Source: Alphaproteobacteria bacterium (GTDB lineage: Bacteria > Pseudomonadota > Alphaproteobacteria > ATCC43930 > CGMCC-115725). Taken from it: DNA of 64,000 nucleotides. Below the pieces are notes generated by a model that saw only the letters and a list, made by a program, of their open reading frames with translations, searched no databases and had not been told where the DNA came from. The stretch is from assembly GCA_028871055.1 (NCBI GenBank), contig JAGWON010000006.1, positions 62,001 to 126,000 on the forward strand, read 5' to 3'. Of the stretch, positions 1 to 64,000 are shown piece by piece. The translations under genes and the position numbers were made by a program. Each line of letters starts with the position of its first letter. Positions within the stretch are counted from its first letter, which is position 1.

Positions 1-1
1 C

Positions 2-793
2 GATGTCGGCGATGCCGGGCTGTTCCCGAAATGGGCGTTCTCCTGGCCGGTGAACCGCCGCATCCTCTACAACCGCGCGTCGTGCGACCTCACGGGCAAG
101 CCCTGGGATCCGACCCGCAAGATCATCGAATGGAACGGCACGATGTGGACCGGCTACGACGTGCCGGACATGCTGCCGACGGCGAAGCCGGAAACGGTGA
201 TGCCGTTCATTATGGTGCCCGAAGGCGTCGGCCGGCTGTGGGTCGCCGGTCTGATGGCCGACGGACCGTTCCCGTCGCATTACGAGCCCTTCGAATCGCC
301 GGTCGCTAATGTCGTCGCGCCGGCGGTGCACGGCAATCCGGCGGCGCGCGTGTTCGCGGGCGATCTCAAGGACATGGGCGACGCCAAGCAATACCCGATC
401 GTCGGCACGTCCTACCGCCTGACCGAGCATTTCCACTTCTGGACCAAGCACAACCGCGTCAACGCGGCACTGCAGCCCGAGTTCTTCGTCGAGCTCTCGG
501 AACAGCTCGCGAAGGCGAAAGGTATCGCCAACGGTTCGTGGGTCCGCGTGTGGTCGAAGCGGGGCTCGATCAAGGCGGTAGCCTGCGTGACCAAGCGGAT
601 CAAGCCCATGACCATCGACGGCAAGACCGTGCACATGGTCGGCGTGCCGTTGCATTGGGGCTTCATGGGCGTCGCGCGCAAGGGCTTCGGTCCCAATTCC
701 CTAACGCCTGTGGTGGGCGATGCGAACACGAACACGCCGGAATTCAAGGCGTTCCTGCTCGACATCGAGCCCAGCACGCCGCCCTCGGTCTAA
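2..793 (+). CDS. Formate dehydrogenase alpha (catalytic) subunit, C-terminal part
   Basis: This is the last 263 residues of a molybdopterin-guanine-dinucleotide formate dehydrogenase; the frame is open from the window edge. The visible part is the C-terminal dinucleotide-binding barrel of the family (segments such as YRLTEHFHFWTKHNR and ending near GDANTNTPEFKAFLLDIE). The active-site Sec/Cys, the Tat signal and the 4Fe-4S ligands lie upstream, outside the window. The FeS and cytochrome b subunit genes follow at once (15-bp gap), so it belongs to the periplasmic membrane-bound FdnGHI/FdoGHI type that passes formate electrons to quinone. selA, selB and selC immediately downstream suggest the active-site residue is selenocysteine; this is inference, since that codon cannot be seen. 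Confidence 0.93.
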   Translation, partial: DVGDAGLFPKWAFSWPVNRRILYNRASCDLTGKPWDPTRKIIEWNGTMWTGYDVPDMLPTAKPETVMPFIMVPEGVGRLWVAGLMADGPFPSHYEPFESPVANVVAPAVHGNPAARVFAGDLKDMGDAKQYPIVGTSYRLTEHFHFWTKHNRVNAALQPEFFVELSEQLAKAKGIANGSWVRVWSKRGSIKAVACVTKRIKPMTIDGKTVHMVGVPLHWGFMGVARKGFGPNSLTPVVGDANTNTPEFKAFLLDIEPSTPPSV

Positions 794-808
794 GGAAGGG
801 GACGGACA

Positions 809-1711
809 ATGGCATCCCGCGCGATGAACGTGGTCCGGACCTCGGCGACGTCGACGGCGAACGCCCAGGTGACCTTCCACGACGAAGTCGTGAAGCTGAT
901 CGACGTCTCGAAATGCATCGGCTGCAAGGCGTGTCAGACCGCCTGCCTCGAGTGGAACGATCAGGTGCTGGACATCGGCGAATTCACCGGTTCGTACCAG
1001 GTTCCATCCGATCTCACGCCCAGCATGTTCACGCTGATGCGGTTCAACGAATGGGAGAACCCGAAGACCGGCGAGCTCGAATGGCTCATCCGCAAGGACG
1101 GGTGCATGCATTGCGCCGATCCGGGCTGTCTTGCCGCCTGTCCGGCGCCGGGCGCGATCGTGCAGTACGACAACGGCATCGTCGATTTCGTCGCCGAGAA
1201 CTGTATCGGCTGCGGCTATTGCGTGAAGGGATGCCCGTTCAACATCCCGCGCATCTCGGCGGAACCCGCCAAGGCGCACAAATGCACGCTCTGTTCGGAC
1301 CGCGTGGCGGTCGGCGAAGGTCCCGCCTGCGCCAAGGCCTGCCCGACCGAAGCGATCGTGTTCGGCACCAAGCCGGACATGCTCAAACATGCCGCAGGGC
1401 GGCTGACCGACCTAAAGTCGCGCGGTTTCGACAATGCCGGCCTGTATAACCCGGATGGGGTCAGCGGAACCCACGTCATGTATGTCCTGCCGCACGCCGA
1501 TCAGCCGGAGCTCTATTCCGACCTGCCGCGCGACCCGCGGATCAGCCCGTGGGTCCGGACGTGGAAAGGGGCAACGAAGACCTATACCAGCCTTGCGGCG
1601 ATGGCCGTCTTTGTCGTCGGTGCTTTCGTCCATCACGTCGGTACCGGAGCCAACCGCGTCTCGAGCGAGGATGAAGAGAAGGGACGTAGGGTGATCGAGG
1701 GGAGGGACTAA
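809..1711 (+). CDS. fdxH: Formate dehydrogenase beta subunit, four [4Fe-4S] ferredoxin-like protein
   Basis: The 300-residue electron-transfer subunit links the catalytic subunit to the cytochrome b subunit. Four ferredoxin cysteine quartets are visible: C36/39/42/46, C99/102/107/111, C132/135/138/142 and C159/162/174/178. A single transmembrane helix near residues 258-276 is followed by a short charged tail, as in FdnH/FdoH, where it anchors the subunit to the membrane. Length is close to the E. coli homologues (about 294-300). It sits 15 bp after the alpha gene and 5 bp before the gamma gene, so one operon is clear. Confidence 0.95.
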   Translation: MASRAMNVVRTSATSTANAQVTFHDEVVKLIDVSKCIGCKACQTACLEWNDQVLDIGEFTGSYQVPSDLTPSMFTLMRFNEWENPKTGELEWLIRKDGCMHCADPGCLAACPAPGAIVQYDNGIVDFVAENCIGCGYCVKGCPFNIPRISAEPAKAHKCTLCSDRVAVGEGPACAKACPTEAIVFGTKPDMLKHAAGRLTDLKSRGFDNAGLYNPDGVSGTHVMYVLPHADQPELYSDLPRDPRISPWVRTWKGATKTYTSLAAMAVFVVGAFVHHVGTGANRVSSEDEEKGRRVIEGRD

Positions 1712-1716
1712 CCGCC

Positions 1717-2358
1717 ATGCCTGCCGATTCCTCGGGCGCAAGCACGGTCAAGCGGCACCCGCTCGATGTTCGCGTCGCACACTGGGTCGCCGCAGTGAGC
1801 TTTATCCTGCTCGGGCTGTCCGGCCTTGGTCTGTTTACGCCGGGACTTTTCTTCCTGACCGCGCTCTTTGGCGGCGGCGAAACGGCGCGGTGGCTCCATC
1901 CCTGGCTCGGACTCGCACTCGCACTCAGCTATCTCGTGCTGTTCATCCGGTTCATCGGTTCGTGTCTATGGGCTCAGGAGGACACGACCTGGATGTCACA
2001 TCTGAGCGACGCGATGTCGGGCCGCGAGGAAAAGCTGCCCGAGATCGGCAAGTTCAACCCGGGTCAGAAGCTCTACTTCTGGGGAATGGCTCTGCTGATC
2101 GTCGTGCTGCTGGTGACCGGCGTGGTCATCTGGCAAGCCTATTTCAGCACGCTCACGACGATCGAGACACAGCGGATGGCCGTCCTCATCCACTCGATCG
2201 CGGCGGTGCTGGCGATCCTCGGCTTCATCGTCCACATCCACATGGTCACATGGGAGCCGGGGACGCTCCGCGCGATGATCAACGGCACCGTGACCGGTGG
2301 GTGGGCCTGGAAGCATCACCGCAAGTGGTTGCGGCAGGTGACGGGAACGAAACACTAG
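1717..2358 (+). CDS. fdoI: Formate dehydrogenase gamma subunit, cytochrome b556
   Basis: This 213-residue membrane subunit carries the haem b groups that pass electrons to quinone. Four hydrophobic helices are visible, with histidines placed as in FdnI/FdoI: RHPLDVRVAHW at the start of helix 1, WLHPWLG before helix 2, and HSIAAVLAILGFIVHIHM in helix 4. The C-terminus (GWAWKHHRKWLRQ) matches the family's usual ending. It begins 5 bp after the beta subunit. Nothing odd is seen. Confidence 0.94.
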   Translation: MPADSSGASTVKRHPLDVRVAHWVAAVSFILLGLSGLGLFTPGLFFLTALFGGGETARWLHPWLGLALALSYLVLFIRFIGSCLWAQEDTTWMSHLSDAMSGREEKLPEIGKFNPGQKLYFWGMALLIVVLLVTGVVIWQAYFSTLTTIETQRMAVLIHSIAAVLAILGFIVHIHMVTWEPGTLRAMINGTVTGGWAWKHHRKWLRQVTGTKH

Positions 2359-2524
2359 GCGCACAGTCGCAGCATAGGGACCAGCCGCCATTGTTGGGTT
2401 GGGTTGACGACGAGCCCGCGCGCGCCACGCGGGCGCGGACCGCGCATTCGTTCGATCCTTGAGACTGTCGCAGTGCGGGAAGGGCGCTTGCTTTCGGCGA
2501 GCCGAGCGCGCTTCAATTCCCGAC

Positions 2525-3442
2525 ATGAGCCCGGAAATAACGCCGCAGATCGAGCCAGTTCCGATTGGCGAATTCGCCGAGCCGGACTTCGTGCGCCTGC
2601 CGGAGCCCGTCGCGCTTTTCCGCGCGCGGGCCGATCGCCTCCGCGCGCTGTCGGCAACGCACACGCTGGCCCCGTACCTCGTATTCCTCGCCGAGCTGGC
2701 GGCGATCCAGGAGCGCATCGCCGCGAGCCTGCCGTCGCCCAAGCCGCTGTCACCCGAGGAGCTGGAAGCTGCAGTTGCGGACACGCGCGCGCCGCTGGAT
2801 CGGTTGCTATTCGTGCCCGACGAATTTGCGCTCGCCGTGAGCGACAAGCTGCTCGCGGCACTGGCCGATGTCGCGATACCGGAAGCAGCCGTGCAGGCCG
2901 TGGGCCGCTTGAAGGCCGCCGATGCCGCAACGCGGCAGGCGGCGTTGCAGCACACGCTCCGCACGCTGCCGGTCGCCGAGGTGCTGGCCGAGCATGCATT
3001 GCTGAGTGCCGCCTTGCAGGTGGTCTTCGCCGCCGCCGCCGCCACCCTTCCGCCGCAACGGCTGCAGCCGGTCGCCGATGGCGTTTGCCCGGTCTGCGGC
3101 AGCCCGCCTCTGGCGTCGCTCTTGGCTGGCTGGCAGGGCGCGCGCGGCACGCGCTATTGCGCGTGCGGCCTCTGCGGAACCTTCTGGAACTACGTCCGCA
3201 TCAAATGTACGCTTTGCGGCTCGACCAAGGGCATTGCCTATCACGGGATCGAAGGCGATGCGGGGACGATCAAGGCCGAGAGCTGTGAATCCTGCCGCCG
3301 CTACGTCAAGATCCTGTATCAACAGAAAGACCCGGCGCTCGAACCGATGGCCGACGATATCGGCTCGCTCGGGCTCGATCTGCTCATGCGCGAAGCCGGC
3401 TTCGCACGCGGCGCGGTCAATCCGTTTCTGCTCGGCTACTGA
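2525..3442 (+). CDS. fdhE: FdhE, formate dehydrogenase accessory/maturation protein
   Basis: A 305-residue protein starting MSPEITPQIEP. The C-terminal half holds the rubredoxin-like paired CxxC motifs of FdhE: CPVCGS, CACGLCG, KCTLCGS and ESCESC. In E. coli FdhE is cytoplasmic and is needed for respiratory formate dehydrogenase activity; it binds iron and the catalytic subunit. The frame is open further upstream to about 2459, but the family N-terminus and the end of homology favour the ATG at 2525. It lies 166 bp after the gamma subunit gene and 15 bp before selA. Confidence 0.93.
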   Translation: MSPEITPQIEPVPIGEFAEPDFVRLPEPVALFRARADRLRALSATHTLAPYLVFLAELAAIQERIAASLPSPKPLSPEELEAAVADTRAPLDRLLFVPDEFALAVSDKLLAALADVAIPEAAVQAVGRLKAADAATRQAALQHTLRTLPVAEVLAEHALLSAALQVVFAAAAATLPPQRLQPVADGVCPVCGSPPLASLLAGWQGARGTRYCACGLCGTFWNYVRIKCTLCGSTKGIAYHGIEGDAGTIKAESCESCRRYVKILYQQKDPALEPMADDIGSLGLDLLMREAGFARGAVNPFLLGY

Positions 3443-3457
3443 TCCCGGAGCCTCGCG

Positions 3458-4876
3458 ATGAGCGCGCCGGCCAGCAACGCGGCTCGCCGCCGGCTCCCGG
3501 CAGTGGATGCTGTGCTGCGAAGCGAGGCAGCGGCGCCGGCAATCGCTGAATTTGGCCGGTCCGCGGTCGTGACGGCCGTGCGCCAGGCCCTCGCGCGACT
3601 GCGGGCGATGCCACCGGCGACCGCCGACGCCGACGCCGTGGCAGCGATTGCCCGCGGCGAGCTCGCGCAAGCCGCCGCTCCCACGCTCGGATCGGTTTTT
3701 AATCTCACCGGCACCGTCCTGCATACCAATCTCGGACGCGCGCCGATTGCCGAGACGGCCATCGATGCCGCCACGAGCGTCATGCGCGGAGCCGTCGCAC
3801 TGGAATTTGATCTGGATCGCGGACGGCGTGGCGAGCGCGACGATCACCTGCGCGGGCTGCTGTGCGAACTCACGGGTGCGGAAGACGCCACCGTCGTCAA
3901 CAACAATGCCGCTGCGGTTCTGTTGGCGCTCAATACCTTCGCGCTCAATCGCGAGGCGGTCGTCTCGCGCGGCGAGTTGATCGAGATCGGCGGCGCCTTC
4001 CGCATGCCCGAGATCATGGCGCGCGCGGGCGCCAAGCTGGTCGAGGTCGGCACCACCAATCGGACGCATCTGAAGGACTACGCGGCGGCGATCGGACCGG
4101 CGACCGGGCTCGTCCTGAAGGTGCATCCGTCGAACTACCGGATCGAGGGATTCACGACCGAGGTACCCACGGCAAAGCTCGCCGCGCTGGCGCACGATCG
4201 CCGTGTCCCATTGGCCTACGATCTCGGCTCGGGAACGCTGGTCGATCTGGCGCAATTTGGCCTCGCCCACGAAACCACCGTCAGCGAGGCGCTTGCGGCC
4301 GATGCCGATCTCGTCACGTTCTCCGGCGACAAGCTGTTGGGCGGCCCGCAGGCCGGGTTTATCGTCGGCCGCAAGGGCTTGCTCGCGGAGATCAACCGCA
4401 ATCCGCTGAAGCGCGCCTTGCGCGTCGACAAGCTCCGTCTCGCCGCGTTGGCGGCGACGCTGCGGCTTTACCGCGATCCCGACCGACTCAGGGAACGCCT
4501 GCCGACCTTGCGATTGCTGACGCGGCCGTTGGCGGACATCGAGGCGGCGGCGCGCCGGCTGGCACCCCATGTCGCCGCCGCGCTCGGCTCCGCCTTCGCG
4601 GTGGAGGTTGTCTCCTGCGGCAGCGAGATCGGTTCCGGCGCGCTTCCCGTCGAGACGCTGCCCAGCGCGGCAATTGCCGTCCGTCCGATGGCAAAGCGCC
4701 ATCAAGGCAAGGCGCTCGAAGACCTCGCGGCGGCGCTGCGGCGGCTGCCGATCCCGGCCATCGGCCGTGTCGAGCAGCAGGTCCTGCTGCTCGATTTGCG
4801 CTGCCTCGACGACGAACGGCGCTTCATCGACAATCTCTCCGCTCTCGATCTTGCGGGGCGACGCAGGCCGGCATGA
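3458..4876 (+). CDS. selA: L-seryl-tRNA(Sec) selenium transferase SelA
   Basis: This 472-residue PLP enzyme converts seryl-tRNA(Sec) to selenocysteinyl-tRNA(Sec) using selenophosphate. The N-terminal LPAVDAVLR segment is typical. The PLP-binding lysine is K292 in the motif [13 protein letters not shown]. Conserved segments [14 protein letters not shown] and [12 protein letters not shown] are present. Its stop overlaps the selB start (ATGA), indicating translational coupling. Together with selB and selC it shows that the cell makes selenoproteins; selD is not in the window. Confidence 0.97.
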
Positions 4877-6954
4877 TCATCGGAACCGCAGGCCATGTCG
4901 ACCACGGCAAGACGGCGCTCGTGCGCGCCCTGACGGGCGTCGATACCGATCGGCTCAAGGAAGAGAAAGCCCGCGGCATCTCGATCGATCTCGGTTTCGC
5001 CTATATGCCGGCACCGGACGGCAGCGTAATCGGATTCGTCGATGTGCCGGGCCATGAGCGCTTCATTCACAACATGCTCGCAGGCGCTTCCGGCATCGAT
5101 TGCGCGCTGCTGGTCGTGGCCGCCGATGACGGCATCATGCCGCAAACCGTCGAGCACCTATCGATCCTCGATCTTCTCGGCGTCGAACGCGGATTGGTGG
5201 TGCTGACCAAGGTCGATCTCACGCCGTCCGCCGAACGCGCGCAGACAGTCGCGGAAATCACGCGTTTGTTGGCTCGGACCTCGCTGGCCGGTGCCCCGAT
5301 TATCGAAGTTTCGGCGATCCGCGGCGACGGGCTCGAGGAATTGCGCGGACGGTTATTCGCCATCGCGCGCGCCGTCGCTCCACAAGCGATGGGCGGCCGG
5401 TTCCGTTTGGCGGTCGATCGCTCCTTTACCTTGGCTGGCGCTGGCACGATTGTCACCGGCACCGTGCTTTCGGGCATGGTGACGGTCGGAGACCGCGTCG
5501 CCGTCAGTCCGTCGGGCCTCGAGGCGCGCGTGCGCTCCATCCACGCGCAGAACCGACCGGCCGAGCGCGGGTGTTCGGGTGAACGCTGTGCGCTGAATCT
5601 CGTCGGCGACGGCGTCACGAAGGAAAGGATCGCGCGCGGCGATGTCGTTCTCGATCCAGGGCTTCACGCGCCGACGGATCGCATCGATGTGCGGCTGCGC
5701 GTGCTGCCGACGGAGCAGAAGCCGATCGGCCAATGGTTGCCCACGCGCTTTCATCACGGCGCCGCGGAGTGCGGAGCGCGCATCGTCTTGCTGAGCGACA
5801 CGCCACTCGCGCCGGGTACCGAAGGCTGGGTACAGCTCGTGCTCGACCGGCCAGTCGCCGCGGCTTCAGGCGATCGCTTTGTTTTGCGTGACACGTCGGC
5901 TCAGCGCACGATTGGCGGCGGGCGATTGGTCGATCTCCGCGCGCCGACACGGAAGCGTCGCACGCAAGAACGGCTGAGCAAGCTCGAAGCGATGGCGCAA
6001 GTGGATCCTGCGCACTCGCTCGCGGATCTCGTCGGCGGCCTCTCGGGCTTTGTCGACCTTTCCGGATTCGCTCGCGATCGGGCGCTGACCGCCGTGGAGG
6101 TCGAGACAATCGCGGACCGGCTAGGCTTAGTCCGCTTCGTGGCGCACGGCGCCGCCTTCGGGCTGTCGGCGGAAGGTTGGGCGGCTTTTCGACGCGCGCT
6201 CAATGCAAAGCTCGCGAGCTTCCATGCAGAGAATCCGGACCTTCAGGGCATCGCGCGCGAACGCTTGCGGCTCGCGTTCGAATTGCGGCTTCCGGCGCCG
6301 GTCTTCCTTGCGGCTCTCCAGACTCTCGCCGCGCTCGGCAAGATCGCGCTCGACGGCGCCTGGGTGCGGCTGGCTGAACATCAAGCTCGGCTTGCGGCGG
6401 AGCATGAGGCGCTGTGGGTAAGAATCCGGCCTCTGCTCGGCGGCAAAGAGCGATTCCGCCCGCCGCGCGTACGTGACGTCGCGGGGCTCCTGCGCATTCC
6501 CGAGGCGAACGTGCGGCGCGTTCTCAAGCTCGCCTCACGGCTCGGATTGGTCGACGAGATCGCACACGATCATTTCTTTCTGAGGCGGACCGTTGCCGAG
6601 ATCGTCGGCATCATGCAAGGCCTCGCGCCTGAAAGTCCGGATGGCCAGTTCACGGCGGCACAGCTGCGCGACCGGCTGGACAATGGGCGCAAGGTGGCGA
6701 TCCAGATTCTCGAGTTCTTCGACCGTCACGGCGTCACATTGCGCCGCGGCGATCTTCGCCGCATCAACCGTCACCGGCTCGACCTGTTTGGCCCGCCCGA
6801 ACGCGTCGCCGCGGGCGGGGCCGCGTTGCAGCACGACGGAAGAGAAACGTCCCCGGTGGGGCGGCCGGACTTCAAATCCGGAAAGGGCCGCGAGCCGGTC
6901 CTTGGTGGGTTCGACCCCCACTCTCTTCCGCCACCGCAAAGGAAAGCGCGATGA
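4873..6954 (+). CDS. selB: Selenocysteine-specific elongation factor SelB, frame running through selC
   Basis: The 693-codon frame starts [15 protein letters not shown]1 (GHVDHGKT), G3 (DVPGHE) and G4 (TKVD) GTPase motifs, EF-Tu-like barrels and a C-terminal winged-helix region are visible. It delivers Sec-tRNA to UGA codons marked by a SECIS hairpin. The family's normal C-terminus is reached near residue 644 ([15 protein letters not shown]). The frame then stays open for about 49 more codons, of which roughly residues 656-687 are the translation of the tRNA-Sec gene itself, before a TGA at 6952-6954. Whether this tail is made as protein cannot be told from sequence. The start overlaps the selA stop by 4 bp. 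Confidence 0.95.
6838..6933 (+). tRNA. selC: tRNA-Sec (anticodon TCA), overlapping the 3' end of selB
   Basis: A 96-nt tRNA-Sec including the encoded discriminator G and CCA (6930-6933). The 8-bp acceptor stem GGAAGAGA (6838-6845) pairs with TCTCTTCC (6922-6929); eight pairs is diagnostic of tRNA-Sec. The anticodon loop is CTTCAAA with TCA at 6872-6874 between CCGGA and TCCGG. A long variable arm follows, then the T-arm GTGGG-TTCGACC-CCCAC. The sequence closely tracks E. coli selC. It lies wholly within the open selB frame on the same strand. Confidence 0.97.
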
Positions 6955-7007
6955 GCTGCAGCGTCGCGCCCGACACCGACAAGACGCCCGCACACGAATG
7001 CAAGGCC

Positions 7008-8324
7008 TCAGCTGGCTGTGCCGGCGGCGGCCGGGGTTGACACTTTCTCCGCAAGGCCGTCGTCGAGCGCGATGCCGCGCGTCTCCGGCCCGTACCAGGC
7101 GGCCAGGACGGTCAGCAGAAGGAGGACGGACGCCAGCTTGAACTCGGAGGCGAGTCCGATCTTTGCTACGACCAGGCCAGCGGCCGTCGGCCCTGCCACC
7201 GAGACGAGCCGCGCGATCCCGATGGTCACGGACTGGCCGGTGCCGCGCAGCGTGGTCGGGAATGTCTCGGCCGTATGTGCCAGCATCGGCGGCACCGGCG
7301 CCAGGAGGGACGCGAACGCGATTCCGCCCAGCATGGGCGCGGCCGGCGAGACCGCATACGCGATCCACAGCCAGAGCGCGGTGACGCCAATGCCGGTGAA
7401 CGCGATGATCGTCCACCGGCGTCCGACGATGTCGCAGAGGTAACCGCTCAGGTTCTGGCAGAGGAAGCCGCCCAGGCCGAAGGCGCCCATGTACCAAGCG
7501 ATCTCGGCCTGCCCGACATGTGCCTCGGTGATGAGATAGCGCGGCACGAAGATCACCCAGCTCCACCAGAACGTCCAGTAGCCGATCCACAGCATCATGA
7601 TCCGCAACGTCGCGCCGCGATAAGCGGGTGCGAAGACCTCCCATACCGTGAACCGCCGGCGCTGCAACGTCCGATCGGCGAGCACCGCCTGAACCTTGTG
7701 AAACCGCGGCGATTCCTCGGCCGTCGCGCGGATCAGATAGACGATCGCGCCGAGGACCAGCATCGATGCGAACGCCCAGCGCCAGTTCGCGGCGAGCGCG
7801 ACGATGACGCTCGCGCAGAAGATGCCGAGCGAATAGACGGAGTTGGTAAGGGTCAAGGCGAACCCGCGCCACCGACGTGGCGCCGCCTCGGCGACGTAAG
7901 CCGCCCCGATGGGCAGCTCGGTACCGGTGCCGATCCCGGTCAAGAAGCGGGTTGCGGCGAACGACGCGCCGCCGGTCGCGGCGCCGGTCAATGCGCTGAA
8001 GATCGAATAGAGTCCGACCGAGATGCCCAGGCTGACACAGCGGCCGAGATAATCCGCCATCGTGCCGCCACTCAGCGTGCCGAGCGCATAGCCGAACAGG
8101 AAGATCGACGAAATGAAGCCAATGTCTTGTGCGGTTAGGTCGAATTCGTCGGTCACCGCCGGCAACGTTACCGTGTAGACGTTGATGACGATGGAATCGA
8201 GCAGCATGCCCAGCGCGGCCGCCAGGAAGATGAGGTACATCTGCCGCGTCGCGCCCGTCGGGTCGTGCGCCGTGGCGGCTTTGGAGAGCCCGGCGAGCGT
8301 TGGTTCTGCGTTTGGCGCTGTCAT
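7008..8324 (-). CDS. MFS transporter, substrate unknown
   Basis: A 438-residue major-facilitator protein with about 12 transmembrane helices. Family signatures are GTMADYLGRC in the loop between helices 2 and 3, RFLTGIGTGTELPIG in helix 4 (sugar/aromatic-acid-transporter type) and CDIVGRRW in the second half. It starts 9 bp after the UbiA-like gene, with a GGGGG Shine-Dalgarno stretch overlapping that gene's end, so it is the last gene of the minus-strand set. Its 3' end is convergent with selB/selC. The substrate cannot be read from sequence. Confidence 0.9.
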   Translation of the reverse strand: MTAPNAEPTLAGLSKAATAHDPTGATRQMYLIFLAAALGMLLDSIVINVYTVTLPAVTDEFDLTAQDIGFISSIFLFGYALGTLSGGTMADYLGRCVSLGISVGLYSIFSALTGAATGGASFAATRFLTGIGTGTELPIGAAYVAEAAPRRWRGFALTLTNSVYSLGIFCASVIVALAANWRWAFASMLVLGAIVYLIRATAEESPRFHKVQAVLADRTLQRRRFTVWEVFAPAYRGATLRIMMLWIGYWTFWWSWVIFVPRYLITEAHVGQAEIAWYMGAFGLGGFLCQNLSGYLCDIVGRRWTIIAFTGIGVTALWLWIAYAVSPAAPMLGGIAFASLLAPVPPMLAHTAETFPTTLRGTGQSVTIGIARLVSVAGPTAAGLVVAKIGLASEFKLASVLLLLTVLAAWYGPETRGIALDDGLAEKVSTPAAAGTAS

Positions 8325-8333
8325 CGCCCCCGC

Positions 8334-9266
8334 CTACCGGACGGCGACGCCGATGCCGAGGAGCGCGCCGTAATAGAACGACATCGCCGCGATCTTCGGG
8401 GCGAGCGGAAACAATTCGTCGAAACGGCGGTCGCTGCACACGACGCGCATCATCGCGACCGCTTGCGGCAGGATCAGCAGCGGCAACAACACCCAGGGGC
8501 TGAAGCCCAGGCCCAGCCAAAACCAGAACGGCGCGAGATAGCTGAAAGCCATGAGGGCGCCGATCTCGATGCGGCTCCAGGCCGGACCGAAGCGCACGGC
8601 GCCGGTGCGCCAGCCCTTGACGCGATCGGGCGCGCGGTCGCGCAGATCGTCGATCAGCATCATGTTGGTGACTAGCGCGCCGATCGGCAGGCCGAGGACG
8701 AAGGCGTCGAGCGGCAGCGCCCGCAGGACGAGCAGGCGATTGGCGTGCGACAGATAGAGCGGTGCGGCCTCGACGTAATAGGTGCCGACGACGGCAACCA
8801 CGCCGAACATCACGAAAAAGATCGGGTCGGCGAGGCCCCATCGCGCGTAGGCGAGCGGCGCCCCGGCGTAGCCCCAGCTCGAGACGACGCCGAGTATCCC
8901 GAACGCCACCACCAGATAGCCGGCGACATGCAGGAAGTAGGGACCGGTCAACATAGGCACGGCGAAGCAGAAGGCGATCGCGCCGCGCAGGACGGGAAGC
9001 GACAGCGCGCCCGTGTGCAGCGCCTCGACCAGGTCGGGATGCTCGCGGTTGTCGGGATGGCGCACCAGCAACTCGTAATTGTCGAGCATCACGCCGCCGA
9101 CATGCAGCAGCCAGCTGGCAAGGAAACCGATCAGCGCCGGCAGCAAGCGGAAGGCGCCGTTATGCGCGGCCAGTCCGACGCCGACCAGGACCGGCGCGAC
9201 GGCGACGGGCAGGGTATAGGTCGGATAGACCAGAAGATCGAGCCAAACCCTGCGCGCGGATACCAT
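8334..9266 (-). CDS. UbiA-superfamily prenyltransferase, MenA-like
   Basis: An integral membrane aromatic prenyltransferase of about 310 residues. The second Asp-rich motif LIDDLRDRAPD followed by GWRTGAVRFG resembles the NNLRD...AGKRTLAVRLG segment of MenA (1,4-dihydroxy-2-naphthoate prenyltransferase). The first motif is divergent (DNYELLVRHPDNREHPD). Eight to nine hydrophobic helices are visible. I chose the ATG at 9266 because MVSARRVWLDLLVYPTYTLP aligns with the family N-terminus. An in-frame ATG at 9338 would add 24 residues and overlap the upstream gene; neither has a clear ribosome site. The substrate could be a quinone precursor; this is inference. Confidence 0.72.
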   Translation of the reverse strand: MVSARRVWLDLLVYPTYTLPVAVAPVLVGVGLAAHNGAFRLLPALIGFLASWLLHVGGVMLDNYELLVRHPDNREHPDLVEALHTGALSLPVLRGAIAFCFAVPMLTGPYFLHVAGYLVVAFGILGVVSSWGYAGAPLAYARWGLADPIFFVMFGVVAVVGTYYVEAAPLYLSHANRLLVLRALPLDAFVLGLPIGALVTNMMLIDDLRDRAPDRVKGWRTGAVRFGPAWSRIEIGALMAFSYLAPFWFWLGLGFSPWVLLPLLILPQAVAMMRVVCSDRRFDELFPLAPKIAAMSFYYGALLGIGVAVR

Positions 9267-9321
9267 CGCCGTGCCGTGCGAAAGATACGAAGACGCGGCG
9301 GGTCGCGCCGCGCCGTGACGA

Positions 9322-9678
9322 TCAAGCCCGGAAAACATTCAACAGGAACAACAGACCCGAGAGCAACACGACCAGCGAGGCGACGCCTGCCGCTAGGTGC
9401 TGGCCGGCGGTGATCGCGAGATACTCGGCGAGCGGGAAAGCGATGGCGCCGATCACCGAGACCCAGAGATGGATGGTCGCCCAACTGTCGTTCTTGGCAA
9501 GACCAGCTCGGTAGACCAGCCCGAACACCATCAGCATCGCGCCGCCGAACAAAGCGAGATGGGCATGCACCGAGCCGATCTTGAAATCGTGCGTGGCGGC
9601 CATGTAGAGGCCGATGAACATTCCGGCGGCGAGCAACAGCGCGCCCCAGCGGATGAAATGCTTGTCGATGTTCTGCAT
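9322..9678 (-). CDS. Small four-helix membrane protein resembling a haem-copper oxidase segment
   Basis: 118 residues with four transmembrane helices. The segment VHAHLALFGGAMLMVFGLVY resembles the HxH-containing helix region of cbb3 oxidase/nitric oxide reductase catalytic subunits. Stand-alone proteins of this kind are often labelled cytochrome-c-oxidase-like, but it is far too short to be a working oxidase. It has its own FNR-type box 59-72 bp upstream, so it probably starts a second transcript within the gene set. Function unknown. Confidence 0.7.
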   Translation of the reverse strand: MQNIDKHFIRWGALLLAAGMFIGLYMAATHDFKIGSVHAHLALFGGAMLMVFGLVYRAGLAKNDSWATIHLWVSVIGAIAFPLAEYLAITAGQHLAAGVASLVVLLSGLLFLLNVFRA

Positions 9679-9736
9679 GGAACCCCGATTTGTGAACGCG
9701 ACCGTGAATTGTTCGCATCCGGTCGGTCATCGGTCG

Positions 9737-9750
9737 TTGATCTAGGTCAA
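9737..9750. promoter_or_regulatory. FNR/FixK-type binding site upstream of the 118-residue membrane protein gene
   Basis: TTGATCTAGGTCAA fits the FNR/FixK/NnrR consensus TTGAT-N4-(A/G)TCAA. Its centre (9743.5) is about 65 bp before the ATG at 9678. If it sits at -41.5, transcription would start near 9702. A weak -10-like AACAAT (minus strand, 9713-9708) is at the right distance. Regulation by low oxygen or nitrogen oxides is inferred. Confidence 0.75.
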
Positions 9751-9794
9751 GGAACGGCTTTTCGGGCGCCGTTGACGGGAAGCGCCGCGGCGCT

Positions 9795-10409
9795 TCAGGC
9801 GGCGCTGCGACGTGCCGCCATCGCCGGGCGCAGGAGCGGATAGAAATAGACGACGAGTTCCGCGACATAGGCGAAGGCGCCGAGACCGAGCCCGGCAACA
9901 ACCGCAATCAGGGCGATCAGCCCGCCATGCACCAGCGCGGCGGTCGCCGCGGCCCCCGCTCCGCACAGCGCCGCCCCGGCGTCGAGCATGCGGCTGAAGG
10001 CCGGCGGCGACGGCGCCGGTTGCGTGCCCGGCGTAGCGAGCGGCATCAAGCCGAGGCTCCCGGCGGCGGCCAGCGACAGCGGCACCAGGACAGGCGGACC
10101 GCCGAGCCAGACGGCCGGATCGGTCGCCAGCGCGGCGAGCGTCGGCGCATGGATCGCCAGATGTATCGCGGTGCCGATCACCCCGGCCACGACCGCGATC
10201 CCGCACGCGAGCGCGAAGAGCGCGGCGGTGACGCCGGTATCGAACGCGAGAACCAGAAAACCGAGCGTCAGCGCTGCAGCCACCGCGACGCGCGGGAAGA
10301 TGGCCACCGGATCGTGCGCCAGCGCGACCGCGGGATGATAGAGGTAGAGCTCGATGAACAATGGCCCGAACAGCATCAAGGCGACGAGGATGAAAAACCG
10401 GCGCAGCAT
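9795..10409 (-). CDS. Unknown multi-helix membrane protein
   Basis: 204 residues with about six hydrophobic helices and a proline-rich linker near residue 130 (TPGTQPAPSPP). I do not recognise the family. It starts 3 bp after the stop of the triheme cytochrome gene, so co-transcription and a linked role are likely, perhaps as a quinol-interacting or anchoring subunit. No haem-binding CxxCH is present; histidines near helix ends (LYLYHPAVALAH, AIHLAIHAP) could bind haem b, but this is speculation. Confidence 0.75.
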   Translation of the reverse strand: MLRRFFILVALMLFGPLFIELYLYHPAVALAHDPVAIFPRVAVAAALTLGFLVLAFDTGVTAALFALACGIAVVAGVIGTAIHLAIHAPTLAALATDPAVWLGGPPVLVPLSLAAAGSLGLMPLATPGTQPAPSPPAFSRMLDAGAALCGAGAAATAALVHGGLIALIAVVAGLGLGAFAYVAELVVYFYPLLRPAMAARRSAA

Positions 10410-10412
10410 GGC

Positions 10413-10934
10413 TCAGTGCGTTGGCGTCGCGGCCGGCTGGGCAAAGGCCGGTGTCGGTGCGCCGTCCACGCCGTTCAGCACCGTGTAACGCGTCTCGTCG
10501 TCGTAGAGCACCCATTGCCCATTCACCGTCGCGTGGCACGAGTTGCAGTTGCCGCTCATGTTGGCGAAGGCGGTCGAGTGAAGGTGGAGCGAATGAATGG
10601 ATTCCGCGAACGGCAGCGATGTCTTGGCGCCGTGGCAGATCAGGCAGTCCTCGACGCGCATCGGGATGCCATAGCTGGTGGCGAAGATGCCGTGCAGCTC
10701 GGGCTTTGGCCGCGCGACGACGAGGCGGTTGACGTCGGCGGCGAGATGGTCGCCGTGGCACGCGTTGCAGCCGCGATCCTGCGCGTGCGCCGTGTTCCAG
10801 TTGTAGTTGGTATAGGGAATGCCGAGCGCGAAGGCGCGCGCGTCGTTCCGCTGGTGCCAAGCATAAAACGTCGCGCCGAAACCGCCGACAATGACGACGA
10901 GCGCGGCCAATGCGAGGATCGCCGCGCGCGTCAT
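10413..10934 (-). CDS. Membrane-anchored triheme c-type cytochrome
   Basis: 173 residues. An uncleaved N-terminal helix (about residues 4-25) is followed by a periplasmic domain with three CxxCH haem sites: CNACH 56-60, CLICH 97-101 and CNSCH 130-134. Extra histidines (HGDH, HSLHLHS) could be distal ligands, giving bis-His low-spin haems as in small multihaem electron carriers. The ATG at 10934 overlaps the stop of the upstream membrane-protein gene by 4 bp. Its place in an operon headed by a periplasmic molybdoenzyme makes it the likely electron partner of that enzyme. Confidence 0.9.
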   Translation of the reverse strand: MTRAAILALAALVVIVGGFGATFYAWHQRNDARAFALGIPYTNYNWNTAHAQDRGCNACHGDHLAADVNRLVVARPKPELHGIFATSYGIPMRVEDCLICHGAKTSLPFAESIHSLHLHSTAFANMSGNCNSCHATVNGQWVLYDDETRYTVLNGVDGAPTPAFAQPAATPTH

Positions 10935-11554
10935 GTCGGCCGCCGTTCCAGCGCCGCGGCCGTCAGCAGCGCGAGCAGCGCCACCAAGAGCAACAGCGCG
11001 GCGAAGACAAGGCCGGCGGCGCTTTCTGCCAGGGTCGCCGGCGTCGCCGACAGGCCGATTCCGGCGACGATCAGCGCGAAGGCGACGCTGCAGATCATGC
11101 CGGTTGGATCGTTGGGCAAAAGCGGGACGCCATCGCCGGCGCCGAAGGCGCCAATGAAGCCGAGCACGGCGGCGAGCGTGATGGCGATCGGCCAATTGGG
11201 GCACGCCGGCCCGCCCCATACGGCGAGGGAAAAGACGCGATCCGGCTGGTCCAAGGTGACACCGCTCACGACGGCATGAGCGACGGCGCCGGCCAAGCCG
11301 ATGACCGCGGCGATCGCCATCGCCGCCTGGCAGGCGGCCGCGATCGCGCGCGACGGCTTCATCTGCACCGCCATGAGCGCCAGCAGCGACAGCGGCAGCC
11401 ATACGACCGGCAGCAGCGCCAGGCTCAATTCGCGTTGCGCCAGCGCCGGCCGATGTCCGAGATCGACCTCGAGCAGCACAATGACGAACAACAGCGTGGC
11501 GAGAACGAGGAGCGGCCGCCGCATGCGCCGGAGATCGTCGAAGATCGCCTCCAT
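10931..11554 (-). CDS. Unknown membrane protein next to the molybdoenzyme
   Basis: 207 residues with about six hydrophobic helices. A central periplasmic or loop segment, SLAVWGGPACPNWP, contains the only notable cysteine. The family is not recognised. It begins 1 bp after the stop of the molybdoenzyme gene and overlaps the cytochrome start (ATGA), so the three products are very likely made together. It may be the membrane anchor or quinone-reactive subunit of the complex; this is inferred from context only. Confidence 0.78.
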   Translation of the reverse strand: MEAIFDDLRRMRRPLLVLATLLFVIVLLEVDLGHRPALAQRELSLALLPVVWLPLSLLALMAVQMKPSRAIAAACQAAMAIAAVIGLAGAVAHAVVSGVTLDQPDRVFSLAVWGGPACPNWPIAITLAAVLGFIGAFGAGDGVPLLPNDPTGMICSVAFALIVAGIGLSATPATLAESAAGLVFAALLLLVALLALLTAAALERRPT

Positions 11555-11555
11555 G

Positions 11556-12479
11556 TCAGCGGACCTCCACGGCGATCACGCCGGGCGTGTCTTGCTTGCG
11601 GCCGTTGGCGCTCGTTGCCCGCACACGCAGCACGTAGAAACCGCGCCCGGGCGGACGCCATGTCACCTCCCATGTCACCCAGATATTCGGATCCGGCTGC
11701 GGCGGCAGCGGCATGGGCCGGTAAGTCGCGCCGTTGTCGGTGCTCAATTCGATCGAGCCGACCGGTTCGGGCCCCGTGAACGCATAGCCGGTGAGCGCGA
11801 CGCCCGCGAGCGAGCCGGCGGCTTCGGGCGGCGCTGGCGAAAGAAACCCGGCCATCGATGGGGCCGGGTGCTCGGGCGCCGGTTGGTCGATCAAGGTGAT
11901 GCGCGTGACCCATTTCGGGTTGTGATTGGCGCCCACGCCGGGGATGAAGAGCCGCGTATACGGGCTGCCGTGACGCAGCGGCACCGGCTGCGATCCGAGG
12001 GTTGCCACCAGCATCGCGCCCGGCCGCTGCAACTCGCTGAGCGGCAGCGGGAAGATCGGATGGCCGTCGCTGGTCTCGACGCGCGCCGATCGCGCTTCCG
12101 GCTTGACGCCCGTCTTCTCGAACAGCGCCGCGAGCGGCACGCCCTTGAACGGCGTGGTGAAGATGAGGGGGCCGCCGGCCGTATTGACGAAGCACTCCAT
12201 CGTCCACAGGTGCTCGACATGCGGCAAGGCGGCAAGATCGGCCAGGCTATACCGTGCCGCCGCGCCGACGAGGCCGTCGATTTGAATGCCGGCGGAGAGA
12301 CGCGCCGGGTCGCGCATCTGCGAATAGACGAAGAATCGGCCATTGGGCGTGATCAGCGGTCCGCTGGGCGTCGCGCGAACCGCCAACGATCCAGCATCGG
12401 CGTCAGCCGAGCGCATGCCGGCCAACATGCCGCCGAGGATCACTGAGGATGCCGATGCGAGGAATGTCCGACGATCCAT
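11556..12479 (-). CDS. Periplasmic molybdopterin oxidoreductase, sulfite-oxidase family
   Basis: 307 residues. The N-terminus MDRRTFLAS is a Tat-type signal, so the folded cofactor-containing protein is exported. The oxidoreductase domain (about 40-200) has C96 in WTMECFVNTAGG, at the place of the Mo-ligating cysteine, followed by FKGVPLAALFE and PGVGANHNPKWVTRI, both typical of the family. The C-terminal 100 residues (GYAFTGPEPVGSIELSTDNG onward) match the Mo-co dimerisation domain of sulfite oxidase/SoxC. It lacks the CAGNRR form of sulfite oxidases, so sulfite is not assured as substrate. It heads the operon, 87 bp downstream of a perfect FNR-type box. Confidence 0.88.
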   Translation of the reverse strand: MDRRTFLASASSVILGGMLAGMRSADADAGSLAVRATPSGPLITPNGRFFVYSQMRDPARLSAGIQIDGLVGAAARYSLADLAALPHVEHLWTMECFVNTAGGPLIFTTPFKGVPLAALFEKTGVKPEARSARVETSDGHPIFPLPLSELQRPGAMLVATLGSQPVPLRHGSPYTRLFIPGVGANHNPKWVTRITLIDQPAPEHPAPSMAGFLSPAPPEAAGSLAGVALTGYAFTGPEPVGSIELSTDNGATYRPMPLPPQPDPNIWVTWEVTWRPPGRGFYVLRVRATSANGRKQDTPGVIAVEVR

Positions 12480-12565
12480 GCGCGCATCCTGACTGATCCA
12501 ACCCTCCGCGGCTTATAGCCGGTGGGGTCAAGCAGTCAGGCTCATCGGTATCTGAGTAACCGTCA

Positions 12566-12579
12566 TTGATTCAGATCAA
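12566..12579. promoter_or_regulatory. Perfect FNR/FixK-type binding site upstream of the molybdoenzyme operon
   Basis: TTGATTCAGATCAA matches the FNR/FixK consensus TTGAT-N4-ATCAA at every fixed position. Its near edge is 87 bp from the start codon of the molybdoenzyme gene on the minus strand. A TATAAG hexamer (minus strand, 12517-12512) lies between site and gene. It is the second such site in the gene set, after 9737-9750. Confidence 0.8.
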
Positions 12580-12670
12580 GGACATACAGCGCTGCGTGCG
12601 CTCGGACGGTCTGGCAGATCGGCGCGACTGGCTTCAGCAGCGGCGGCCGAACGCGGAGGCACCGCCGCGA

Positions 12671-12889
12671 TTATTCGGCGGCGTTGAGGCGATCGAGCAT
12701 GCGCTCGTGGTCGGAGCCGTATTCGAGTTTCCGCATCGTCTGGCCCGACAAGCCGACCTTCGCGCCCAGTGTCTCGATCCCCATGCCGATGGCGACGCAC
12801 CGCTCGCGAATGCGCGCCGAAGACAGCAAGCTCGTATGCTGCGCGCTGATATGAATTATAAAGCTAACTGACGAGAAAATGTAAATCAT
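12671..12889 (-). CDS. Possible small XRE-type helix-turn-helix protein
   Basis: A 72-codon frame from an ATG at 12889. The C-terminal 48 residues (ARIRERCVAIGMGIETLG, then KVGLSGQTMRKLEYG) follow the XRE/Cro helix-turn-helix pattern with the usual spacing. The first 24 residues (MIYIFSSVSFIIHISAQH) do not look like part of the domain, so a later start or a decayed gene is possible. No good ribosome site is seen. It lies between the FNR box and a divergent regulator gene. The rest of 12480-12919 holds only the FNR box and an AT-rich divergent promoter region. Confidence 0.3.
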   Translation of the reverse strand: MIYIFSSVSFIIHISAQHTSLLSSARIRERCVAIGMGIETLGAKVGLSGQTMRKLEYGSDHERMLDRLNAAE

Positions 12890-12919
12890 GTAACTATCTG
12901 CATAAATGCGGAGAGCGAG
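12850..12919. promoter_or_regulatory. AT-rich promoter region of the HTH/PBP-like regulator
   Basis: This stretch is strikingly AT-rich for the window. It contains a 9-bp-spaced direct repeat ATGTAA (12879-12884 and 12888-12893). GGAG lies 6-7 bp before the ATG at 12920. I see no confident -35/-10 pair. The repeat could be a binding site for the regulator encoded next to it; this is inferred. Confidence 0.35.
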
Positions 12920-13798
12920 ATGCGGGAATTCCTCAATACTGGCGAGGTCGCGGAGTACCTGCGCCTCAAGGAGCGCACGATCTATGAGTTGGTGCGGACG
13001 AAGCAGATTCCGTGCTCGCGCGTCACCGGCAAGTTGCTGTTCCCACGCCGCCTGATCGACCTGTGGGTGACGCGCCAGACCGAGTTCGCGGGCCCCGATC
13101 TGCATCCGGCACCGCCGGTCGCCGCCGGCAGCCACGATCCGTTGCTGGAATGGGCGTTGCGCGAGTCGGGCTCCGAGCTCGCGCTCTTGGCGGGCGGCAG
13201 CGAAGATGGGCTCAAGCGGCTGGTTGCCAATAAGGCGGTGATTGCTGGCATCCATCTACTCGATCCCGCCAGCGGCGAGTACAACCGTCCGGCGATCCAG
13301 GCCTTGGGCGGGTTGGCCGATGTGGTGCTGGTCGAATGGGCCAAGCGCGAGCAGGGCCTAGTGGTGGCGCGCGGCAACCCACGCGGTATCGAATCGCCGG
13401 CCGATCTCGGGCGGAAGGGCACGCGGGTCCTGCGTCGCCAGGAAGGCGCCGGCGCGCAGGTGCTGCTGCGCCACTTGCTTGCCGAGGCAAAGCTCCGGCT
13501 CGAGGACCTGTCCGGGCCGCCGCAACCCGCGCTGACCGAAACCGACATCGCCTCCGCCATTCTCGACGGCAAGGCGGATGCCGGCATCGCGGTGCGCGCC
13601 GTCGCCGAACGCCACAAGCTCGGCTTCGTGCCGCTGCGCTGGGAGCGGTTCGATCTGGCGATGCGGCGGCGCGATTATTTCGAGCCGCCGGCGCAGAAGC
13701 TGCTCGGCTTCGCGCGCACGCCCAGATTCGCCGAGAAGGCGCAGACGCTTGGCGGCTACGACTTGAGCGCGGCCGGCACCGTCAACTACAACGCCTGA
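12920..13798 (+). CDS. One-component regulator: excisionase/MerR-type HTH plus periplasmic-binding-like domain
   Basis: 292 residues. The first 55 (FLNTGEVAEYLRLKERTIYELVRTKQIP, then KLLFPRRLIDLWV) form an excisionase/MerR-type winged helix. Residues about 70-290 form a solute-binding-protein-like sensor (NPRGIESPADLGRKG; VLRRQEGAGAQVLLRHLL; IASAILDGKADAGIAVRAVAE), the PBP_like fold also found attached to molybdopterin-biosynthesis proteins. Such proteins are thought to sense a small ligand, possibly molybdate, tungstate or a cofactor precursor. Its location between the molybdoenzyme operon and Mo/W formate dehydrogenase genes fits that, but the ligand is inferred. It is convergent with the lipoprotein genes, with 3 bp between stops. 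Confidence 0.83.
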   Translation: MREFLNTGEVAEYLRLKERTIYELVRTKQIPCSRVTGKLLFPRRLIDLWVTRQTEFAGPDLHPAPPVAAGSHDPLLEWALRESGSELALLAGGSEDGLKRLVANKAVIAGIHLLDPASGEYNRPAIQALGGLADVVLVEWAKREQGLVVARGNPRGIESPADLGRKGTRVLRRQEGAGAQVLLRHLLAEAKLRLEDLSGPPQPALTETDIASAILDGKADAGIAVRAVAERHKLGFVPLRWERFDLAMRRRDYFEPPAQKLLGFARTPRFAEKAQTLGGYDLSAAGTVNYNA

Positions 13799-13801
13799 CG
13801 A

Positions 13802-13966
13802 TCACTTGTCGCCGGGCACTTGGTACCACGTCGGATCTTCGTAGACCCCCGTGGTATAGGAGCCGGTGCCGTACCAGTGCGTGACCTGCGGCTGCTCGGC
13901 ACCCCGGCAGGCGGCAAGCAAGATGCTCAATGCGATCGCCACAGCCAGGAAGCTAGATTTTACCAT
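13802..13966 (-). CDS. Tiny lipoprotein, 54 residues, paralogue of the next gene
   Basis: MVKSSFLAVAIALSILLAAC is a lipoprotein signal with lipobox LAAC, lipidated Cys20. The mature 34 residues are rich in aromatic residues and glycine (HWYGTGSYTTGVYEDPTWY). AGGAA lies 6-7 bp before the ATG. Its sequence resembles the 50-residue lipoprotein encoded just upstream (WTGGGTYDDPYSYHS), so the two are a tandem duplication. Function unknown; an envelope location is expected. Confidence 0.7.
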   Translation of the reverse strand: MVKSSFLAVAIALSILLAACRGAEQPQVTHWYGTGSYTTGVYEDPTWYQVPGDK

Positions 13967-13979
13967 GCGGAATTCCTGC

Positions 13980-14132
13980 TCAATTGACCGGGCTATGGTA
14001 GGAGTACGGATCGTCGTAAGTGCCGCCACCGGTCCAGATCGGCCATTGCCGTTCGGGCACCGGCCCGCACGCGGCCAAGATGACGCCGGTAATCGACACC
14101 AGCACAATGAACGCGGCGGCGGCGCGACACAT
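13980..14132 (-). CDS. Tiny lipoprotein, 50 residues, paralogue of the previous gene
   Basis: This 50-residue frame starts MCRAAAAFIVLVSITGVILAACG, a lipoprotein signal with lipobox LAAC and Cys22. The mature part is PVPERQWPIWTGGGTYDDP and then YSYHSPVN. GAGGA lies about 8 bp before the ATG, supporting translation. It is 13 bp upstream of the similar 54-residue lipoprotein gene. No enzyme motif is present; the YDDP/YEDP and Trp-Gly-Thr-Tyr pattern is the only shared feature. Confidence 0.65.
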   Translation of the reverse strand: MCRAAAAFIVLVSITGVILAACGPVPERQWPIWTGGGTYDDPYSYHSPVN

Positions 14133-14208
14133 AGGATCGTTCCTCGACTACGGATTGTAAGCCTGCGCCGCGGTTGCCGTTCCTACGAGTTATCGTGAGC
14201 CGCGAACG

Positions 14209-14236
14209 AAAAAGGCCGGGACGCAGCCCGGCCTTT
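14209..14236 (-). terminator. Rho-independent terminator of hpnH
   Basis: On the minus strand the hairpin AAAGGCCGGG / CCCGGCCTTT (arms 14211-14220 and 14227-14236, loop 6 nt) runs into a U-tract from the A-run at 14209-14213. It lies 23 bp after the hpnH stop. Confidence 0.75.
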
Positions 14237-14259
14237 CCGGCGATCCGTTCACATCCGCG

Positions 14260-15378
14260 TTACTCGGCGGCGGCGTCCATCCGCTCCATTGCCTCGTCGA
14301 CATGGCGCGAGAAGACGTATTCTGCCGGCCGCTGCTTATCCATGGCGATCTCGGGCGCCATCTCGCCATCGGTCTTGACCCCGCGCAGCGCCACGCCGAG
14401 CGCCTTCACCGGATGCTTCACCGCATCGACCACGGCGGTCGCCTCGTAGCCGCTATGCACCATGCAGTCGGCGCACTTCTCGTAATTGCCGGTGCCGTAG
14501 GCGTCCCACTCGGTGCTTGCCATTAGCTCCTTGAAGCTCTTGGCGTAGCCCTCGCCGAGCAGATAGCAGGGACGCTGCCAGCCGAAGACGTTGCGCGTCG
14601 GGTTGCCCCACGGCGTGCAGTGATAGGACTGGTTGCCGGCGAGGAAATCGAGGAACAGGCCGGACTGGCTGAACGACCACTTGGTGCCGTTCCTGTGGCG
14701 GAAGATGCTGCGGAACAGCTCCTTGGTCTTGCGCCGGTTGAGGAAATGCGCCTGGTCCGGAGCGCGCTCATAGGCATAGCCCGGCGACACGGTCATGCCG
14801 TCGAGGCCCATTTCCATCATCGTGTCGAAGAAGCGCGCGACGCGCTCGGGCTGCGCGCCGTCGAACAGCGTGCAGTTGATGTTGACGCGAAAGCCCTTCG
14901 ACTTGGCGAGTTTGATCGCCGCTACCGCCTTGTCGTAGACGCCGTCCTCGCACACCGAGTGGTCGTGCATCGCGCGGTCGCCGTCGAGATGGATCGACCA
15001 GACGAAATACGGATTCGGCTTGAAGCGGTCGATCTTCTTCTCGAGCAGCAGCGCGTTGGTGCAGAGATAGACGAACTTCCTACGCGCGACGATGCCTTCG
15101 ACGATCTGTTCGATCTCGCGGTGGAGCAGGGGCTCGCCGCCGGCGATCGACACCACCGGCGCGCCGCACTCGTCGACCGCTTCGAGGCATTCCGCGACCG
15201 ACAGGCGCTGGTTCAGGATCTTGTCGGGATAGTCGATCTTGCCGCATCCGGCGCAAGCAAGGTTGCAGCGGAACAGCGGCTCGAGCATGAGCACGAGCGG
15301 ATAGCGCGCGACGCCCGTCAGGCGCTGCTTCATCACATAGGCGCCGACGCGGATCATCTGCTGGAGCGGAACGGACAC
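14260..15378 (-). CDS. hpnH: HpnH, radical-SAM adenosylhopane synthase
   Basis: A 372-residue radical-SAM enzyme that adds the adenosyl group to hopene, the first step to extended C35 hopanoids. The cluster motif CNLACAGCGK (CxxxCxxC) and the C-terminal cysteines (CADCMVHSGYEATAV) match HpnH. I use the GTG at 15378 (VSVPLQQMIRVGAYVMKQ) because it aligns with the family N-terminus, has AGAGAGG 8-9 bp upstream and avoids overlap with ispH. An ATG 45 bp further up would overlap that gene. Placement after ispH links isoprenoid supply with hopanoid tailoring. Confidence 0.96.
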   Translation of the reverse strand: MSVPLQQMIRVGAYVMKQRLTGVARYPLVLMLEPLFRCNLACAGCGKIDYPDKILNQRLSVAECLEAVDECGAPVVSIAGGEPLLHREIEQIVEGIVARRKFVYLCTNALLLEKKIDRFKPNPYFVWSIHLDGDRAMHDHSVCEDGVYDKAVAAIKLAKSKGFRVNINCTLFDGAQPERVARFFDTMMEMGLDGMTVSPGYAYERAPDQAHFLNRRKTKELFRSIFRHRNGTKWSFSQSGLFLDFLAGNQSYHCTPWGNPTRNVFGWQRPCYLLGEGYAKSFKELMASTEWDAYGTGNYEKCADCMVHSGYEATAVVDAVKHPVKALGVALRGVKTDGEMAPEIAMDKQRPAEYVFSRHVDEAMERMDAAAE

Positions 15379-15403
15379 AGGTTCGACCTCTCTCGTTCGG
15401 GGC

Positions 15404-16336
15404 TCAGCCGGCGGTCTCGGCAAGCTCCGGCGGCATGCGGAAGCGCACGTTCTCGGTGATGCCGGGCAGCTTCTCGCACTCCACCGCGCTCAGTTGCTTG
15501 AGCCGCGCGATCAGAGTCTGCACCAGTTCCTCCGGCGCCGACGCGCCGGCGGTGATGCCGACCGCCTTCGCGCCCTTGACCCACGCGGGATCGAGCGCGT
15601 CGGCGTCGGCGACCAGATAGGCCTTGACGCCTTGCTCGGCGGCAATCTCGCGCAACCGGTTGGAATTCGAGCTGTTGGCCGCACCCACGACGAGAACAAC
15701 GTCGACCTGCTGCGCCAATTCCCGTACGGCGCGCTGGCGGTTCTGCGTCGCGTAGCAGATGTCCTTGGTATCGGGCCCGACGATGTCGGGAAAGCGCTGG
15801 CGCAGCGCGTCGATCACCGCCTTGGTGTCATCGACCGACAGCGTGGTCTGGGTGATGAAGGCAAGCTTGTGCGGATCGCTCACCGTGAGCGCGGCGACTT
15901 CCTCGGCTCGCGAGATCAGATACACCTTGCCGTTGATGCGGCCCATCGTGCCCTCGATCTCGGGATGGCCAGCGTGGCCGATCAGCACGATCTCGCGACC
16001 CTGCGCGGCATAGCGCTGGCCTTCGCTGTGCACCTTGGACACCAGGGGGCAGGTCGCGTCGATCACCGGCAGGGTGCGGCTCGCCGCCGCGTCCTCGACC
16101 GCGCTCGAGACGCCGTGGGCGCTGAAGATGGTAACGCTGCCCGGCGGAATCTCATCGAGCTCGTCGACGAAATGCGCGCCCTTCGCCCGCAGCCGCTCGA
16201 CGACGTGGCGATTGTGCACGATCTCATGCCGCACGTAGATCGGCGGACCGTATTTCTCGAGCGCGCGTTCGACGATGTCGATGGCGCGCTCGACTCCGGC
16301 GCAGAATCCACGCGGCTGAGCCAATACCACACGCAT
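15404..16336 (-). CDS. ispH: 4-hydroxy-3-methylbut-2-enyl diphosphate reductase
   Basis: 310 residues. This last MEP-pathway enzyme is an Fe-S protein that reduces HMBPP to IPP and DMAPP. Cluster cysteines sit in [19 protein letters not shown] and further downstream; the substrate motif [11 protein letters not shown] and the EIVHN segment are present. hpnH follows 25 bp after its stop. dxs, the first MEP enzyme, diverges from its start across a 230-bp gap that must hold both promoters; no confident boxes are seen there. Confidence 0.96.
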
Positions 16337-16566
16337 TCACAACCTCACTCTCGCGGGAAGGCGCCGTCGCCGCCCGCCGTGCTGCGCCGCATTATACGCA
16401 GAAATCGCCGGCCGGCCAGCAGGGCTTGAGCCGGCGCAGAATGGGGCCAAATTGGGGCGCCAACGCGCAAGTAAATTGCTTCCGACGGGGTTCTGTGTTT
16501 AGTCTTCGGCCAAGGTCCGCGCCGCGGCGCGGCTGAGGGAAGCTGGCCAACAACTCCGCAATCGCC

Positions 16567-18501
16567 ATGAGCACGCCGCTGCTGCGCAATGACCTGACGC
16601 CCCTCCTGGATCAAGTCAACACGCCGGCCGATCTGCGCAAGCTTGACGAAGGTCAGCTGCGCCAGTTCGCCGACGAATTGCGCCGCGAGCTGGTCGACAC
16701 CGTCTCGGTCACCGGCGGCCATCTCGGCGCCGGCCTAGGCGTGGTCGAGCTCACGGTCGCGCTCCACCACGTCTTCGACACGCCGCGCGACCGCCTGATC
16801 TGGGACGTCGGCCATCAGGCCTATCCGCACAAGATCATCACCGGGCGCCGCGATCGCATTCGCACGCTGCGTCAGGGCGGCGGCCTATCCGGCTTCACCC
16901 GGCGCAGTGAGAGCGAATACGACCCGTTCGGCGCCGCGCACAGCTCGACCTCGATCTCCGCCGGGCTCGGTATGGCGGTTGGGCGCGATCTCCAGGGCCG
17001 CAAGAACAACGTCATCGCCGTGATCGGCGACGGCGCGATGAGCGCCGGCATGGCCTACGAGGCGATGAACAACGCCGGCGCGATGAATTCGCGCCTAATC
17101 GTCATCCTGAACGACAACGACATGTCGATTGCGCCGCCGGTCGGCGCGATGAGCGCGTATCTGTCGCGCCTCCTGTCGTCGAAGCCCTATCGCAGCCTGC
17201 GCCAGCTCGGCGCGGCCATGGCCAAGCGCTTCCCGCGCGGTCTCGCCAAGGCAGCGCGCCGCGCCGACGAATATGCCCGCGGCATGGTCACCGGCGGCAC
17301 GCTGTTCGAAGAGCTGGGCTTCTTCTATGTCGGCCCGATCGATGGCCACAATCTCGACCATCTGCTGCCGGTGTTGAAGAACCTGCGCGACAGCGACCAC
17401 GAGGGCCCGGTTTTGGTCCACGTCGTGACCCAGAAGGGCCACGGCTATCCGCCCGCCGAGGCTGCGGCCGACAAATACCACGGCGTGGTCAAGTTCGACG
17501 TCGCGACCGGCGCCCAGGTCAAGGGCAAGGCGGCGGCGCCGAGCTACACCTCGGTCTATGCCAAGGCGTTGATCGCCGAGGCCGAGCGCGACGACAAGAT
17601 CGTCGCCATCACCGCCGCCATGCCCTCGGGCACCGGCCTCGACAAGTTCGCCGAGCGCTTTCCCGGCCGCTGCTTCGACGTCGGCATCGCCGAGCAGCAT
17701 GCCGTCACCTTTGCCGCCGGCATGGCCTGCGAAGGCCTCAAGCCCTTCGCCACGATCTATTCGACTTTCCTGCAGCGCGCCTACGACCAGGTGGTGCACG
17801 ACGTCGCCATCCAGAAGCTGCCGGTGCGCTTCGCCATGGACCGCGCCGGTCTCGTCGGCGCCGACGGCGCCACCCATGCGGGCTCGTTCGATCTGGCCTA
17901 TCTCGGCTGCCTGCCGCATTTCGTCATCATGGCGGCGGCGGACGAGGCCGAGCTCGTGCACATGGTGGCGACCGCGGCGGCGATCGACGACGCCCCATCG
18001 GCGTTGCGCTATCCGCGCGGCGAGGGTGTCGGCGTCGCCTTGCCGGCGCGCGGCGAGGTGCTGCCGATCGGCAAAGGCCGCATCCTGCGCGAGGGCACCT
18101 CCATCGCCATCTTGAGTCTCGGCACGCGCCTCCAGGAGGCGCTCAAGGCCGCCGAAGAGCTCGGCCATCTCGGACTCTCGACCACGGTCGCCGACGCGCG
18201 CTTCGCCAAGCCGCTCGACACCGCTCTTGTCGAACGCCTGGCGCGCGAGCACGAGGTGCTGATCACGGTCGAGGAGGCCGCGATCGGTGGATTCGCCAGC
18301 CACGTCCTGCACCATCTGGCGCATGCCGGGTTGCTCGATCATGGCGTCAAGGTGCGACCGATGGTTCTGCCCGACCGCTTCGTCGACCATGATTCGCCGG
18401 CGAAGCAGTACGACGAGGCCTGCCTCAACGCGCGCCACATCAAGCAGACCGCGCTGGTGGCGCTCGGCCGCGCCTCCGTCGAGCTTTCCGCGCGCGCCTA
18501 G
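16567..18501 (+). CDS. dxs: 1-deoxy-D-xylulose-5-phosphate synthase
   Basis: 644 residues, the normal length. This thiamine-diphosphate enzyme condenses pyruvate with glyceraldehyde 3-phosphate, the first step of the MEP pathway. Signatures include [15 protein letters not shown] near the N-terminus, the TPP-binding [17 protein letters not shown], and in the C-terminal half [17 protein letters not shown] and [18 protein letters not shown]. It is transcribed away from ispH/hpnH, so MEP entry and exit genes are adjacent. Confidence 0.97.
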
Positions 18502-18527
18502 GGCTCGCTCCAAAGCCACGTTATTAT

Positions 18528-18605
18528 GTCGTCGTTCCCGCAAAAGCGGGAACCCAGGGCAAGCGTTGAGCTGTTGCCCTGGGCCCCTGTTTGCGCTGGG
18601 GCGAC
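18528..18605. repeat. Dispersed two-hairpin intergenic repeat, copy 1
   Basis: Hairpin TTCCCGC-AAAA-GCGGGAA (18535-18552) is followed by inverted arms CCCAGGGCAA / TTGCCCTGGG (18553-18562 and 18574-18583) and a weaker CCCC...GGGG hairpin, bounded by GTCGTC and GGCGAC. It shares this plan with 28127-28205 and 51943-52021. It lies between dxs and tlyA. Confidence 0.8.
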
Positions 18606-18620
18606 GGAGGGGATGATCCC

Positions 18621-19418
18621 ATGACAGCAAAGCAACGCCTCGATCAGCTCTTGGTCGAGCGCGGTCTGGCGCCGAGCCGCGCCAAGGCCCAGGCGTTGAT
18701 CCTGGCGGGACTGGTGTTCAGCGGAGAAAAACGCCTCGGCAAGCCGGGCGCGACACTTGGCGCGGACGCGCCGCTCGAGGTGCGCGGCAAGGATCATCCC
18801 TGGGTCTCGCGCGGCGGCGTCAAGCTCGCTCATGGGCTCGACCATTTCAAAATCGATCCGCGCGGCCTCGTCGCGCTCGATATCGGCGCCTCGACCGGCG
18901 GCTTCACCGACGTGCTGTTGCAGCGCGGCGCCGCCCGCGTCTATGCCGTCGATGTCGGCTTCGGCCAGTTCGATTGGAAGCTCCGGAACGACAGTCGCGT
19001 CGTGTTGCTCGAGCGCACGAACGCCCGCCATCTGACGCGCGCGCAGGTGCCCGAGCCGGTGGACCTGCTTGTCTGCGACGCGAGCTTCATCGGCCTCGAA
19101 ACCATGCTGCCCGCGCCGCTGGCGCTGGCCAAACCGCATGCGCGGCTTGTCGCTTTAATCAAGCCGCAATTCGAGGTGGGGCCGGGCCGCGTCGGCAAGG
19201 GCGGCGTGGTGCGCGATCCGGCGCTCCACCGCGAGGTCTGCGACCGCATCGCGGCGTGGCTCGCGGCCCAGGGCTGGCGCGTGCTCGGCATCGTCGAAAG
19301 TCCGCTGCGCGGCCCCGAGGGCAACGTCGAATTCCTCGTCGCGGCCGAGCGCGAACCGCGTAGCACAGCCTCCGCGCAAGTTCCGCGCGGCGGCGTCGTG
19401 CTAGGCGAAATCAAATGA
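18621..19418 (+). CDS. tlyA: TlyA-family rRNA 2'-O-methyltransferase
   Basis: 265 residues from MTAKQRLDQLLVERGL. An N-terminal S4 RNA-binding domain (about 1-62) is followed by a Rossmann methyltransferase domain with SAM motif DIGASTGGFTD and the family's GGVKLAHGLD, IKPQFEVGPGRVGKGGVVRD and NVEFLV segments. TlyA methylates rRNA ribose positions. The ATG at 18621 is preceded by GGAGGGG. Its stop overlaps the start of the next RNA methyltransferase (ATGA). Confidence 0.93.
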   Translation: MTAKQRLDQLLVERGLAPSRAKAQALILAGLVFSGEKRLGKPGATLGADAPLEVRGKDHPWVSRGGVKLAHGLDHFKIDPRGLVALDIGASTGGFTDVLLQRGAARVYAVDVGFGQFDWKLRNDSRVVLLERTNARHLTRAQVPEPVDLLVCDASFIGLETMLPAPLALAKPHARLVALIKPQFEVGPGRVGKGGVVRDPALHREVCDRIAAWLAAQGWRVLGIVESPLRGPEGNVEFLVAAEREPRSTASAQVPRGGVVLGEIK

Positions 19419-20668
19419 GCGAAATCGAGCTCGCCATCGAGAGCGTCGGCGTGCGCGGCGACGGCGTCGCGTATCACGACGGCAAGCCGGTCTATGTCCC
19501 GTTCGCCGCGCCGGGCGACCGCGTTCGCGCGCGTCTGTCGGCGGCGAAAGGCGAGACGCGCGGCGAGCTCGTCGAGGTGCTGACTGCCGGTTCCCGCGCC
19601 GCGCCGGTCTGCGCGCATTTCGGCCGCTGCGGCGGCTGCGCCCTCCAGCATCTCTCCGACGGCGCCTACGCCGCGGCCAAGCTCGGCTGGCTCGAGGGCG
19701 CGCTGGCGCAGCACGGCTTTGCCAACGTCGACATCGCGCCGCTCCAGCGACTCGCGCCTGGCACCCGCCGGCGGGCGTGTCTCGCGCTGGCACGCGACGG
19801 CGAGGCGGTCGCCGGCTTTCATGGCCGCATGAGCCACGCCATCGTCGACATGCGCGAGTGCCATGTGCTGCATCCGGCTCTCTTCGCGTTGGTCGAACCG
19901 CTGCGCCGGCTCGCGGCCGCGCTGCTGCCGAAAAAGGGCACGGTCGCGGCCAGCCTGACCCTGGGCGATGCCGGCGTCGACGTGCTGCTCGAGGTGCCAA
20001 AGGTGCCGGGCCTCGAAGCGCTCGAGGCGCTGGCGCGCTTCGCCGCCGAGCAGGATCTCGCGCGGCTGTCGTGGCGCGCCGGTCATGCCTTTGCGCCGGT
20101 GGCGCAGCGCCGGCCGGTGCGCGCGGTCTTCGCCGGCGTCGCCGTCGACCTGCCGGCGGATGCCTTCCTGCAGGCGAGCAGCGAGGCGGATGAAGCGCTG
20201 GGTGCGCTCGTGCTCGACGCTGTCGATGAGCCGCGCCGGATCGCTGACCTCTATGCCGGCGTCGGCACGTTCAGCTTCGCGCTGGCGCGACGCGCGCCGG
20301 TCCATGCCGTCGAAGGCGATGCCGAGGCGGCGCGGGCGCTGGCGCAGTCGGCAGCGCGCGCCAATCTCGCCGATCGCGTCACCGTCGAGCGGCGCGATCT
20401 GGCGCGGCGGCCGCTGTCGGCGGAGGAGCTCGCTCGCTTCGATGCCGTTGTGTTCGATCCGCCACGGACCGGCGCCGCGCCGCAGAGCCGCGCCCTCGCG
20501 CAATCAACCGTGCCGCGCGTCGTCGCCGTGTCGTGCAATCCGGCGACCTTCGCGCGCGACGCGCGCATTCTCGCCGACGGCGGCTATGCGCTGGCGCACA
20601 TCGCGCCGGTCGATTCCTTCGTCTGGTCGCCGCACCTCGAGCTGGTGGCGCGCTTCGAGCGGCGATAA
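19415..20668 (+). CDS. TrmA/RlmC/RlmD-family RNA 5-methyluridine methyltransferase
   Basis: 417 residues. An N-terminal TRAM-like barrel is followed by [4Fe-4S] ligands C66, C72 and C75 (CAHFGRCGGCALQH), a SAM motif DLYAGVGTFSFALA, and the catalytic nucleophile cysteine in VSCNPATFARD. The FeS cysteines point to the RlmC/RlmD side rather than TrmA. The exact uridine cannot be told. Translationally coupled to tlyA, so the two may form an rRNA-modification operon. Confidence 0.92.
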   Translation: MSEIELAIESVGVRGDGVAYHDGKPVYVPFAAPGDRVRARLSAAKGETRGELVEVLTAGSRAAPVCAHFGRCGGCALQHLSDGAYAAAKLGWLEGALAQHGFANVDIAPLQRLAPGTRRRACLALARDGEAVAGFHGRMSHAIVDMRECHVLHPALFALVEPLRRLAAALLPKKGTVAASLTLGDAGVDVLLEVPKVPGLEALEALARFAAEQDLARLSWRAGHAFAPVAQRRPVRAVFAGVAVDLPADAFLQASSEADEALGALVLDAVDEPRRIADLYAGVGTFSFALARRAPVHAVEGDAEAARALAQSAARANLADRVTVERRDLARRPLSAEELARFDAVVFDPPRTGAAPQSRALAQSTVPRVVAVSCNPATFARDARILADGGYALAHIAPVDSFVWSPHLELVARFERR

Positions 20669-20673
20669 CCGTG

Positions 20674-22419
20674 CTACCGGATCTCGATCGGCGGCATGAC
20701 CAGCATGCCGGGACGGACCGAGAGCATGGCGAGCTCGCGCATGAAGCCGGCGATCGACGGCAAAATCGCCAGCGGGTCCTCGCGGCTGGTGCCCAGCAGC
20801 CGATGCAACAGCACGACGAGGCCGCTTTCGGGCCGCGGATAGACGCGCAGCGTAATATCACCGCTCGCCGGAACGCCGATCTCCGCCTTCGCCAGGGCGA
20901 TGGCCGTCTCGTAGCCGCCGAGCGCGTCGACCAGATCGTTCGCCTTGGCCTGCGCGCCGGTCCAGATGCGACCCTTAGCGACGCTCTCGATCTGATCGGG
21001 CTTCATGTGGCGGCCTTCGGCGACGCGCGCCTTGAAGCCGGCATAGGTACTGTCGAGCGCCGCCTCGAACTGCTTGTAGCCTTCGGCCGTGAAGTCCTGC
21101 AGCGGGCTGAACAGTGCTGCGTTATCCGAGGTCTGCACCGCGTCGGCGCCGGCGCCGATCTTGTCCATCAGGCCGCCGATCAGCACCTTGCCGGCGACGA
21201 CGCCGATCGAGCCGGTGAGCGTGGCCGGCTCGGCGACGATCTTGTCGGCCGACGCCGCGATGTAATAGCCGCCCGAGCCGGCGACGTCGCCCATGCTGAC
21301 GATGACTGGCTTGCCCGCCGCGCGCGCCTTCTTGACCTCGTCCCAGATCGATTCCGCCGCCACGGCCGAGCCGCCCGGGCTGTCGATGCGGAACAGGATG
21401 GCGCGCACGTTCTTGTCGCGCTCGGCCAGGCGGAAGGCGTGGATCACGCTGTCCGAGCCCATGACGCCGGTGCCGAACAGCGCGCCGCTGTCGCTCTTGC
21501 CGCGCGTCATCAGACCGTCGGCATAGATCAGCGCCATGACCGGTCCGGTGTCGTGCGGTCGTCCGACGCTGTCGAGATAGCGCGCGACGCGCATCGCCTT
21601 GGCGCCGGCGCCGGCGCGCGCCTTCAGCGCGTCGAGCGCGTCGCCGACATAGCCCAGGTGATCGACCAGATGCGCGCTGAGCGCGTCCTGCGCGAGGTAG
21701 GGCCCGTTCGCGATCAGGTCGCGCACCCGATCGGGCGCCAGCTTGCGGCCGTCGGCGATGCCCGCGACGATCTGGTCAAGCAGCGATCCGAGCAGCGATT
21801 GGAGCTGCTCGCGCTCGGGATCGGTCATCTTGGTCTGGGTCAGGAGGTTCAGCGCGGTCTTGTACTGCTCGCGCTGGTCGAAGCGCGGCACGAGGCCGAG
21901 CTTGTCGAGCGTGCCGCGAAAATAAGGCTCTTCGGCACGCAATCCCACCAGCCCGACGAGGCCCAGTGGCTGCAGCCAGATCTGGTCGCAGGCGCTGGCG
22001 AGGTAATAGGCGCGGGTGCCCGACGCGAATTCGCCGAAGCTGTCGGAATAGGCGAAGGCGACCTTGCCCTTGGCGCGGAACGCGGCGATGGCGTCGCGCA
22101 ATTCCTGCACTTGCGCCAGCGCCAGATCGCCGCCGCCGATGCGCAGCAGCAGACCCTTGACCCGCGGATCGCGGCCGCTCTTGTCGAGCGCGCCGAGCAC
22201 GTCGCGCAGGCTGGTCTCGTGCGGCGCCAGCAGGCCAAGCAGGCCGCCGGTCTGCGGCGCGTCGGGCAGGTTGCCGTCGACGTCGAGCGTCAGCACCGTC
22301 ACCTCGGGCACGTGTGGCCCACTCACCCGGTCCCAAATCACGAGCCCGACGCTGCCCAGCACGCCGAGCAAGGTGACGACGCCGATGACGGCCAGCAATC
22401 CGACGATGAAACGGCGCAC
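20674..22419 (-). CDS. sppA: Signal peptide peptidase SppA (protease IV), 67K type
   Basis: 581 residues. An N-terminal membrane anchor is followed by two S49 domains. The general-base lysine is in EQYKTALN of the first domain and the nucleophilic serine in GDVAGSGGYYIAA of the second, as in E. coli SppA, where the Ser-Lys dyad spans the two halves. It degrades cleaved signal peptides in the membrane. It is convergent with the RNA methyltransferase gene (5 bp between stops). Confidence 0.95.
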   Translation of the reverse strand: MRRFIVGLLAVIGVVTLLGVLGSVGLVIWDRVSGPHVPEVTVLTLDVDGNLPDAPQTGGLLGLLAPHETSLRDVLGALDKSGRDPRVKGLLLRIGGGDLALAQVQELRDAIAAFRAKGKVAFAYSDSFGEFASGTRAYYLASACDQIWLQPLGLVGLVGLRAEEPYFRGTLDKLGLVPRFDQREQYKTALNLLTQTKMTDPEREQLQSLLGSLLDQIVAGIADGRKLAPDRVRDLIANGPYLAQDALSAHLVDHLGYVGDALDALKARAGAGAKAMRVARYLDSVGRPHDTGPVMALIYADGLMTRGKSDSGALFGTGVMGSDSVIHAFRLAERDKNVRAILFRIDSPGGSAVAAESIWDEVKKARAAGKPVIVSMGDVAGSGGYYIAASADKIVAEPATLTGSIGVVAGKVLIGGLMDKIGAGADAVQTSDNAALFSPLQDFTAEGYKQFEAALDSTYAGFKARVAEGRHMKPDQIESVAKGRIWTGAQAKANDLVDALGGYETAIALAKAEIGVPASGDITLRVYPRPESGLVVLLHRLLGTSREDPLAILPSIAGFMRELAMLSVRPGMLVMPPIEIR

Positions 22420-22470
22420 GCGCCCTCCCGGCCATCCAGAACGGCGCCACTTTGCCCCGAAAGGAGGCGC

Positions 22471-24444
22471 TCAGCAATCGGGCTGGCGCGCGGCCGCCTC
22501 GGTGCAATACCGCCGCCAGGCGGTCCGGTAGACGTCCTCCACCGCGGCGGCGTAGCGCCGCGCGTCGCCGATCGCCGAGTGCGCGAGCCGGCCGGGCAGC
22601 GCCGCCCGCAGCCGTTCGAGCGCGTCGAGATCGCCGGCCGTCGCCACCGCGGCGGCGACGTAGCCTGCCGCGTCGGTTGCAATGAACTGCATCAGATCCA
22701 GCGCGGTCAGGCAGCTCGCTGCGAGCCGCGACGGGATGGTGCGGCCGGTCCGGGTGATAACCGGCACGCCCATGGCCAGCGCGTCCAGCGTCGTCATGCC
22801 GCCGCCGTGCGGAAACGGATCGAGGGCGATGTCGAGCGCGCGATAGGCGGCGAAATGCTCGGCGCGGCCGGTCTGTCCCAGGAATGTCACGCGTTCTGCC
22901 GGCAGGTCGGCGGCGGCAAACGCCGTGCGCAGCTCGGTTTGCTCAGCCGGGTCGCCGAACTGTTTGTTCTTGAGCACGAGCCGTGCGTCCGGCAGCGCGC
23001 GCAGGATCGCGCTCCAGTCGCGCAGCACGCCCGGCGTGATCTTGGCGCGGCGATTGAACGAGCCGAAGGTGACGAAGCCGTTGGCGCGCACCGGCAGCGG
23101 CCCGGGCGCCGGCAGTTTCTCGGGCGTCCAGTAGCCGAGCGCACCGGGCAGGTCGATGATCCGCTCGGCGAAGAGCGGGCGCTCCGCCGGCGGGATCAGC
23201 ACTGGATCGGCGAGCAGATAATCCATCATGGCGAGGCCGGTCCCGGTCGGCTCGCCCCAGGCGGTGATCTGGATCGGCGCCGGCTTGCGCGCGAAGACCA
23301 ACAGGCGATGGCCGCCCATGTGGCCGACGAGATCAACCAGGATGTCGATCCGGTCCTGCGCGATCCGCTCGGCGAGCGCGGCGTCACTCAAGCCCGCCGT
23401 CTCACGCCACGTTGCGGCCGCGCGGCGGAAGATCGCCGTCAACTCGTCAGCCTGCCGCGTATCGGAATAGCAGAAGACCTCGACCTGCGCCGGATCGTGA
23501 TGCGTCAGCACGCCGCCGAAGGCGTAGCTCGCGGCATAGGCGCGGAAATGCGCGCTGACATAGCCCACGCGCAGCCGCCGTTCGGGATCGAGGTCGGCGG
23601 AACGCGGCGCGGTGGCCGGTGCCAGCGCGGCGGCGTGGCGCTCGGCCCAGCGCCGGCGCTCGGCCTGATGCTCCGTGACGCCGAGGCTTTCGTCGAAATT
23701 CAGGTTGAAGAGCAGGTTGGAATGCGCCGCGGCGCTCGCCGGTCCGAGCTCGAGCGCGCGCCGGTTCGCCGCCACCGCCTCGTCGAGCTGTCCAATCTCG
23801 GCGAGCACGCCAGCGAGATTATCGTACGCTTCGGCGTAGTCGGGCCGCAGCGCAACGGCGCGCCGGAAGCACGCGGCGGCTTCCTGCGGCTGGCCCTGGC
23901 GCCGCAGCACGGCGCCAAGATTCATGTGGGCATCGGCAAAATTCGGCTTGAGCGCGATGGCGCGGCGATAGGCGTCGATTGCCGCGGCATCCCCCTGGGC
24001 GAGCAGCGCGTTGCCGAGATTGAAATGCGCCGTTGCCAGCGTCGGCTCAATGGCGATGGCGCGCCGGAAACAGTCGATCGCCGCCGCGAGCGCGCCGCGC
24101 TTTTCGAGCGCATTGCCGAGATTGACATAGGCATCGGCATATTGGGGCGCGAGCGCCAGCGCGTCGCGAAACGCGGCGATCGCCCTCTCGCTGCGGCCGA
24201 GCACCGCCAGCGCCACGCCAAGCGCGTTGCGGTAGAGCGGGTTGCGCCGATTGCGCGCGATCGCCGCCTCGATCCGCGTAACGGCCTCGTCGTTCCGGCC
24301 ACGCCGGTGGGCGATGACGCCGAGCAGGAACAGCGCGTCGGGCTGCGCCGCGTCCGTGGCGAGGATGGCGCGGCAGGCGGCTTCGGCTTCGTCCAGGCGC
24401 CCGGCCTCGAAATGGCCGATCGCGGCGTCGAGCGTGGCGTTCAT
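22471..24444 (-). CDS. TPR / O-GlcNAc-transferase-like (SPINDLY-type) glycosyltransferase family 41 protein
   Basis: 657 residues. Six to seven tetratricopeptide repeats occupy about residues 1-235 (repeated patterns such as YADAYVNLGNALEKRG and FADAHMNLGAVLRRQG). The C-terminal half is the OGT/SPINDLY catalytic region: RRLRVGYVSAHFRAYA, DILVDLVGHMGGHRLLVFARKPAPIQ, FGSFNRRAKITP and PFPHGGGMTTLDALAMGVP. Bacterial members are candidate protein or surface glycosyltransferases. No acceptor is indicated by neighbours (sppA and aroC). Confidence 0.92.
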   Translation of the reverse strand: MNATLDAAIGHFEAGRLDEAEAACRAILATDAAQPDALFLLGVIAHRRGRNDEAVTRIEAAIARNRRNPLYRNALGVALAVLGRSERAIAAFRDALALAPQYADAYVNLGNALEKRGALAAAIDCFRRAIAIEPTLATAHFNLGNALLAQGDAAAIDAYRRAIALKPNFADAHMNLGAVLRRQGQPQEAAACFRRAVALRPDYAEAYDNLAGVLAEIGQLDEAVAANRRALELGPASAAAHSNLLFNLNFDESLGVTEHQAERRRWAERHAAALAPATAPRSADLDPERRLRVGYVSAHFRAYAASYAFGGVLTHHDPAQVEVFCYSDTRQADELTAIFRRAAATWRETAGLSDAALAERIAQDRIDILVDLVGHMGGHRLLVFARKPAPIQITAWGEPTGTGLAMMDYLLADPVLIPPAERPLFAERIIDLPGALGYWTPEKLPAPGPLPVRANGFVTFGSFNRRAKITPGVLRDWSAILRALPDARLVLKNKQFGDPAEQTELRTAFAAADLPAERVTFLGQTGRAEHFAAYRALDIALDPFPHGGGMTTLDALAMGVPVITRTGRTIPSRLAASCLTALDLMQFIATDAAGYVAAAVATAGDLDALERLRAALPGRLAHSAIGDARRYAAAVEDVYRTAWRRYCTEAAARQPDC

Positions 24445-24466
24445 CGGCGCGCCGCCGCGCCGCCGC

Positions 24467-25537
24467 TCAACCGCATTGCGCGCGGTGCCGCAACAGATGG
24501 TCGGCCAGAACGACCGCCGTCATCGCCTCGCCGACCGGCACGGCGCGAATGCCGACGCAGGGGTCGTGGCGGCCCTTGGTGCTGACCTCGATCTCCTTGC
24601 CGAAGCGGTCGACGCTCTTGAGCGGCTTCAGGATCGAGCTGGTCGGCTTGACCGCGAAGCGCACGACGATGTCCTGGCCCGTTGATATTCCACCTAATAT
24701 CCCGCCGGCGCGATTCGACAAGAAGACGACCTTGCCGTCCTTCATCCGCATCTCGTCGGCGTTCTGCTCGCCCGACAGCGCCGCGACCGCCATACCGGCG
24801 CCGATCTCGACGCCCTTGACCGCGTTGATGCTCATCACCGCCTTGGCCAGATCGGCGTCGAGCTTGCCGTAGATCGGCTCACCCAGGCCGGCGGGTATGC
24901 CCGAAGCATTGACTTCGATCACGGCGCCCGTCGACGAGCCCGCCTTGCGCACCTCGTCGAGGAAATCCTCCCATTTCTTCGCCGTCTGCAGATCGGGACA
25001 GAAGAACGGATTGGCATCGATCGCCTGCCAGTCCCAGCGCGCGCGATCGATCGCGTGCGGTCCGATCTGCACCAGCGCACCGCGGATCGTCACGCTCTCG
25101 CCCAGAATCTTGCGCGCGATCGCGCCGGCGGCGACGCGCGCCGCAGTCTCGCGCGCCGAGGCCCGGCCGCCGCCGCGATAGTCGCGGATGCCGTACTTCA
25201 CCCAGTAGGTGTAGTCGGCATGGCCGGGGCGGAACTGATCCTTGATCGCGTCGTAGTCCTTCGAGCGCGCATCTTCGTTGGCGATCAGCAGCATGATCGG
25301 CGCGCCGGTGGTCTGGCCCTCGAACACGCCCGACAGGATCTGGACGCGGTCGCTTTCCTTGCGCTGGGTGGTGAAGCGCGAGACACCCGGGCGCCGCTTG
25401 TCGAGCCAGGGCTGGATATCGGCCTCGGACAAAGGGATGCGCGGCGGCACGCCTTCGACGACGCAGCCGATCGCGGGGCCGTGGCTCTCGCCCCAGCTGG
25501 TGAAGCGGAAGATCGTGCCGAAGCCGTTGCCCGCCAT
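24467..25537 (-). CDS. aroC: Chorismate synthase
   Basis: 356 residues. This FMN-dependent enzyme forms chorismate from 5-enolpyruvylshikimate 3-phosphate. Signatures: [21 protein letters not shown] near the N-terminus and [22 protein letters not shown]; the segment [12 protein letters not shown] is near the C-terminus. It starts 9 bp after the fabI stop, a gene neighbour often seen in alphaproteobacteria. Confidence 0.97.
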
Positions 25538-25546
25538 GGCTCCTCG

Positions 25547-26359
25547 CTAGACGGTCGAAATGTCCGGCGCGTCCACCGCCTTCATGCCGACGACGTGGTA
25601 GCCTGAGTCGACGTGGTGCACTTCGCCGGTGACGCCGCTCGACAAGTCGCTCAGCAGGTAGAGGCCGGCATTGCCGACCTCGTCGAGCGCGACGTTCCGC
25701 TTCAGGGGCGCGTTGTACTGGTTCCACTTCAGGATGTAGCGGAAATCGCCGATGCCCGAAGCGGCCAGCGTCTTGATCGGGCCGGCCGAGATCGCATTGA
25801 CCCGGATATTCTTGCCGCCGAGGTCGACGGCGAGATAACGCACCGACGCCTCGAGCGCGGCCTTCGCCACGCCCATGACGTTATAATGCGGCATGACGCG
25901 CTCGGCGCCGAGATAGGATAGCGTCAACAGGCTGCCGCCCTGCGTCATCAGCGGCACAGCGCGGCGGCACAGATCGGTGAACGAATAGCACGAGACGTCC
26001 AGGCTCTTGAGGAAATTCGCCCGGCTCGTGTCGACGTATGGTCCCGTGAGCTCGTTGGCGTCGGAATAGGCGATGGCATGCACCAGGAAGTCGAGCCGGT
26101 CCCAGCGCTTGGCCAGCGTCTCGAACACCGCGGCAATGCTTGTCTCGTTGGTCACGTCGCAGTCGCCGACCACGGTGCCGCCGACGCTGTCCGCCAACGG
26201 CCGCACGCGCTTGCCCAGCGCATCGCCCTGGTAGGTGAAGGCGAGTTCGGCGCCGTGGGCGTGCACCGCGCGTGCGATCGCCCAGGCAATCGAGCGCTCG
26301 TTGGCCACGCCCATGACGAGGCCGCGCTTGCCCGCCATCAATGACTTCACGTCGGTCAT
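25547..26359 (-). CDS. fabI: Enoyl-[acyl-carrier-protein] reductase, NADH type
   Basis: 270 residues from MTDVKSLMAGKRGLVMGVAN. The short-chain-dehydrogenase fold has the FabI-specific catalytic pair in YNVMGVAKAALE (Tyr and Lys spaced by six), preceded by the LSYLGAERVMPH segment. It performs the last reduction of fatty-acid elongation. An ATG 15 bp upstream is also in frame but has no ribosome site; GGATGAAG precedes the chosen one. Same operon as aroC. Confidence 0.95.
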   Translation of the reverse strand: MTDVKSLMAGKRGLVMGVANERSIAWAIARAVHAHGAELAFTYQGDALGKRVRPLADSVGGTVVGDCDVTNETSIAAVFETLAKRWDRLDFLVHAIAYSDANELTGPYVDTSRANFLKSLDVSCYSFTDLCRRAVPLMTQGGSLLTLSYLGAERVMPHYNVMGVAKAALEASVRYLAVDLGGKNIRVNAISAGPIKTLAASGIGDFRYILKWNQYNAPLKRNVALDEVGNAGLYLLSDLSSGVTGEVHHVDSGYHVVGMKAVDAPDISTV

Positions 26360-26592
26360 GCGTTCTTCATCCATGCGGATTGTCGGCGCTGTCGCGCATC
26401 AGATTCGGCCCACCCCTTGCTCCTCGAACGGCGCTGCCGAATATAGAGAGCGGCCCGTGGATTGCCTAGCCGGATCGGCGCAGATATGCGCCATATCAGC
26501 GATAGTCTGTCGCCGTGCCGGCATCCCCGTTCGCGGTTGAGCCGCCGCCGCTTATGGCCTAGTAAAGCGGGCGCAACCCCGGGGAGTTCCGC

Positions 26593-27372
26593 GTGAGCGA
26601 AGACCTGCTGTACGAGATCAAGGACGGCATCGGCCGCATCACCTTCAACCGGCCGCAAGCGCGCAACGCGCTGACTTTCGCCATGTACGAGCGGCTGGCG
26701 CAGATCTGCCAGGAGGCCGACAAGGACCGCTCGGTACGCGTGCTGCTGTTGACCGGCGCGGGCGACAAGGCCTTCGCCTCCGGCACCGACATCTCGCAGT
26801 TCAAGGCCTTCGACAAGCCCGAGGACGCGCTCGGCTACGAGGCGCGCATCGACCGCGTGCTCGGCGCGCTCGAGGCGTGCGGCAAGCCGACCATCGCCGT
26901 GATCCAGGGCGCCTGCACCGGCGGCGGCGCCGGCATCGCCGCATGCTGCGATCTGCGCATCGCCGCGGCCAACGCGCGCTTCGGCTTTCCGGTGGCGCGT
27001 ACGCTCGGCAACTGCCTGTCGATGGGCAACTACGCGCGGTTGATGGCGCTGGTCGGCAGCGCCGGACGGGTCAAGGACCTGATCTTCAACGCGCGGCTGA
27101 TCGACGCGCCGGAGGCGCACGCCATCGGCCTCGTCACCGAGGTGGTCGAGCCGTCGGAGTTGATGAAGCGGGCGGAGGAGGTGGCGCGCACCGTAGCATC
27201 CCACGCGCCGCTGACGCTGCGCGCGACCAAGGAGGCGCTGCGCCGGCTGATGGCGCGCATCCCGCCGGGCGAAGGCGAGGATCTGATCCTCATGTGCTAC
27301 ATGAGCAAGGATTTCCGCGAAGGCATGGACGCCTTTCTCAACAAGCGTCCGCCGCGGTTCCGCGGCGAATGA
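26593..27372 (+). CDS. Enoyl-CoA hydratase/isomerase family protein
   Basis: 259 residues, GTG start with GGGGAG 6 bp upstream. Crotonase features are FNRPQARNALTF, FASGTDISQF and the oxyanion-hole segment GACTGGGAGIAACCDLRIA. At the position of the first catalytic Glu of classical hydratases (FGxPE) the sequence is FGFPVARTLG, and the second Glu appears as Asp (RVKDLIF). The reaction may therefore differ from simple hydration. It is followed 19 bp later by a class II aldolase gene, so a shared catabolic role is likely. Confidence 0.88.
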   Translation: MSEDLLYEIKDGIGRITFNRPQARNALTFAMYERLAQICQEADKDRSVRVLLLTGAGDKAFASGTDISQFKAFDKPEDALGYEARIDRVLGALEACGKPTIAVIQGACTGGGAGIAACCDLRIAAANARFGFPVARTLGNCLSMGNYARLMALVGSAGRVKDLIFNARLIDAPEAHAIGLVTEVVEPSELMKRAEEVARTVASHAPLTLRATKEALRRLMARIPPGEGEDLILMCYMSKDFREGMDAFLNKRPPRFRGE

Positions 27373-27391
27373 ATCGAAAAGGGGGTAACGC

Positions 27392-28108
27392 GTGGCCAAG
27401 GCTGCGATCGACGTGAAACAGGCTGCCGCGCTCGCGGTCGCCAACCGCATTCTCTACAACGAAGGTGTGGTCGACGGCTTCGGCCATGTCAGCGTGCGCG
27501 ACGCGCGCCACGCGGACCGCTTCCTGCTGGCGCGCAGTATGGCGCCCGGCCTGGTCACGCCCAAGGACATCATGCAGTTCGATCTCGCCGGCATGGCGAT
27601 CGAACCGCGCGGCCGCGCGGTCTATCTCGAGCGCTTCATCCACGGCTCGATCTACAAGGCGCGGCCCGACGTGATGGCGGTGGTGCATAGCCACAGCCCG
27701 AGCATCATTCCGTTCGGCATCACGCCGCAGAAGCTGCGGCCCGTTTATCACATGAGCGGATTCCTCGGCGACGACGTGCCGATCTTCGACATCCACGAGG
27801 TTGCCGGCGACACCGACCTGCTGGTGAGCAGCGTCGCGCTCGGCGACGCGCTGGCGCGCGCGCTCGGCGGCAATATCGTGGCGCTGATGCGCGGCCACGG
27901 CTCGGTCGCCGCCGGCCAGACGCTGCAGCACGCGGTCTATCGCGCGGTCTATGCCGAGATCAACGCGCGGCTCCAGAGCGAGGCGCTCAAGCTCGGCCCG
28001 GTCAAGTACCTGACGCCGGGCGAAGCGCGCGCTACCAAGGCGACGCTCGACAAGGCGCTCAGTCGCGCCTACGAGCTATGGGCGCGGCGCGTGGGCACGA
28101 AGGGGTAG
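27392..28108 (+). CDS. Class II aldolase/adducin family protein
   Basis: 238 residues from a GTG with AGGGGG 7 bp upstream. Zinc-binding histidines of the family appear in VVHSHSPSIIPFG and in MRGHGSVAAG. The N-terminal segment EGVVDGFGHVSVRDA is typical. Members are metal-dependent sugar-phosphate or hydroxy-acid aldolases, or decarboxylases in aromatic catabolism. Substrate unknown; operon with the crotonase-family gene. Confidence 0.9.
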   Translation: MAKAAIDVKQAAALAVANRILYNEGVVDGFGHVSVRDARHADRFLLARSMAPGLVTPKDIMQFDLAGMAIEPRGRAVYLERFIHGSIYKARPDVMAVVHSHSPSIIPFGITPQKLRPVYHMSGFLGDDVPIFDIHEVAGDTDLLVSSVALGDALARALGGNIVALMRGHGSVAAGQTLQHAVYRAVYAEINARLQSEALKLGPVKYLTPGEARATKATLDKALSRAYELWARRVGTKG

Positions 28109-28126
28109 CTCGGACGAGGTTTCTTT

Positions 28127-28205
28127 CGTCGTCCCCGCGAAAGCGGGGACCTAGGGATACAGGATCGTGCGGTTGACCTGGACCCCCGCGTGCGCGGGGG
28201 TGACG
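28127..28205. repeat. Dispersed two-hairpin intergenic repeat, copy 2
   Basis: GTCCCCGC-GAAA-GCGGGGAC followed by CCTAGGG... and a second hairpin CCCCCGCGTGCGCGGGGG, ending TGACG. Same plan as 18528-18605 and 51943-52021. It sits between the convergent class II aldolase and GST genes and could also act as a two-way terminator. Confidence 0.8.
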
Positions 28206-28206
28206 C

Positions 28207-28827
28207 CTACGGCGTCACCTTCACCTTCTCGTCTTCGACGACACGCTGCACCGCTGGCCGCTTGAGCATGCGGTCCTTGAAGGCGGCATAGTTCTTCAAT
28301 TCCTGCATCGGCAGTTCGCGGCGCACGCCCCAAGTGTAGAAGATGAAGGCATAAGGATCGACCACCGAGTAATTGCCGAGCAGCCAGTCCTTGCCGGCGT
28401 AAAGGCCGTCGATCTCCTTGAGATAGCCGTGGAACGATTTGAGGCCGGCGTCCTTGATGCCGGGATACGCCGCTGGATCGGCGCTGTAACGCTCCGGCCG
28501 GCCGACATGGCCATGCGCCGGATGGACCGTGGACGCGAAATAGCCGACCCACGAGAGCGCCCGGGCCTCGCCCAGCGGGTCGTTCGGCCACAGTCCGAAA
28601 CGCTTGCCGAGATAGGGCAGGATCGCCGTGTTCTCGGTCAGCACCTCGCCGTTGTCGAGCTTCAGCGCCGGCACGCGGCCGTGCGGATTGATTTTGAGGT
28701 ACTCGGGCGTGCGTTGCTCGCCCTGCGCGAGATTGATCTTTTTCGAATCGTACTTCTCGCTGCTCTCCTCGAGCGCGATATGCGCCGCCATCGAGCAGGC
28801 GCCAGGACAATAATAGAGCGTCGCCAT
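28207..28827 (-). CDS. Glutathione S-transferase family protein
   Basis: 206 residues. The N-terminal thioredoxin-like domain begins MATLYYCPGACSMAAHIALEE, the beta-class bacterial GST pattern with the catalytic cysteine region, and has the cis-Pro motif GRVPAL and LTENTAILPYL. The helical C-terminal domain includes LLGNYSVVDPYAF. It lies 29 bp after the FAH-family gene, fitting a glutathione-dependent isomerase or detoxification step in the same pathway; the reaction is not determined. Confidence 0.92.
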   Translation of the reverse strand: MATLYYCPGACSMAAHIALEESSEKYDSKKINLAQGEQRTPEYLKINPHGRVPALKLDNGEVLTENTAILPYLGKRFGLWPNDPLGEARALSWVGYFASTVHPAHGHVGRPERYSADPAAYPGIKDAGLKSFHGYLKEIDGLYAGKDWLLGNYSVVDPYAFIFYTWGVRRELPMQELKNYAAFKDRMLKRPAVQRVVEDEKVKVTP

Positions 28828-28856
28828 TTGTCGTCCTCCCGTTGCAGCGAACTCAC

Positions 28857-29753
28857 TTACCCTTTGACGACGCGGTCGCGTAGCACGCCGATACCCTCGA
28901 TCTCGGCCTCGATGACGTCGCCGACCTGGAGCCACATCTGCGGCGTCATGCCCATGGCGACGCCGGAGGGCGTGCCGGTCGAGATCACGTCGCCCGGCTC
29001 GAGCGTGAGTCCCGCGCACAGCGACGACACGAGCGCCGGCACGCCGAACAGCAGGTCCGAGGTATTCGAATCCTGCCGGATCTCGCCGTTGACCTTGAGC
29101 GAGATGCGGTGGCCACTCGGGTCGCCGAATTCGTCGGCGGTGACGATGCACGGGCCCATCGGGCAGAAGGTATCGAGGCTCTTGCCCTTGAACCATTGGC
29201 CGTGCGCGCGCTGCAGGTCGCGTGCGGTCACGTCGTTGCAGATGGTGTAGCCGAACACCGCTGCCATCGCCTTGTCCTCGGGCACGTCGCGGATGCGCTT
29301 GCCGATGACAACGGCGAGCTCGACCTCGTAGTCGAGCTGCTGGGTATCCTTCTCGTGGCGCAGAATGCTGGCGTCGTGTCCGATCACCGTGGTGCGCGGC
29401 TTGGAGAAGAACTCCGGCACCTTGGGAAAGGTGGGCTCGACGCCGCGGGCGCGCGCGCCTTCGAGAATGTGCAGCTTGTAGTTGCGGCCGACGCAGAACA
29501 CGTTCTTGCGCGGCGAGGGGAAGGGCGCCAGCAGCTTGGCGCGATTCAAGGGCGTCCACGGTCCACCCTTCTTCTTCCGCGCGGCCTCGAAGGTCGACTT
29601 CGCCGCCTTCAGCGCCGATGCGCCGCCCTCGATCAAGGCGACCATGTCGCCGGGCAGGCGGCTGTTCGCCTTCTTGAGGTCGAGAACGCCGCGCTCCGCA
29701 TCGAGCGCGCCCAGCCGCGGCGCGGCCAGCGCGCCGAAAGTCACGAATTTCAT
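28857..29753 (-). CDS. Fumarylacetoacetate hydrolase family protein
   Basis: 298 residues from MKFVTFG, preceded by GGGAGCGGGAG. The FAH fold is shown by CVGRNYKLH, the metal-binding Glu pair in QLDYEVELAVVIGK and GYTICNDVTARDLQ, and STGTPSGVAMGM near the C-terminus. Members hydrolyse C-C bonds of fumarylpyruvate/acylpyruvates, or decarboxylate or isomerise ring-cleavage products. It diverges from the cyclase-family gene and is co-directional with the GST gene. Confidence 0.93.
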   Translation of the reverse strand: MKFVTFGALAAPRLGALDAERGVLDLKKANSRLPGDMVALIEGGASALKAAKSTFEAARKKKGGPWTPLNRAKLLAPFPSPRKNVFCVGRNYKLHILEGARARGVEPTFPKVPEFFSKPRTTVIGHDASILRHEKDTQQLDYEVELAVVIGKRIRDVPEDKAMAAVFGYTICNDVTARDLQRAHGQWFKGKSLDTFCPMGPCIVTADEFGDPSGHRISLKVNGEIRQDSNTSDLLFGVPALVSSLCAGLTLEPGDVISTGTPSGVAMGMTPQMWLQVGDVIEAEIEGIGVLRDRVVKG

Positions 29754-29877
29754 CTCCCGCTCCCTTGCCTTGTCCCCCGAGAAAGGGGTCGCCGAATGGC
29801 GGCGCAGCTTGACGCCAAGCGGCCTTGTCTGCAACGTCTTCGTGCTCGTCGTTGTCATGCGCAAAACGGAGAGGGAA

Positions 29878-30855
29878 ATGACCGCCGGCGCCCGACGCAA
29901 GCTCACCATGGACGACATTCGGGCGGCCGCCGACCGGCTCAAGAACTGGGGCCGCTGGGGACCGGAGGACGAGCTCGGCACCCTCAATCACACCCGCTCC
30001 GACGACGTCGTCGCCGCCGCGCGCTGCGTGCGCAGCGGCCAGGTCCTGTCGCTGGCGCTGGCCTATGACAGCAGCGGGCCGCAGGGCGGCAAGAGCAACT
30101 ATCCGGCGCTCGGCCGCTTCAATCCGATTCACGTCATGCTGCGCACCGGCACCGACGCCTATGCCGGCGCGCTCGATCACCGCAAGATCCGCGCCGCCGA
30201 CGACATCGTCATCATGCCAATGCAATGCGGCACGCAATGGGACGCGCTCGCGCACGTCTTCTACGAGAACGCGATGTGGAACGGTTATGACTGTCGCAGC
30301 GTCACGTCGAACGGCGCCGCCAAATGCGGTATCGAGAAGACGCGCGAGAAGATGGTCGGGCGCGGCGTCTTGCTCGACATCGCGCGCCTGATCGGATTGG
30401 GCTCGCTACCCGACGGCTTCGCCATCGGCCGCGACCTGCTCGATCGGGCCGAGAGCCATTTCGGCGTCAAGGTTGGCCGTGGCGACTATCTCCTCGTCCG
30501 CACCGGCCACATGGGGCGCAAGCTCGGCGAAGGTAATTGGGACGGCTATTCCGGCGGCGATGCGCCGGGGCTCGCCTTCGACACGCTCGACTGGCTGCAG
30601 GCGAAACAAGTCGCGGCCGTTGCTACCGACACCTGGGGCGTTGAGGTACGGCCGTGCGAAACCGATGCGGCCAACCAGCCGTTCCACTGGATCGCCATTC
30701 CCATGATGGGCCTGACGCTCGGCGAAATCTTCTATCTCGAAGCGCTCGCCAAGGCGTGCGCGGCGGACAAGCATTACGACTTCATGTTCGTGGCGCCGGC
30801 GCTGCCGGTAACGGGCGCGGTCGGCTCGCCGGTCAACCCGCTCGCCATTCGCTGA
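29878..30855 (+). CDS. Cyclase-family (kynurenine formamidase-like) hydrolase
   Basis: 325 residues. I chose the ATG at 29878 (MTAGARRKLT) for its GGAGAGG site; MDDIRAAADRL, 30 bp later, is also possible. The cyclase-family metal motif, normally HxGTHxDxxxH, appears as QCGTQWDALAH, followed by VFYENAMWNGY. This belongs to a sub-group in which parts of the metal site differ. LLVRTGHMG and ATDTWGVEVRP are also typical. It probably hydrolyses an amide or lactone in the local catabolic pathway. Confidence 0.88.
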   Translation: MTAGARRKLTMDDIRAAADRLKNWGRWGPEDELGTLNHTRSDDVVAAARCVRSGQVLSLALAYDSSGPQGGKSNYPALGRFNPIHVMLRTGTDAYAGALDHRKIRAADDIVIMPMQCGTQWDALAHVFYENAMWNGYDCRSVTSNGAAKCGIEKTREKMVGRGVLLDIARLIGLGSLPDGFAIGRDLLDRAESHFGVKVGRGDYLLVRTGHMGRKLGEGNWDGYSGGDAPGLAFDTLDWLQAKQVAAVATDTWGVEVRPCETDAANQPFHWIAIPMMGLTLGEIFYLEALAKACAADKHYDFMFVAPALPVTGAVGSPVNPLAIR

Positions 30856-30926
30856 CGCATGATCGACCCGCAATACAGCGTGTTCCTCATGCTGTTTTCG
30901 ATCACGCTGGGTGGCGCCGTGCGCCA

Positions 30927-30970
30927 CCCCCTCCCTTCCCTCCCCCTCGAGGGGGAGGGAAGGGAGGGGG
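30927..30970. repeat. 44-bp perfect palindrome
   Basis: Two 22-bp arms, CCCCCTCCCTTCCCTCCCCCTC and its exact complement, meet with no loop. The strands are purine- and pyrimidine-pure apart from the CG centre. It lies between the cyclase and HpcH/HpaI aldolase genes, 38 bp before the aldolase start. It resembles the CCTCCC-type intergenic repeat common in GC-rich proteobacteria. It could attenuate transcription between the two genes. Confidence 0.85.
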
Positions 30971-31007
30971 CGAGCCCGTCCGAACGAATTATTCAATAGG
31001 AGATTTC

Positions 31008-31790
31008 ATGGAACAGCCTCGCAATCCGGCGCGCGCGCGCTTGGCGAAGGGCGAGCTCGCCCTCGGCATGGGCGTGCGCTTCGCGCGCACCGCCGAGATC
31101 GCGCGCATGATGCGCGCGGCGGGGTTCGACTGGCTGTTCATCGATCTCGAGCACGGCCCGGGCTCGCTCGAATTGACGGCGCAGATTTCCTGCGCCGCGC
31201 TCGACGCCGGCATCGCGCCGCTCATCCGCGTGCCGCACGGTCAGTTCGACATGGCGACGCGCGCGCTCGATGGTGGCGGCTGGGGCATCGTCATGCCGCA
31301 TGTCGACAGTGCGGAGGAGGCGCGGGCGCTGGTCGATCATCTGAAATATCCGCCGCTCGGGCACCGCTCCATCGTCGGCGGCCTGCCGCATTTCGGCTAC
31401 GCCGCGATCAAGGCGAGCGACGCGGCGAAGCTCCTCAACGCCGAGATGTTGGTGGTGGCGATGGTCGAGACACCGCGGGCGATCGCCAATGCCGACGCGA
31501 TCGCCGCGGTGCCCGGCGTCGACGCGGTGCTGATCGGCACCAACGACTTGGCGCTCGAGATGGGCATCGCCGGCGAGCTCGGCCACGCGCGCATCGTTGC
31601 CGCTTACGAGACGGTGGTGGCGGCGTGTGGCAAGCACGGCAAATGGCCGGGCATGGGCGGCATCGGCGATGTCGCGCTCGTTCGTCGCTATGTCCAGATG
31701 GGCGTACGCCTCGTGCTCGGCAGCAACGACACCAACATTCTGGCGCAAGCTTCGGCCGAGCGCGCCAAGGCGCTGCGCGCGCTGCTCTGA
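31008..31790 (+). CDS. HpcH/HpaI family aldolase
   Basis: 260 residues from MEQPRNPARARLAKGELALG, with GGAG 6 bp before the ATG. This metal-dependent class II pyruvate aldolase family cleaves 2-oxo-4-hydroxy acids (4-hydroxy-2-oxoheptanedioate and similar). Signatures: FDWLFIDLEHGPGS (metal-binding Glu region), GIVMPHVDSAEEA, GHRSIVGGLPHFGY and LIGTNDLALEMGI. It is the last gene of a plus-strand run with the cyclase gene and is convergent with the binding-protein gene. Confidence 0.92.
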   Translation: MEQPRNPARARLAKGELALGMGVRFARTAEIARMMRAAGFDWLFIDLEHGPGSLELTAQISCAALDAGIAPLIRVPHGQFDMATRALDGGGWGIVMPHVDSAEEARALVDHLKYPPLGHRSIVGGLPHFGYAAIKASDAAKLLNAEMLVVAMVETPRAIANADAIAAVPGVDAVLIGTNDLALEMGIAGELGHARIVAAYETVVAACGKHGKWPGMGGIGDVALVRRYVQMGVRLVLGSNDTNILAQASAERAKALRALL

Positions 31791-31803
31791 GCGCAAAGAA
31801 AAG

Positions 31804-31827
31804 GGCGCCGGCCTGTGGGCCGGCGCC
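31804..31827 (-). terminator. Terminator of the hyu/binding-protein operon
   Basis: GGCGCCGGCC (31804-31813), loop TGTG, GGCCGGCGCC (31818-31827). On the minus strand the stem is followed by CCTTTTCTTT, a U-rich tail, 24 bp after the binding-protein stop. The plus-strand side has no T-run. Confidence 0.75.
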
Positions 31828-31850
31828 TCGTCGTCAAGTCTCCGGCGCGG

Positions 31851-33131
31851 CTACTTCGCGCGCGCTTTCTGCATCGGATAGAGCACCTTGGCCGACTGGA
31901 ACGAGGCGGGGTCCACCACCACCACCTTGCTCGGGTCCTTGAACTGGTCGATGCCGTTGCCGGTGATTTGCCGGAACTGCACCTGCAGTACCCGCGACTT
32001 CGCCCATTCGCCGCCCTTGCCGAACTTGATGTCGCCGAACACCGTCTTGAAGGTGTGCGAGCGGATGTAGTCGGCAAGCTTTTGCTGGTTAAAGCCCTTG
32101 GTCGCCGTCACCGCGTCGGCCAGGATCTGCATGTAGGCATACGAGATCGGCGCCATGTAGTAGCCAAGCGGATCGACGCCCGCGGCGGGTGCTGCCGCCT
32201 GATACTCCTTCAGCACCTTCTCGAGGCCGGGGAACATCATGGTCTTCGCCGGCACCCAGACGTCGTAATTGACGATGCCGTTGAGGCCCGCGCCGAGCTG
32301 CTGCTTGATCGCCGTGTACTGCAGGCCAACCATGCCGCCGCCGAACAGCTTCGCCTTGGTGCCAACCTCGTTCATCGCATGCACCATGCAGATCGAGCCC
32401 GGCGGATAGGTGCCGACGACGATCAAGTCGGGATTGGTGGCGTTGACCGCCCGCATGATCGGCGAGCAATCCGTCGTGTTCGGCGGGAAGCCCTTGTGGT
32501 AGACGATCTTGAGACCCGCCGCCTTCGCGTTGTTCACGGCGCCATCGGTCAGATGCGTGGAAAACTCATCCTGCGAGCCGACGACGGCGACCGTCTTGGG
32601 CTTGGGCTTCTGTTGCATCGCGACGTCGAAGAAGCCCTTGGTGAAGGACTCTTTCGGGCTCGGTCCCGATGGAATCATCGCGAAGTAGTTCGGATAGTGG
32701 AATTCCGTGTTCACGCCCAGGCCGAGCAGCGCCAGGAATGTCATCTTGTGCGCCATGATGATCGGCATGGCGGCGGAGATCGGCACCGTGCCGTAGGGGC
32801 CGACGACGAGATCGACCTTGTCGACGTCGAGCAGCTTCGTATAGATGCCCGGCACCGTCGACGGATTGGTCTGGTCGTCGTAATAGACCAGTTGCACCGG
32901 CCGGCCGAGCAGGCCGCCCTTGGCGTTCTGGTCCTTGGCCCAGAGTTGGATCGCCAGCAGTCCGGATTTGCCGGCGCCGGCCAAGGCGCCGGTCAGCGCC
33001 ATGCTGAAACCGATCTTGATTGGCGGTTTCTGCTGCGCGCGCGCGACCGGCGCCGTGACGGTCAGCGCGACACCCACCGCCAACGCGACAATGGCGCGCA
33101 GAATAGTGCCGGAATTCCACCGTGAAAGCAT
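31851..33131 (-). CDS. ABC transporter substrate-binding protein, branched-chain amino acid (Liv) type
   Basis: 426 residues with a cleavable signal (LRAIVALAVGVALTVTAPVARAQQ). The mature protein begins PPIKIGFSMALTGALAGAGKSG, the periplasmic binding protein type 1 fold of LivK-like receptors, with AKGGLLGRPVQLVYYDDQ. It is last in the hydantoinase operon, 56 bp after hyuB. No permease or ATPase gene is adjacent, so it must use components encoded elsewhere. The ligand is probably the pathway substrate; this is inferred. Confidence 0.93.
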   Translation of the reverse strand: MLSRWNSGTILRAIVALAVGVALTVTAPVARAQQKPPIKIGFSMALTGALAGAGKSGLLAIQLWAKDQNAKGGLLGRPVQLVYYDDQTNPSTVPGIYTKLLDVDKVDLVVGPYGTVPISAAMPIIMAHKMTFLALLGLGVNTEFHYPNYFAMIPSGPSPKESFTKGFFDVAMQQKPKPKTVAVVGSQDEFSTHLTDGAVNNAKAAGLKIVYHKGFPPNTTDCSPIMRAVNATNPDLIVVGTYPPGSICMVHAMNEVGTKAKLFGGGMVGLQYTAIKQQLGAGLNGIVNYDVWVPAKTMMFPGLEKVLKEYQAAAPAAGVDPLGYYMAPISYAYMQILADAVTATKGFNQQKLADYIRSHTFKTVFGDIKFGKGGEWAKSRVLQVQFRQITGNGIDQFKDPSKVVVVDPASFQSAKVLYPMQKARAK

Positions 33132-33187
33132 TTCTCTCCCCTCCCTGTTGAGACCGGTTGATCGGCTTATCGTTGACTGGAAAGATA

Positions 33188-35365
33188 CTAAACTACGGCC
33201 ATCCGCTTGTCATCCTTAGGCAAGGCGACGACTTCGCCGGCCAACGCCGTGAGGTCGAGGACCACATCGTCATCGGGTATCTCGTCGCAGCGATGCACAT
33301 CGATTGCGAGCAGCGTTCCGGTTGCTGGGCAGTAGTAGGCGGTCAGCGCCAGCTCCGGGTGCAGCGTGATCCGATACTCGGGCGGAGGCTGGTCGAAAGT
33401 GCGGGCATTGGCGCCGCGGCGCCAGCGCGTGTCGCCGGTGGCAAGGATGCAGCCGGCCTTGCTTACGACATGGATGCCGCGTGCATCGCGCACGAGGAAT
33501 AAGGCTTCGCCGAGTGCGGCGAAGGGCGTCGACCTGCAGAAACGCGTGGCGTCGACAACCGGCGTGCCGACGCGTTCGCGTCTCAGGTTCTGACGCCGCG
33601 CCTCGCTCGCCGCCGCGTCGATGCGGCCGTTGGCGAGGATTGCGCCGTAAATCGACCGCGCCGCCTCGGGTGAGACCAGGCCGGCGGCGATATCGCGCGC
33701 AACGGCGTCGAGGTCGCGGTCGAGCGGGTCGCCCCAGCCGCCGCCACCCTGCCAGGTGACCGCAAAGATGTCGCGGTTGGTCATCGGTATCAGGCCAGGC
33801 TTGGGTCCGAACGTCTCCCACGCGCCGGCTCGCGGCCGGCCGTTCTCGATCGCGCCGCGGCCGAGCGCCTGGCGCACCGTCGCGCCCGGCCAGCCGCCCG
33901 ACAATCCGGTCGAGTTCGGCGCTTCCGCGCCGTGCGTCATGATCAACGCTTCGGCTCGGTCGATACCGCCGAGGGTGAGCGCGACCTCGCCACTGACGCC
34001 GCCGCGGAATCTGCCAGCGCCCCCGGTGTCGCGCGCCAGCCGGCGGTAGAGATAGAACAACGGCGCCGCCTGCTCGTTGCGCTCGACGTCGGCGATCGCC
34101 GACACCGGCGAGGTGATCGGCCCGCCAGCGTCGCTGCCGTCCTTCGAGGCGAAGGCGCCGCCGCCACCCGCGATCGGGTCCATCAGGTGCAGGCCGAACG
34201 GCTCGCCGTACTGGTTGACGCCGCCGAGGTTGAACGTCGCCATGCAGCCATCGGAGATACCTTGCGCGCGGTGTCTATATTTCGCCGACGCCGCGAGCAG
34301 CCGGTTTAGCGCCGACATGGTGGCGTTGGCGGTCACCCAGACCGCTTCGACCGTCGCCGAGCCGACCGGCGCCGGGAACTTGGCGGTGCAGATGAGGCCG
34401 TCCGGTGCGACGATCTCGAAGGGCGCAAGCGCGCCCTGGTTCCACAGAATGTCGTGCGCCAGCGTCGTCAGCACGCTGCCGCACACCGCGCCGGCCAGGC
34501 CCGCGCGCGTGCAGTTGACGAAGCCCGGCGCCTGCGGGCTCGAGCCGCTGAAGTCGAGCGTGGCCTTGTCGCCGCGCTTGGTCAGTTTGACGTCGATCTT
34601 GTAGAGCCGGTTGGCGTGGCCGTCGTGCTCGAGGAAATCGGCGACGTGGATCTCGCCGTCGGGCAATTCGCGGAGCCGCGCGCGCATCCGCGTCTCCGAC
34701 GATTCGATCATCCGCGCCATCGTGCCTGTCACGGTGGCGACGCCGTAGCGCGCGACCAGATCGGCGATCCGCCGCCGCGCGACATTGACGGTGGCGATGA
34801 AGGCGCGGATGTCGAGCCCGAGCGCATCGGGCAGGCGCGATGCGGTGAGGATCATTTCCAGCACGTCCTCGCGCGTCTCGCCGCGATCGACGAGCTTCAC
34901 GCACGGAATGCGCATGCCTTCCTGATAGACGTCGCGCGCCTTGGGGCACCAGCTCGCGAAGTCCATGCCGCCGACGTCGGTCTGGTGCGCCTGCACGCCG
35001 GCCCAGGCGATGATCGTTCCGCCGGCGTGGATCGGTCCGATCATCTGCACGTCGTTTTGGTGCAGCGCACCGATATAGGGGTCGTTGCCGATGAACATGT
35101 CGTCTTCGCGCACGGCGAGGCTTGGCTTGGAATTGATGTGGCGGATCACCGTGCCGCAGACCGGCGCCTGGAACGAGACCTGGAATCCCATGCTCGCGAC
35201 CGCGCCGTCGGGCAAGAACAGGCCGGTGAAGAAATCGGACGCCTCGGTCACGGTCGGCGAGCCCGAGACGCTTTGCAGCGCGATGCGCATGTCTTCGGCG
35301 ATTGCCACGATGCGGTTGCGCACGACCTCGAAGGTGACGGCGTCGCGGGCGCGGTCGTCGCTCAT
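33188..35365 (-). CDS. Hydantoinase B/oxoprolinase family protein (HyuB)
   Basis: 725 residues. The N-terminal DAVTFEVVRNRIVAIAEDMRIALQ and FMGNDPYIGA-like MFIGNDPYIGALHQNDVQMI segments, and CTRAGLAGAVCGSVLTTL, are those of the B half of N-methylhydantoinase/5-oxoprolinase/acetone carboxylase-related enzymes. The C-terminal third has an extended region (RFCRSTPFAALGEALFLV) found in some longer members. It acts with HyuA to open cyclic amides at the cost of ATP. Its start overlaps the hyuA stop (ATGA). Confidence 0.94.
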   Translation of the reverse strand: MSDDRARDAVTFEVVRNRIVAIAEDMRIALQSVSGSPTVTEASDFFTGLFLPDGAVASMGFQVSFQAPVCGTVIRHINSKPSLAVREDDMFIGNDPYIGALHQNDVQMIGPIHAGGTIIAWAGVQAHQTDVGGMDFASWCPKARDVYQEGMRIPCVKLVDRGETREDVLEMILTASRLPDALGLDIRAFIATVNVARRRIADLVARYGVATVTGTMARMIESSETRMRARLRELPDGEIHVADFLEHDGHANRLYKIDVKLTKRGDKATLDFSGSSPQAPGFVNCTRAGLAGAVCGSVLTTLAHDILWNQGALAPFEIVAPDGLICTAKFPAPVGSATVEAVWVTANATMSALNRLLAASAKYRHRAQGISDGCMATFNLGGVNQYGEPFGLHLMDPIAGGGGAFASKDGSDAGGPITSPVSAIADVERNEQAAPLFYLYRRLARDTGGAGRFRGGVSGEVALTLGGIDRAEALIMTHGAEAPNSTGLSGGWPGATVRQALGRGAIENGRPRAGAWETFGPKPGLIPMTNRDIFAVTWQGGGGWGDPLDRDLDAVARDIAAGLVSPEAARSIYGAILANGRIDAAASEARRQNLRRERVGTPVVDATRFCRSTPFAALGEALFLVRDARGIHVVSKAGCILATGDTRWRRGANARTFDQPPPEYRITLHPELALTAYYCPATGTLLAIDVHRCDEIPDDDVVLDLTALAGEVVALPKDDKRMAVV

Positions 35366-37452
35366 GGCCGGCGTCCGATGTGGAGATTGCCGAATTCGTC
35401 GGCTGTGGCGCGCCGGGCCGGTGGCACCACCACGCTCTGGCCCGGGAATTCGATAATCGCGGGACCATCGACTGTCGCGCCCGCCTGCGGTCGCATCGTC
35501 AGGTAGATCGCGGTGTCGAGCGGCGCGTGCGGATCATCGAATACGACCGGCCGCGATTTCGCCGCGACGAGCTTGTCGCCTTTGGCGGTCTGGGCCGGTG
35601 GCGGCAAGGCGGCGGTGCCCACCGCACGGACCGAGATGATCTCGTAACCGGCCTTGGTGAAGGCCGCGCCGCGGCCGAATAGAGTCTCGTATTGCTGTTC
35701 GAAGTGGCGTGTCGCCGCTTGGAACGCCGTCAGGTCGAAAACATCGGACTCGAGCGGCACGTCCAGGTGATGGGCCTGGCCGCGGAAACGGATGGCGAGC
35801 GAACACTCGATCCGCGCGCGCACGCCGGGCGCCGCGCGCTCGAGATTGGCGGCGACTTCGTTACTCGCCGCCTGCAATGCGGCAGCGACGAGTCCAAGCT
35901 GCGCCGCCGTTGGCATGGTTTGGACGCCGACGCGCACGTAGGCCGGACGGTCGGCGGTGAAGCCCAAATCCGCATTGCCGGTGCCGTAGGCGGATTCCGC
36001 CGTCGCCGCTGCGGGGACGACGAAGCCGTCGAGACCGAGCTCGGCACTCAGCACCCAGGCGTGCGACGGACCGGCGCCGCCATTGGCGAACAGCGTGAAG
36101 TCGCGCGGATCGTAGCCGCGCTCGATGGTCATGCGGCGCAACAGGTCGGCCATGCGGCTGTCGAGCACCTGGCGGATGCCCCAGGCCGCCTCGACGACGC
36201 TCATGCCCAGCGGCCTGGCGATGCGCGTCTCGATCGCGCGCCGCGCGGCGCCGAGGTCGAGTTTCATCCGTCCGCCGAGGAAATTGTCGGGATCGAGCAC
36301 GCCGAGCACCAGATCGGCATCGGTCGCGGTCGGCTCGCTGCCGCCGCGGCCGTAGCAGGCGGGACCAGGATTGGCGCCGGCGCTCTTCGGTCCGACGCGC
36401 AGTTCGCCGAACGCGGCCGAGGCGATGCTGCCGCCGCCGGCGCCGATCGAATCGACGTCGATCGAGAGCACCCGGATGTCGGCGCCGGCAAGCGCGATCT
36501 CCGACCGCATAATCGGCTTGCCCGCGACCACGACGCCGACGTCGAAACTGGTGCCGCCGATGTCGGTGGTGAGGATGTTCTTGAGGCCGATCTGCGCGCC
36601 GGTTGCCTGCGAGCCGATCACGCCGCCGGCCGGACCCGAGAACAGTGCATAGGCCGGCCGATCGCTCAGGACCGACGTCGGCAGCACGCCGCCGGCGCAG
36701 GTCATCATCATCACCGGCACGCGCATGCCGGCGTCCTGGAGCCGGCGCTCGAGGCTGGCGAGATAGCGCCCAGCCAACGGACCGAGCGCGGCGTTGGCGG
36801 CGGTCGTCGACATGCGCGCATATTCGCCGACCGCCGGAGAGATCTCGTGCGACACCGACACGAAGGCCTGCGGCAATTCCTCGCGTGCGAGTTCGCGCAG
36901 CCGGTTCTCGTGCGCCGGATTGCGCGTCGCCCACAGGGTGCAGATCGCGATTGCCTCGACCCCATCGGCGGCGAGCCCGCGTAGCGCCGCGCGCGCTTGC
37001 GCTTGGTCGAGCGGCGTGACGATCCGGCCGTTGACGTCGATGCGCTCGTCGATCTCGATCACGAGATGGCGCGGCACCAGCGGCGGATTGCGGTTGCGCA
37101 GATAAGGATCGGTGAACTCGGATTCGTTGAGTCCCGAGGTCTGGCGCCGCAGACGGCCGATTTCGAGCGTATCGCCGAAGCCATGTGTCGTCAGGATCGC
37201 GGTCTTGGCGGCATTGCCGGTCAAGAGCGCGTTGAGGCCGACGGTGGTGCCGTGGCCAAAGCGCTCGATCTCGGCGCAGAAGCGCTCGAAGCTCAGGTCG
37301 AAGGATCGCGCCGCGAGGCCGACCGCCTCGATAACGCCGCCCAGGACGTCGGGCGTGGTGGGCGTCTTGAAAACGCGCGTCGCGCCGCCGTCCGCCGCCA
37401 CCCATAGATCGGTGAAGGTGCCGCCGACGTCGCTGCCGACGAAGAATTGCAC
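35362..37452 (-). CDS. Hydantoinase A/oxoprolinase family protein (HyuA)
   Basis: 696 residues. The ATP-binding actin-like fold starts FVGSDVGGTFTDLWV and has GHGTTVGLNALLTG, LTTDIGGTSFDVGVV and GIRQVLDSRMADLLR. This is the ATP-using subunit that phosphorylates or activates the cyclic amide before hydrolysis by HyuB. It is flanked by maoC (3-bp gap) and hyuB (4-bp overlap), so subunits are made together. The exact substrate (hydantoin, oxoproline or other lactam) is not fixed by sequence. Confidence 0.95.
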   Translation of the reverse strand: MQFFVGSDVGGTFTDLWVAADGGATRVFKTPTTPDVLGGVIEAVGLAARSFDLSFERFCAEIERFGHGTTVGLNALLTGNAAKTAILTTHGFGDTLEIGRLRRQTSGLNESEFTDPYLRNRNPPLVPRHLVIEIDERIDVNGRIVTPLDQAQARAALRGLAADGVEAIAICTLWATRNPAHENRLRELAREELPQAFVSVSHEISPAVGEYARMSTTAANAALGPLAGRYLASLERRLQDAGMRVPVMMMTCAGGVLPTSVLSDRPAYALFSGPAGGVIGSQATGAQIGLKNILTTDIGGTSFDVGVVVAGKPIMRSEIALAGADIRVLSIDVDSIGAGGGSIASAAFGELRVGPKSAGANPGPACYGRGGSEPTATDADLVLGVLDPDNFLGGRMKLDLGAARRAIETRIARPLGMSVVEAAWGIRQVLDSRMADLLRRMTIERGYDPRDFTLFANGGAGPSHAWVLSAELGLDGFVVPAAATAESAYGTGNADLGFTADRPAYVRVGVQTMPTAAQLGLVAAALQAASNEVAANLERAAPGVRARIECSLAIRFRGQAHHLDVPLESDVFDLTAFQAATRHFEQQYETLFGRGAAFTKAGYEIISVRAVGTAALPPPAQTAKGDKLVAAKSRPVVFDDPHAPLDTAIYLTMRPQAGATVDGPAIIEFPGQSVVVPPARRATADEFGNLHIGRRP

Positions 37453-37455
37453 GAT

Positions 37456-37920
37456 TCAGTCTCCCGCCGCAGCCGGCACCGCGGTCCGACGGCCGAAGAT
37501 TCCGGTCGAGACGAAATCCATCAGCAACGCACCCTCGTCGTCGAACAGCTCGAACAGGATTTCGACCCGTCCGCGATCGGCCCTGTTCTGCGAAGGCACG
37601 GTGCTGCGCACGGTGAGGCGCAGGCTTACGCGCATGTCCGGCCGGAGCGGCTTGAGAAAGCGAATTTTGTCCATGCCCGGCGAGCCCAGGCTGGCGGATT
37701 CCCTCAGCACCGCATCGACCGCGAGCCGCATCGCGATGCAGCAGCTATGCCAGCCGCTCGCGATCAGGCCGCCGTACATGGCCGACGTTGGATGCGCGTC
37801 ATCGAGATGAAAAGGCTGCGGATCGAATTCGCGCGCGAACGCGACGATCTCCGCTTTCGATACGAACCGCCCGCCGCAGTCGAAGACTTGACCGGGCCAG
37901 AAATCCTCCCAATAGCGCAA
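37456..37920 (-). CDS. MaoC-like dehydratase (hot-dog fold)
   Basis: 154 residues. MRYWEDFWPGQVFDCGGRFVSKAEIVAFAREFDPQPFH contains the hydratase 2 signature region with catalytic Asp and His (FDPQPFHLDD), followed by SAMYGGLIASGWHS. Members hydrate enoyl-CoA or dehydrate beta-hydroxyacyl-CoA/beta-methylmalyl-CoA. It is 4 bp after the BKACE gene in the same operon, so a CoA-ester intermediate is likely in this pathway. Confidence 0.92.
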   Translation of the reverse strand: MRYWEDFWPGQVFDCGGRFVSKAEIVAFAREFDPQPFHLDDAHPTSAMYGGLIASGWHSCCIAMRLAVDAVLRESASLGSPGMDKIRFLKPLRPDMRVSLRLTVRSTVPSQNRADRGRVEILFELFDDEGALLMDFVSTGIFGRRTAVPAAAGD

Positions 37921-37924
37921 GCGC

Positions 37925-38836
37925 TTACTCGGCGGCGACGCGCGCCGGCGCCTTCACCGGCTTGAGGCCGAGCATCTCGCGCGCCTCGGCCGCTGTCGCC
38001 GGCTCGGCGCCCAGTTCGCGGACGATACGCACGGCGCGCGCAACGAGCTGCTCGTTGGTCGCGAGCTGGCCCCGGCCATAATAGTTGTTGTCCTCCAAAC
38101 CGACGCGGATGTGGCCGCCGAGCAGGATGGCGTTGGTGGTGGCCGGCAACTGCGCCGGTCCGATGGCGCTGACGCAGAAAATCGAATCCTTCGGCAGATG
38201 ATCGACCATCATCTGCACGATCTTGGGCGAATAGGGATAACCGCCTTGGAAGCCGGCCGCGCCAAGCACCATGTTGACGTAATAGGGAGGCTTGTCGAAG
38301 CCGGCGTCGATCAGCCGGGCCGTGTCCTGCACCAGATGCGCTAGGCTGAACACTTCCCATTCGGGCTTGACGCCCTTGTCCTTGAAGAGCTGCGCCATCT
38401 GGGTGCAGCGCTCGGACTCGGTGACCATCAGCAGGTTGCGGCCGTGGAACTGCGCCAGGATGGTGTGGCAGTCGAACGTCACCATCTCGCAATGCTTGCC
38501 GTCGGCGCCCTTGAGCCGTTCCTCGAACTGGATCTCTTCGAGACCGGGCCGGAGCGTGCGCACCATGTCGCCGTTCACGCCGCCGCCGGTGCTGTTGTTG
38601 ATGATGATGTCGCACTTGTCGCGGATCAAGCTGTTGATCCGGGTGTAGACCGCCGGATCGCAAGTCGCCTCGTCATCCCTGCGGCGCGCGTGAACCGCGA
38701 CGATCGCCGCGCCCTCGTTGTAACAGCGCACGACCGTTTCCGCGATTTCATCGGGCTGGGTCGGCAGGTTTGGATTCTGCTTTTTGCTTGCCATGCCGCC
38801 CGTGGGCGCGACGGTGACGATGACTTTCTGGGTCAT
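37925..38836 (-). CDS. BKACE (beta-keto acid cleavage) family protein, DUF849, with altered metal motif
   Basis: 303 residues. The family condenses a beta-keto acid with acetyl-CoA and splits it to acetoacetate and a new CoA ester, using Zn. The fold is clear: [33 protein letters not shown] and [15 protein letters not shown]. The zinc motif normally written HxHxR is AVHAR here: H49 is kept but the first His is replaced by A47. The protein may use another ligand or have a changed reaction. It lies between the DapA-like and maoC genes in the operon. Confidence 0.9.
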
Positions 38837-38937
38837 GCAAGCCTCCCTGGTAGCGGGCCGGCGTTCTCGCGCGCACGTTGCCCGAACGCGTTCATTTTTC
38901 GGCCAGTGGCACCAATTGTCAAGCGGACGGCCGCCGG

Positions 38938-39930
38938 CTAGGCGGCGATCTTCGTTTCGCCCGGGTCAATCACCGAAAGGTTGAGCGCTTTCAGCAAGCG
39001 ATAGATGATGTCGATCTCCGCCTGTTTCGGCTTCGGCATCGGTGGGCGCATGAACGGGTTCGGGATCAGGCCGCGCAACCAAGTCGCCGTCTTGTAGCGG
39101 ATGTGCAGCCGGCCCATATCGGCGATGTAGCCGTGCAGCTCGGCGAGCCCGCTGTTCCAGATCGCGGTGGCACGGGCGGCGTCGCCGCGGTCCCAGGCCT
39201 CGAGGTGATCGAGCATCGGCTCGAGAGCGAAGTTCCAGAAGCCCGAAAGCGTGCCGTCGAACGTTCCGGTCGCGCGGTACTCGTGGAAATTCGATGCCAG
39301 TGCGCCCATCACGGCGACGTGCCGGTCGAGCGAGCGCAAGCCGCGGGCGATGAGGCGGAACCCCTCGTAGGTGTAGGTCATCTTCCAGCCGACGATGTTC
39401 GGAATCTCGCGGCATAGTGCGAGCGTCGCACCGAGCGGCAGGCCCGGATAGAAAGGCGGCTTGGCGCCACCGACCGGATGGGTGACGATCGGCAGATCGA
39501 CGGCGCGGTCCTGCGCCTTGATCTGGTCGCCCCAGATCTCGGGATAGGCGTCGGCATCCCAGCACGAGGTGACGTCCTGGGCGCCGCCCGGCGGCGTGAC
39601 GAAGATGCCGTCGACGCCGAGCGCTTTGGCGTCCCTTGCGGTCTCGACCATCTCATCGGTGGTGATCGCCCAGGTGCCGGCGATGATCGGCACTTTGCCG
39701 CGCGCCTCTTCCATGGCGATCTCGAGCACGCGGCGCTTCTCCTGGCGCGTGAGATAGAAGATTTCGCCGGCCTCCGGATTGATGCAAAGGCCGCCGTCTC
39801 TCGCGAAGCGCGGCTCGGCAAGGAAATAGCGGATGAACCGCCGATAGGCCTGCTCGTCGATCTTGAGCCGGCTGTCATAGGGCAACAGCACAGCCACGTA
39901 GCGATAATCGCCGATTTCTTTGCTCGTCAT
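38938..39930 (-). CDS. DapA-like (dihydrodipicolinate synthase family) aldolase
   Basis: 330 residues of the class I aldolase TIM-barrel family. The Schiff-base lysine is likely in [14 protein letters not shown]. The motif normally GTTGE reads [12 protein letters not shown], and [12 protein letters not shown] is present. The altered substrate motifs make true dihydrodipicolinate synthase unlikely. It more probably forms or cleaves a 2-oxo acid or performs a decarboxylation in the local pathway. It lies 36 bp after the MFS gene. Confidence 0.88.
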
Positions 39931-39966
39931 GCGAAGTTCCCTCGAACGAAAATTCCGGCAGCCGCG

Positions 39967-41361
39967 CTAACGCGCGATTGCCTCCAAGATCTGGCCTCGC
40001 GTCTCGATGGCGAAGAACAGCACGATCGCGGCGCCGAAGATGCCGGCCGCGCCGAAGGCCATGAAGACGCCACCGATGCCGACGCCGCCGAGGATGAACC
40101 CGACGGTGGGCGGACCGACGATGGCGGCGATGCGATACCACGCGCTCGCGGTGCCGGCACCGAGCGCACGCATGCGTGTCGGGTAGATTTCCGGCAGGTA
40201 CACATAGATGGCGGCGAGCAGGATCGAGATGAAGAAGAGCGCGATCGACGCCAGCACGACCACCGCCTCGAGCGGCGGCGGCGCAACGGCCCACAGCGCC
40301 AGCAGGGGCACGCCCGCTCCCAGGAACGATATGATGTAGCACGGCTTCCGGCCGAACCGGTCGATCAGCGGCACGCCGGCCAGGGCGCCGAACAGGCCGA
40401 CGAAATAGCTGATGAATGCGTACTGCAGCGTCTGGCCGAGCGGGAGATGGTAGACCGTGCGATAGAGCGCCGGCAGCCAGACCAACAAGCCGTAGCCCAG
40501 GAACGACGTGCTGAAGGCGATGAGCCACGCGGTCACCGTGCGGCCGAGATAGGCGCGGCTGAACAGTTCGGTCCAGTGCACCGTCTCCCTTACGATCGGC
40601 GGAATATCGGTCGGCAACGGCGGCAGCGCGCGGCCGCCCTGCGTTACCGCGGCCTCGATCTTCGCCACCGCGGCGTCGGCTTCGGCGAGATGCCCGCTAT
40701 GCGCCAGCCAACGCGGCGATTCCGGCACCAGCCGGCGCAGCCATATCGCCAGCAACGCCGGCAACGCCCCGATGACGAACATCCACTGCCAGCCGAGATG
40801 CGGCACGACCCAGATCGAGACGAACGCGGTCACCATCACGCCGAAGGCGAAGATCGCCTGGAACAGGACGATGAGACGGCCGCGCAGCGAGGCCCGGCTG
40901 AACTCGTTCATGTAGGTCGCCGCGATCGGCACCTCGGCACCGAGACCGAGGCCCTGGATGAACCGGAACCAGAACAGCGACGTATAGCTCCAGGAAAGCG
41001 CACAGGCGATACTCATAACGCCGATGATGGCGACACTCCAGCGCAGCACGCGGAGCCGGCCGAAGGTTTCGGCCACGTAACTCAAGATGACCGCGCCGAT
41101 GAGCTGTCCGACATAACCGATGGCGATGAGCAGACCGATCTTGGGCCCGATCTCTTGCGGCGCCAGATGCCAGATGCCGATCAGCGCCGGCACCACGAAG
41201 GCGATCGTGAGGGCGTCGAACGCATCGAAAAAGCCCGCCATGCCCACGATCAGCATCATTCGGGCATACCAACCCGACGGCGGCAACCGCTCGATGCGGG
41301 CGGCAATCAGCTCTTCGGATAGGCCGCCCGATGGTCTCGCATTCGATGCGGTGTTCGGCAT
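39967..41361 (-). CDS. MFS transporter (sugar/aromatic acid-type), first gene of the catabolic operon
   Basis: 464 residues with 12 helices. GFFDAFDALTIAFVVPALIGIW in helix 1 is the aromatic acid:H+ symporter-type signature. RFIQGLGLGAEVPIAATYMNEF and LIDRFGRKPCY are also typical. As first gene of the divergent operon opposite gntR, it likely imports the pathway substrate, an acidic or cyclic compound. Confidence 0.92.
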   Translation of the reverse strand: MPNTASNARPSGGLSEELIAARIERLPPSGWYARMMLIVGMAGFFDAFDALTIAFVVPALIGIWHLAPQEIGPKIGLLIAIGYVGQLIGAVILSYVAETFGRLRVLRWSVAIIGVMSIACALSWSYTSLFWFRFIQGLGLGAEVPIAATYMNEFSRASLRGRLIVLFQAIFAFGVMVTAFVSIWVVPHLGWQWMFVIGALPALLAIWLRRLVPESPRWLAHSGHLAEADAAVAKIEAAVTQGGRALPPLPTDIPPIVRETVHWTELFSRAYLGRTVTAWLIAFSTSFLGYGLLVWLPALYRTVYHLPLGQTLQYAFISYFVGLFGALAGVPLIDRFGRKPCYIISFLGAGVPLLALWAVAPPPLEAVVVLASIALFFISILLAAIYVYLPEIYPTRMRALGAGTASAWYRIAAIVGPPTVGFILGGVGIGGVFMAFGAAGIFGAAIVLFFAIETRGQILEAIAR

Positions 41362-41455
41362 TGCATTTTCCTCCCCTGGCGGCGCGCCGGTTTTCTCGCC
41401 CGATCCGGCGTCGTCGGCGAAATCATATCATCGGCCTTTTTGCGAATCGACAATA

Positions 41456-41476
41456 ATGTATATTATAAAAATACAT
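41456..41476. promoter_or_regulatory. Candidate GntR operator: AT-rich inverted repeat in the divergent promoter
   Basis: Perfect 6-bp arms ATGTAT (41456-41461) and ATACAT (41471-41476) flank an AT-only 9-bp spacer. It is 25 bp before gntR and 95 bp before the divergent MFS gene, within the only AT-rich stretch of the gap. Position and symmetry fit an autoregulated GntR-family site that would also control the catabolic operon. Confidence 0.55.
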
Positions 41477-41500
41477 ACCGGCATCCGGTGCAGGAGGGTC

Positions 41501-42307
41501 ATGAACCGACGCGAAATCAGGCCGAACGCGCGGCATCGCGCCGCGAGACGCCCGCGGCCGACCGGCGCGCAGCGCGTTTACGAGGCGCTGCGCCACGCCA
41601 TCATCGCGCTCGAATTGGAACCGGGCGCGGCGCTCGAGGAAGCGACGCTGTGCCGCCAATTCGATGTGTCGCGGACGCCGGTTCGCGAGGCGTTGATCCG
41701 GCTTGCCTCCGAGGGCTTGGTCGATCTCGAGCCCAATCGCGGCGCGAAGATGGCGACGCTGCAATTTATCGACGTCGTCGATCACTACGAGGCGATGGAT
41801 GTGTTCCAACCCGTCATTTGTCATTTTGCGGCCGTCCGCCACACGGACGGCGATCTCGCCGCAATGACGGCGCGGCTGCGCGACCTGCGTCGGGCGGTCG
41901 CCCGGCGCGACGCCGAATCGATCATCCGCGCGAATTACGACCTGCATTGCGCCATCGCCACCGCCGCGCATAACCGCAGTCTCGCAAACGCGTACAGACA
42001 AATGCTCGTCGACAAGCTGCGCATCGCCCAGCACACCGGCCGCGGCCGCTCGCTGGCGGAACGCTTTCTCGGCACGCATCGCATCCTGGAACGGCTGGTG
42101 CGCGCAATCGGCACGCGCGACACCAAGGCGGCCGAGCGCCTTGCGCGCGAGCTCAACGGTCATATCCGCGGCCAGGTGGTCGCGATTTTGTCCGCGAGCC
42201 TCGGCCGCGAGGTCGCCGTGCCTATACCGGCGCCGCGCGAGCGCGACTTCGTGGTGATCGGCGGCGGCAAGCTCGTGCCACGACGATCCGAAGGATCCGG
42301 ATCGTGA
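41501..42307 (+). CDS. GntR-family transcriptional regulator (FadR/FCD subfamily)
   Basis: 268 residues from MNRREIRPNARHRAARR, with a strong AGGAGGG 4 bp before the ATG. The winged helix covers about residues 25-90 (VYEALRHAIIALELEPGAALEEATL, SRTPVREALIRLASEGLV). The helical ligand domain is FCD-like with metal-binding histidines (CAIATAAHNRSL; GTHRILERLVRAI; ARELNGHI). It diverges from the MFS-hyu operon and probably controls it in response to a pathway acid. A basic N-terminal tail precedes the domain. Confidence 0.93.
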   Translation: MNRREIRPNARHRAARRPRPTGAQRVYEALRHAIIALELEPGAALEEATLCRQFDVSRTPVREALIRLASEGLVDLEPNRGAKMATLQFIDVVDHYEAMDVFQPVICHFAAVRHTDGDLAAMTARLRDLRRAVARRDAESIIRANYDLHCAIATAAHNRSLANAYRQMLVDKLRIAQHTGRGRSLAERFLGTHRILERLVRAIGTRDTKAAERLARELNGHIRGQVVAILSASLGREVAVPIPAPRERDFVVIGGGKLVPRRSEGSGS

Positions 42308-42365
42308 GGCATTCGGCGCGTCCGATCATCGGCGGCGCCGCCGGTTGCAGTTCGCGATTGCGCTG

Positions 42366-43517
42366 ATGGAATTCTATCGCTGGGCGATCCGCCCGATCCT
42401 CTTTCGTCTCGATCCCGAATGGATTCATCGTGCCACGGTGGTCGCATGCCGGACCCTCGGGCGATCGAAAGTTTTTCTGAGCGCCTTGGAGCGCTTCGCT
42501 GCCGTGGATCCACAGTTACGTGCGCGCGTGGCAGGACTCGATTTTCCTGCGCCGGTTGGCCTTGCCGCCGGATTCGACAAGAACGGCGAGGCCGTGGACC
42601 TCATGTCGAGACTCGGATTCGGCTTTATCGAAGTCGGCTCCGTTTCGGAGCATCCGTCCGCCGGAAATCCCGGGCGTCCGCGGATTTGGCGACTGACGGC
42701 CGACGAAGGCCTGCGCGTCCACTATGGATGCCCTAACGACGGCGCGGTCACGGTCGCCGGAAGGTTGCGCGCCCATCGGCTCGCGGTTCCGCTCGGCGTC
42801 AATCTGGTCGAGACGAATACCGGCACGGTGACGTCGCCCGAGCATGCCGCCGACGAGCTCGGCGTGGCAGTCGGCCGTTTCATCGGAATCGCCGACTACA
42901 TCGTGCTCAATCTGAGCTGCCCGAACATGCCGCGCGGCGGCGGCCTGTTCGACGCCCCGGTGAAGCTTGCGTACCTCCTGCAGGCTTGCGCCCGCCACGA
43001 TGGATTGCCTCCGGTTTTTCTCAAGCTGACGCCGTCTGGCGACCCCGGGAATCCACGCGTCATCGACGCGATCCTCGAGGCCGTCGATCCGTTTGGATTC
43101 GTGAAGGGGTTCATCTTGAATATTCCCAACCCGCGTCCCCACGCCACGCTCCGCACGTCGGCGGCGGAGATCGACCGCACGCGCGGTGGCATCACCGGCC
43201 CGTCGTTGCTGGAACCAACAAAGGCCGTGATCCGGGCCTGGTACCCGCGCATTGACCGCACGCGGCACGCGCTCATCGGCGTCGGAGGCATTGCACGTGC
43301 GGAGGATGCTTACGAGATGATCCGGCTGGGAGCATCTCTCGTCCAACTCTGTACGGCGCTGGTCTATCGCGGCCCGGGCGTCGTCAAACGAATCAATGAC
43401 GGGTTGTGCCGGTTGCTTGAACGCGATGGCTTTCGAGACATCGGAGAAGCGGTAGGGACCGGCAATGGCCGTCGCGCAATATTCGAACCGGCCCCGATCG
43501 TGGCGACGGAGAGATGA
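42366..43517 (+). CDS. Dihydroorotate dehydrogenase-like flavoprotein with class 2 layout and a class 1-type Cys
   Basis: 383 residues from MEFYRWAIRPILFRLDPEWIH, like the membrane-binding N-terminus of quinone-dependent (class 2) PyrD. FMN-barrel motifs AAGFDKNGEAVDLMSRLGFGFIEVG and IGVGGIARAEDAYEMI are clear. The catalytic-base motif, NxSSPN with Ser in class 2, reads NLSCPN (C185) as in class 1 enzymes. The usual MGFNNDG is replaced by YGCPNDG. With a flavin reductase gene 1 bp downstream and a catabolic GntR gene upstream, it may not be the biosynthetic PyrD. Confidence 0.82.
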   Translation: MEFYRWAIRPILFRLDPEWIHRATVVACRTLGRSKVFLSALERFAAVDPQLRARVAGLDFPAPVGLAAGFDKNGEAVDLMSRLGFGFIEVGSVSEHPSAGNPGRPRIWRLTADEGLRVHYGCPNDGAVTVAGRLRAHRLAVPLGVNLVETNTGTVTSPEHAADELGVAVGRFIGIADYIVLNLSCPNMPRGGGLFDAPVKLAYLLQACARHDGLPPVFLKLTPSGDPGNPRVIDAILEAVDPFGFVKGFILNIPNPRPHATLRTSAAEIDRTRGGITGPSLLEPTKAVIRAWYPRIDRTRHALIGVGGIARAEDAYEMIRLGASLVQLCTALVYRGPGVVKRINDGLCRLLERDGFRDIGEAVGTGNGRRAIFEPAPIVATER

Positions 43518-43518
43518 G

Positions 43519-44163
43519 ATGACGCCGAAGAAATTAAGCCAGCCGCGCAAATGGTGGGATCGGCTTTTCGCGCCGAGCTCGTGCTTCGCGGTCATTACAA
43601 CCGTGGATGTCGACGGTCACACCAACGCGGCGTCCTACGGCACCTGTACCCGCGTCAAACACGAACCGGTTTATATTGCTTTCACCGCCAATGTCGGAAG
43701 CGACACGGCGCGCAATGTGACGGATACCGCCGAATTCGTCGTCAATCTGCCCCGCTTCGAAAGAGTAAGCCTGGAGGCCGCGCGCGTGGTCGGCCTGCCG
43801 TTCGCTCCGGGCGTGAACGAGCTCGAGAAGGCGGGACTCACGGCGTTACCGTCGACGGTGGTGAAACCGCCTCGAATCCTAGAATTTCCTCGGCATTTCG
43901 AGTGCAGGGTCGAGTGGACTAAGGCGTGGGCGGAGCGGCTGATGGTGGTCGGCAAGGTCGTCGCTGCTTCGGTCGATGCCGATTGCGTCGATGCGCAGGG
44001 ACGCGTTGTGTGGGAGCGGGTGCGGCCGGCGCATTATTGCGGAGCGCCCTATGGCGGCATGTTCGTCGCCGCTTATGACACGATGGCGGTCGGCTTGCCG
44101 TATCAGGGGCCAGAGGTCGCCGAGTTCTTTGCCCGCGAGCAGGCGATGTTCAAGGATGGTTAG
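43519..44163 (+). CDS. Flavin reductase-like FMN-binding split-barrel protein
   Basis: 214 residues. The start MTPKKLSQPRKWWDRLFAPSSCFAVITTVDVDGHTNAASYG matches the flavin-reductase/DIM6-NTAB family, with FVVNLP and EARVVGLPF-like segments. It may reduce or simply bind FMN. It begins 1 bp after the stop of the DHODH-like gene, with GAGA as ribosome site, so the two flavoproteins are coupled. Confidence 0.9.
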   Translation: MTPKKLSQPRKWWDRLFAPSSCFAVITTVDVDGHTNAASYGTCTRVKHEPVYIAFTANVGSDTARNVTDTAEFVVNLPRFERVSLEAARVVGLPFAPGVNELEKAGLTALPSTVVKPPRILEFPRHFECRVEWTKAWAERLMVVGKVVAASVDADCVDAQGRVVWERVRPAHYCGAPYGGMFVAAYDTMAVGLPYQGPEVAEFFAREQAMFKDG

Positions 44164-44287
44164 GTCGGCGTTGCGCTCGACGCCGTAGCCAGGCGGCACG
44201 CAAACCCCTTTTCCGAAGGAGTCCGCCGCGGTGAGCCGGCATCGGCAACCTTATGGCGAGCGCCCGGCACCGCCGGTACAATCGCGC

Positions 44288-44557
44288 ATGGCTTCGATGA
44301 TGCGCCTCGCCTTGATCGGAATCGCGGTCGCGCCGGCGCTCGCCGGCTGCAGTGTCTTCCAGATCCAGGATTCCTACGGCAACCGCTACGGCGGCTGGTA
44401 CGAGCATGGCGACCAATATCAGAGCCAGCTCGCGCTGTGCGAGCACGAGACCGCCGGTGCCGCCGTCGCCGCGGCGCAGCGTCCGGTCTCCATGCGCGAG
44501 TGCATGTGGCGGCACGGCGTGCCGAAAGACAACATTACGCCCGCAGCCGGAACCTAG
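44288..44557 (+). CDS. Small lipoprotein of unknown function
   Basis: 89 residues: MASMMRLALIGIAVAPALAGC is a lipoprotein signal (lipobox LAGC, Cys21). The mature part contains two further cysteines (LALCEHET, MRECMWRHGVP) that could form a disulfide. A GTG at 44231 is also in frame but would put 19 residues before the signal, so ATG 44288 is preferred. Its 3' end overlaps the convergent metallo-hydrolase gene by 23 bp. Confidence 0.65.
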   Translation: MASMMRLALIGIAVAPALAGCSVFQIQDSYGNRYGGWYEHGDQYQSQLALCEHETAGAAVAAAQRPVSMRECMWRHGVPKDNITPAAGT

Positions 44558-45455
44558 ACGCGGGCGAAGGCGGGCCGTCGCTATCGACGACGCCGCGCTC
44601 GATCATCTCGATCAGATGGGCGAGGACCGACCGGCCGGCCGCCACAACCAGGCGCGGGTCGAGCCCGGGATAGACCGTCGCCACGATTTCCGGAATCGTG
44701 CGATCGCCGGCCTTGAGACGCGCCACGATGGCGTCGGCGCGTTCGCGGCGGTGGGCGATGAAGGCGCGCACGTAGGGCTTCGGCTCGCCGATGCTGGGAC
44801 CGTGCGTCGGCCAATAGCGGGCGTCGTCGCGCGCCAACAGCTTGTCGAGCGAGCGCAGATAGGCGCCCATGTCGCCGTCGGGCGGCGCGATGACGCTCGT
44901 CGACCAGCCCATGACGTGGTCGCCGGTGAACAGCACCTTCTCCTCGGGCAGGGCGAAGCAGAGATGGTTCGAGGTGTGGCCGGGCGTCGCGACCGCGGCC
45001 AGGCTCCAGCCCGGGCCGCTCACCGCATCGCCGTCCCGCATCGCGATGTCGGGACGGAAATCGTGGTCGCCGCCTTCTTCGACCACGCCGAGCTCGACGC
45101 CGGCGCGGTCCTCGGCCCGGCCGGAGCCGTGCGGCCCGAAACCGAAGGTCCGCGCGCCAGTCGCCTGCTTGATCACGGCGGCGGCCGGCGAATGATCGAG
45201 ATGGGTGTGCGTCACCAGGATATGCGTGACCGTCTCGTGCGCGACCGTCCCGAGCAGAGTCGCGGCGTGATCGTCCATCGCCGGACCCGGATCGATGATC
45301 GCCACCTTGCCGCGGCCGACGATATAGGTGCCGGTGCCTCTGAAAGTGAAAGGGCTGGGGTTGCGCGCGACGACCCGTCGGATCAGCGGCGAGAGCGTCT
45401 CCACCTCGCCATAGCGGAAGATGAATTTACGGCGGAAGGGGATCTCGATCGCCAT
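44535..45455 (-). CDS. MBL-fold metallo-hydrolase, LACTB2/glyoxalase II-like
   Basis: 306 residues. The metallo-beta-lactamase motif is THTHLDHSPAA (HxHxDH), with further ligands in TPGHTSNHLCF and FTGDHVMGW. The C-terminal domain (YVRAFIAHRRERADAIVARL) is the helical part seen in LACTB2-like endoribonucleases and thioesterases. Actual substrate unknown. It is 1 bp after the acyltransferase gene. Confidence 0.93.
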   Translation of the reverse strand: MAIEIPFRRKFIFRYGEVETLSPLIRRVVARNPSPFTFRGTGTYIVGRGKVAIIDPGPAMDDHAATLLGTVAHETVTHILVTHTHLDHSPAAAVIKQATGARTFGFGPHGSGRAEDRAGVELGVVEEGGDHDFRPDIAMRDGDAVSGPGWSLAAVATPGHTSNHLCFALPEEKVLFTGDHVMGWSTSVIAPPDGDMGAYLRSLDKLLARDDARYWPTHGPSIGEPKPYVRAFIAHRRERADAIVARLKAGDRTIPEIVATVYPGLDPRLVVAAGRSVLAHLIEMIERGVVDSDGPPSPASRFRLRA

Positions 45456-45456
45456 C

Positions 45457-46560
45457 TCAGCCGGCGTTCGCCGCGAAGGCCGGCGCCGGGCGCGTCCGCG
45501 GTTTTAGGCGCAAGGCTCGCGCTTCGATCACGTGCCAGGAGACGAAGGCGAGGGCGCCTGCCAGCAGCAAGCCGGCGCCGAAGACCTGCCACCATGCGGC
45601 ATGGCCGCCCTTGAGCCAGATGACGAGCTGCTCGGACGGCCAGCCGTAGATATAGAGGCCGTAGGACAGATCGCCCCAGCGCGCCGCGCGCAGCGGCGGG
45701 ATGCGCGGATTGAGCGCGAGCCAAAGCGCCAGATAGCAGCCGGTCAGCGGGAACAGCAGGATGAATTGGCGAATGAAAATGCTGGCGACGAGGAGGACGA
45801 CGGCCGCAAGCGCGACGCGGCCGTCGAAGACGCGGGTGCCGCGCAGCTTATAGAGCACCATGCCGATGGCGAAAAACGACAGCAGCCAGCCGACATCCCA
45901 CAGCCAGCCCAGGAGGTCGAAAATCTTTGCGGCGAGGAAGCCCGACGCTTGCGGCGCGGCGGGAGCGGATACGCCGACGCAGACCATCCCGAAGGCGACG
46001 AGCAGCAGGCAGATCCAAACGTTGAGCAGCCGCGTCAGGCCGAGCGCCATCACCATCAGATACATCAGGAATTCGTAATACAGCGTCCATAGCGAGCCGT
46101 TGATCACGAGCCCAACCTGGTTGTCGACGAACAGGACGCCGGGCAGCTCGTGCACCTTTACCGAAAGAGCCGCGTTGCCGGCGACGTAGAGATAGGGCTC
46201 GGGGCGGGCGAGATAATCCGCGAGCGGCAGGGTGGTCACAAGCGGCGCCAGCACGAACGCCGACACGATCAGCGCCACGATCAGGCCGGGAAAGATGCGC
46301 AGGCAGCGCTTCATAAGGTAGCGCGGCGCCGATGCCGTCCGCTCCCAGCTCTGGGTGACTAGGTACCCGCTGATGGCGAAGAAGACGAAGACGCCGCAGA
46401 GTCCGAGGATCGATTGGTTGCCGGTGAGCCAGATGAGCGGCTCGTGGTCCTGCGTCCCCTGCGCGATCAGAAATGAATGCGAAAAGATGACCGAGATCGC
46501 GGCGAGCAGGCGCAGCGCGTCGAAGTTGTTGTCGCGCGGGGCCGCCGGCGCGCCGCTCAT
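45457..46560 (-). CDS. Acyltransferase family 3 membrane protein (OafA/YrhL type)
   Basis: 367 residues with about ten transmembrane helices. The start NNFDALRLLAAISVIFSHSFLI contains the conserved Arg and His of the acyltransferase 3 family, and SLWTLYYEFLMYLMV carries the conserved E. Members O-acylate surface polysaccharides. Its start overlaps the stop of the next upstream gene (ATGA). Confidence 0.93.
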   Translation of the reverse strand: MSGAPAAPRDNNFDALRLLAAISVIFSHSFLIAQGTQDHEPLIWLTGNQSILGLCGVFVFFAISGYLVTQSWERTASAPRYLMKRCLRIFPGLIVALIVSAFVLAPLVTTLPLADYLARPEPYLYVAGNAALSVKVHELPGVLFVDNQVGLVINGSLWTLYYEFLMYLMVMALGLTRLLNVWICLLLVAFGMVCVGVSAPAAPQASGFLAAKIFDLLGWLWDVGWLLSFFAIGMVLYKLRGTRVFDGRVALAAVVLLVASIFIRQFILLFPLTGCYLALWLALNPRIPPLRAARWGDLSYGLYIYGWPSEQLVIWLKGGHAAWWQVFGAGLLLAGALAFVSWHVIEARALRLKPRTRPAPAFAANAG

Positions 46561-47171
46561 GCGCCGTCGGTCGGCTTCATCGTCACCGCGAACATGACGG
46601 TCGGCAGCTTTTCGCGGATCGCGGCGCGCAGGCTCGCCTCGTCGGTGCCCGAAGCGACGAACAGGGCGCGACGCGGGCTGCGGCGCACGACCACCGCCGT
46701 TGCGCGCCCAGTCGGATGGGAGCCGACGGTGACGAAGACCTCCGCGGGATCGATCCGGTCGAGCGCGCGTTCGAGCTCGGCACGGCCGGTATCGCTGTCG
46801 AGGTCGTGCGTCGGGAGCTCGGCCGCGGCCTCGTCGGTCTCGATCGGCACCGCGGAATCGACGGCTTCGACGCGCTGATGCCGTGCCAGGCGCTGAAAGA
46901 TGGCGCGACCTTCGCCTGTGTCGACGCGGAACTGCAGCTCCCAGCTCTCGCCTCGTGCGGCCAGCTCGGCGATCAGCGCGAACATGTCGTCGCAGTCCGG
47001 ATCGTGGCTGCAGGTGATGAAGGCAAGCTTGCCCTCATGCTCGATCACACGGTCGTCGTTCTCAGGGAATCCGAGCTGCTCGAGCGCGTTGTTGAGCGCG
47101 CGCTCCGGCGCGACCAAAAGCGTACTGACATGCAAATGAGCGCTTTCGCGCGACGTATCGGCGGCGTCCAT
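46557..47171 (-). CDS. Hypothetical protein, 204 residues
   Basis: I do not recognise a family. No signal or membrane helix is seen. The protein is acidic and alternates predicted strands and helices. Segments worth searching are AFITCSHDPDCDDMFALIAELA (two Cys and His in one loop), TVGSHPTGRATAVVVRRSPRRALFVASG and the C-terminal REKLPTVMFAVTMKP. It is translationally coupled to the acyltransferase gene by a 4-bp overlap. Codon use is like its neighbours, so it is probably a real gene. Confidence 0.75.
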   Translation of the reverse strand: MDAADTSRESAHLHVSTLLVAPERALNNALEQLGFPENDDRVIEHEGKLAFITCSHDPDCDDMFALIAELAARGESWELQFRVDTGEGRAIFQRLARHQRVEAVDSAVPIETDEAAAELPTHDLDSDTGRAELERALDRIDPAEVFVTVGSHPTGRATAVVVRRSPRRALFVASGTDEASLRAAIREKLPTVMFAVTMKPTDGA

Positions 47172-47230
47172 GGCAATGACTTAGCCCCGGACCGGCCGCG
47201 CGGCAAGCGCCGAGGCCTGAAATCGGCGGA

Positions 47231-47707
47231 TCAACCGGGCAGCAGGCCGAGCGGCGCGATCTCGACGCGCGCCTGCGCCGGATCGACGATCGCAACCACG
47301 AAGGTATCGCCGCGGCAGTCGCCCTTGCCGTTGCAGCCGGCCCAACTCGCGAGCGATTCGATCCGGAAATACCAGACCTGACCCGCCTGCACCTGCACGG
47401 TCTTGAACTGGAAAGGATATTGGCCGCGGCTCAGTACCGAGACGAAATAGGTCCCGGGAGTCACGTCGCGGTAGAGCACGGTGCCGTTGCGCGAGAAGCC
47501 GACCGGCTGCTGGTTCAACATGACCATGGTGCCGAGCGCCGGATCGCTCGGCTCGAGCAGGCGATAGAAATAGAGCCGCGCCATGCCGGATGCCGGCGGC
47601 AGCAGGCTGCGTTCGGCCGACGCGAAGGTCGGCAGTTCCGGGTTCTGCACGACGCATCCCGCCAGGGCCAGGGTGCACACGAGAAACAGCCGCCGCGCCA
47701 TACCCAT
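47231..47707 (-). CDS. DUF2846-like lipoprotein
   Basis: 158 residues: MGMARRLFLVCTLALAGC is a lipoprotein signal (Cys18). The mature domain MARLYFYRLLEPSDPALGTMVMLNQQPVGFSRNG, then VTPGTYFVSV, has the beta-rich pattern of DUF2846 proteins. The ATG at 47707 has GGAGG 5 bp upstream, which decides the start over ATG 47701 and a longer frame. Function unknown; periplasmic face of a membrane. Confidence 0.8.
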   Translation of the reverse strand: MGMARRLFLVCTLALAGCVVQNPELPTFASAERSLLPPASGMARLYFYRLLEPSDPALGTMVMLNQQPVGFSRNGTVLYRDVTPGTYFVSVLSRGQYPFQFKTVQVQAGQVWYFRIESLASWAGCNGKGDCRGDTFVVAIVDPAQARVEIAPLGLLPG

Positions 47708-47825
47708 CGATGCCTCCGTCCGGGCTTCGCGCCCGCCACCCAACGTCAACCATTATAGGGACAAAACGGCGGCGCCGCGCCGGAGCCACCCTCTCGCGTT
47801 CCGGTTGTTCCGGTCGTCGATCCGG

Positions 47826-49184
47826 CTAGCGTGCGGCGGTCGCCGCGGTCTTCCGTAGCTCCGTCTCGAGGCGATCGACCGCCGTCGTCAGCTGAGAGTC
47901 CTTTGGGGTGCCGATCAGCATCGGGTCGATATTGGCCTCGGGCGAATTTTCGTTGGCCGCCGCCTTGATCGCGCCGCCCGGATTGCTGAGCGCGCCCTTG
48001 AGATCGGCCTCGTGCACGACGTCGACCAGGGGTTCGCGCCGGTTCTTGGGCGGCAGAACCACCAGATCGGGCGTGATGCCGCGGTCCTGGATCGAATTGC
48101 CGGACGGTGTGTAGTAGAGCGCCGTGGTCAGCCGGATCGCGCCGCGGCCGTCGAGCGGAATGATGGTCTGGACCGATCCCTTGCCGAAGCTGCGCGTGCC
48201 CAGGATCTGGGCACGGTGCCGCTCCTTGAGCGCGCCGGCGACGATCTCTGACGCGGAGGCGGACGCGCCGTTGATCAGCACGACCATCGGCACGCCGGCG
48301 ACTCGATCGCCGCCGCCCGGCGCAGTGAACACGCGATTGTCGTCGGGATCGCGGCCGCGGGTCGAGACGACTACGCCGCCGTCGAGAAAATCGCCCGCAA
48401 CCGCCACCGCCTGATCGAGCAGGCCGCCGGGATCGTTGCGCAGGTCGAGCACCAGGCCGTTGAGGCGGCCTCTGGCCTGCTGCGTCAGCGTATCGATGGC
48501 TTTGACCAGCTCGTCATTCGTCTTCTCGGAGAAGAGCGAGATCCGGATATAGCCGATCTTGTCCGGCTCGAGCCGCGACTTGACCGAGGCGACGTGAATG
48601 ACCGCGCGGTTGATGGTCACTTCGAACGGCCGCGTGCCGGTGCGCACGATCGTCACGTGAACCGGTGTCCCGACCGGGCCGCGCAGGCGATCGACGACCC
48701 CCTTGAGATCCATGCCCTCGGTGAGCTTGCCGTCGATCTTGAGGATGATGTCGCCGGGCTTGAGTCCGGCCCGCGCCGCCGGCGTGTTGTCGATCGGCGA
48801 GATCACCTTGGGATGGCTCTCGTCGCGGGTGATCTCGGCGCCGATACCGGCGAACTCGCCCTCGCTCTCATCGAGCAGGTCCTGATACTCACTTTCGTCC
48901 AGATAATCGGAGTGCGGATCGAGCGCCGACAACATGCCCTTGAGCGAATTGGCGACGAGCTTGTCCTCGCTCACCGGTTCGACGTAACTCGCGCGGACGC
49001 GATCGAGCACGCGGGTGTAAAGCTTCATGTCGGTGTCGTGCGATGGCGTGGCGACCGCGGCCGGCGCGGCGCTGGCGTCGTCACGCGGCACGCCGGGCGT
49101 ATGGCTGCAGGCGGCGAGGCCGAGGGCCAGGACGCCGGCAAATGCGGGCCCGAGGAGACGGCAGGGGGCGGAATTTCGAATCAT
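47826..49184 (-). CDS. Carboxy-terminal processing protease, S41 family, lipoprotein
   Basis: 452 residues from MIRNSAPCRLLGPAFAGVLALGLAACSH, a lipoprotein-type signal. Then follow an N-terminal helical part, a PDZ domain (DNTPAARAGLKPGDIILKIDGK) and the S41 catalytic core with Ser in NGASASASEIVAGAL and Lys in GTRSFGKGSVQ. It cleaves substrate C-termini in the periplasm. A GTG at 49205 is an alternative start without a better ribosome site. Confidence 0.93.
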   Translation of the reverse strand: MIRNSAPCRLLGPAFAGVLALGLAACSHTPGVPRDDASAAPAAVATPSHDTDMKLYTRVLDRVRASYVEPVSEDKLVANSLKGMLSALDPHSDYLDESEYQDLLDESEGEFAGIGAEITRDESHPKVISPIDNTPAARAGLKPGDIILKIDGKLTEGMDLKGVVDRLRGPVGTPVHVTIVRTGTRPFEVTINRAVIHVASVKSRLEPDKIGYIRISLFSEKTNDELVKAIDTLTQQARGRLNGLVLDLRNDPGGLLDQAVAVAGDFLDGGVVVSTRGRDPDDNRVFTAPGGGDRVAGVPMVVLINGASASASEIVAGALKERHRAQILGTRSFGKGSVQTIIPLDGRGAIRLTTALYYTPSGNSIQDRGITPDLVVLPPKNRREPLVDVVHEADLKGALSNPGGAIKAAANENSPEANIDPMLIGTPKDSQLTTAVDRLETELRKTAATAAR

Positions 49185-49214
49185 GATTTCACGCGGATTT
49201 GACACAAAGGAGGT

Positions 49215-49559
49215 TCAATGGCGGCGCCGCTTTTCGACGAGTTCGCGAACCTTGCGCTGCTCCCAGTCTTGCGTCGTCCAGGGCAGCATCTCGTAGGCGT
49301 GCAGTGCATGCAGGCAGAGCAGCAGTCCCCAGCCGACCAGCGGCGCATAGAACCACATCGGACCCGGCGACGTGGAATCGATCAGGAAAAGGACGAAGTT
49401 GACCACGACGTAGACCGTCAGGTGGCTGTAGAACAGCCGCAGGGCGCGCACCCGCCGCCACGCCCATTGCTCGATTTCCGCTGCGTGCGCCGCCTCGCGA
49501 ACGCCGGAGCCCGGTCGGAGCTCGACCGGCTCGCTATCGCGACCGCGCATCATGACCAT
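49215..49559 (-). CDS. 2TM domain protein
   Basis: 114 residues. After a 45-residue hydrophilic start, RLFYSHLTVYVVVNFVLFLID and FYAPLVGWGLLLCLHALHAYE form the two helices of the 2TM domain, with the usual WEQRKVRELVEKRR end. In other bacteria this domain often accompanies LytTR regulators; none is seen here. It lies upstream of the protease gene (about 30 bp). Confidence 0.8.
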   Translation of the reverse strand: MVMMRGRDSEPVELRPGSGVREAAHAAEIEQWAWRRVRALRLFYSHLTVYVVVNFVLFLIDSTSPGPMWFYAPLVGWGLLLCLHALHAYEMLPWTTQDWEQRKVRELVEKRRRH

Positions 49560-49630
49560 GCCTTAAGCCTCTCGGCCGCGCTCTCGACGCGGACCGTAAC
49601 CCAATGCGCCCCCGCTGCATTCGAATAGCA

Positions 49631-49661
49631 GAAACGGCCGCTCGTTGAAAGCGGCCGTTTC
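49631..49661 (-). terminator. Hairpin downstream of tRNA-Pro
   Basis: GAAACGGCCGCT (49631-49642) pairs with AGCGGCCGTTTC (49650-49661), 12 bp with a 7-nt loop. It lies 35 bp past the 3' end of the minus-strand tRNA gene. The following U-run is short, so its direction is not certain. Confidence 0.5.
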
Positions 49662-49695
49662 GTAGCCTTTCCGGGTCTTAACCGGCCGGCGGGAA

Positions 49696-49772
49696 TGGTC
49701 GGAGTGAGAGGATTCGAACCTCCGGCCCCTAGCTCCCGAAGCTAGTGCTCTACCAGGCTGAGCTACACTCCG
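49696..49772 (-). tRNA. tRNA-Pro (anticodon CGG)
   Basis: 77 nt including encoded CCA. The acceptor stem CGGAGTG pairs with CACTCCG; the D-arm AGCTCAGCCTGGTAGAGC is standard; the anticodon stem CTAGC/GCTAG encloses TTCGGGA with CGG as anticodon; the T-arm contains GGTTCGAATCC. It reads CCG codons, which are frequent in this DNA. Confidence 0.97.
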
Positions 49773-49835
49773 GCGCGGCGCGGTATAGCAGGCTTGGCCC
49801 CTGATACCATAGTCTTTTTCCGCCTGAAACCCCGC

Positions 49836-50852
49836 CTAATGGCCGCGCTCCAGGCAGAAATCGATCGCCTCGTCGAGCGCGCGCCGCTCCGGCGACTCGT
49901 GGAAGATGCCGAGGGCGCCGCGCGCGGTTTCGGCATAAAGCCGCGCCCGCTCGAGCGTGGCGGCGAGGGTGCCGTGGCGCTGCATCAGCGCGATCGCGTG
50001 CCCGAGATCGTTGTCGCTCTGGTCGCCAGCCTCGAGCGTGCGGCGCCAGAAGGCGCGCTCGTCCTCGTCGGCGGCCTTGAGCGCCAGCACCACCGGCAGC
50101 GTGATCTTGCCGTCGCGGAAGTCGTCGCCGACCGTCTTGCCGAGTTCCGCCTGCCGCGCCGAATAGTCGAGCATGTCGTCGACCAGCTGGAAGGCGATGC
50201 CGAGATTGCGGCCATAGGCTTCGAGCGCCTTCTCCTCGGTCTCCTTGCGCTCGCCGAGCACGGCGCCGATGCGCGACGCGGCGGCAAAGAGCGCCGCAGT
50301 CTTGGCGTTGATGACTTCGAGATATTGCGCTTCCGTCGTGTCGGTGTCGTTGCTGGTGACGAGCTGGAGGACCTCGCCTTCGGCGATGATCGCCGATGCG
50401 CGCGACAGGATGTCGAGCACCTTGAGCGAGCCGTCCTCGACCATGAGCTGGAACGCGCGACTGAACAGGAAGTCGCCGACCAGCACCGACGGCTTGTTGC
50501 CCCAGACCGCGTTGGCGGTGGCGAGGCCGCGCCGGAGCCCGCTGGCGTCGACCACGTCGTCGTGCAGCAGCGTCGCGGTATGGATGAACTCGACCGCGGC
50601 GGCGAGCGCGACGTGCCGGTCGCCGCGATAGCCGCACAGCCGCGAGCAGGCGAGGGTGAGCATCGGCCTGAGCCGCTTGCCGCCGGCGGCGATGATATGG
50701 CCGGCGAGCTGCGGGATGAGCGCGACCGGGCTCTGCATCCGCGCCAGGATCAGCGTGTTGACGTGCGCCAGATCCGCGGCGACGAGCGCGTTCAGCCGGT
50801 CGAGCGAGACCCGGTTCTTGGCGCCCTGGCCCGCATTGGCAGGCAATGCCAC
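49836..50852 (-). CDS. ispB: Polyprenyl synthetase (octa/deca-prenyl diphosphate synthase)
   Basis: 338 residues from the GTG at 50852 (VALPANAGQGAKNRVSLDRL), with GGGGAGAG upstream; further in-frame upstream codons lack family sequence. The two Asp-rich motifs of trans-prenyl synthases are LLHDDVVDAS and QLVDDMLDY, with GGKRLRPML and DFRDGKITLPV. It makes the ubiquinone side chain. It diverges from the DUF2007 gene. Confidence 0.95.
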   Translation of the reverse strand: MALPANAGQGAKNRVSLDRLNALVAADLAHVNTLILARMQSPVALIPQLAGHIIAAGGKRLRPMLTLACSRLCGYRGDRHVALAAAVEFIHTATLLHDDVVDASGLRRGLATANAVWGNKPSVLVGDFLFSRAFQLMVEDGSLKVLDILSRASAIIAEGEVLQLVTSNDTDTTEAQYLEVINAKTAALFAAASRIGAVLGERKETEEKALEAYGRNLGIAFQLVDDMLDYSARQAELGKTVGDDFRDGKITLPVVLALKAADEDERAFWRRTLEAGDQSDNDLGHAIALMQRHGTLAATLERARLYAETARGALGIFHESPERRALDEAIDFCLERGH

Positions 50853-50977
50853 GTCGTCTCTCCCCTGGCCCGTTGACCGCGCGGTCCGGCACGGCGAGCA
50901 TAGAAGGCTTGACCCTCGGGTCAAGCGCCCCCCGGCCACAGGCCGGCAGGGCGGTCAGTCTATCCGGTTCGGGGTCG

Positions 50978-51184
50978 ATGAAGGAACTGCTGCGCAGCAA
51001 CGATCCGGTGCGGTTGTCGTGGGCCGAGGCGCTTTTGGCCGCCGCCGGTATCGAAATCGTGATCGCCGACCGGCATACCAGCATCGTCGAAGGCTCGATC
51101 GGCGCCATTCCGCGGCGGATCCTGGTGGCCGAGGACGATCTCGCTCGCGCCCGCGCGTTGCTGGCCGAGGCCGAGGGCGCATGA
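50978..51184 (+). CDS. DUF2007 domain protein (putative signal-transducing)
   Basis: 68 residues: MKELLRSNDPVRLSWAEALLAAAGIEIVIADRHTSIVEGSIG, then PRRILVAEDDLARARALL, the PII-like small domain of DUF2007. It overlaps the next methyltransferase gene by 4 bp (ATGA). The same pair beside a polyprenyl synthetase gene is common in alphaproteobacteria. Confidence 0.88.
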   Translation: MKELLRSNDPVRLSWAEALLAAAGIEIVIADRHTSIVEGSIGAIPRRILVAEDDLARARALLAEAEGA

Positions 51185-51942
51185 CCACCTCCGCCGCGGC
51201 GCCGCTGCCGGTCACCGACGACGCGCTGCTCGGCGGCCGCGTGAAACTGCTGCAACCGCTAGCCGGCTATCGGGTCGCGATCGATCCTGTGCTGCTGGCC
51301 GCCGCCGTGCCGACAACCGGGACCGACACCGTGCTCGATCTCGGCTGCGGCGTCGGTGCCGCGGCGTTATGTCTTGCCGTGCGCGTGCCCGGATGCCGCG
51401 TCACCGGCATCGAGGCGCAGCGCGATCTGGTACGCCTGGCCGGCGAGAACGCGGCGCGCAATGGCGTCGCGGATCGCGTGACGATCATGGCCGGCGACAT
51501 CAGCCATCCGCCGCCGCGGCTCGAGCCCGGCAGCTTCGCGCATGTCATGGCCAATCCGCCTTATATGGAGGCGGTGGCGGCGAGCCCATCGCCGGTGCCG
51601 GGCAAATCCACGGCGACCGTCGAAGGCGCCGCCGATCTCGCTGTGTGGGTGCGCTTCGCGCTCGTCATGGTGCGGCCGCGCGGCAGCGTCACCTTCATCC
51701 ATCGCGCCGACCGGATCGAGCAGCTCTTGGCGCAGCTCGCCGGCCGCGCCGGCGAAATCGCGGTGCTGCCGCTGTGGCCGGGCGCCGGCAAGCCGGCGAA
51801 GCGCGTCATCGTCCAGGCGCGCAAGGACGTCGCGACGCCGACGCGGCTCCTGCCGGGACTGGTGCTGCACGAAGCCGACGGCCGCTTCACCGCCGCGGCG
51901 GATGCGGTGCTGCGCGACGCGGCGGCGCTGATGCTTGATTAG
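51181..51942 (+). CDS. tRNA1(Val) A37 N6-methyltransferase-like (TrmN6/YfiC family)
   Basis: 253 residues. SAM motif VLDLGCGVGAAALCLA, acidic GIEAQRDLV and the N6-adenine catalytic motif NPPYMEA are present; the N-terminal LLGGRVKLLQPLAGYRVAIDPVLLAAA is typical of the TrmN6 family. It is coupled to the DUF2007 gene. The precise RNA target is inferred from family. Confidence 0.9.
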   Translation: MTTSAAAPLPVTDDALLGGRVKLLQPLAGYRVAIDPVLLAAAVPTTGTDTVLDLGCGVGAAALCLAVRVPGCRVTGIEAQRDLVRLAGENAARNGVADRVTIMAGDISHPPPRLEPGSFAHVMANPPYMEAVAASPSPVPGKSTATVEGAADLAVWVRFALVMVRPRGSVTFIHRADRIEQLLAQLAGRAGEIAVLPLWPGAGKPAKRVIVQARKDVATPTRLLPGLVLHEADGRFTAAADAVLRDAAALMLD

Positions 51943-52021
51943 TCGTCATTCCCGCGCAAGCGGGAATCCAGGGGCCGAGTCAGGCAATTGCCCTGGGTCC
52001 CCGCGTTCGCGGGGACGACGA
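51943..52021. repeat. Dispersed two-hairpin intergenic repeat, copy 3
   Basis: GTCGTCATTCCCGCGCAAGC then GGGAATCCAGGGGC... and, in inverse order, TTGCCCTGGG then TCCCCGC-GTTC-GCGGGGA-CGAC. This copy is the best preserved of the three and lies between convergent genes. Confidence 0.85.
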
Positions 52022-52028
52022 AAGGGTT

Positions 52029-52499
52029 TTACTCCGCCGGCACTTTGACCGGCTGCGCGCGCGGCCGTTCGACCGCCATCTCCTTGATCGACTCGGTGCC
52101 ACCCCACGGATGCTCCGAAACGTCGAACACCACGCCGTCGGGTCCGCGGAACTTGGTCTCGAAGAACACGTCCTTGAGGCTCTCCGGCCGGCGCATGAAG
52201 CAATCGGCGCCGAGCGTCTCGAGCTTCTTGATCCAACCTTCAAGGTCGTCGGCAACCTGGATGCCGAAATGGTGCAGGCCGACGTAGTCGAGGCCGCGGC
52301 CGAGCTGGTCGACATTCTTGAACTTGAGGATCGCCATGTTGAGCGTGCCGTCGCTGAGGTACACGCCGTAGGCGACCTGCTTCGGGTCGTTGCTTTCCTT
52401 GGTGCGCGCGACTTCGCGAAAGCCGAAGGCCTGCTTGTAGAACGCGGCGGTCCTGTCCGGATCGTTGGTGGCGAGCGCGATGTGGCGGATCTGCGGCAT
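52029..52499 (-). CDS. VOC (glyoxalase/bleomycin resistance) family protein
   Basis: 156 residues. MPQIRHIALATNDPDRTAAFYKQAFGF is the classical first beta-alpha-beta module. LHHFGIQVADDLEGWIKKLETLGA and FRGPDGVVFDVSEHPWG form the second, with metal-type His and Glu residues. Enzyme, binding or resistance roles are all possible. It lies 31 bp after the alpha/beta hydrolase gene. Confidence 0.9.
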   Translation of the reverse strand: MPQIRHIALATNDPDRTAAFYKQAFGFREVARTKESNDPKQVAYGVYLSDGTLNMAILKFKNVDQLGRGLDYVGLHHFGIQVADDLEGWIKKLETLGADCFMRRPESLKDVFFETKFRGPDGVVFDVSEHPWGGTESIKEMAVERPRAQPVKVPAE

Positions 52500-52530
52500 G
52501 GTTTCCTCCAAGGCTCCCGGCTTTCGCCGA

Positions 52531-53376
52531 TTATAGCCCGCCGTGGCGGCCGACGAAATCGGCGATCCAGCCGAGCGCGGCGAACGAATTGGGCGCGGTC
52601 GGCGCCTTGGTGATGAACATGTGCGGCTCGCCGGCGAATTTGTGCAGCTCGGCCTCGCTGCCGGCCTTGCGATAGGTCTCGGCGAAGCGGTCGGCGATGG
52701 CGTGATCGAGATTGTCGTCGGCCGTGCCCTGGATGAGCAGCGCGGGCGGCAGGTGGTGCGCGCCGCCCGACGCGACGATGCGCTGCGGATTGCCGTCGTC
52801 CATCGCCGCCTCGTCGCCGAAGAACGTCGCATGTGCGTCGAGAAAGCGCTGGATCTTCTTTTGCTGCGCCATGCGATAGCGCGCCGTCGGATCGAGCACG
52901 CCCCAGCACGAGACCAGGAACGCCGGCCGCGCATCGAAGCTGTCGCCGCCGGGCAGTGCCGCATAGCGCGGATCGTCGGGCTTGAGCGCGGCGCAGAACA
53001 GGATCTGCGCGCCGCTCGACGTGCCGAGCCCGCCGACCCGCTCCGGTGCGCTGCCGAAGCGCGCGGCGTTCGCCTTGAGCCAGCGCAGACCCAGATGCAC
53101 GTCGGCCACCGCAGCGGGATAGCGGTGCGCCGGCGGCATGCGGAAATCGAGCGCGGCCACCACGATGCCGGTGCGCGCCAGGTATTCGTCGATCGCCGTG
53201 TTGTTGAGCCGGTCGCCGTTGACCCAGGCGCCGCCATGGACCTCGACGAGGGCCGGGAAGGGACCGGGTCCGCGCGGCCGGTAGAGCCGCGCCAGCAGCG
53301 TCTGGCCGGCGGCGCGCTGGTATTCGACGTCCTCGACGGCGATCTCGAAACGTGGCGCGGCGGCTTGATCAGGCAT
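52531..53376 (-). CDS. Alpha/beta hydrolase (esterase, BD-FAE/HSL-like)
   Basis: 281 residues. The oxyanion-hole motif VHGGAWVNGD and the nucleophile elbow GTSSGAQ give the Ser; Asp in GTADDNLDH and His in GEPHMFI complete the triad. Substrate unknown; small-ester or lactone hydrolysis is likely. Same direction as the VOC gene. Confidence 0.91.
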   Translation of the reverse strand: MPDQAAAPRFEIAVEDVEYQRAAGQTLLARLYRPRGPGPFPALVEVHGGAWVNGDRLNNTAIDEYLARTGIVVAALDFRMPPAHRYPAAVADVHLGLRWLKANAARFGSAPERVGGLGTSSGAQILFCAALKPDDPRYAALPGGDSFDARPAFLVSCWGVLDPTARYRMAQQKKIQRFLDAHATFFGDEAAMDDGNPQRIVASGGAHHLPPALLIQGTADDNLDHAIADRFAETYRKAGSEAELHKFAGEPHMFITKAPTAPNSFAALGWIADFVGRHGGL

Positions 53377-53463
53377 GGTGCAGTATCGCCCAGTGGCCGA
53401 CTCGGTCCAAGCGTCGCACCCGGCGACGGTTGACCCCTTTTGGCCGCTCCCCTACACCATGCC

Positions 53464-53721
53464 ATGCCCGATTTCAGCCTCGGCAAGCTCATCGTCCTCG
53501 GCGCCATTATCGCCGTCGTCTGGTACGGCTGGAAATACGCCCAGCGGGTCGAGCAGGTGCGGCGTGCGCTCAAGGAGGAGATCGACCGCCGCCGCGCCGG
53601 CACGCCGCAGGCGCGGAACCGTCCCGCCGAGGACCTGGTGAAATGCACGGCCTGCGGCATCTATGTGCCGGCGCAGGGCGCGCGCGCCTGCGGCCGCGCC
53701 GATTGTCCGTGGCCGCGCTGA
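53464..53721 (+). CDS. PP0621-like small membrane protein with zinc-ribbon tail
   Basis: 85 residues from MPDFSLGKL. One transmembrane helix ([17 protein letters not shown]), a basic coiled segment and a C-terminal CTACGIYVP...CGRADC cysteine set, which could bind zinc. The order helix then CxxC matches PP0621-family proteins. It lies 7 bp before glyQ. Confidence 0.75.
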
Positions 53722-53728
53722 GGCGGTG

Positions 53729-54601
53729 ATGGCGGCGCGCGCGCGCAAGGCACCGAGCTTCCAGGCGCTGATCCTGTGGTTGCAGGATTATTGGGCGCGG
53801 CAAGGCTGCATCGTCCTCCAGCCCTACGATGTCGAGATGGGCGCCGGCACCTTCCATCCGGCGACCACGCTGCGCGCGCTCGGGCCGAAGCCGTGGAGCG
53901 CGGCCTACGTGCAGCCGTCGCGCCGGCCGAGCGACGGTCGCTACGGCGAGAACCCGAACCGGTTGCAGCACTACTACCAGTATCAGGTGATCCTGAAGCC
54001 GGCGCCGCGCGACAGCCAGGCGCTCTATCTCAAGAGCCTCGCCGCGCTCGGCATCGACGCACGGCGCCACGACATCCGCTTCGTCGAGGACGATTGGGAG
54101 AGTCCGACGCTCGGCGCGTGGGGCCTCGGCTGGGAGGTCTGGCTCGACGGCATGGAGGTGACGCAGTTCACCTATTTCCAGCAGGTCGGTGGCATCGAAT
54201 GCGATCCGGTGTCGACCGAGATCACCTATGGTCTCGAGCGTCTCGCCATGTACGTGCAGGGCGTCGAGAACGTCTACGACCTCGATTTCAACGGCGCCGG
54301 CGTCAAATACGGCGACGTGTTCAAGCGTGCCGAGCGCGAATACTCCGCCTTTAATTTCGAGCGTGCCGACACGGCGCTGCTGTTCCGGCATTTCGTCGAC
54401 GCGGAGAAGGAGTGCGGCGCGCTGCTCGAGCAAAAGCTGCCGCTGCCGGCTTACGACCAGTGCATCAAGGCGAGCCACCGCTTCAACCTGCTCGATGCGC
54501 GCGGCGCGATATCCGTGACCGAGCGCGCCGCCTATATCGGCCGCGTGCGCGCGCTGGCGAAGGCGTGCTGCGAAGGCTGGCTCGCGGGCGAGGCCGGTTG
54601 A
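53729..54601 (+). CDS. glyQ: Glycyl-tRNA synthetase alpha subunit
   Basis: 290 residues. [44 protein letters not shown] is the conserved N-terminus; [18 protein letters not shown] and [12 protein letters not shown] are also present. It forms the alpha2beta2 bacterial enzyme with glyS, whose ATG overlaps the stop (TGATG). Confidence 0.97.
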
Positions 54602-56733
54602 TGCCCGATCTGCTGCTCGAGCTGCTGACCGAGGAGATTCCCGCGCGCATGCAGGCGGTCGCGGCGCGCGAGCTTCAGCGCCTGGCCGAGATCGTCTTAC
54701 AGGAGGCGACGCTCGCCGCGACGCGCATCGAGACCTTCGTCACGCCGCGGCGGCTGACGCTCGCGGTGGCCGGCTTGCCCAAGATGCAGCCCGGCTCGGC
54801 GGAGGAACGGCGCGGTCCGCGTGTCGGCGCGCCCGAGCCGGCGATCTATGGCTTCCTGAAATCGGTTGGCCTGTCCTCGCTCGACCAGTGTGAGAAGCGC
54901 GTCACCGACCGCGGCGAGTTCTATTTCGCCGTGATCAAGCGCCCCGGCCAGGCGACCAAGGACGTGCTGTCGAAGATTTTGCACGAGGTGATTCGTACAT
55001 TCCCGTGGCCAAAATCGATGCGCTGGCCTGGTGGCGTCGCACCGCTGCAGTTCGTGAATGAAGCGAAACAGCCTCTGCAATTTGTGAATGTGCAGGGGCA
55101 ACCGATCCAGTTCGTAAATCAAATTCGATGGGTTCGTCCCATCCAGTCAATAATCTGCCTTTTCGATGGAAGAGTTGTTCCACTTACGGTCGGTAGCCTG
55201 AAGGCGGGCAACAAAACCGAAGGCCACCGGTTCCTGTCGCGCGGCGCCTTCGCGGTGCGCGATCTCGAAGATTATCGCGCCAAGCTCAAGCGCGCCAAGG
55301 TCGTGCTCGACGCCGCCGAGCGGCGTGCGCTGATCGAATCTGGCCTCGCCAAGGCTGCGACAAACGCGGGGCTGAAGGTCCAACACGACGAAGTGCTGCT
55401 CGAAGAAGTCACGGGCCTGGTCGAATGGCCGGTCGTTTTAATGGGCAGCATCGATCCGAGCTTCATGGACTTGCCGCCCGAAGTGCTGACGACCGCAATG
55501 CGCGCGCACCAGAAATATTTCGCCACGCTCGACAAGTCCGGCAGGCTCGCGCCGCGGTTCCTGCTGGTCTCTAACATGGCTGCGAGCGACGGCGGCAATG
55601 CGATCGTCGCCGGCAACGAGCGCGTCTTGAAGGCCCGCCTCGCCGACGCGCGCTTCTTCTGGGACCAGGATAGAAAGACGACACTTGCGTCGCGCGTCGA
55701 CAAGCTGAAGGAGCGCGTCTTCCACGCCAAGCTCGGCACGATGTACGATAAAATGATTCGCGTCTCGACACTCGCCGAGACCGTCGCGCCCCATGTGCCC
55801 GGCGCCGATCTGGCCAGGCTGCGCCGCGCTGTCGAACTCGCCAAGGCCGATCTCTCCTCCGGCATGGTCGGCGAGTTTCCCGAGCTGCAGGGCGTCGTGG
55901 GCCGCTATTACGCGCTCGCCGACGGCGAGCCGCACGATGTTGCCGACGCCATCGCCGAGCATTACGCGCCGCTCGGCCCGACCGACCGCTGCCCGACTGT
56001 GCCGCTTTCGGTCGCGCTGGCGCTCGCCGACAAGTTCGACACGCTGGTGAGCTTCTTCGCCATCGGCGAGAAGCCGACCGGCTCGGGCGATCCCTTCGCG
56101 CTGCGCCGCGCCGCGCTCGGCGTCATCCGCCTGATCCTGGAGAACAAGCTGCGCGTCCCGCTGCGCGCCGTGTTCGAAGCGGCGGCGCCGGCAGGCAACA
56201 ACCCGGGCGCCGAACTGCTCGCCTTCTTCGAGGACCGCCTGAAGGTCCATCTGCGCGAGCGCGGCGTGCGCCACGACCTGATCGCAGCAGTGTTCGCGCT
56301 CGGCGACGAGGACGATCTGGTTCGCCTGCTGGCGCGGGTCGAGGCGTTGCAGGCGTTCGTCGCCGGCGCCGACGGCGCCAATCTGCTGGTGGCCTATCGC
56401 CGCGCCGCCAACATCCTGCGCATCGAGGAGAAGAAGGACAAGCGGACCTATTCCGGCGTGCCGCGGCCCGATCTGCTCCAGGCCGCGGAAGAGCGGACGC
56501 TGGACAAGGCCCTGCACCATGCGGCAATGAGCAGCGCGGCCGCGCTGGAGGCCGAGGATTTCGCTGCGGCGATGTTGGCGCTCGCGGCCTTGCGCGGGCC
56601 GGTCGACCAATTTTTTGACAAAGTCACGGTCAATACCGATGACAAGGAATTACGGGAGAATCGCTTGAGACTGCTTTCGCAAATCCGCGACACGCTCAAC
56701 CGCGTGGCGGATTTTTCGCAGATCGAGGGATAG
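54601..56733 (+). CDS. glyS: Glycyl-tRNA synthetase beta subunit, with an in-frame tandem-repeat insert
   Basis: 710 residues from [17 protein letters not shown]. Family landmarks: FPWPKSMRW, WVRPIQSIICLFDG, KAGNKTEGHRF, EVTGLVEWPVVLMG, ALADKFDTLVSFFAIGEKPTGSGDPFALRRAALG, and a DALR-like anticodon domain at the end. Between SMRW and RWVRP, where homologues have only a short link, about 30 extra residues form three 10-residue repeats (LQFVNEAKQP, LQFVNVQGQP, IQFVNQIRWV). The gene stays in frame, so the enzyme is probably functional. Confidence 0.95.
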   Translation: MPDLLLELLTEEIPARMQAVAARELQRLAEIVLQEATLAATRIETFVTPRRLTLAVAGLPKMQPGSAEERRGPRVGAPEPAIYGFLKSVGLSSLDQCEKRVTDRGEFYFAVIKRPGQATKDVLSKILHEVIRTFPWPKSMRWPGGVAPLQFVNEAKQPLQFVNVQGQPIQFVNQIRWVRPIQSIICLFDGRVVPLTVGSLKAGNKTEGHRFLSRGAFAVRDLEDYRAKLKRAKVVLDAAERRALIESGLAKAATNAGLKVQHDEVLLEEVTGLVEWPVVLMGSIDPSFMDLPPEVLTTAMRAHQKYFATLDKSGRLAPRFLLVSNMAASDGGNAIVAGNERVLKARLADARFFWDQDRKTTLASRVDKLKERVFHAKLGTMYDKMIRVSTLAETVAPHVPGADLARLRRAVELAKADLSSGMVGEFPELQGVVGRYYALADGEPHDVADAIAEHYAPLGPTDRCPTVPLSVALALADKFDTLVSFFAIGEKPTGSGDPFALRRAALGVIRLILENKLRVPLRAVFEAAAPAGNNPGAELLAFFEDRLKVHLRERGVRHDLIAAVFALGDEDDLVRLLARVEALQAFVAGADGANLLVAYRRAANILRIEEKKDKRTYSGVPRPDLLQAAEERTLDKALHHAAMSSAAALEAEDFAAAMLALAALRGPVDQFFDKVTVNTDDKELRENRLRLLSQIRDTLNRVADFSQIEG
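55045..55134 (+). repeat. Three 30-bp tandem units inside glyS
   Basis: Units start at 55045, 55075 and 55105 and encode LQFVNEAKQP, LQFVNVQGQP and IQFVNQIRWV. The DNA is diverged between units at third positions while the LQFVN core is kept. This region and the following 60 bp are visibly poorer in GC than the rest of the gene. Confidence 0.85.
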
Positions 56734-56737
56734 CGCG

Positions 56738-59428
56738 ATGGTCAAATGGGTTTACGAATTCGGCGACGGCAAGGCCGAAGGCCGGGCCGACATGCGCAAC
56801 CTGCTCGGCGGCAAGGGCGCGGGCCTCGCCGAGATGAGCAATCTCGGTCTGCCGGTGCCGCCCGGCTTCACCATCACCACCGAGGTCTGCACCTTCTTCT
56901 ACCAGAACGACAAGAATTTTCCGGCCGACCTCAAGCCGCAGGTCGGCACCGCGCTCAAGATGCTCGAACAGCGCATCGGCGCCAGGTTCGGCAATCCCGC
57001 GAATCCGCTGCTGGTCTCGGTGCGCTCGGGCGCGCGCGCGTCGATGCCCGGCATGATGGACACCGTGCTCAATCTCGGCCTCAACGATGTGACCGTCGAC
57101 GGCCTCGCCAAGCACAGCGGCGATCCGCGCTTCGCCTATGACAGCTATCGCCGCTTCATCCAGATGTACGGCCAGGTCGTGCTCGGCGTCGATCACCAGC
57201 TGTTCGAGGATGCGCTCGAGAACGTCAAGCTCGATGCCGGCAAGACGCTGGACACCGAGCTCTCGGCCGCGCAGTGGCAGGAGGTGATCGAGGCCTACAA
57301 GGCGCTGGCCGAGCGCGAGTTGAAGAAGCCGTTTCCGCAGGAGCCCGAGGAGCAGCTCTGGGGCGCGATCGGCGCGGTGTTCGGCTCATGGATGAACCAG
57401 CGCGCCATCACCTATCGCCGGCTGCACGGCATCCCCTCCGATTGGGGCACCGCGGTCAATGTCCAGGCGATGGTGTTCGGCAATATGGGTGACGATTGCG
57501 CGACCGGCGTCGCCTTCACGCGCAATCCGTCGACCGGCGCCAACGAGTTCTACGGCGAATACCTCGCCAACGCCCAGGGCGAGGACGTCGTCGCCGGCAT
57601 CCGCACGCCGCAGCATCTGACGATCGCCGGCAAGACCGCCAACAAGTCGAAGCTGCCGGCGATGGAAGAACAGATGCCGCAGGTCTTTGGCGAGCTGCTC
57701 ACGGTGCGCGACAAATTAGAAACGCACTATAGGGATATGCAGGACATCGAGTTCACCGTGCAGCGCGGCAAGCTCTACATGCTGCAGACTCGCACCGGCA
57801 AGCGCACGGCGTCGGCGGCGCTCAGGATCGCGGTCGAGCTCGCCAACGCCGGCACGATCACGCGCGAGGAGGCGGTGCGGCGCGTCGAACCGCAATCGCT
57901 CGACCAGCTCTTGCATCCGATGCTCGATCCCGCGGCCAAGAAGGTGATCCTGGCGCGCGGCCTGCCGGCGTCGCCGGGCGCGGCGTCGGGCATCGTCGTG
58001 TTCTCCGCCGACGAGGCCGAGGCACGCGCCGCGAAGGGCGCGGCGGTGATCCTGGTGAGGATCGAGACCAGCCCCGAGGACATCCACGGCATGCACGCCG
58101 CCAAGGGCATCCTCACCACGCGCGGCGGCATGACCAGCCACGCGGCGGTGGTGGCGCGCGGCATGGGCCGCGCCTGCGTCGCCGGCGCCGGCGAGCTGCG
58201 CGTCGATTACGCCGCCAAGACGCTCTCAGCCAAGAACCTGACGGTCAAGGCGGGCGAAACCGTCACCATCAACGGCTCGACCGGCGAGGTCATGCTGGGA
58301 TCGGTGCCGACGATCCAGCCCGAGCTGTCGGGCGACTTCGCCACGCTGATGGAATGGGCCGACAAAGTGCGCACCACCGGCGTGCGCGCCAACGCCGACA
58401 CGCCGGCCGACGCGCGCATGGCCAAGCGCTTCGGCGCCGAGGGCATCGGTCTTTGCCGCACCGAGCACATGTTCTTCGAGGCGGAGCGCATCGTGGCGGT
58501 GCGCGAGATGATCATGGCCGACGACGGCGACGGCCGGAAGAAGGCGCTTGCCAAGCTGCTGCCGATGCAGCGCAGCGACTTCGCCGAGCTGTTCCGCGTC
58601 ATGGACGGCCTGCCGGTGACCATCCGGCTGCTCGATCCGCCGCTGCACGAGTTCCTGCCCAAGACCGACGCCGAGATGCAGGAAGTGGCGAAGGCGACCG
58701 GCAAGGACCTCGCCACCATCCGGCATCGCGCCCAGATGCTGCACGAGGCCAATCCGATGCTCGGCCATCGCGGTTGCCGTCTCGCCATTACGGCGCCGGA
58801 GATTTACGAAATGCAGCTGCGCGCCATCTTCGAGGCGGCAGTGCAGGTCGGCAAGGAGACCGGCAAGCTGCCGGAACCCGAGGTGATGCACCCGCTGATC
58901 GCCACCAAGGCCGAGTTCGATCTCCTGAAGGCGATGACCGACCGCGTCGCCGACGCGGTCGCCAAGGAAACCGGTACCAAGCTCAAATATCTCACTGGCA
59001 CGATGATCGAGCTGCCGCGTGCCGTGCTGCGCGCTGAGCAGATCGCGCAGAGCGCCGAGTTCTTCAGCTTCGGCACCAACGACCTGACGCAGACCTGCTT
59101 CGGCCTATCGCGCGACGACGCCGGCAGCTTCCTCGACGCCTATCTCAGGCAGGGATTGATCGTGCACGATCCCTTCGTCTCGATCGACCAGGAAGGCGTC
59201 GGCGAGTTGATGAAGATCGGCATCGAGCGCGGCCGGCGCGCGCGCAAGAAATTGAAGCTCGGCATCTGCGGCGAGCACGGCGGCGATCCCGCCTCGGTGC
59301 GCTTCTGCCACCAGATCGGGCTCGACTACGTCTCCTGCTCGCCCTATCGCGTACCGATCGCGCGCTTGGCGGCGGCGCAGGCGGCGCTCGAACACGGCGC
59401 CGACGCGCCAGTCGCGACGACGGCTTGA
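56738..59428 (+). CDS. ppdK: Pyruvate, phosphate dikinase
   Basis: 896 residues, normal length. Interconverts pyruvate, ATP and phosphate with PEP, AMP and pyrophosphate. Order: N-terminal ATP-grasp-like domain (NLLGGKGAGLAEMSNLGLPVPPGF), the phospho-histidine domain with TTRGGMTSHAAVVARGMGRACVAG, and the C-terminal PEP barrel (GLCRTEHMFF; SFGTNDLTQTCFGLSRDDAG; CGEHGGDP). It follows glyS by 4 bp, a gene order common in alphaproteobacteria. Confidence 0.97.
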   Translation: MVKWVYEFGDGKAEGRADMRNLLGGKGAGLAEMSNLGLPVPPGFTITTEVCTFFYQNDKNFPADLKPQVGTALKMLEQRIGARFGNPANPLLVSVRSGARASMPGMMDTVLNLGLNDVTVDGLAKHSGDPRFAYDSYRRFIQMYGQVVLGVDHQLFEDALENVKLDAGKTLDTELSAAQWQEVIEAYKALAERELKKPFPQEPEEQLWGAIGAVFGSWMNQRAITYRRLHGIPSDWGTAVNVQAMVFGNMGDDCATGVAFTRNPSTGANEFYGEYLANAQGEDVVAGIRTPQHLTIAGKTANKSKLPAMEEQMPQVFGELLTVRDKLETHYRDMQDIEFTVQRGKLYMLQTRTGKRTASAALRIAVELANAGTITREEAVRRVEPQSLDQLLHPMLDPAAKKVILARGLPASPGAASGIVVFSADEAEARAAKGAAVILVRIETSPEDIHGMHAAKGILTTRGGMTSHAAVVARGMGRACVAGAGELRVDYAAKTLSAKNLTVKAGETVTINGSTGEVMLGSVPTIQPELSGDFATLMEWADKVRTTGVRANADTPADARMAKRFGAEGIGLCRTEHMFFEAERIVAVREMIMADDGDGRKKALAKLLPMQRSDFAELFRVMDGLPVTIRLLDPPLHEFLPKTDAEMQEVAKATGKDLATIRHRAQMLHEANPMLGHRGCRLAITAPEIYEMQLRAIFEAAVQVGKETGKLPEPEVMHPLIATKAEFDLLKAMTDRVADAVAKETGTKLKYLTGTMIELPRAVLRAEQIAQSAEFFSFGTNDLTQTCFGLSRDDAGSFLDAYLRQGLIVHDPFVSIDQEGVGELMKIGIERGRRARKKLKLGICGEHGGDPASVRFCHQIGLDYVSCSPYRVPIARLAAAQAALEHGADAPVATTA

Positions 59429-59468
59429 CCAGATTGACCAATCGGCCAAGCTGTCCTATATCGGTCAA
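59425..59468 (+). promoter_or_regulatory. Promoter and operator region of the toxin-antitoxin pair
   Basis: TTGACC (59434-59439), a 17-bp spacer and TATATC (59457-59462) make a good sigma-70-type promoter. A second TTGACC lies at 59425, and GGTCAA (59463-59468) is the inverted partner of both, so the promoter is framed by a symmetrical sequence. GGCCAAGCT and CAAGCTGGCCAAG are repeated around it. This fits autorepression by the antitoxin. Confidence 0.55.
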
Positions 59469-59488
59469 GCTGGCCAAGGAGACCGGGC

Positions 59489-59731
59489 ATGGCCGATTTC
59501 GTGAGTCTCTATGATGCCAAGACGGGCCTCTCCAAGCTCGTCGAGCGCGCCGCGGCGGGCGAGGAGATTGTCATCACCAAGAACGGCGTGCCGATGGCGA
59601 AGCTGGTTCCGGCGCCGCGCCGGGGCAAGCCACGCCGTCCCGCACATGCGCTCGGCCTGAAGCGTATCGCCAAGAATTTCGACGAACCGTTGCCCGCCAG
59701 TATCCAGACGGCCTTCGAGGGCCGGGGTTGA
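59489..59731 (+). CDS. Phd/YefM-family antitoxin
   Basis: 80 residues. MADFVSLYDAKTGLSKLVERAAAGEEIVITKNGVPMAKLVPA is the Phd fold that binds DNA; the C-terminal tail (RPAHALGLKRIAKNFDEPLP) would wrap the toxin. It ends exactly where the PIN-toxin GTG begins, so the pair is coupled. AAGGAG is 7-8 bp before the ATG. Confidence 0.92.
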   Translation: MADFVSLYDAKTGLSKLVERAAAGEEIVITKNGVPMAKLVPAPRRGKPRRPAHALGLKRIAKNFDEPLPASIQTAFEGRG

Positions 59732-60112
59732 GTGGATTTCCTCCTCGATACGCACGTCTTCCTATGGTGGGACGCAGCGACGGGTGACCTCGGCCGCGAG
59801 GCCGCCGCGGCCATTGCCGATCCGGACAATAACATTTTCGTCAGCGCCGCGTCGGTTTGGGAAATTGCCATCAAGCAAAAAGCGCGGCGGCTGTCCTTTG
59901 CCGGGTCTCCGACCGAGGCCATCGGCCGCAACGGGTTTTTGCCGCTGCCGGTCCTGCCGCTTCACGCGGAGCGCGCAGCCGCGCTTCCGCCGCTCCACCA
60001 GGATCCGTTCGATCGCATGCTGGTGGCGCAGGCGCAAGCCGCATCGCTGACCCTGATCACGGCCGACGAGCGGATTACGGCCTATGCCGTGCCGCGGCTC
60101 TGGGCGCGATGA
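59732..60112 (+). CDS. VapC-family PIN-domain toxin
   Basis: 126 residues from a GTG directly after the antitoxin stop. Acidic PIN residues are D6 (FLLDTHVFLW), E44 (SVWEIAIK), D94 (DPFDRML) and D112 (TADERI). It is the PIN_Sll0205-like type usually paired with Phd antitoxins; such toxins cut RNA. All catalytic residues are present. Confidence 0.92.
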   Translation: MDFLLDTHVFLWWDAATGDLGREAAAAIADPDNNIFVSAASVWEIAIKQKARRLSFAGSPTEAIGRNGFLPLPVLPLHAERAAALPPLHQDPFDRMLVAQAQAASLTLITADERITAYAVPRLWAR

Positions 60113-60220
60113 TGGCGGCGCTGGCCAAGGAACCGGCCGAGACGACGGCGTGATGGTGATTCCCACGCCAGCGCCGCCGATGATATTTGCCTGATTGTAC
60201 GGAACTGAGAGAATTTCATC

Positions 60221-60913
60221 ATGTCATCAATTTACGGACGGCGAATGGCATCCGCGTATCCCAAGCCAGCGCTTCCTGCGGGCATTGATCCAAACGGTCC
60301 CTACGTCATGCAATGGTGGACGCCAGCGCATGATCAATGGCTCCGGGAGACGATAGAGAAATATCAATCGCCGTGGTTCTGGCACGTTAGCGACGCACTC
60401 ATTGCTATCACCCCAGAGAATGCCCTAGCGAATTGGCGGGCAAGCGATCCTATTTGCAAACGATGGGCTTGGCAGAATGCATTGATGTATTTTGCAGTAG
60501 CACGAGCAGAACACCTGGGGCTTTCTGCCCTGATCCGTCCTGTCGCAACGAAGAAATGCCTCATATGTGAGCAATCTTTTCTCGAAAATTCGATACCTGA
60601 ACCATTATTGGCAACGGTCGGTTTTGGGGAGATTGAATTCTGCTCTCCATGCCTGGCGGAATCTTTCTTCAATCGAGGAAATTTCGGGGCCACAGCGGAT
60701 GAAATCAAAACATACTTGCGAGACTTGACCGTAGCGTTGGGATATCCTCCTCCATCAGCTTTCGGTACAAGGCGTGGTGATCTAGAAAACATGCCAACAT
60801 GGCAGCGACTGGTGGTTCTCGATCTTTTGCGACGGAAACCTGCCTTGCAAAGAGTCAGAGAACTATTTGGCACATGGAAAAACGCTCTACTCGAATCAGC
60901 GTCTTCAGGCTGA
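60221..60913 (+). CDS. Orphan AT-rich gene, protein with two CxxC pairs
   Basis: 230 residues, family not recognised. Cysteine pairs CLIC (113-116) and CSPC (141-144) suggest a zinc-binding ribbon. The N-terminal part is rich in Trp (VMQWWTPAHDQWLRETIEKY; SPWFWHVSDAL). GC content and codon use (many TTT, AAA, ATT and CAA codons) differ sharply from both neighbours, which points to recent transfer. It sits between the toxin-antitoxin pair and ygfZ. No weight can be put on a function. Confidence 0.75.
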   Translation: MSSIYGRRMASAYPKPALPAGIDPNGPYVMQWWTPAHDQWLRETIEKYQSPWFWHVSDALIAITPENALANWRASDPICKRWAWQNALMYFAVARAEHLGLSALIRPVATKKCLICEQSFLENSIPEPLLATVGFGEIEFCSPCLAESFFNRGNFGATADEIKTYLRDLTVALGYPPPSAFGTRRGDLENMPTWQRLVVLDLLRRKPALQRVRELFGTWKNALLESASSG

Positions 60914-60967
60914 CGGATTGGGCGAACGAGCAAGGTTATACCCCGCCTTGAGTGGGGTGACGGGGAA

Positions 60968-61840
60968 CTATTCCAGCTTCATCCACATCGGCGGCTGCGG
61001 CGTGAGCCTGGCGCCGGCAGCTTCGAAGGGTCCCGGCAGCGTATCGAGCCGCAGCAGCGCGAGACCGAGCGCGTCGCGGCCCGAGCGCATTTCGCCCGCT
61101 TCCTCGCCGCCGCGCGTGATGAGCGTGCCCGGCGCGGGCAGCGGACCGTCGACCGTCACCGGCACCAGCCGCTTCTTGATCAGCGCACGGTATTTGGTGC
61201 GTGCGGTCAGCTCCTGGCCCATGTAGCAGCCCTTGCGGAAATCGACGCCGTTTAATTCCTCGAAGCCGTTCTCGAGCAGGATCGATTTATCGATGGTGAG
61301 GTCGCGGCTGCCGTCCGGTACGCCAAGCGCGAGACGATGGCGGTCGTAGTCGGCGGCGTCCGCGCGCGCGAAGCCGAGCGCTTCAATCTCGCTTTCGCAG
61401 CTGGCCGCGATCAACATCCTTGCTCCGAGTGTTGCGAGCCGCGGATCGGCATAGGCGATGCCGCCGGCGAACGGCTTGGCGGCGCCGGATGCCAGGCCGA
61501 GCTTCGCCAATGCGTCGTCGCCCCACGCGGCGGTGACCGTAAACCGGTCGCCGGCGTCGGCGAGGGTCACCTTGGATCGCAGCTTATAGAGCGCGAGGCG
61601 GCGCTGCAGGTCGGCGAGCCGCGCACGCTCGCAATCGAGATAGAGTGCGTCGCCCAGCGCGATGACGAGGAAGTCGTGCAGATATTTGCCCTGCGCGGTG
61701 AGCAGCGCGGCATGGACCGGCGCGCCCGTTGCCGCCTTGGCGACGTCGTTTGACACCAGCCCTTGCAGGAAGGCGACGCGGTCGGCACCGGCGACTTCGA
61801 GGACGCCGCGGTCGGCGAGCGGCGTGAAGTATGGAGTCAT
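60968..61840 (-). CDS. ygfZ: YgfZ/GcvT-domain folate-binding protein
   Basis: 290 residues from MTPYFTPLADRGVLEVAGADRVAFLQGLVSNDV. The family motif KGCYMGQE is present (DFRKGCYMGQELTARTKY). YgfZ assists repair or assembly of some [4Fe-4S] enzymes in a folate-dependent way. GAGGTG 7 bp upstream fixes ATG 61840 as start over an earlier GTG. Confidence 0.93.
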   Translation of the reverse strand: MTPYFTPLADRGVLEVAGADRVAFLQGLVSNDVAKAATGAPVHAALLTAQGKYLHDFLVIALGDALYLDCERARLADLQRRLALYKLRSKVTLADAGDRFTVTAAWGDDALAKLGLASGAAKPFAGGIAYADPRLATLGARMLIAASCESEIEALGFARADAADYDRHRLALGVPDGSRDLTIDKSILLENGFEELNGVDFRKGCYMGQELTARTKYRALIKKRLVPVTVDGPLPAPGTLITRGGEEAGEMRSGRDALGLALLRLDTLPGPFEAAGARLTPQPPMWMKLE

Positions 61841-61947
61841 CGTGCACACCTCGGCCCGCTAGAGGTAGGCGCCCGGCCGAGGCTTGGCAAGCGGCGGGGC
61901 CGGGCCTATAAACCGGCCATTCCACCGCCCGCGAGCGCGCTTCCGGC

Positions 61948-62907
61948 ATGAAAATCCTGTTCGTCACGGCGACGCGAATCGGCGACGCCGTCCTGTCGAC
62001 CGGGCTTTTGCGGTATCTGGTCGAGCGATATCCCGGCGCGCAGCTCACGATCGCGGCGGGGCCGCTGGCGGCGCCGCTGTTTGGCGAGGTGCCGGGCCTG
62101 GCGCGGCTGATCGTCGTCGAGAAGAAGGCGCGCGGCCTGCACTGGCTGTCGCTCTATCGCCGGGTCGCGGCGACGCGCTGGGATCTGGCAGTCGATCTGC
62201 GCGGCTCGGCGCTCATCTATTTACTGTGGGCGCGCGAGCGCCGCGTCATGGGCAAGGGCAACGCTGAGGAGCATCGCGTGCGTCAGCTCGCGCGGCTGTT
62301 CGATCTCGAGCCGCCGCCGGCGCCGACGCTTTGGCTCGGCGCGGGGCACCGCGACGCCGCCGACCGGCTCGTGCCGCCGGGCGCGAGCGTGCTCGTCATC
62401 GGTCCTGCTGCGAACTGGCCGCGCAAGGAATGGCGCGCGGCGCGCTTCGCCGAGCTCGCCGCACGTCTCACCGCGCCGCAAGGGCCGTTGCCCGGCGCGC
62501 GCGTCGCGGTGATGGCGGCGGCGCACGAGCGCGAGCAGGCGGCGCCGGTGATCGCGGCGCTGCCGCGCGACCGCGTCGTCGATCTGGTCGGCAAGCTCGA
62601 TCTGCTCACCGCCGCCGCGATCCTGCGCAGCGCCGCGCTGTTCGTCGGCAACGATACCGGCCTGATGCATCTCGCCGCCGCTGCCGGCGCGCCGACGCTC
62701 GGCCTCTTCGGTCCGAGCAACGTCAAGGAATACGCGCCGTGGGGTCCGCGCGCGGCTTATGTCCATACCGCGCTGGGTTATTGGGAGCTCTACAAGCCCG
62801 GCTGGCATCTCACGCCGCCCGACAGCATGATGGATTCGCTCTCGGTCGACATGGCGGAGGAAGGCGCGCGCGCGCTTCTCCAACGCGTCAAAGGCGAGGC
62901 GGCGTGA
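61948..62907 (+). CDS. Glycosyltransferase family 9 (heptosyltransferase-like)
   Basis: 319 residues. MKILFVTATRIGDAVLSTGLLRYLVERYPGAQ is the GT9 N-terminus; VIGPAANWPRKEWRAARFAELA and FVGNDTGLMHLAAAAGAPTLGLFGPS form the sugar-nucleotide site. Likely adds a heptose or other sugar to lipopolysaccharide core. First of at least three adjacent transferase genes. Confidence 0.94.
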   Translation: MKILFVTATRIGDAVLSTGLLRYLVERYPGAQLTIAAGPLAAPLFGEVPGLARLIVVEKKARGLHWLSLYRRVAATRWDLAVDLRGSALIYLLWARERRVMGKGNAEEHRVRQLARLFDLEPPPAPTLWLGAGHRDAADRLVPPGASVLVIGPAANWPRKEWRAARFAELAARLTAPQGPLPGARVAVMAAAHEREQAAPVIAALPRDRVVDLVGKLDLLTAAAILRSAALFVGNDTGLMHLAAAAGAPTLGLFGPSNVKEYAPWGPRAAYVHTALGYWELYKPGWHLTPPDSMMDSLSVDMAEEGARALLQRVKGEAA

Positions 62908-62908
62908 C

Positions 62909-63940
62909 ATGGCCGACGTCGTGATGGCCGACGACGGTGTTGTCTTCGACGGGCGCACCGGCGAAAGCTCGCCGCTCGGCGGCGCCGAGGCGGCGTTCGT
63001 GTCGCTGGCCGAGGCGCTGGCGGAGCGCGGCCACCGCGTGCGCGCCTTCACCAATTGCGCCGCTTCGTTCACGCACAAGGGCGTCGCATGGGCGCCGGTC
63101 AGCCAGGCCATGCCCGACACCGCCGACCTCTACATCGCCAATCGCGGCGATCGCCTGATCGGCCGCGTGCCCAATGCGTGCACGCATGTCTTCTGGGTCC
63201 ATAATCCGGGCGCTTATCTCAAGAAGCTGCGTTACGTCCGGGCGCTGTGGCGCTGGCGGCCGGTCGTCGTCGCCATCGGCGACTATGCCGGCCGTACGGT
63301 ACCACGCTGGCTGCCGAAGCGCGCCCTCGTCGTCATTCCCTACGGCCTTGCCGATGCGTTCCGCCACGCGACGGAGCGGCCGGCGCCGCCGCCGGTCGCG
63401 ATCTTCACCTCCAATCCGCTGCGCGGCCTCGACTGGCTGCTCGATATATGGATCGACCTCATACAACCGATGGTGCCCAAGGCGGAGTTGCGCATTTATG
63501 CCGGCCCCGCGGTCTACGGCGCCGCCGGCGCCAAGCACGCGGAGGCGATGGCCCGCGTGCTCGATCGTGCCGCGGCGCTCGCCGATCAGGGCGTGCGGCG
63601 ACTGGCGCCGCTGCCGCGCGCGGCGCTGGTCGAGGCCTTGCAGCAGGCGCGCGTCATGCTCTATCGCGGCGACGCCAACGAGACCTATTGCGCCGCCGTC
63701 GCCGAGGCGCAGGCGCTCGGCGTGCCCGCGGTCGTCACGCCGCTCGGCTCGCTGCCCGAGCGCGTCAAGGACGGCGTCACCGGCGTCATCGCGCGCGACG
63801 ATGCGGCCTTTGCTGCCGCCGCGGTGCGGCTGTTGACCGACGACGACGAATGGCGGCGGATGCACACAGCGGCGTTGGCACAGCAGCGCGGCCTGTCGTG
63901 GCGCGACGTGGCGATCCGCTTCGAGGATCTAATGCAGTGA
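62909..63940 (+). CDS. Glycosyltransferase (GT-B, family 4-like)
   Basis: 343 residues. The start VFDGRTGESSPLGGAEAAFVSLAEALAERGH is an acceptor-side GT-B domain; the C-terminal half has RGDANETYCAAVAEAQALGVPAVVTPLGSLPERVKDGVTG, the nucleotide-sugar site with a conserved E. 1 bp after the GT9 gene; likely LPS or capsule synthesis. Confidence 0.92.
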   Translation: MADVVMADDGVVFDGRTGESSPLGGAEAAFVSLAEALAERGHRVRAFTNCAASFTHKGVAWAPVSQAMPDTADLYIANRGDRLIGRVPNACTHVFWVHNPGAYLKKLRYVRALWRWRPVVVAIGDYAGRTVPRWLPKRALVVIPYGLADAFRHATERPAPPPVAIFTSNPLRGLDWLLDIWIDLIQPMVPKAELRIYAGPAVYGAAGAKHAEAMARVLDRAAALADQGVRRLAPLPRAALVEALQQARVMLYRGDANETYCAAVAEAQALGVPAVVTPLGSLPERVKDGVTGVIARDDAAFAAAAVRLLTDDDEWRRMHTAALAQQRGLSWRDVAIRFEDLMQ

Positions 63941-64000
63941 CGCGCCTCGTCCAGCTCATGGCCGGCGCCGAGCATGGCGGCGCCGAAGCGTTCTTCACGC
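63937..64000 (+). CDS. Start of a further glycosyltransferase gene (cut by window end)
   Basis: A GTG at 63937 overlaps the previous stop (GTGA) and reads MTRLVQLMAGAEHGGAEAFF, a typical first strand and glycine loop of family 4 glycosyltransferases. Only 21 codons are visible. Confidence 0.7.
   Translation, partial: MTRLVQLMAGAEHGGAEAFFT

Follow-up and report, generated by a model that had tools for sequence, protein, structure and literature searches.

To our knowledge, few bacterial routes leading from molybdenum enzymes of the periplasm into the quinone pool are known. The locus described here, in a 64,000-nt stretch of DNA (the window) on contig 29 of an alphaproteobacterial genome (3.07 Mb, 33 contigs, 99% complete), raises the question of whether it encodes a further such route and, if so, which genes belong to it and in which direction the electrons would run. 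The initial annotation had reported seven packed minus-strand genes, and all seven open reading frames are indeed present. Named P1 to P7 in transcription order, they are bounded by a selenocysteine tRNA (6838-6933) and a divergent regulator (12920-13798, plus strand):

12566..12579: FNR-type box TTGATCTGAATCAA (minus-strand reading), exact pattern match, ahead of the core operon P1-P4
11556..12479, minus strand: P1, Tat-exported sulfite-oxidase-fold molybdoenzyme, 307 aa (PF00174, Oxidored_molyb, E 5e-21)
10931..11554, minus strand: P2, six-helix membrane protein, P4 paralogue, no Pfam family
10413..10934, minus strand: P3, membrane-anchored triheme c-type cytochrome, 173 aa (Pfam cytochrome c3-type, three CxxCH)
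9795..10409, minus strand: P4, six-helix membrane protein, P2 paralogue, no Pfam family
9737..9750: FNR-type box TTGACCTAGATCAA (minus-strand reading), exact pattern match, ahead of the second unit P5-P7
9322..9678, minus strand: P5, small four-helix protein of the second unit (COX1-like Pfam matches, sub-threshold)
8334..9338 (start may be 9266), minus strand: P6, distant UbiA/MenA-like prenyltransferase of the second unit (Pfam UbiA, E 3e-15)
7008..8324, minus strand: P7, MFS carrier of the second unit (Pfam MFS)

The first four genes are separated by a 1-nt gap (P1-P2), a 4-nt overlap (P2-P3) and a 3-nt gap (P3-P4), and the P4-P5 gap measures 116 nt and holds its own FNR-type box. The family nearest to P7 is that of the aromatic-acid/H+ symporters, with a score far under that family's cut-off. 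At window positions 1-6954, formate-dehydrogenase genes come first, then fdhE-, selA- and selB-like genes, and then the selenocysteine tRNA. The divergent regulator combines a helix-turn-helix with a MoeA-C-terminal-like PBP domain, has its intergenic region and FNR box in common with the core operon, and is possibly a molybdate or cofactor sensor. Elsewhere in the window, a small Phd-like antitoxin and a PIN-domain-like toxin (59489-60112, plus strand) were called as a pair by eye.

To define which of the seven genes belong together, we turned to their distribution. Scanning 84,980 species genomes with a profile returned three close P1 orthologues (67-68% identity, the next matches being at 35% or lower), one in a Rhodopseudomonas MAG (L040) and one each in the Eremiobacterota bog MAGs L041 and L042. 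The order and strand of P1-P2-P3-P4 are identical in all three, so that the membrane proteins P2 and P4 do stay with the cytochrome and the molybdoenzyme, a co-occurrence that the initial annotation had put forward as a check. With the window genome this makes four genomes in two phyla, a lower bound since the scan relied on two short patterns only, and only about three independent lineages with P1-P4 are known. All four core genes are under constraint at the protein level, as third codon positions vary most in comparison with L040 and L042; identity across genomes is 63-73% for P1 and P3 and 47-56% for P2 and P4. P5, P6 and P7, however, were found near none of the orthologous operons in L040, L041 and L042, and they have a promoter region and FNR box of their own. 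The idea of one seven-gene pathway is therefore not supported: judged by gene order, the conserved unit is the four-gene core P1-P4, and P5-P7 are a separate, FNR-boxed neighbour unit.

The core is sparsely distributed. No P1 relatives at E <= 1e-25 were found in 384 other alphaproteobacterial genomes, and none of P3 in 98 related genomes, in 298 other Pseudomonadota genomes or, by profile, in 397. Exact-peptide scans with P1 by itself came back empty from both the genome and the viral collections, as did one with P3 from the viral collection; the P1 search that succeeded used a two-row alignment including a Thermus relative. Two genomes from another genus of the same family have the formate-dehydrogenase and selA-selB-selC genes and lack the module; P1-P4 were therefore probably acquired laterally. 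In L041, resolvase and transposase-like genes lie directly downstream of the module (7991-10356), consistent with mobility or with loss of an adjacent sorAB.

FNR-type sites had been claimed ahead of both halves of the locus, and both boxes are exact matches to TTGAY-N4-RTCAA, the pattern we required without mismatch. Their centres lie 93.5 nt (12566-12579) and 65.5 nt (9737-9750) ahead of the respective downstream start codons. Genome-wide there are 50 such sites and none of the reversed control pattern; at this density 0.09 sites would be expected per 5.6 kb, and the probability of two or more is about 0.004. Genes next to boxes in this genome include those for a cytochrome bd-type oxidase, a HemN-like protein, DsrO/NrfD-type electron-transfer proteins and small stress proteins, several of them named by eye. 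Given these neighbours and the count of 50 against 0, the boxes probably belong to a real low-oxygen-type regulon, and the exact upstream boxes assign both the core operon and the second unit to the FNR/DNR regulon as predicted sites with putative binding. No exact box was found just upstream of the orthologous operons in L040, L041 and L042 (0 of 3). Going by these sites, FNR control of the core is particular to the window genome and is not conserved. We propose that the core operon here joined an oxygen/nitrogen-oxide-responsive regulon and is under other control elsewhere. At two further loci of this genome (L016, G000:C5:90000-103000, and L034, G000:C33:60000-66000), FNR boxes stand beside DsrO/TtrB-like Fe-S proteins, an NrfD-like subunit and multihaem cytochromes, which suggests further undescribed electron-transfer complexes. 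An AprA candidate near another FNR box was rejected, as it scored closer to fumarate-reductase-like flavoproteins, and was kept out of the evidence.

What does P1 act on? It has an arginine pair at residues 3-4 (Tat signal) and no haem of its own. Its Oxidored_molyb domain with a candidate Mo-ligating cysteine, Cys96, invariant among the orthologues, places it in the sulfite-oxidase fold (PF00174). The motif ECFVNTAGG, previously singled out as differing from sulfite oxidase, is present at residues 95-103 and SorA-type residues are indeed absent, but it is not unique, being the local form of a motif, CxxNxxGG, that marks a large uncharacterised clade from Chloroflexi, Acidobacteria, Binatota, Thermus, haloarchaea and Actinobacteria. 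The SorA-type stretches FFVRYHL and CSGNSR correspond to FFVYSQM and CFVNTA in P1. We take the sulfite-binding residues of SorA to be Arg55, His57 and Arg109 (SorA numbering); since the Arg and His around this site are missing from P1, sulfite is an unlikely substrate. Within the clade, 42 of 89 sequences carry an N-terminal extension of at least 170 aa, mostly membrane-spanning, on the Mo domain, an arrangement resembling that predicted for the Mo-haem b protein Sco3746 (PMC5449189). Across 20 loci encoding soluble members, no common redox neighbour was found, bar a single five-CxxCH cytochrome. This one (L049, a Chloroflexi MAG) is a 198-aa one-helix protein encoded after the Mo enzyme, and the locus is another instance of a CxxNxxGG-clade enzyme paired with a membrane multihaem cytochrome.

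The initial annotation had called the two six-helix proteins unknown, in line with Pfam, which gave no match, including the MsrQ-type Ferric_reduct family, for P2, P4 or their orthologues. Yet the two profiles match each other (hhalign probability 94.7%, E 5.8e-8, 126 columns aligned) and the P2 profile picks up a P4 orthologue (hmmsearch E 3e-10), which makes P2 and P4 divergent paralogues. The only two histidines of P2, H34 and H93, are both invariant, as are E29 and W113-x-G-P; in P4, E20, H25, H83 and H87 are invariant, three of its five histidines being kept. In both proteins, helix 1 ends in a Glu-x4-His and helix 3 in a His. With the positively charged N-termini placed inside, prediction puts this invariant Glu/His/His set close to the periplasmic side, where P3 and P1 are; it is suggestive of a fair candidate site for haem b, quinol or metal. 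P3 itself has one membrane anchor, three CxxCH and six further invariant histidines, which are candidate distal haem ligands. AlphaFold modelled P2 and P4 with low confidence (mean pLDDT 62 and 49), and a Foldseek search with the P4 model was empty at E <= 0.001. PDB sequence searches with the P2, P3 and P4 profiles gave nothing credible; lectin matches of the P4 profile were short and local and were discarded. Nor was homology found between the P2 or P4 profiles and the transmembrane domains that are fused to Mo domains elsewhere in the CxxNxxGG clade (hhalign probability below 1%).

The surroundings of the operon point to sulfur. In L042, sorA and sorB lie directly downstream of P1-P4, SorB scoring above its cut-off and SorA at 567 bits against a cut-off of 600. 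Upstream of the same operon is a CsoR-family repressor with two cysteines 29 residues apart and a serine at the metal-binding histidine position, four residues before the second cysteine, an arrangement that we take to be the pattern of the persulfide sensor CstR. TTHA1953, a repressor of Thermus sox genes grouped with CstR, has its cysteines at C39 and C68 (PMC10318464). The same repressor is encoded 3.7 kb upstream of the module in L041, where sorAB is on another contig. In L040, the region 1 to 4 kb upstream contains two Sulf_transp genes and a rhodanese gene, with FNR boxes; 11 nt separate P1 from the end of a DUF6969 gene. SorA was found in all four module genomes and, among the 189 other alphaproteobacteria sampled, in 5 at E <= 1e-90, a limit picked after the L040 value of 1.2e-95 was known. 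Two of the four genomes are also closely related to the query; this co-occurrence is supportive and not a test.

Taken together, these observations lead us to propose, tentatively and at somewhat below an even chance, that P1-P4 form a periplasm-facing redox complex working in the reductive direction. P2 and P4 would pair as a heterodimer that holds a site for quinol (or haem b) on its periplasmic side, electrons would pass from quinol through P2/P4 and the three P3 haems to the Mo site of P1, and P1 would act on a small sulfur compound, either an S-oxide or a sulfur oxyanion other than sulfite. Oxidising Mo centres of the sulfite-oxidase type usually feed a high-potential cytochrome c, whereas reducing ones need membrane partners, as in MsrPQ. 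For this reason, and because of the FNR-type box ahead of the operon here, we modestly favour the flow from quinol to substrate. However, FNR control is not conserved and therefore says little about electron direction, and the adjacent sorAB, an oxidising system, would also fit the opposite direction. In that case, P1 would be a periplasmic sulfur-compound dehydrogenase working with SorAB, and its electrons would go via P3 either into the quinone pool or to a soluble cytochrome c. The position of sorAB in L042, the presence of SorA in all four genomes and the nearby CstR-pattern repressor and sulfur-transport genes all speak for an oxidising complex, but P1 lacks the SorA sulfite-site residues, the control box of the window genome is of an anaerobic type, and the oxidising relatives of P1, SorAB and SoxCD, rely on soluble cytochromes without a membrane pair. 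We regard it as possible, if doubtful.

Other readings fare less well. P1 might mend oxidised residues, such as methionine sulfoxide, in envelope proteins, with P2/P4 replacing MsrQ as the quinol-oxidising partners; the shared fold family, Tat export, membrane partners and a conserved core without a transporter would all agree with such repair. Yet P1 reaches 15.5 bits on the MsrP model, where the cut-off is 207, neither P2 nor P4 has a Ferric_reduct match, MsrPQ works without a multihaem cytochrome, and the patchy distribution and sulfur-metabolic neighbours would be unusual for housekeeping repair, which makes this role unlikely. It is slightly more unlikely that P2 and P4 carry no electrons themselves and instead anchor P1 and P3 structurally or help to assemble them; P1 and P3 alone would then exchange electrons with soluble partners. 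Such a role would agree with their want of a recognisable cofactor family and with a sequence identity below that of P1 and P3, but it is precisely the handful of Glu and His residues close to helix ends that both paralogues have kept, and a conserved pair flanking a cytochrome gene is rare for assembly factors. Least probable of all is that the prenyltransferase, the four-helix protein and the MFS carrier serve the redox complex: against the close spacing of the genes and a pair of FNR-type boxes within a single stretch stand the absence of P5-P7 near every orthologous operon and the separately boxed P4-P5 gap.

If the proposed complex proves true, it would represent a new way of wiring a periplasmic Mo enzyme to quinones, and the sulfite-oxidase fold would probably gain a new reaction. 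A bolder suggestion, which we offer with clear reservation, is that P2 and P4 are the founders of a new quinone-linked class of membrane electron-transfer proteins, forming a paralogous heterodimer with His/Glu sites on the periplasmic side; this pair would bridge the triheme cytochrome and a sulfite-oxidase-fold enzyme whose substrate is new. The four-gene set is compact, occurs in phyla unrelated to each other and has sulfur genes for neighbours, and it is small enough to transfer to a laboratory host.

No description of the four-gene set was found in the open-access literature searched. The initial annotation had seen no match to the SorAB, SoxCD, MsrPQ or Nap layouts, a view borne out here, as P1-P4 fall outside the membership definitions of SorAB, SoxCD, MsrPQ and NapC/NrfH. 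SorAB likewise pairs a Tat-exported sulfite-oxidase-fold Mo enzyme with a c-type cytochrome, but P1 scores 49.9 bits against the SorA cut-off of 600 and lacks the sulfite-site residues, and whereas SorB is a monohaem protein, P3 has three CxxCH, belongs to another family and is accompanied by two membrane proteins. SoxCD has the Mo fold in common and acts on sulfur, as proposed for P1; however, P1 reaches 63 bits on the SoxC model (cut-off 420), and P1-P4 have neither a SoxD-like dihaem cytochrome nor SoxYZ nearby. MsrPQ (YedYZ) also joins a periplasmic Mo enzyme to a membrane partner and is quinol-linked, as P1-P4 would be, but P1-P4 show no MsrP- or MsrQ-family match and include an extra triheme cytochrome and two membrane proteins. 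Like NapC, NrfH and TorC, P3 is a single-helix-anchored multihaem cytochrome for a periplasmic enzyme, yet it is c3-like, has three haems where that family is defined by four or more, and has no NapC/NirT (Cytochrom_NNT) Pfam match. Sco3746 is a predicted Mo-haem b protein of the dual Sec/Tat type (PMC5449189), and its Mo domain, apparently of the same CxxNxxGG clade, likewise has a membrane electron-transfer partner. In the Sco3746 type, however, the transmembrane domain is fused at the N-terminus, whereas P1 begins at its Tat signal, and the membrane part of P1-P4 is separate, doubled, non-homologous and linked by a triheme cytochrome. On these comparisons of sequence and layout, P1-P4 belong to none of the SorAB, SoxCD, MsrPQ, NapC/NrfH or Sco3746 types.
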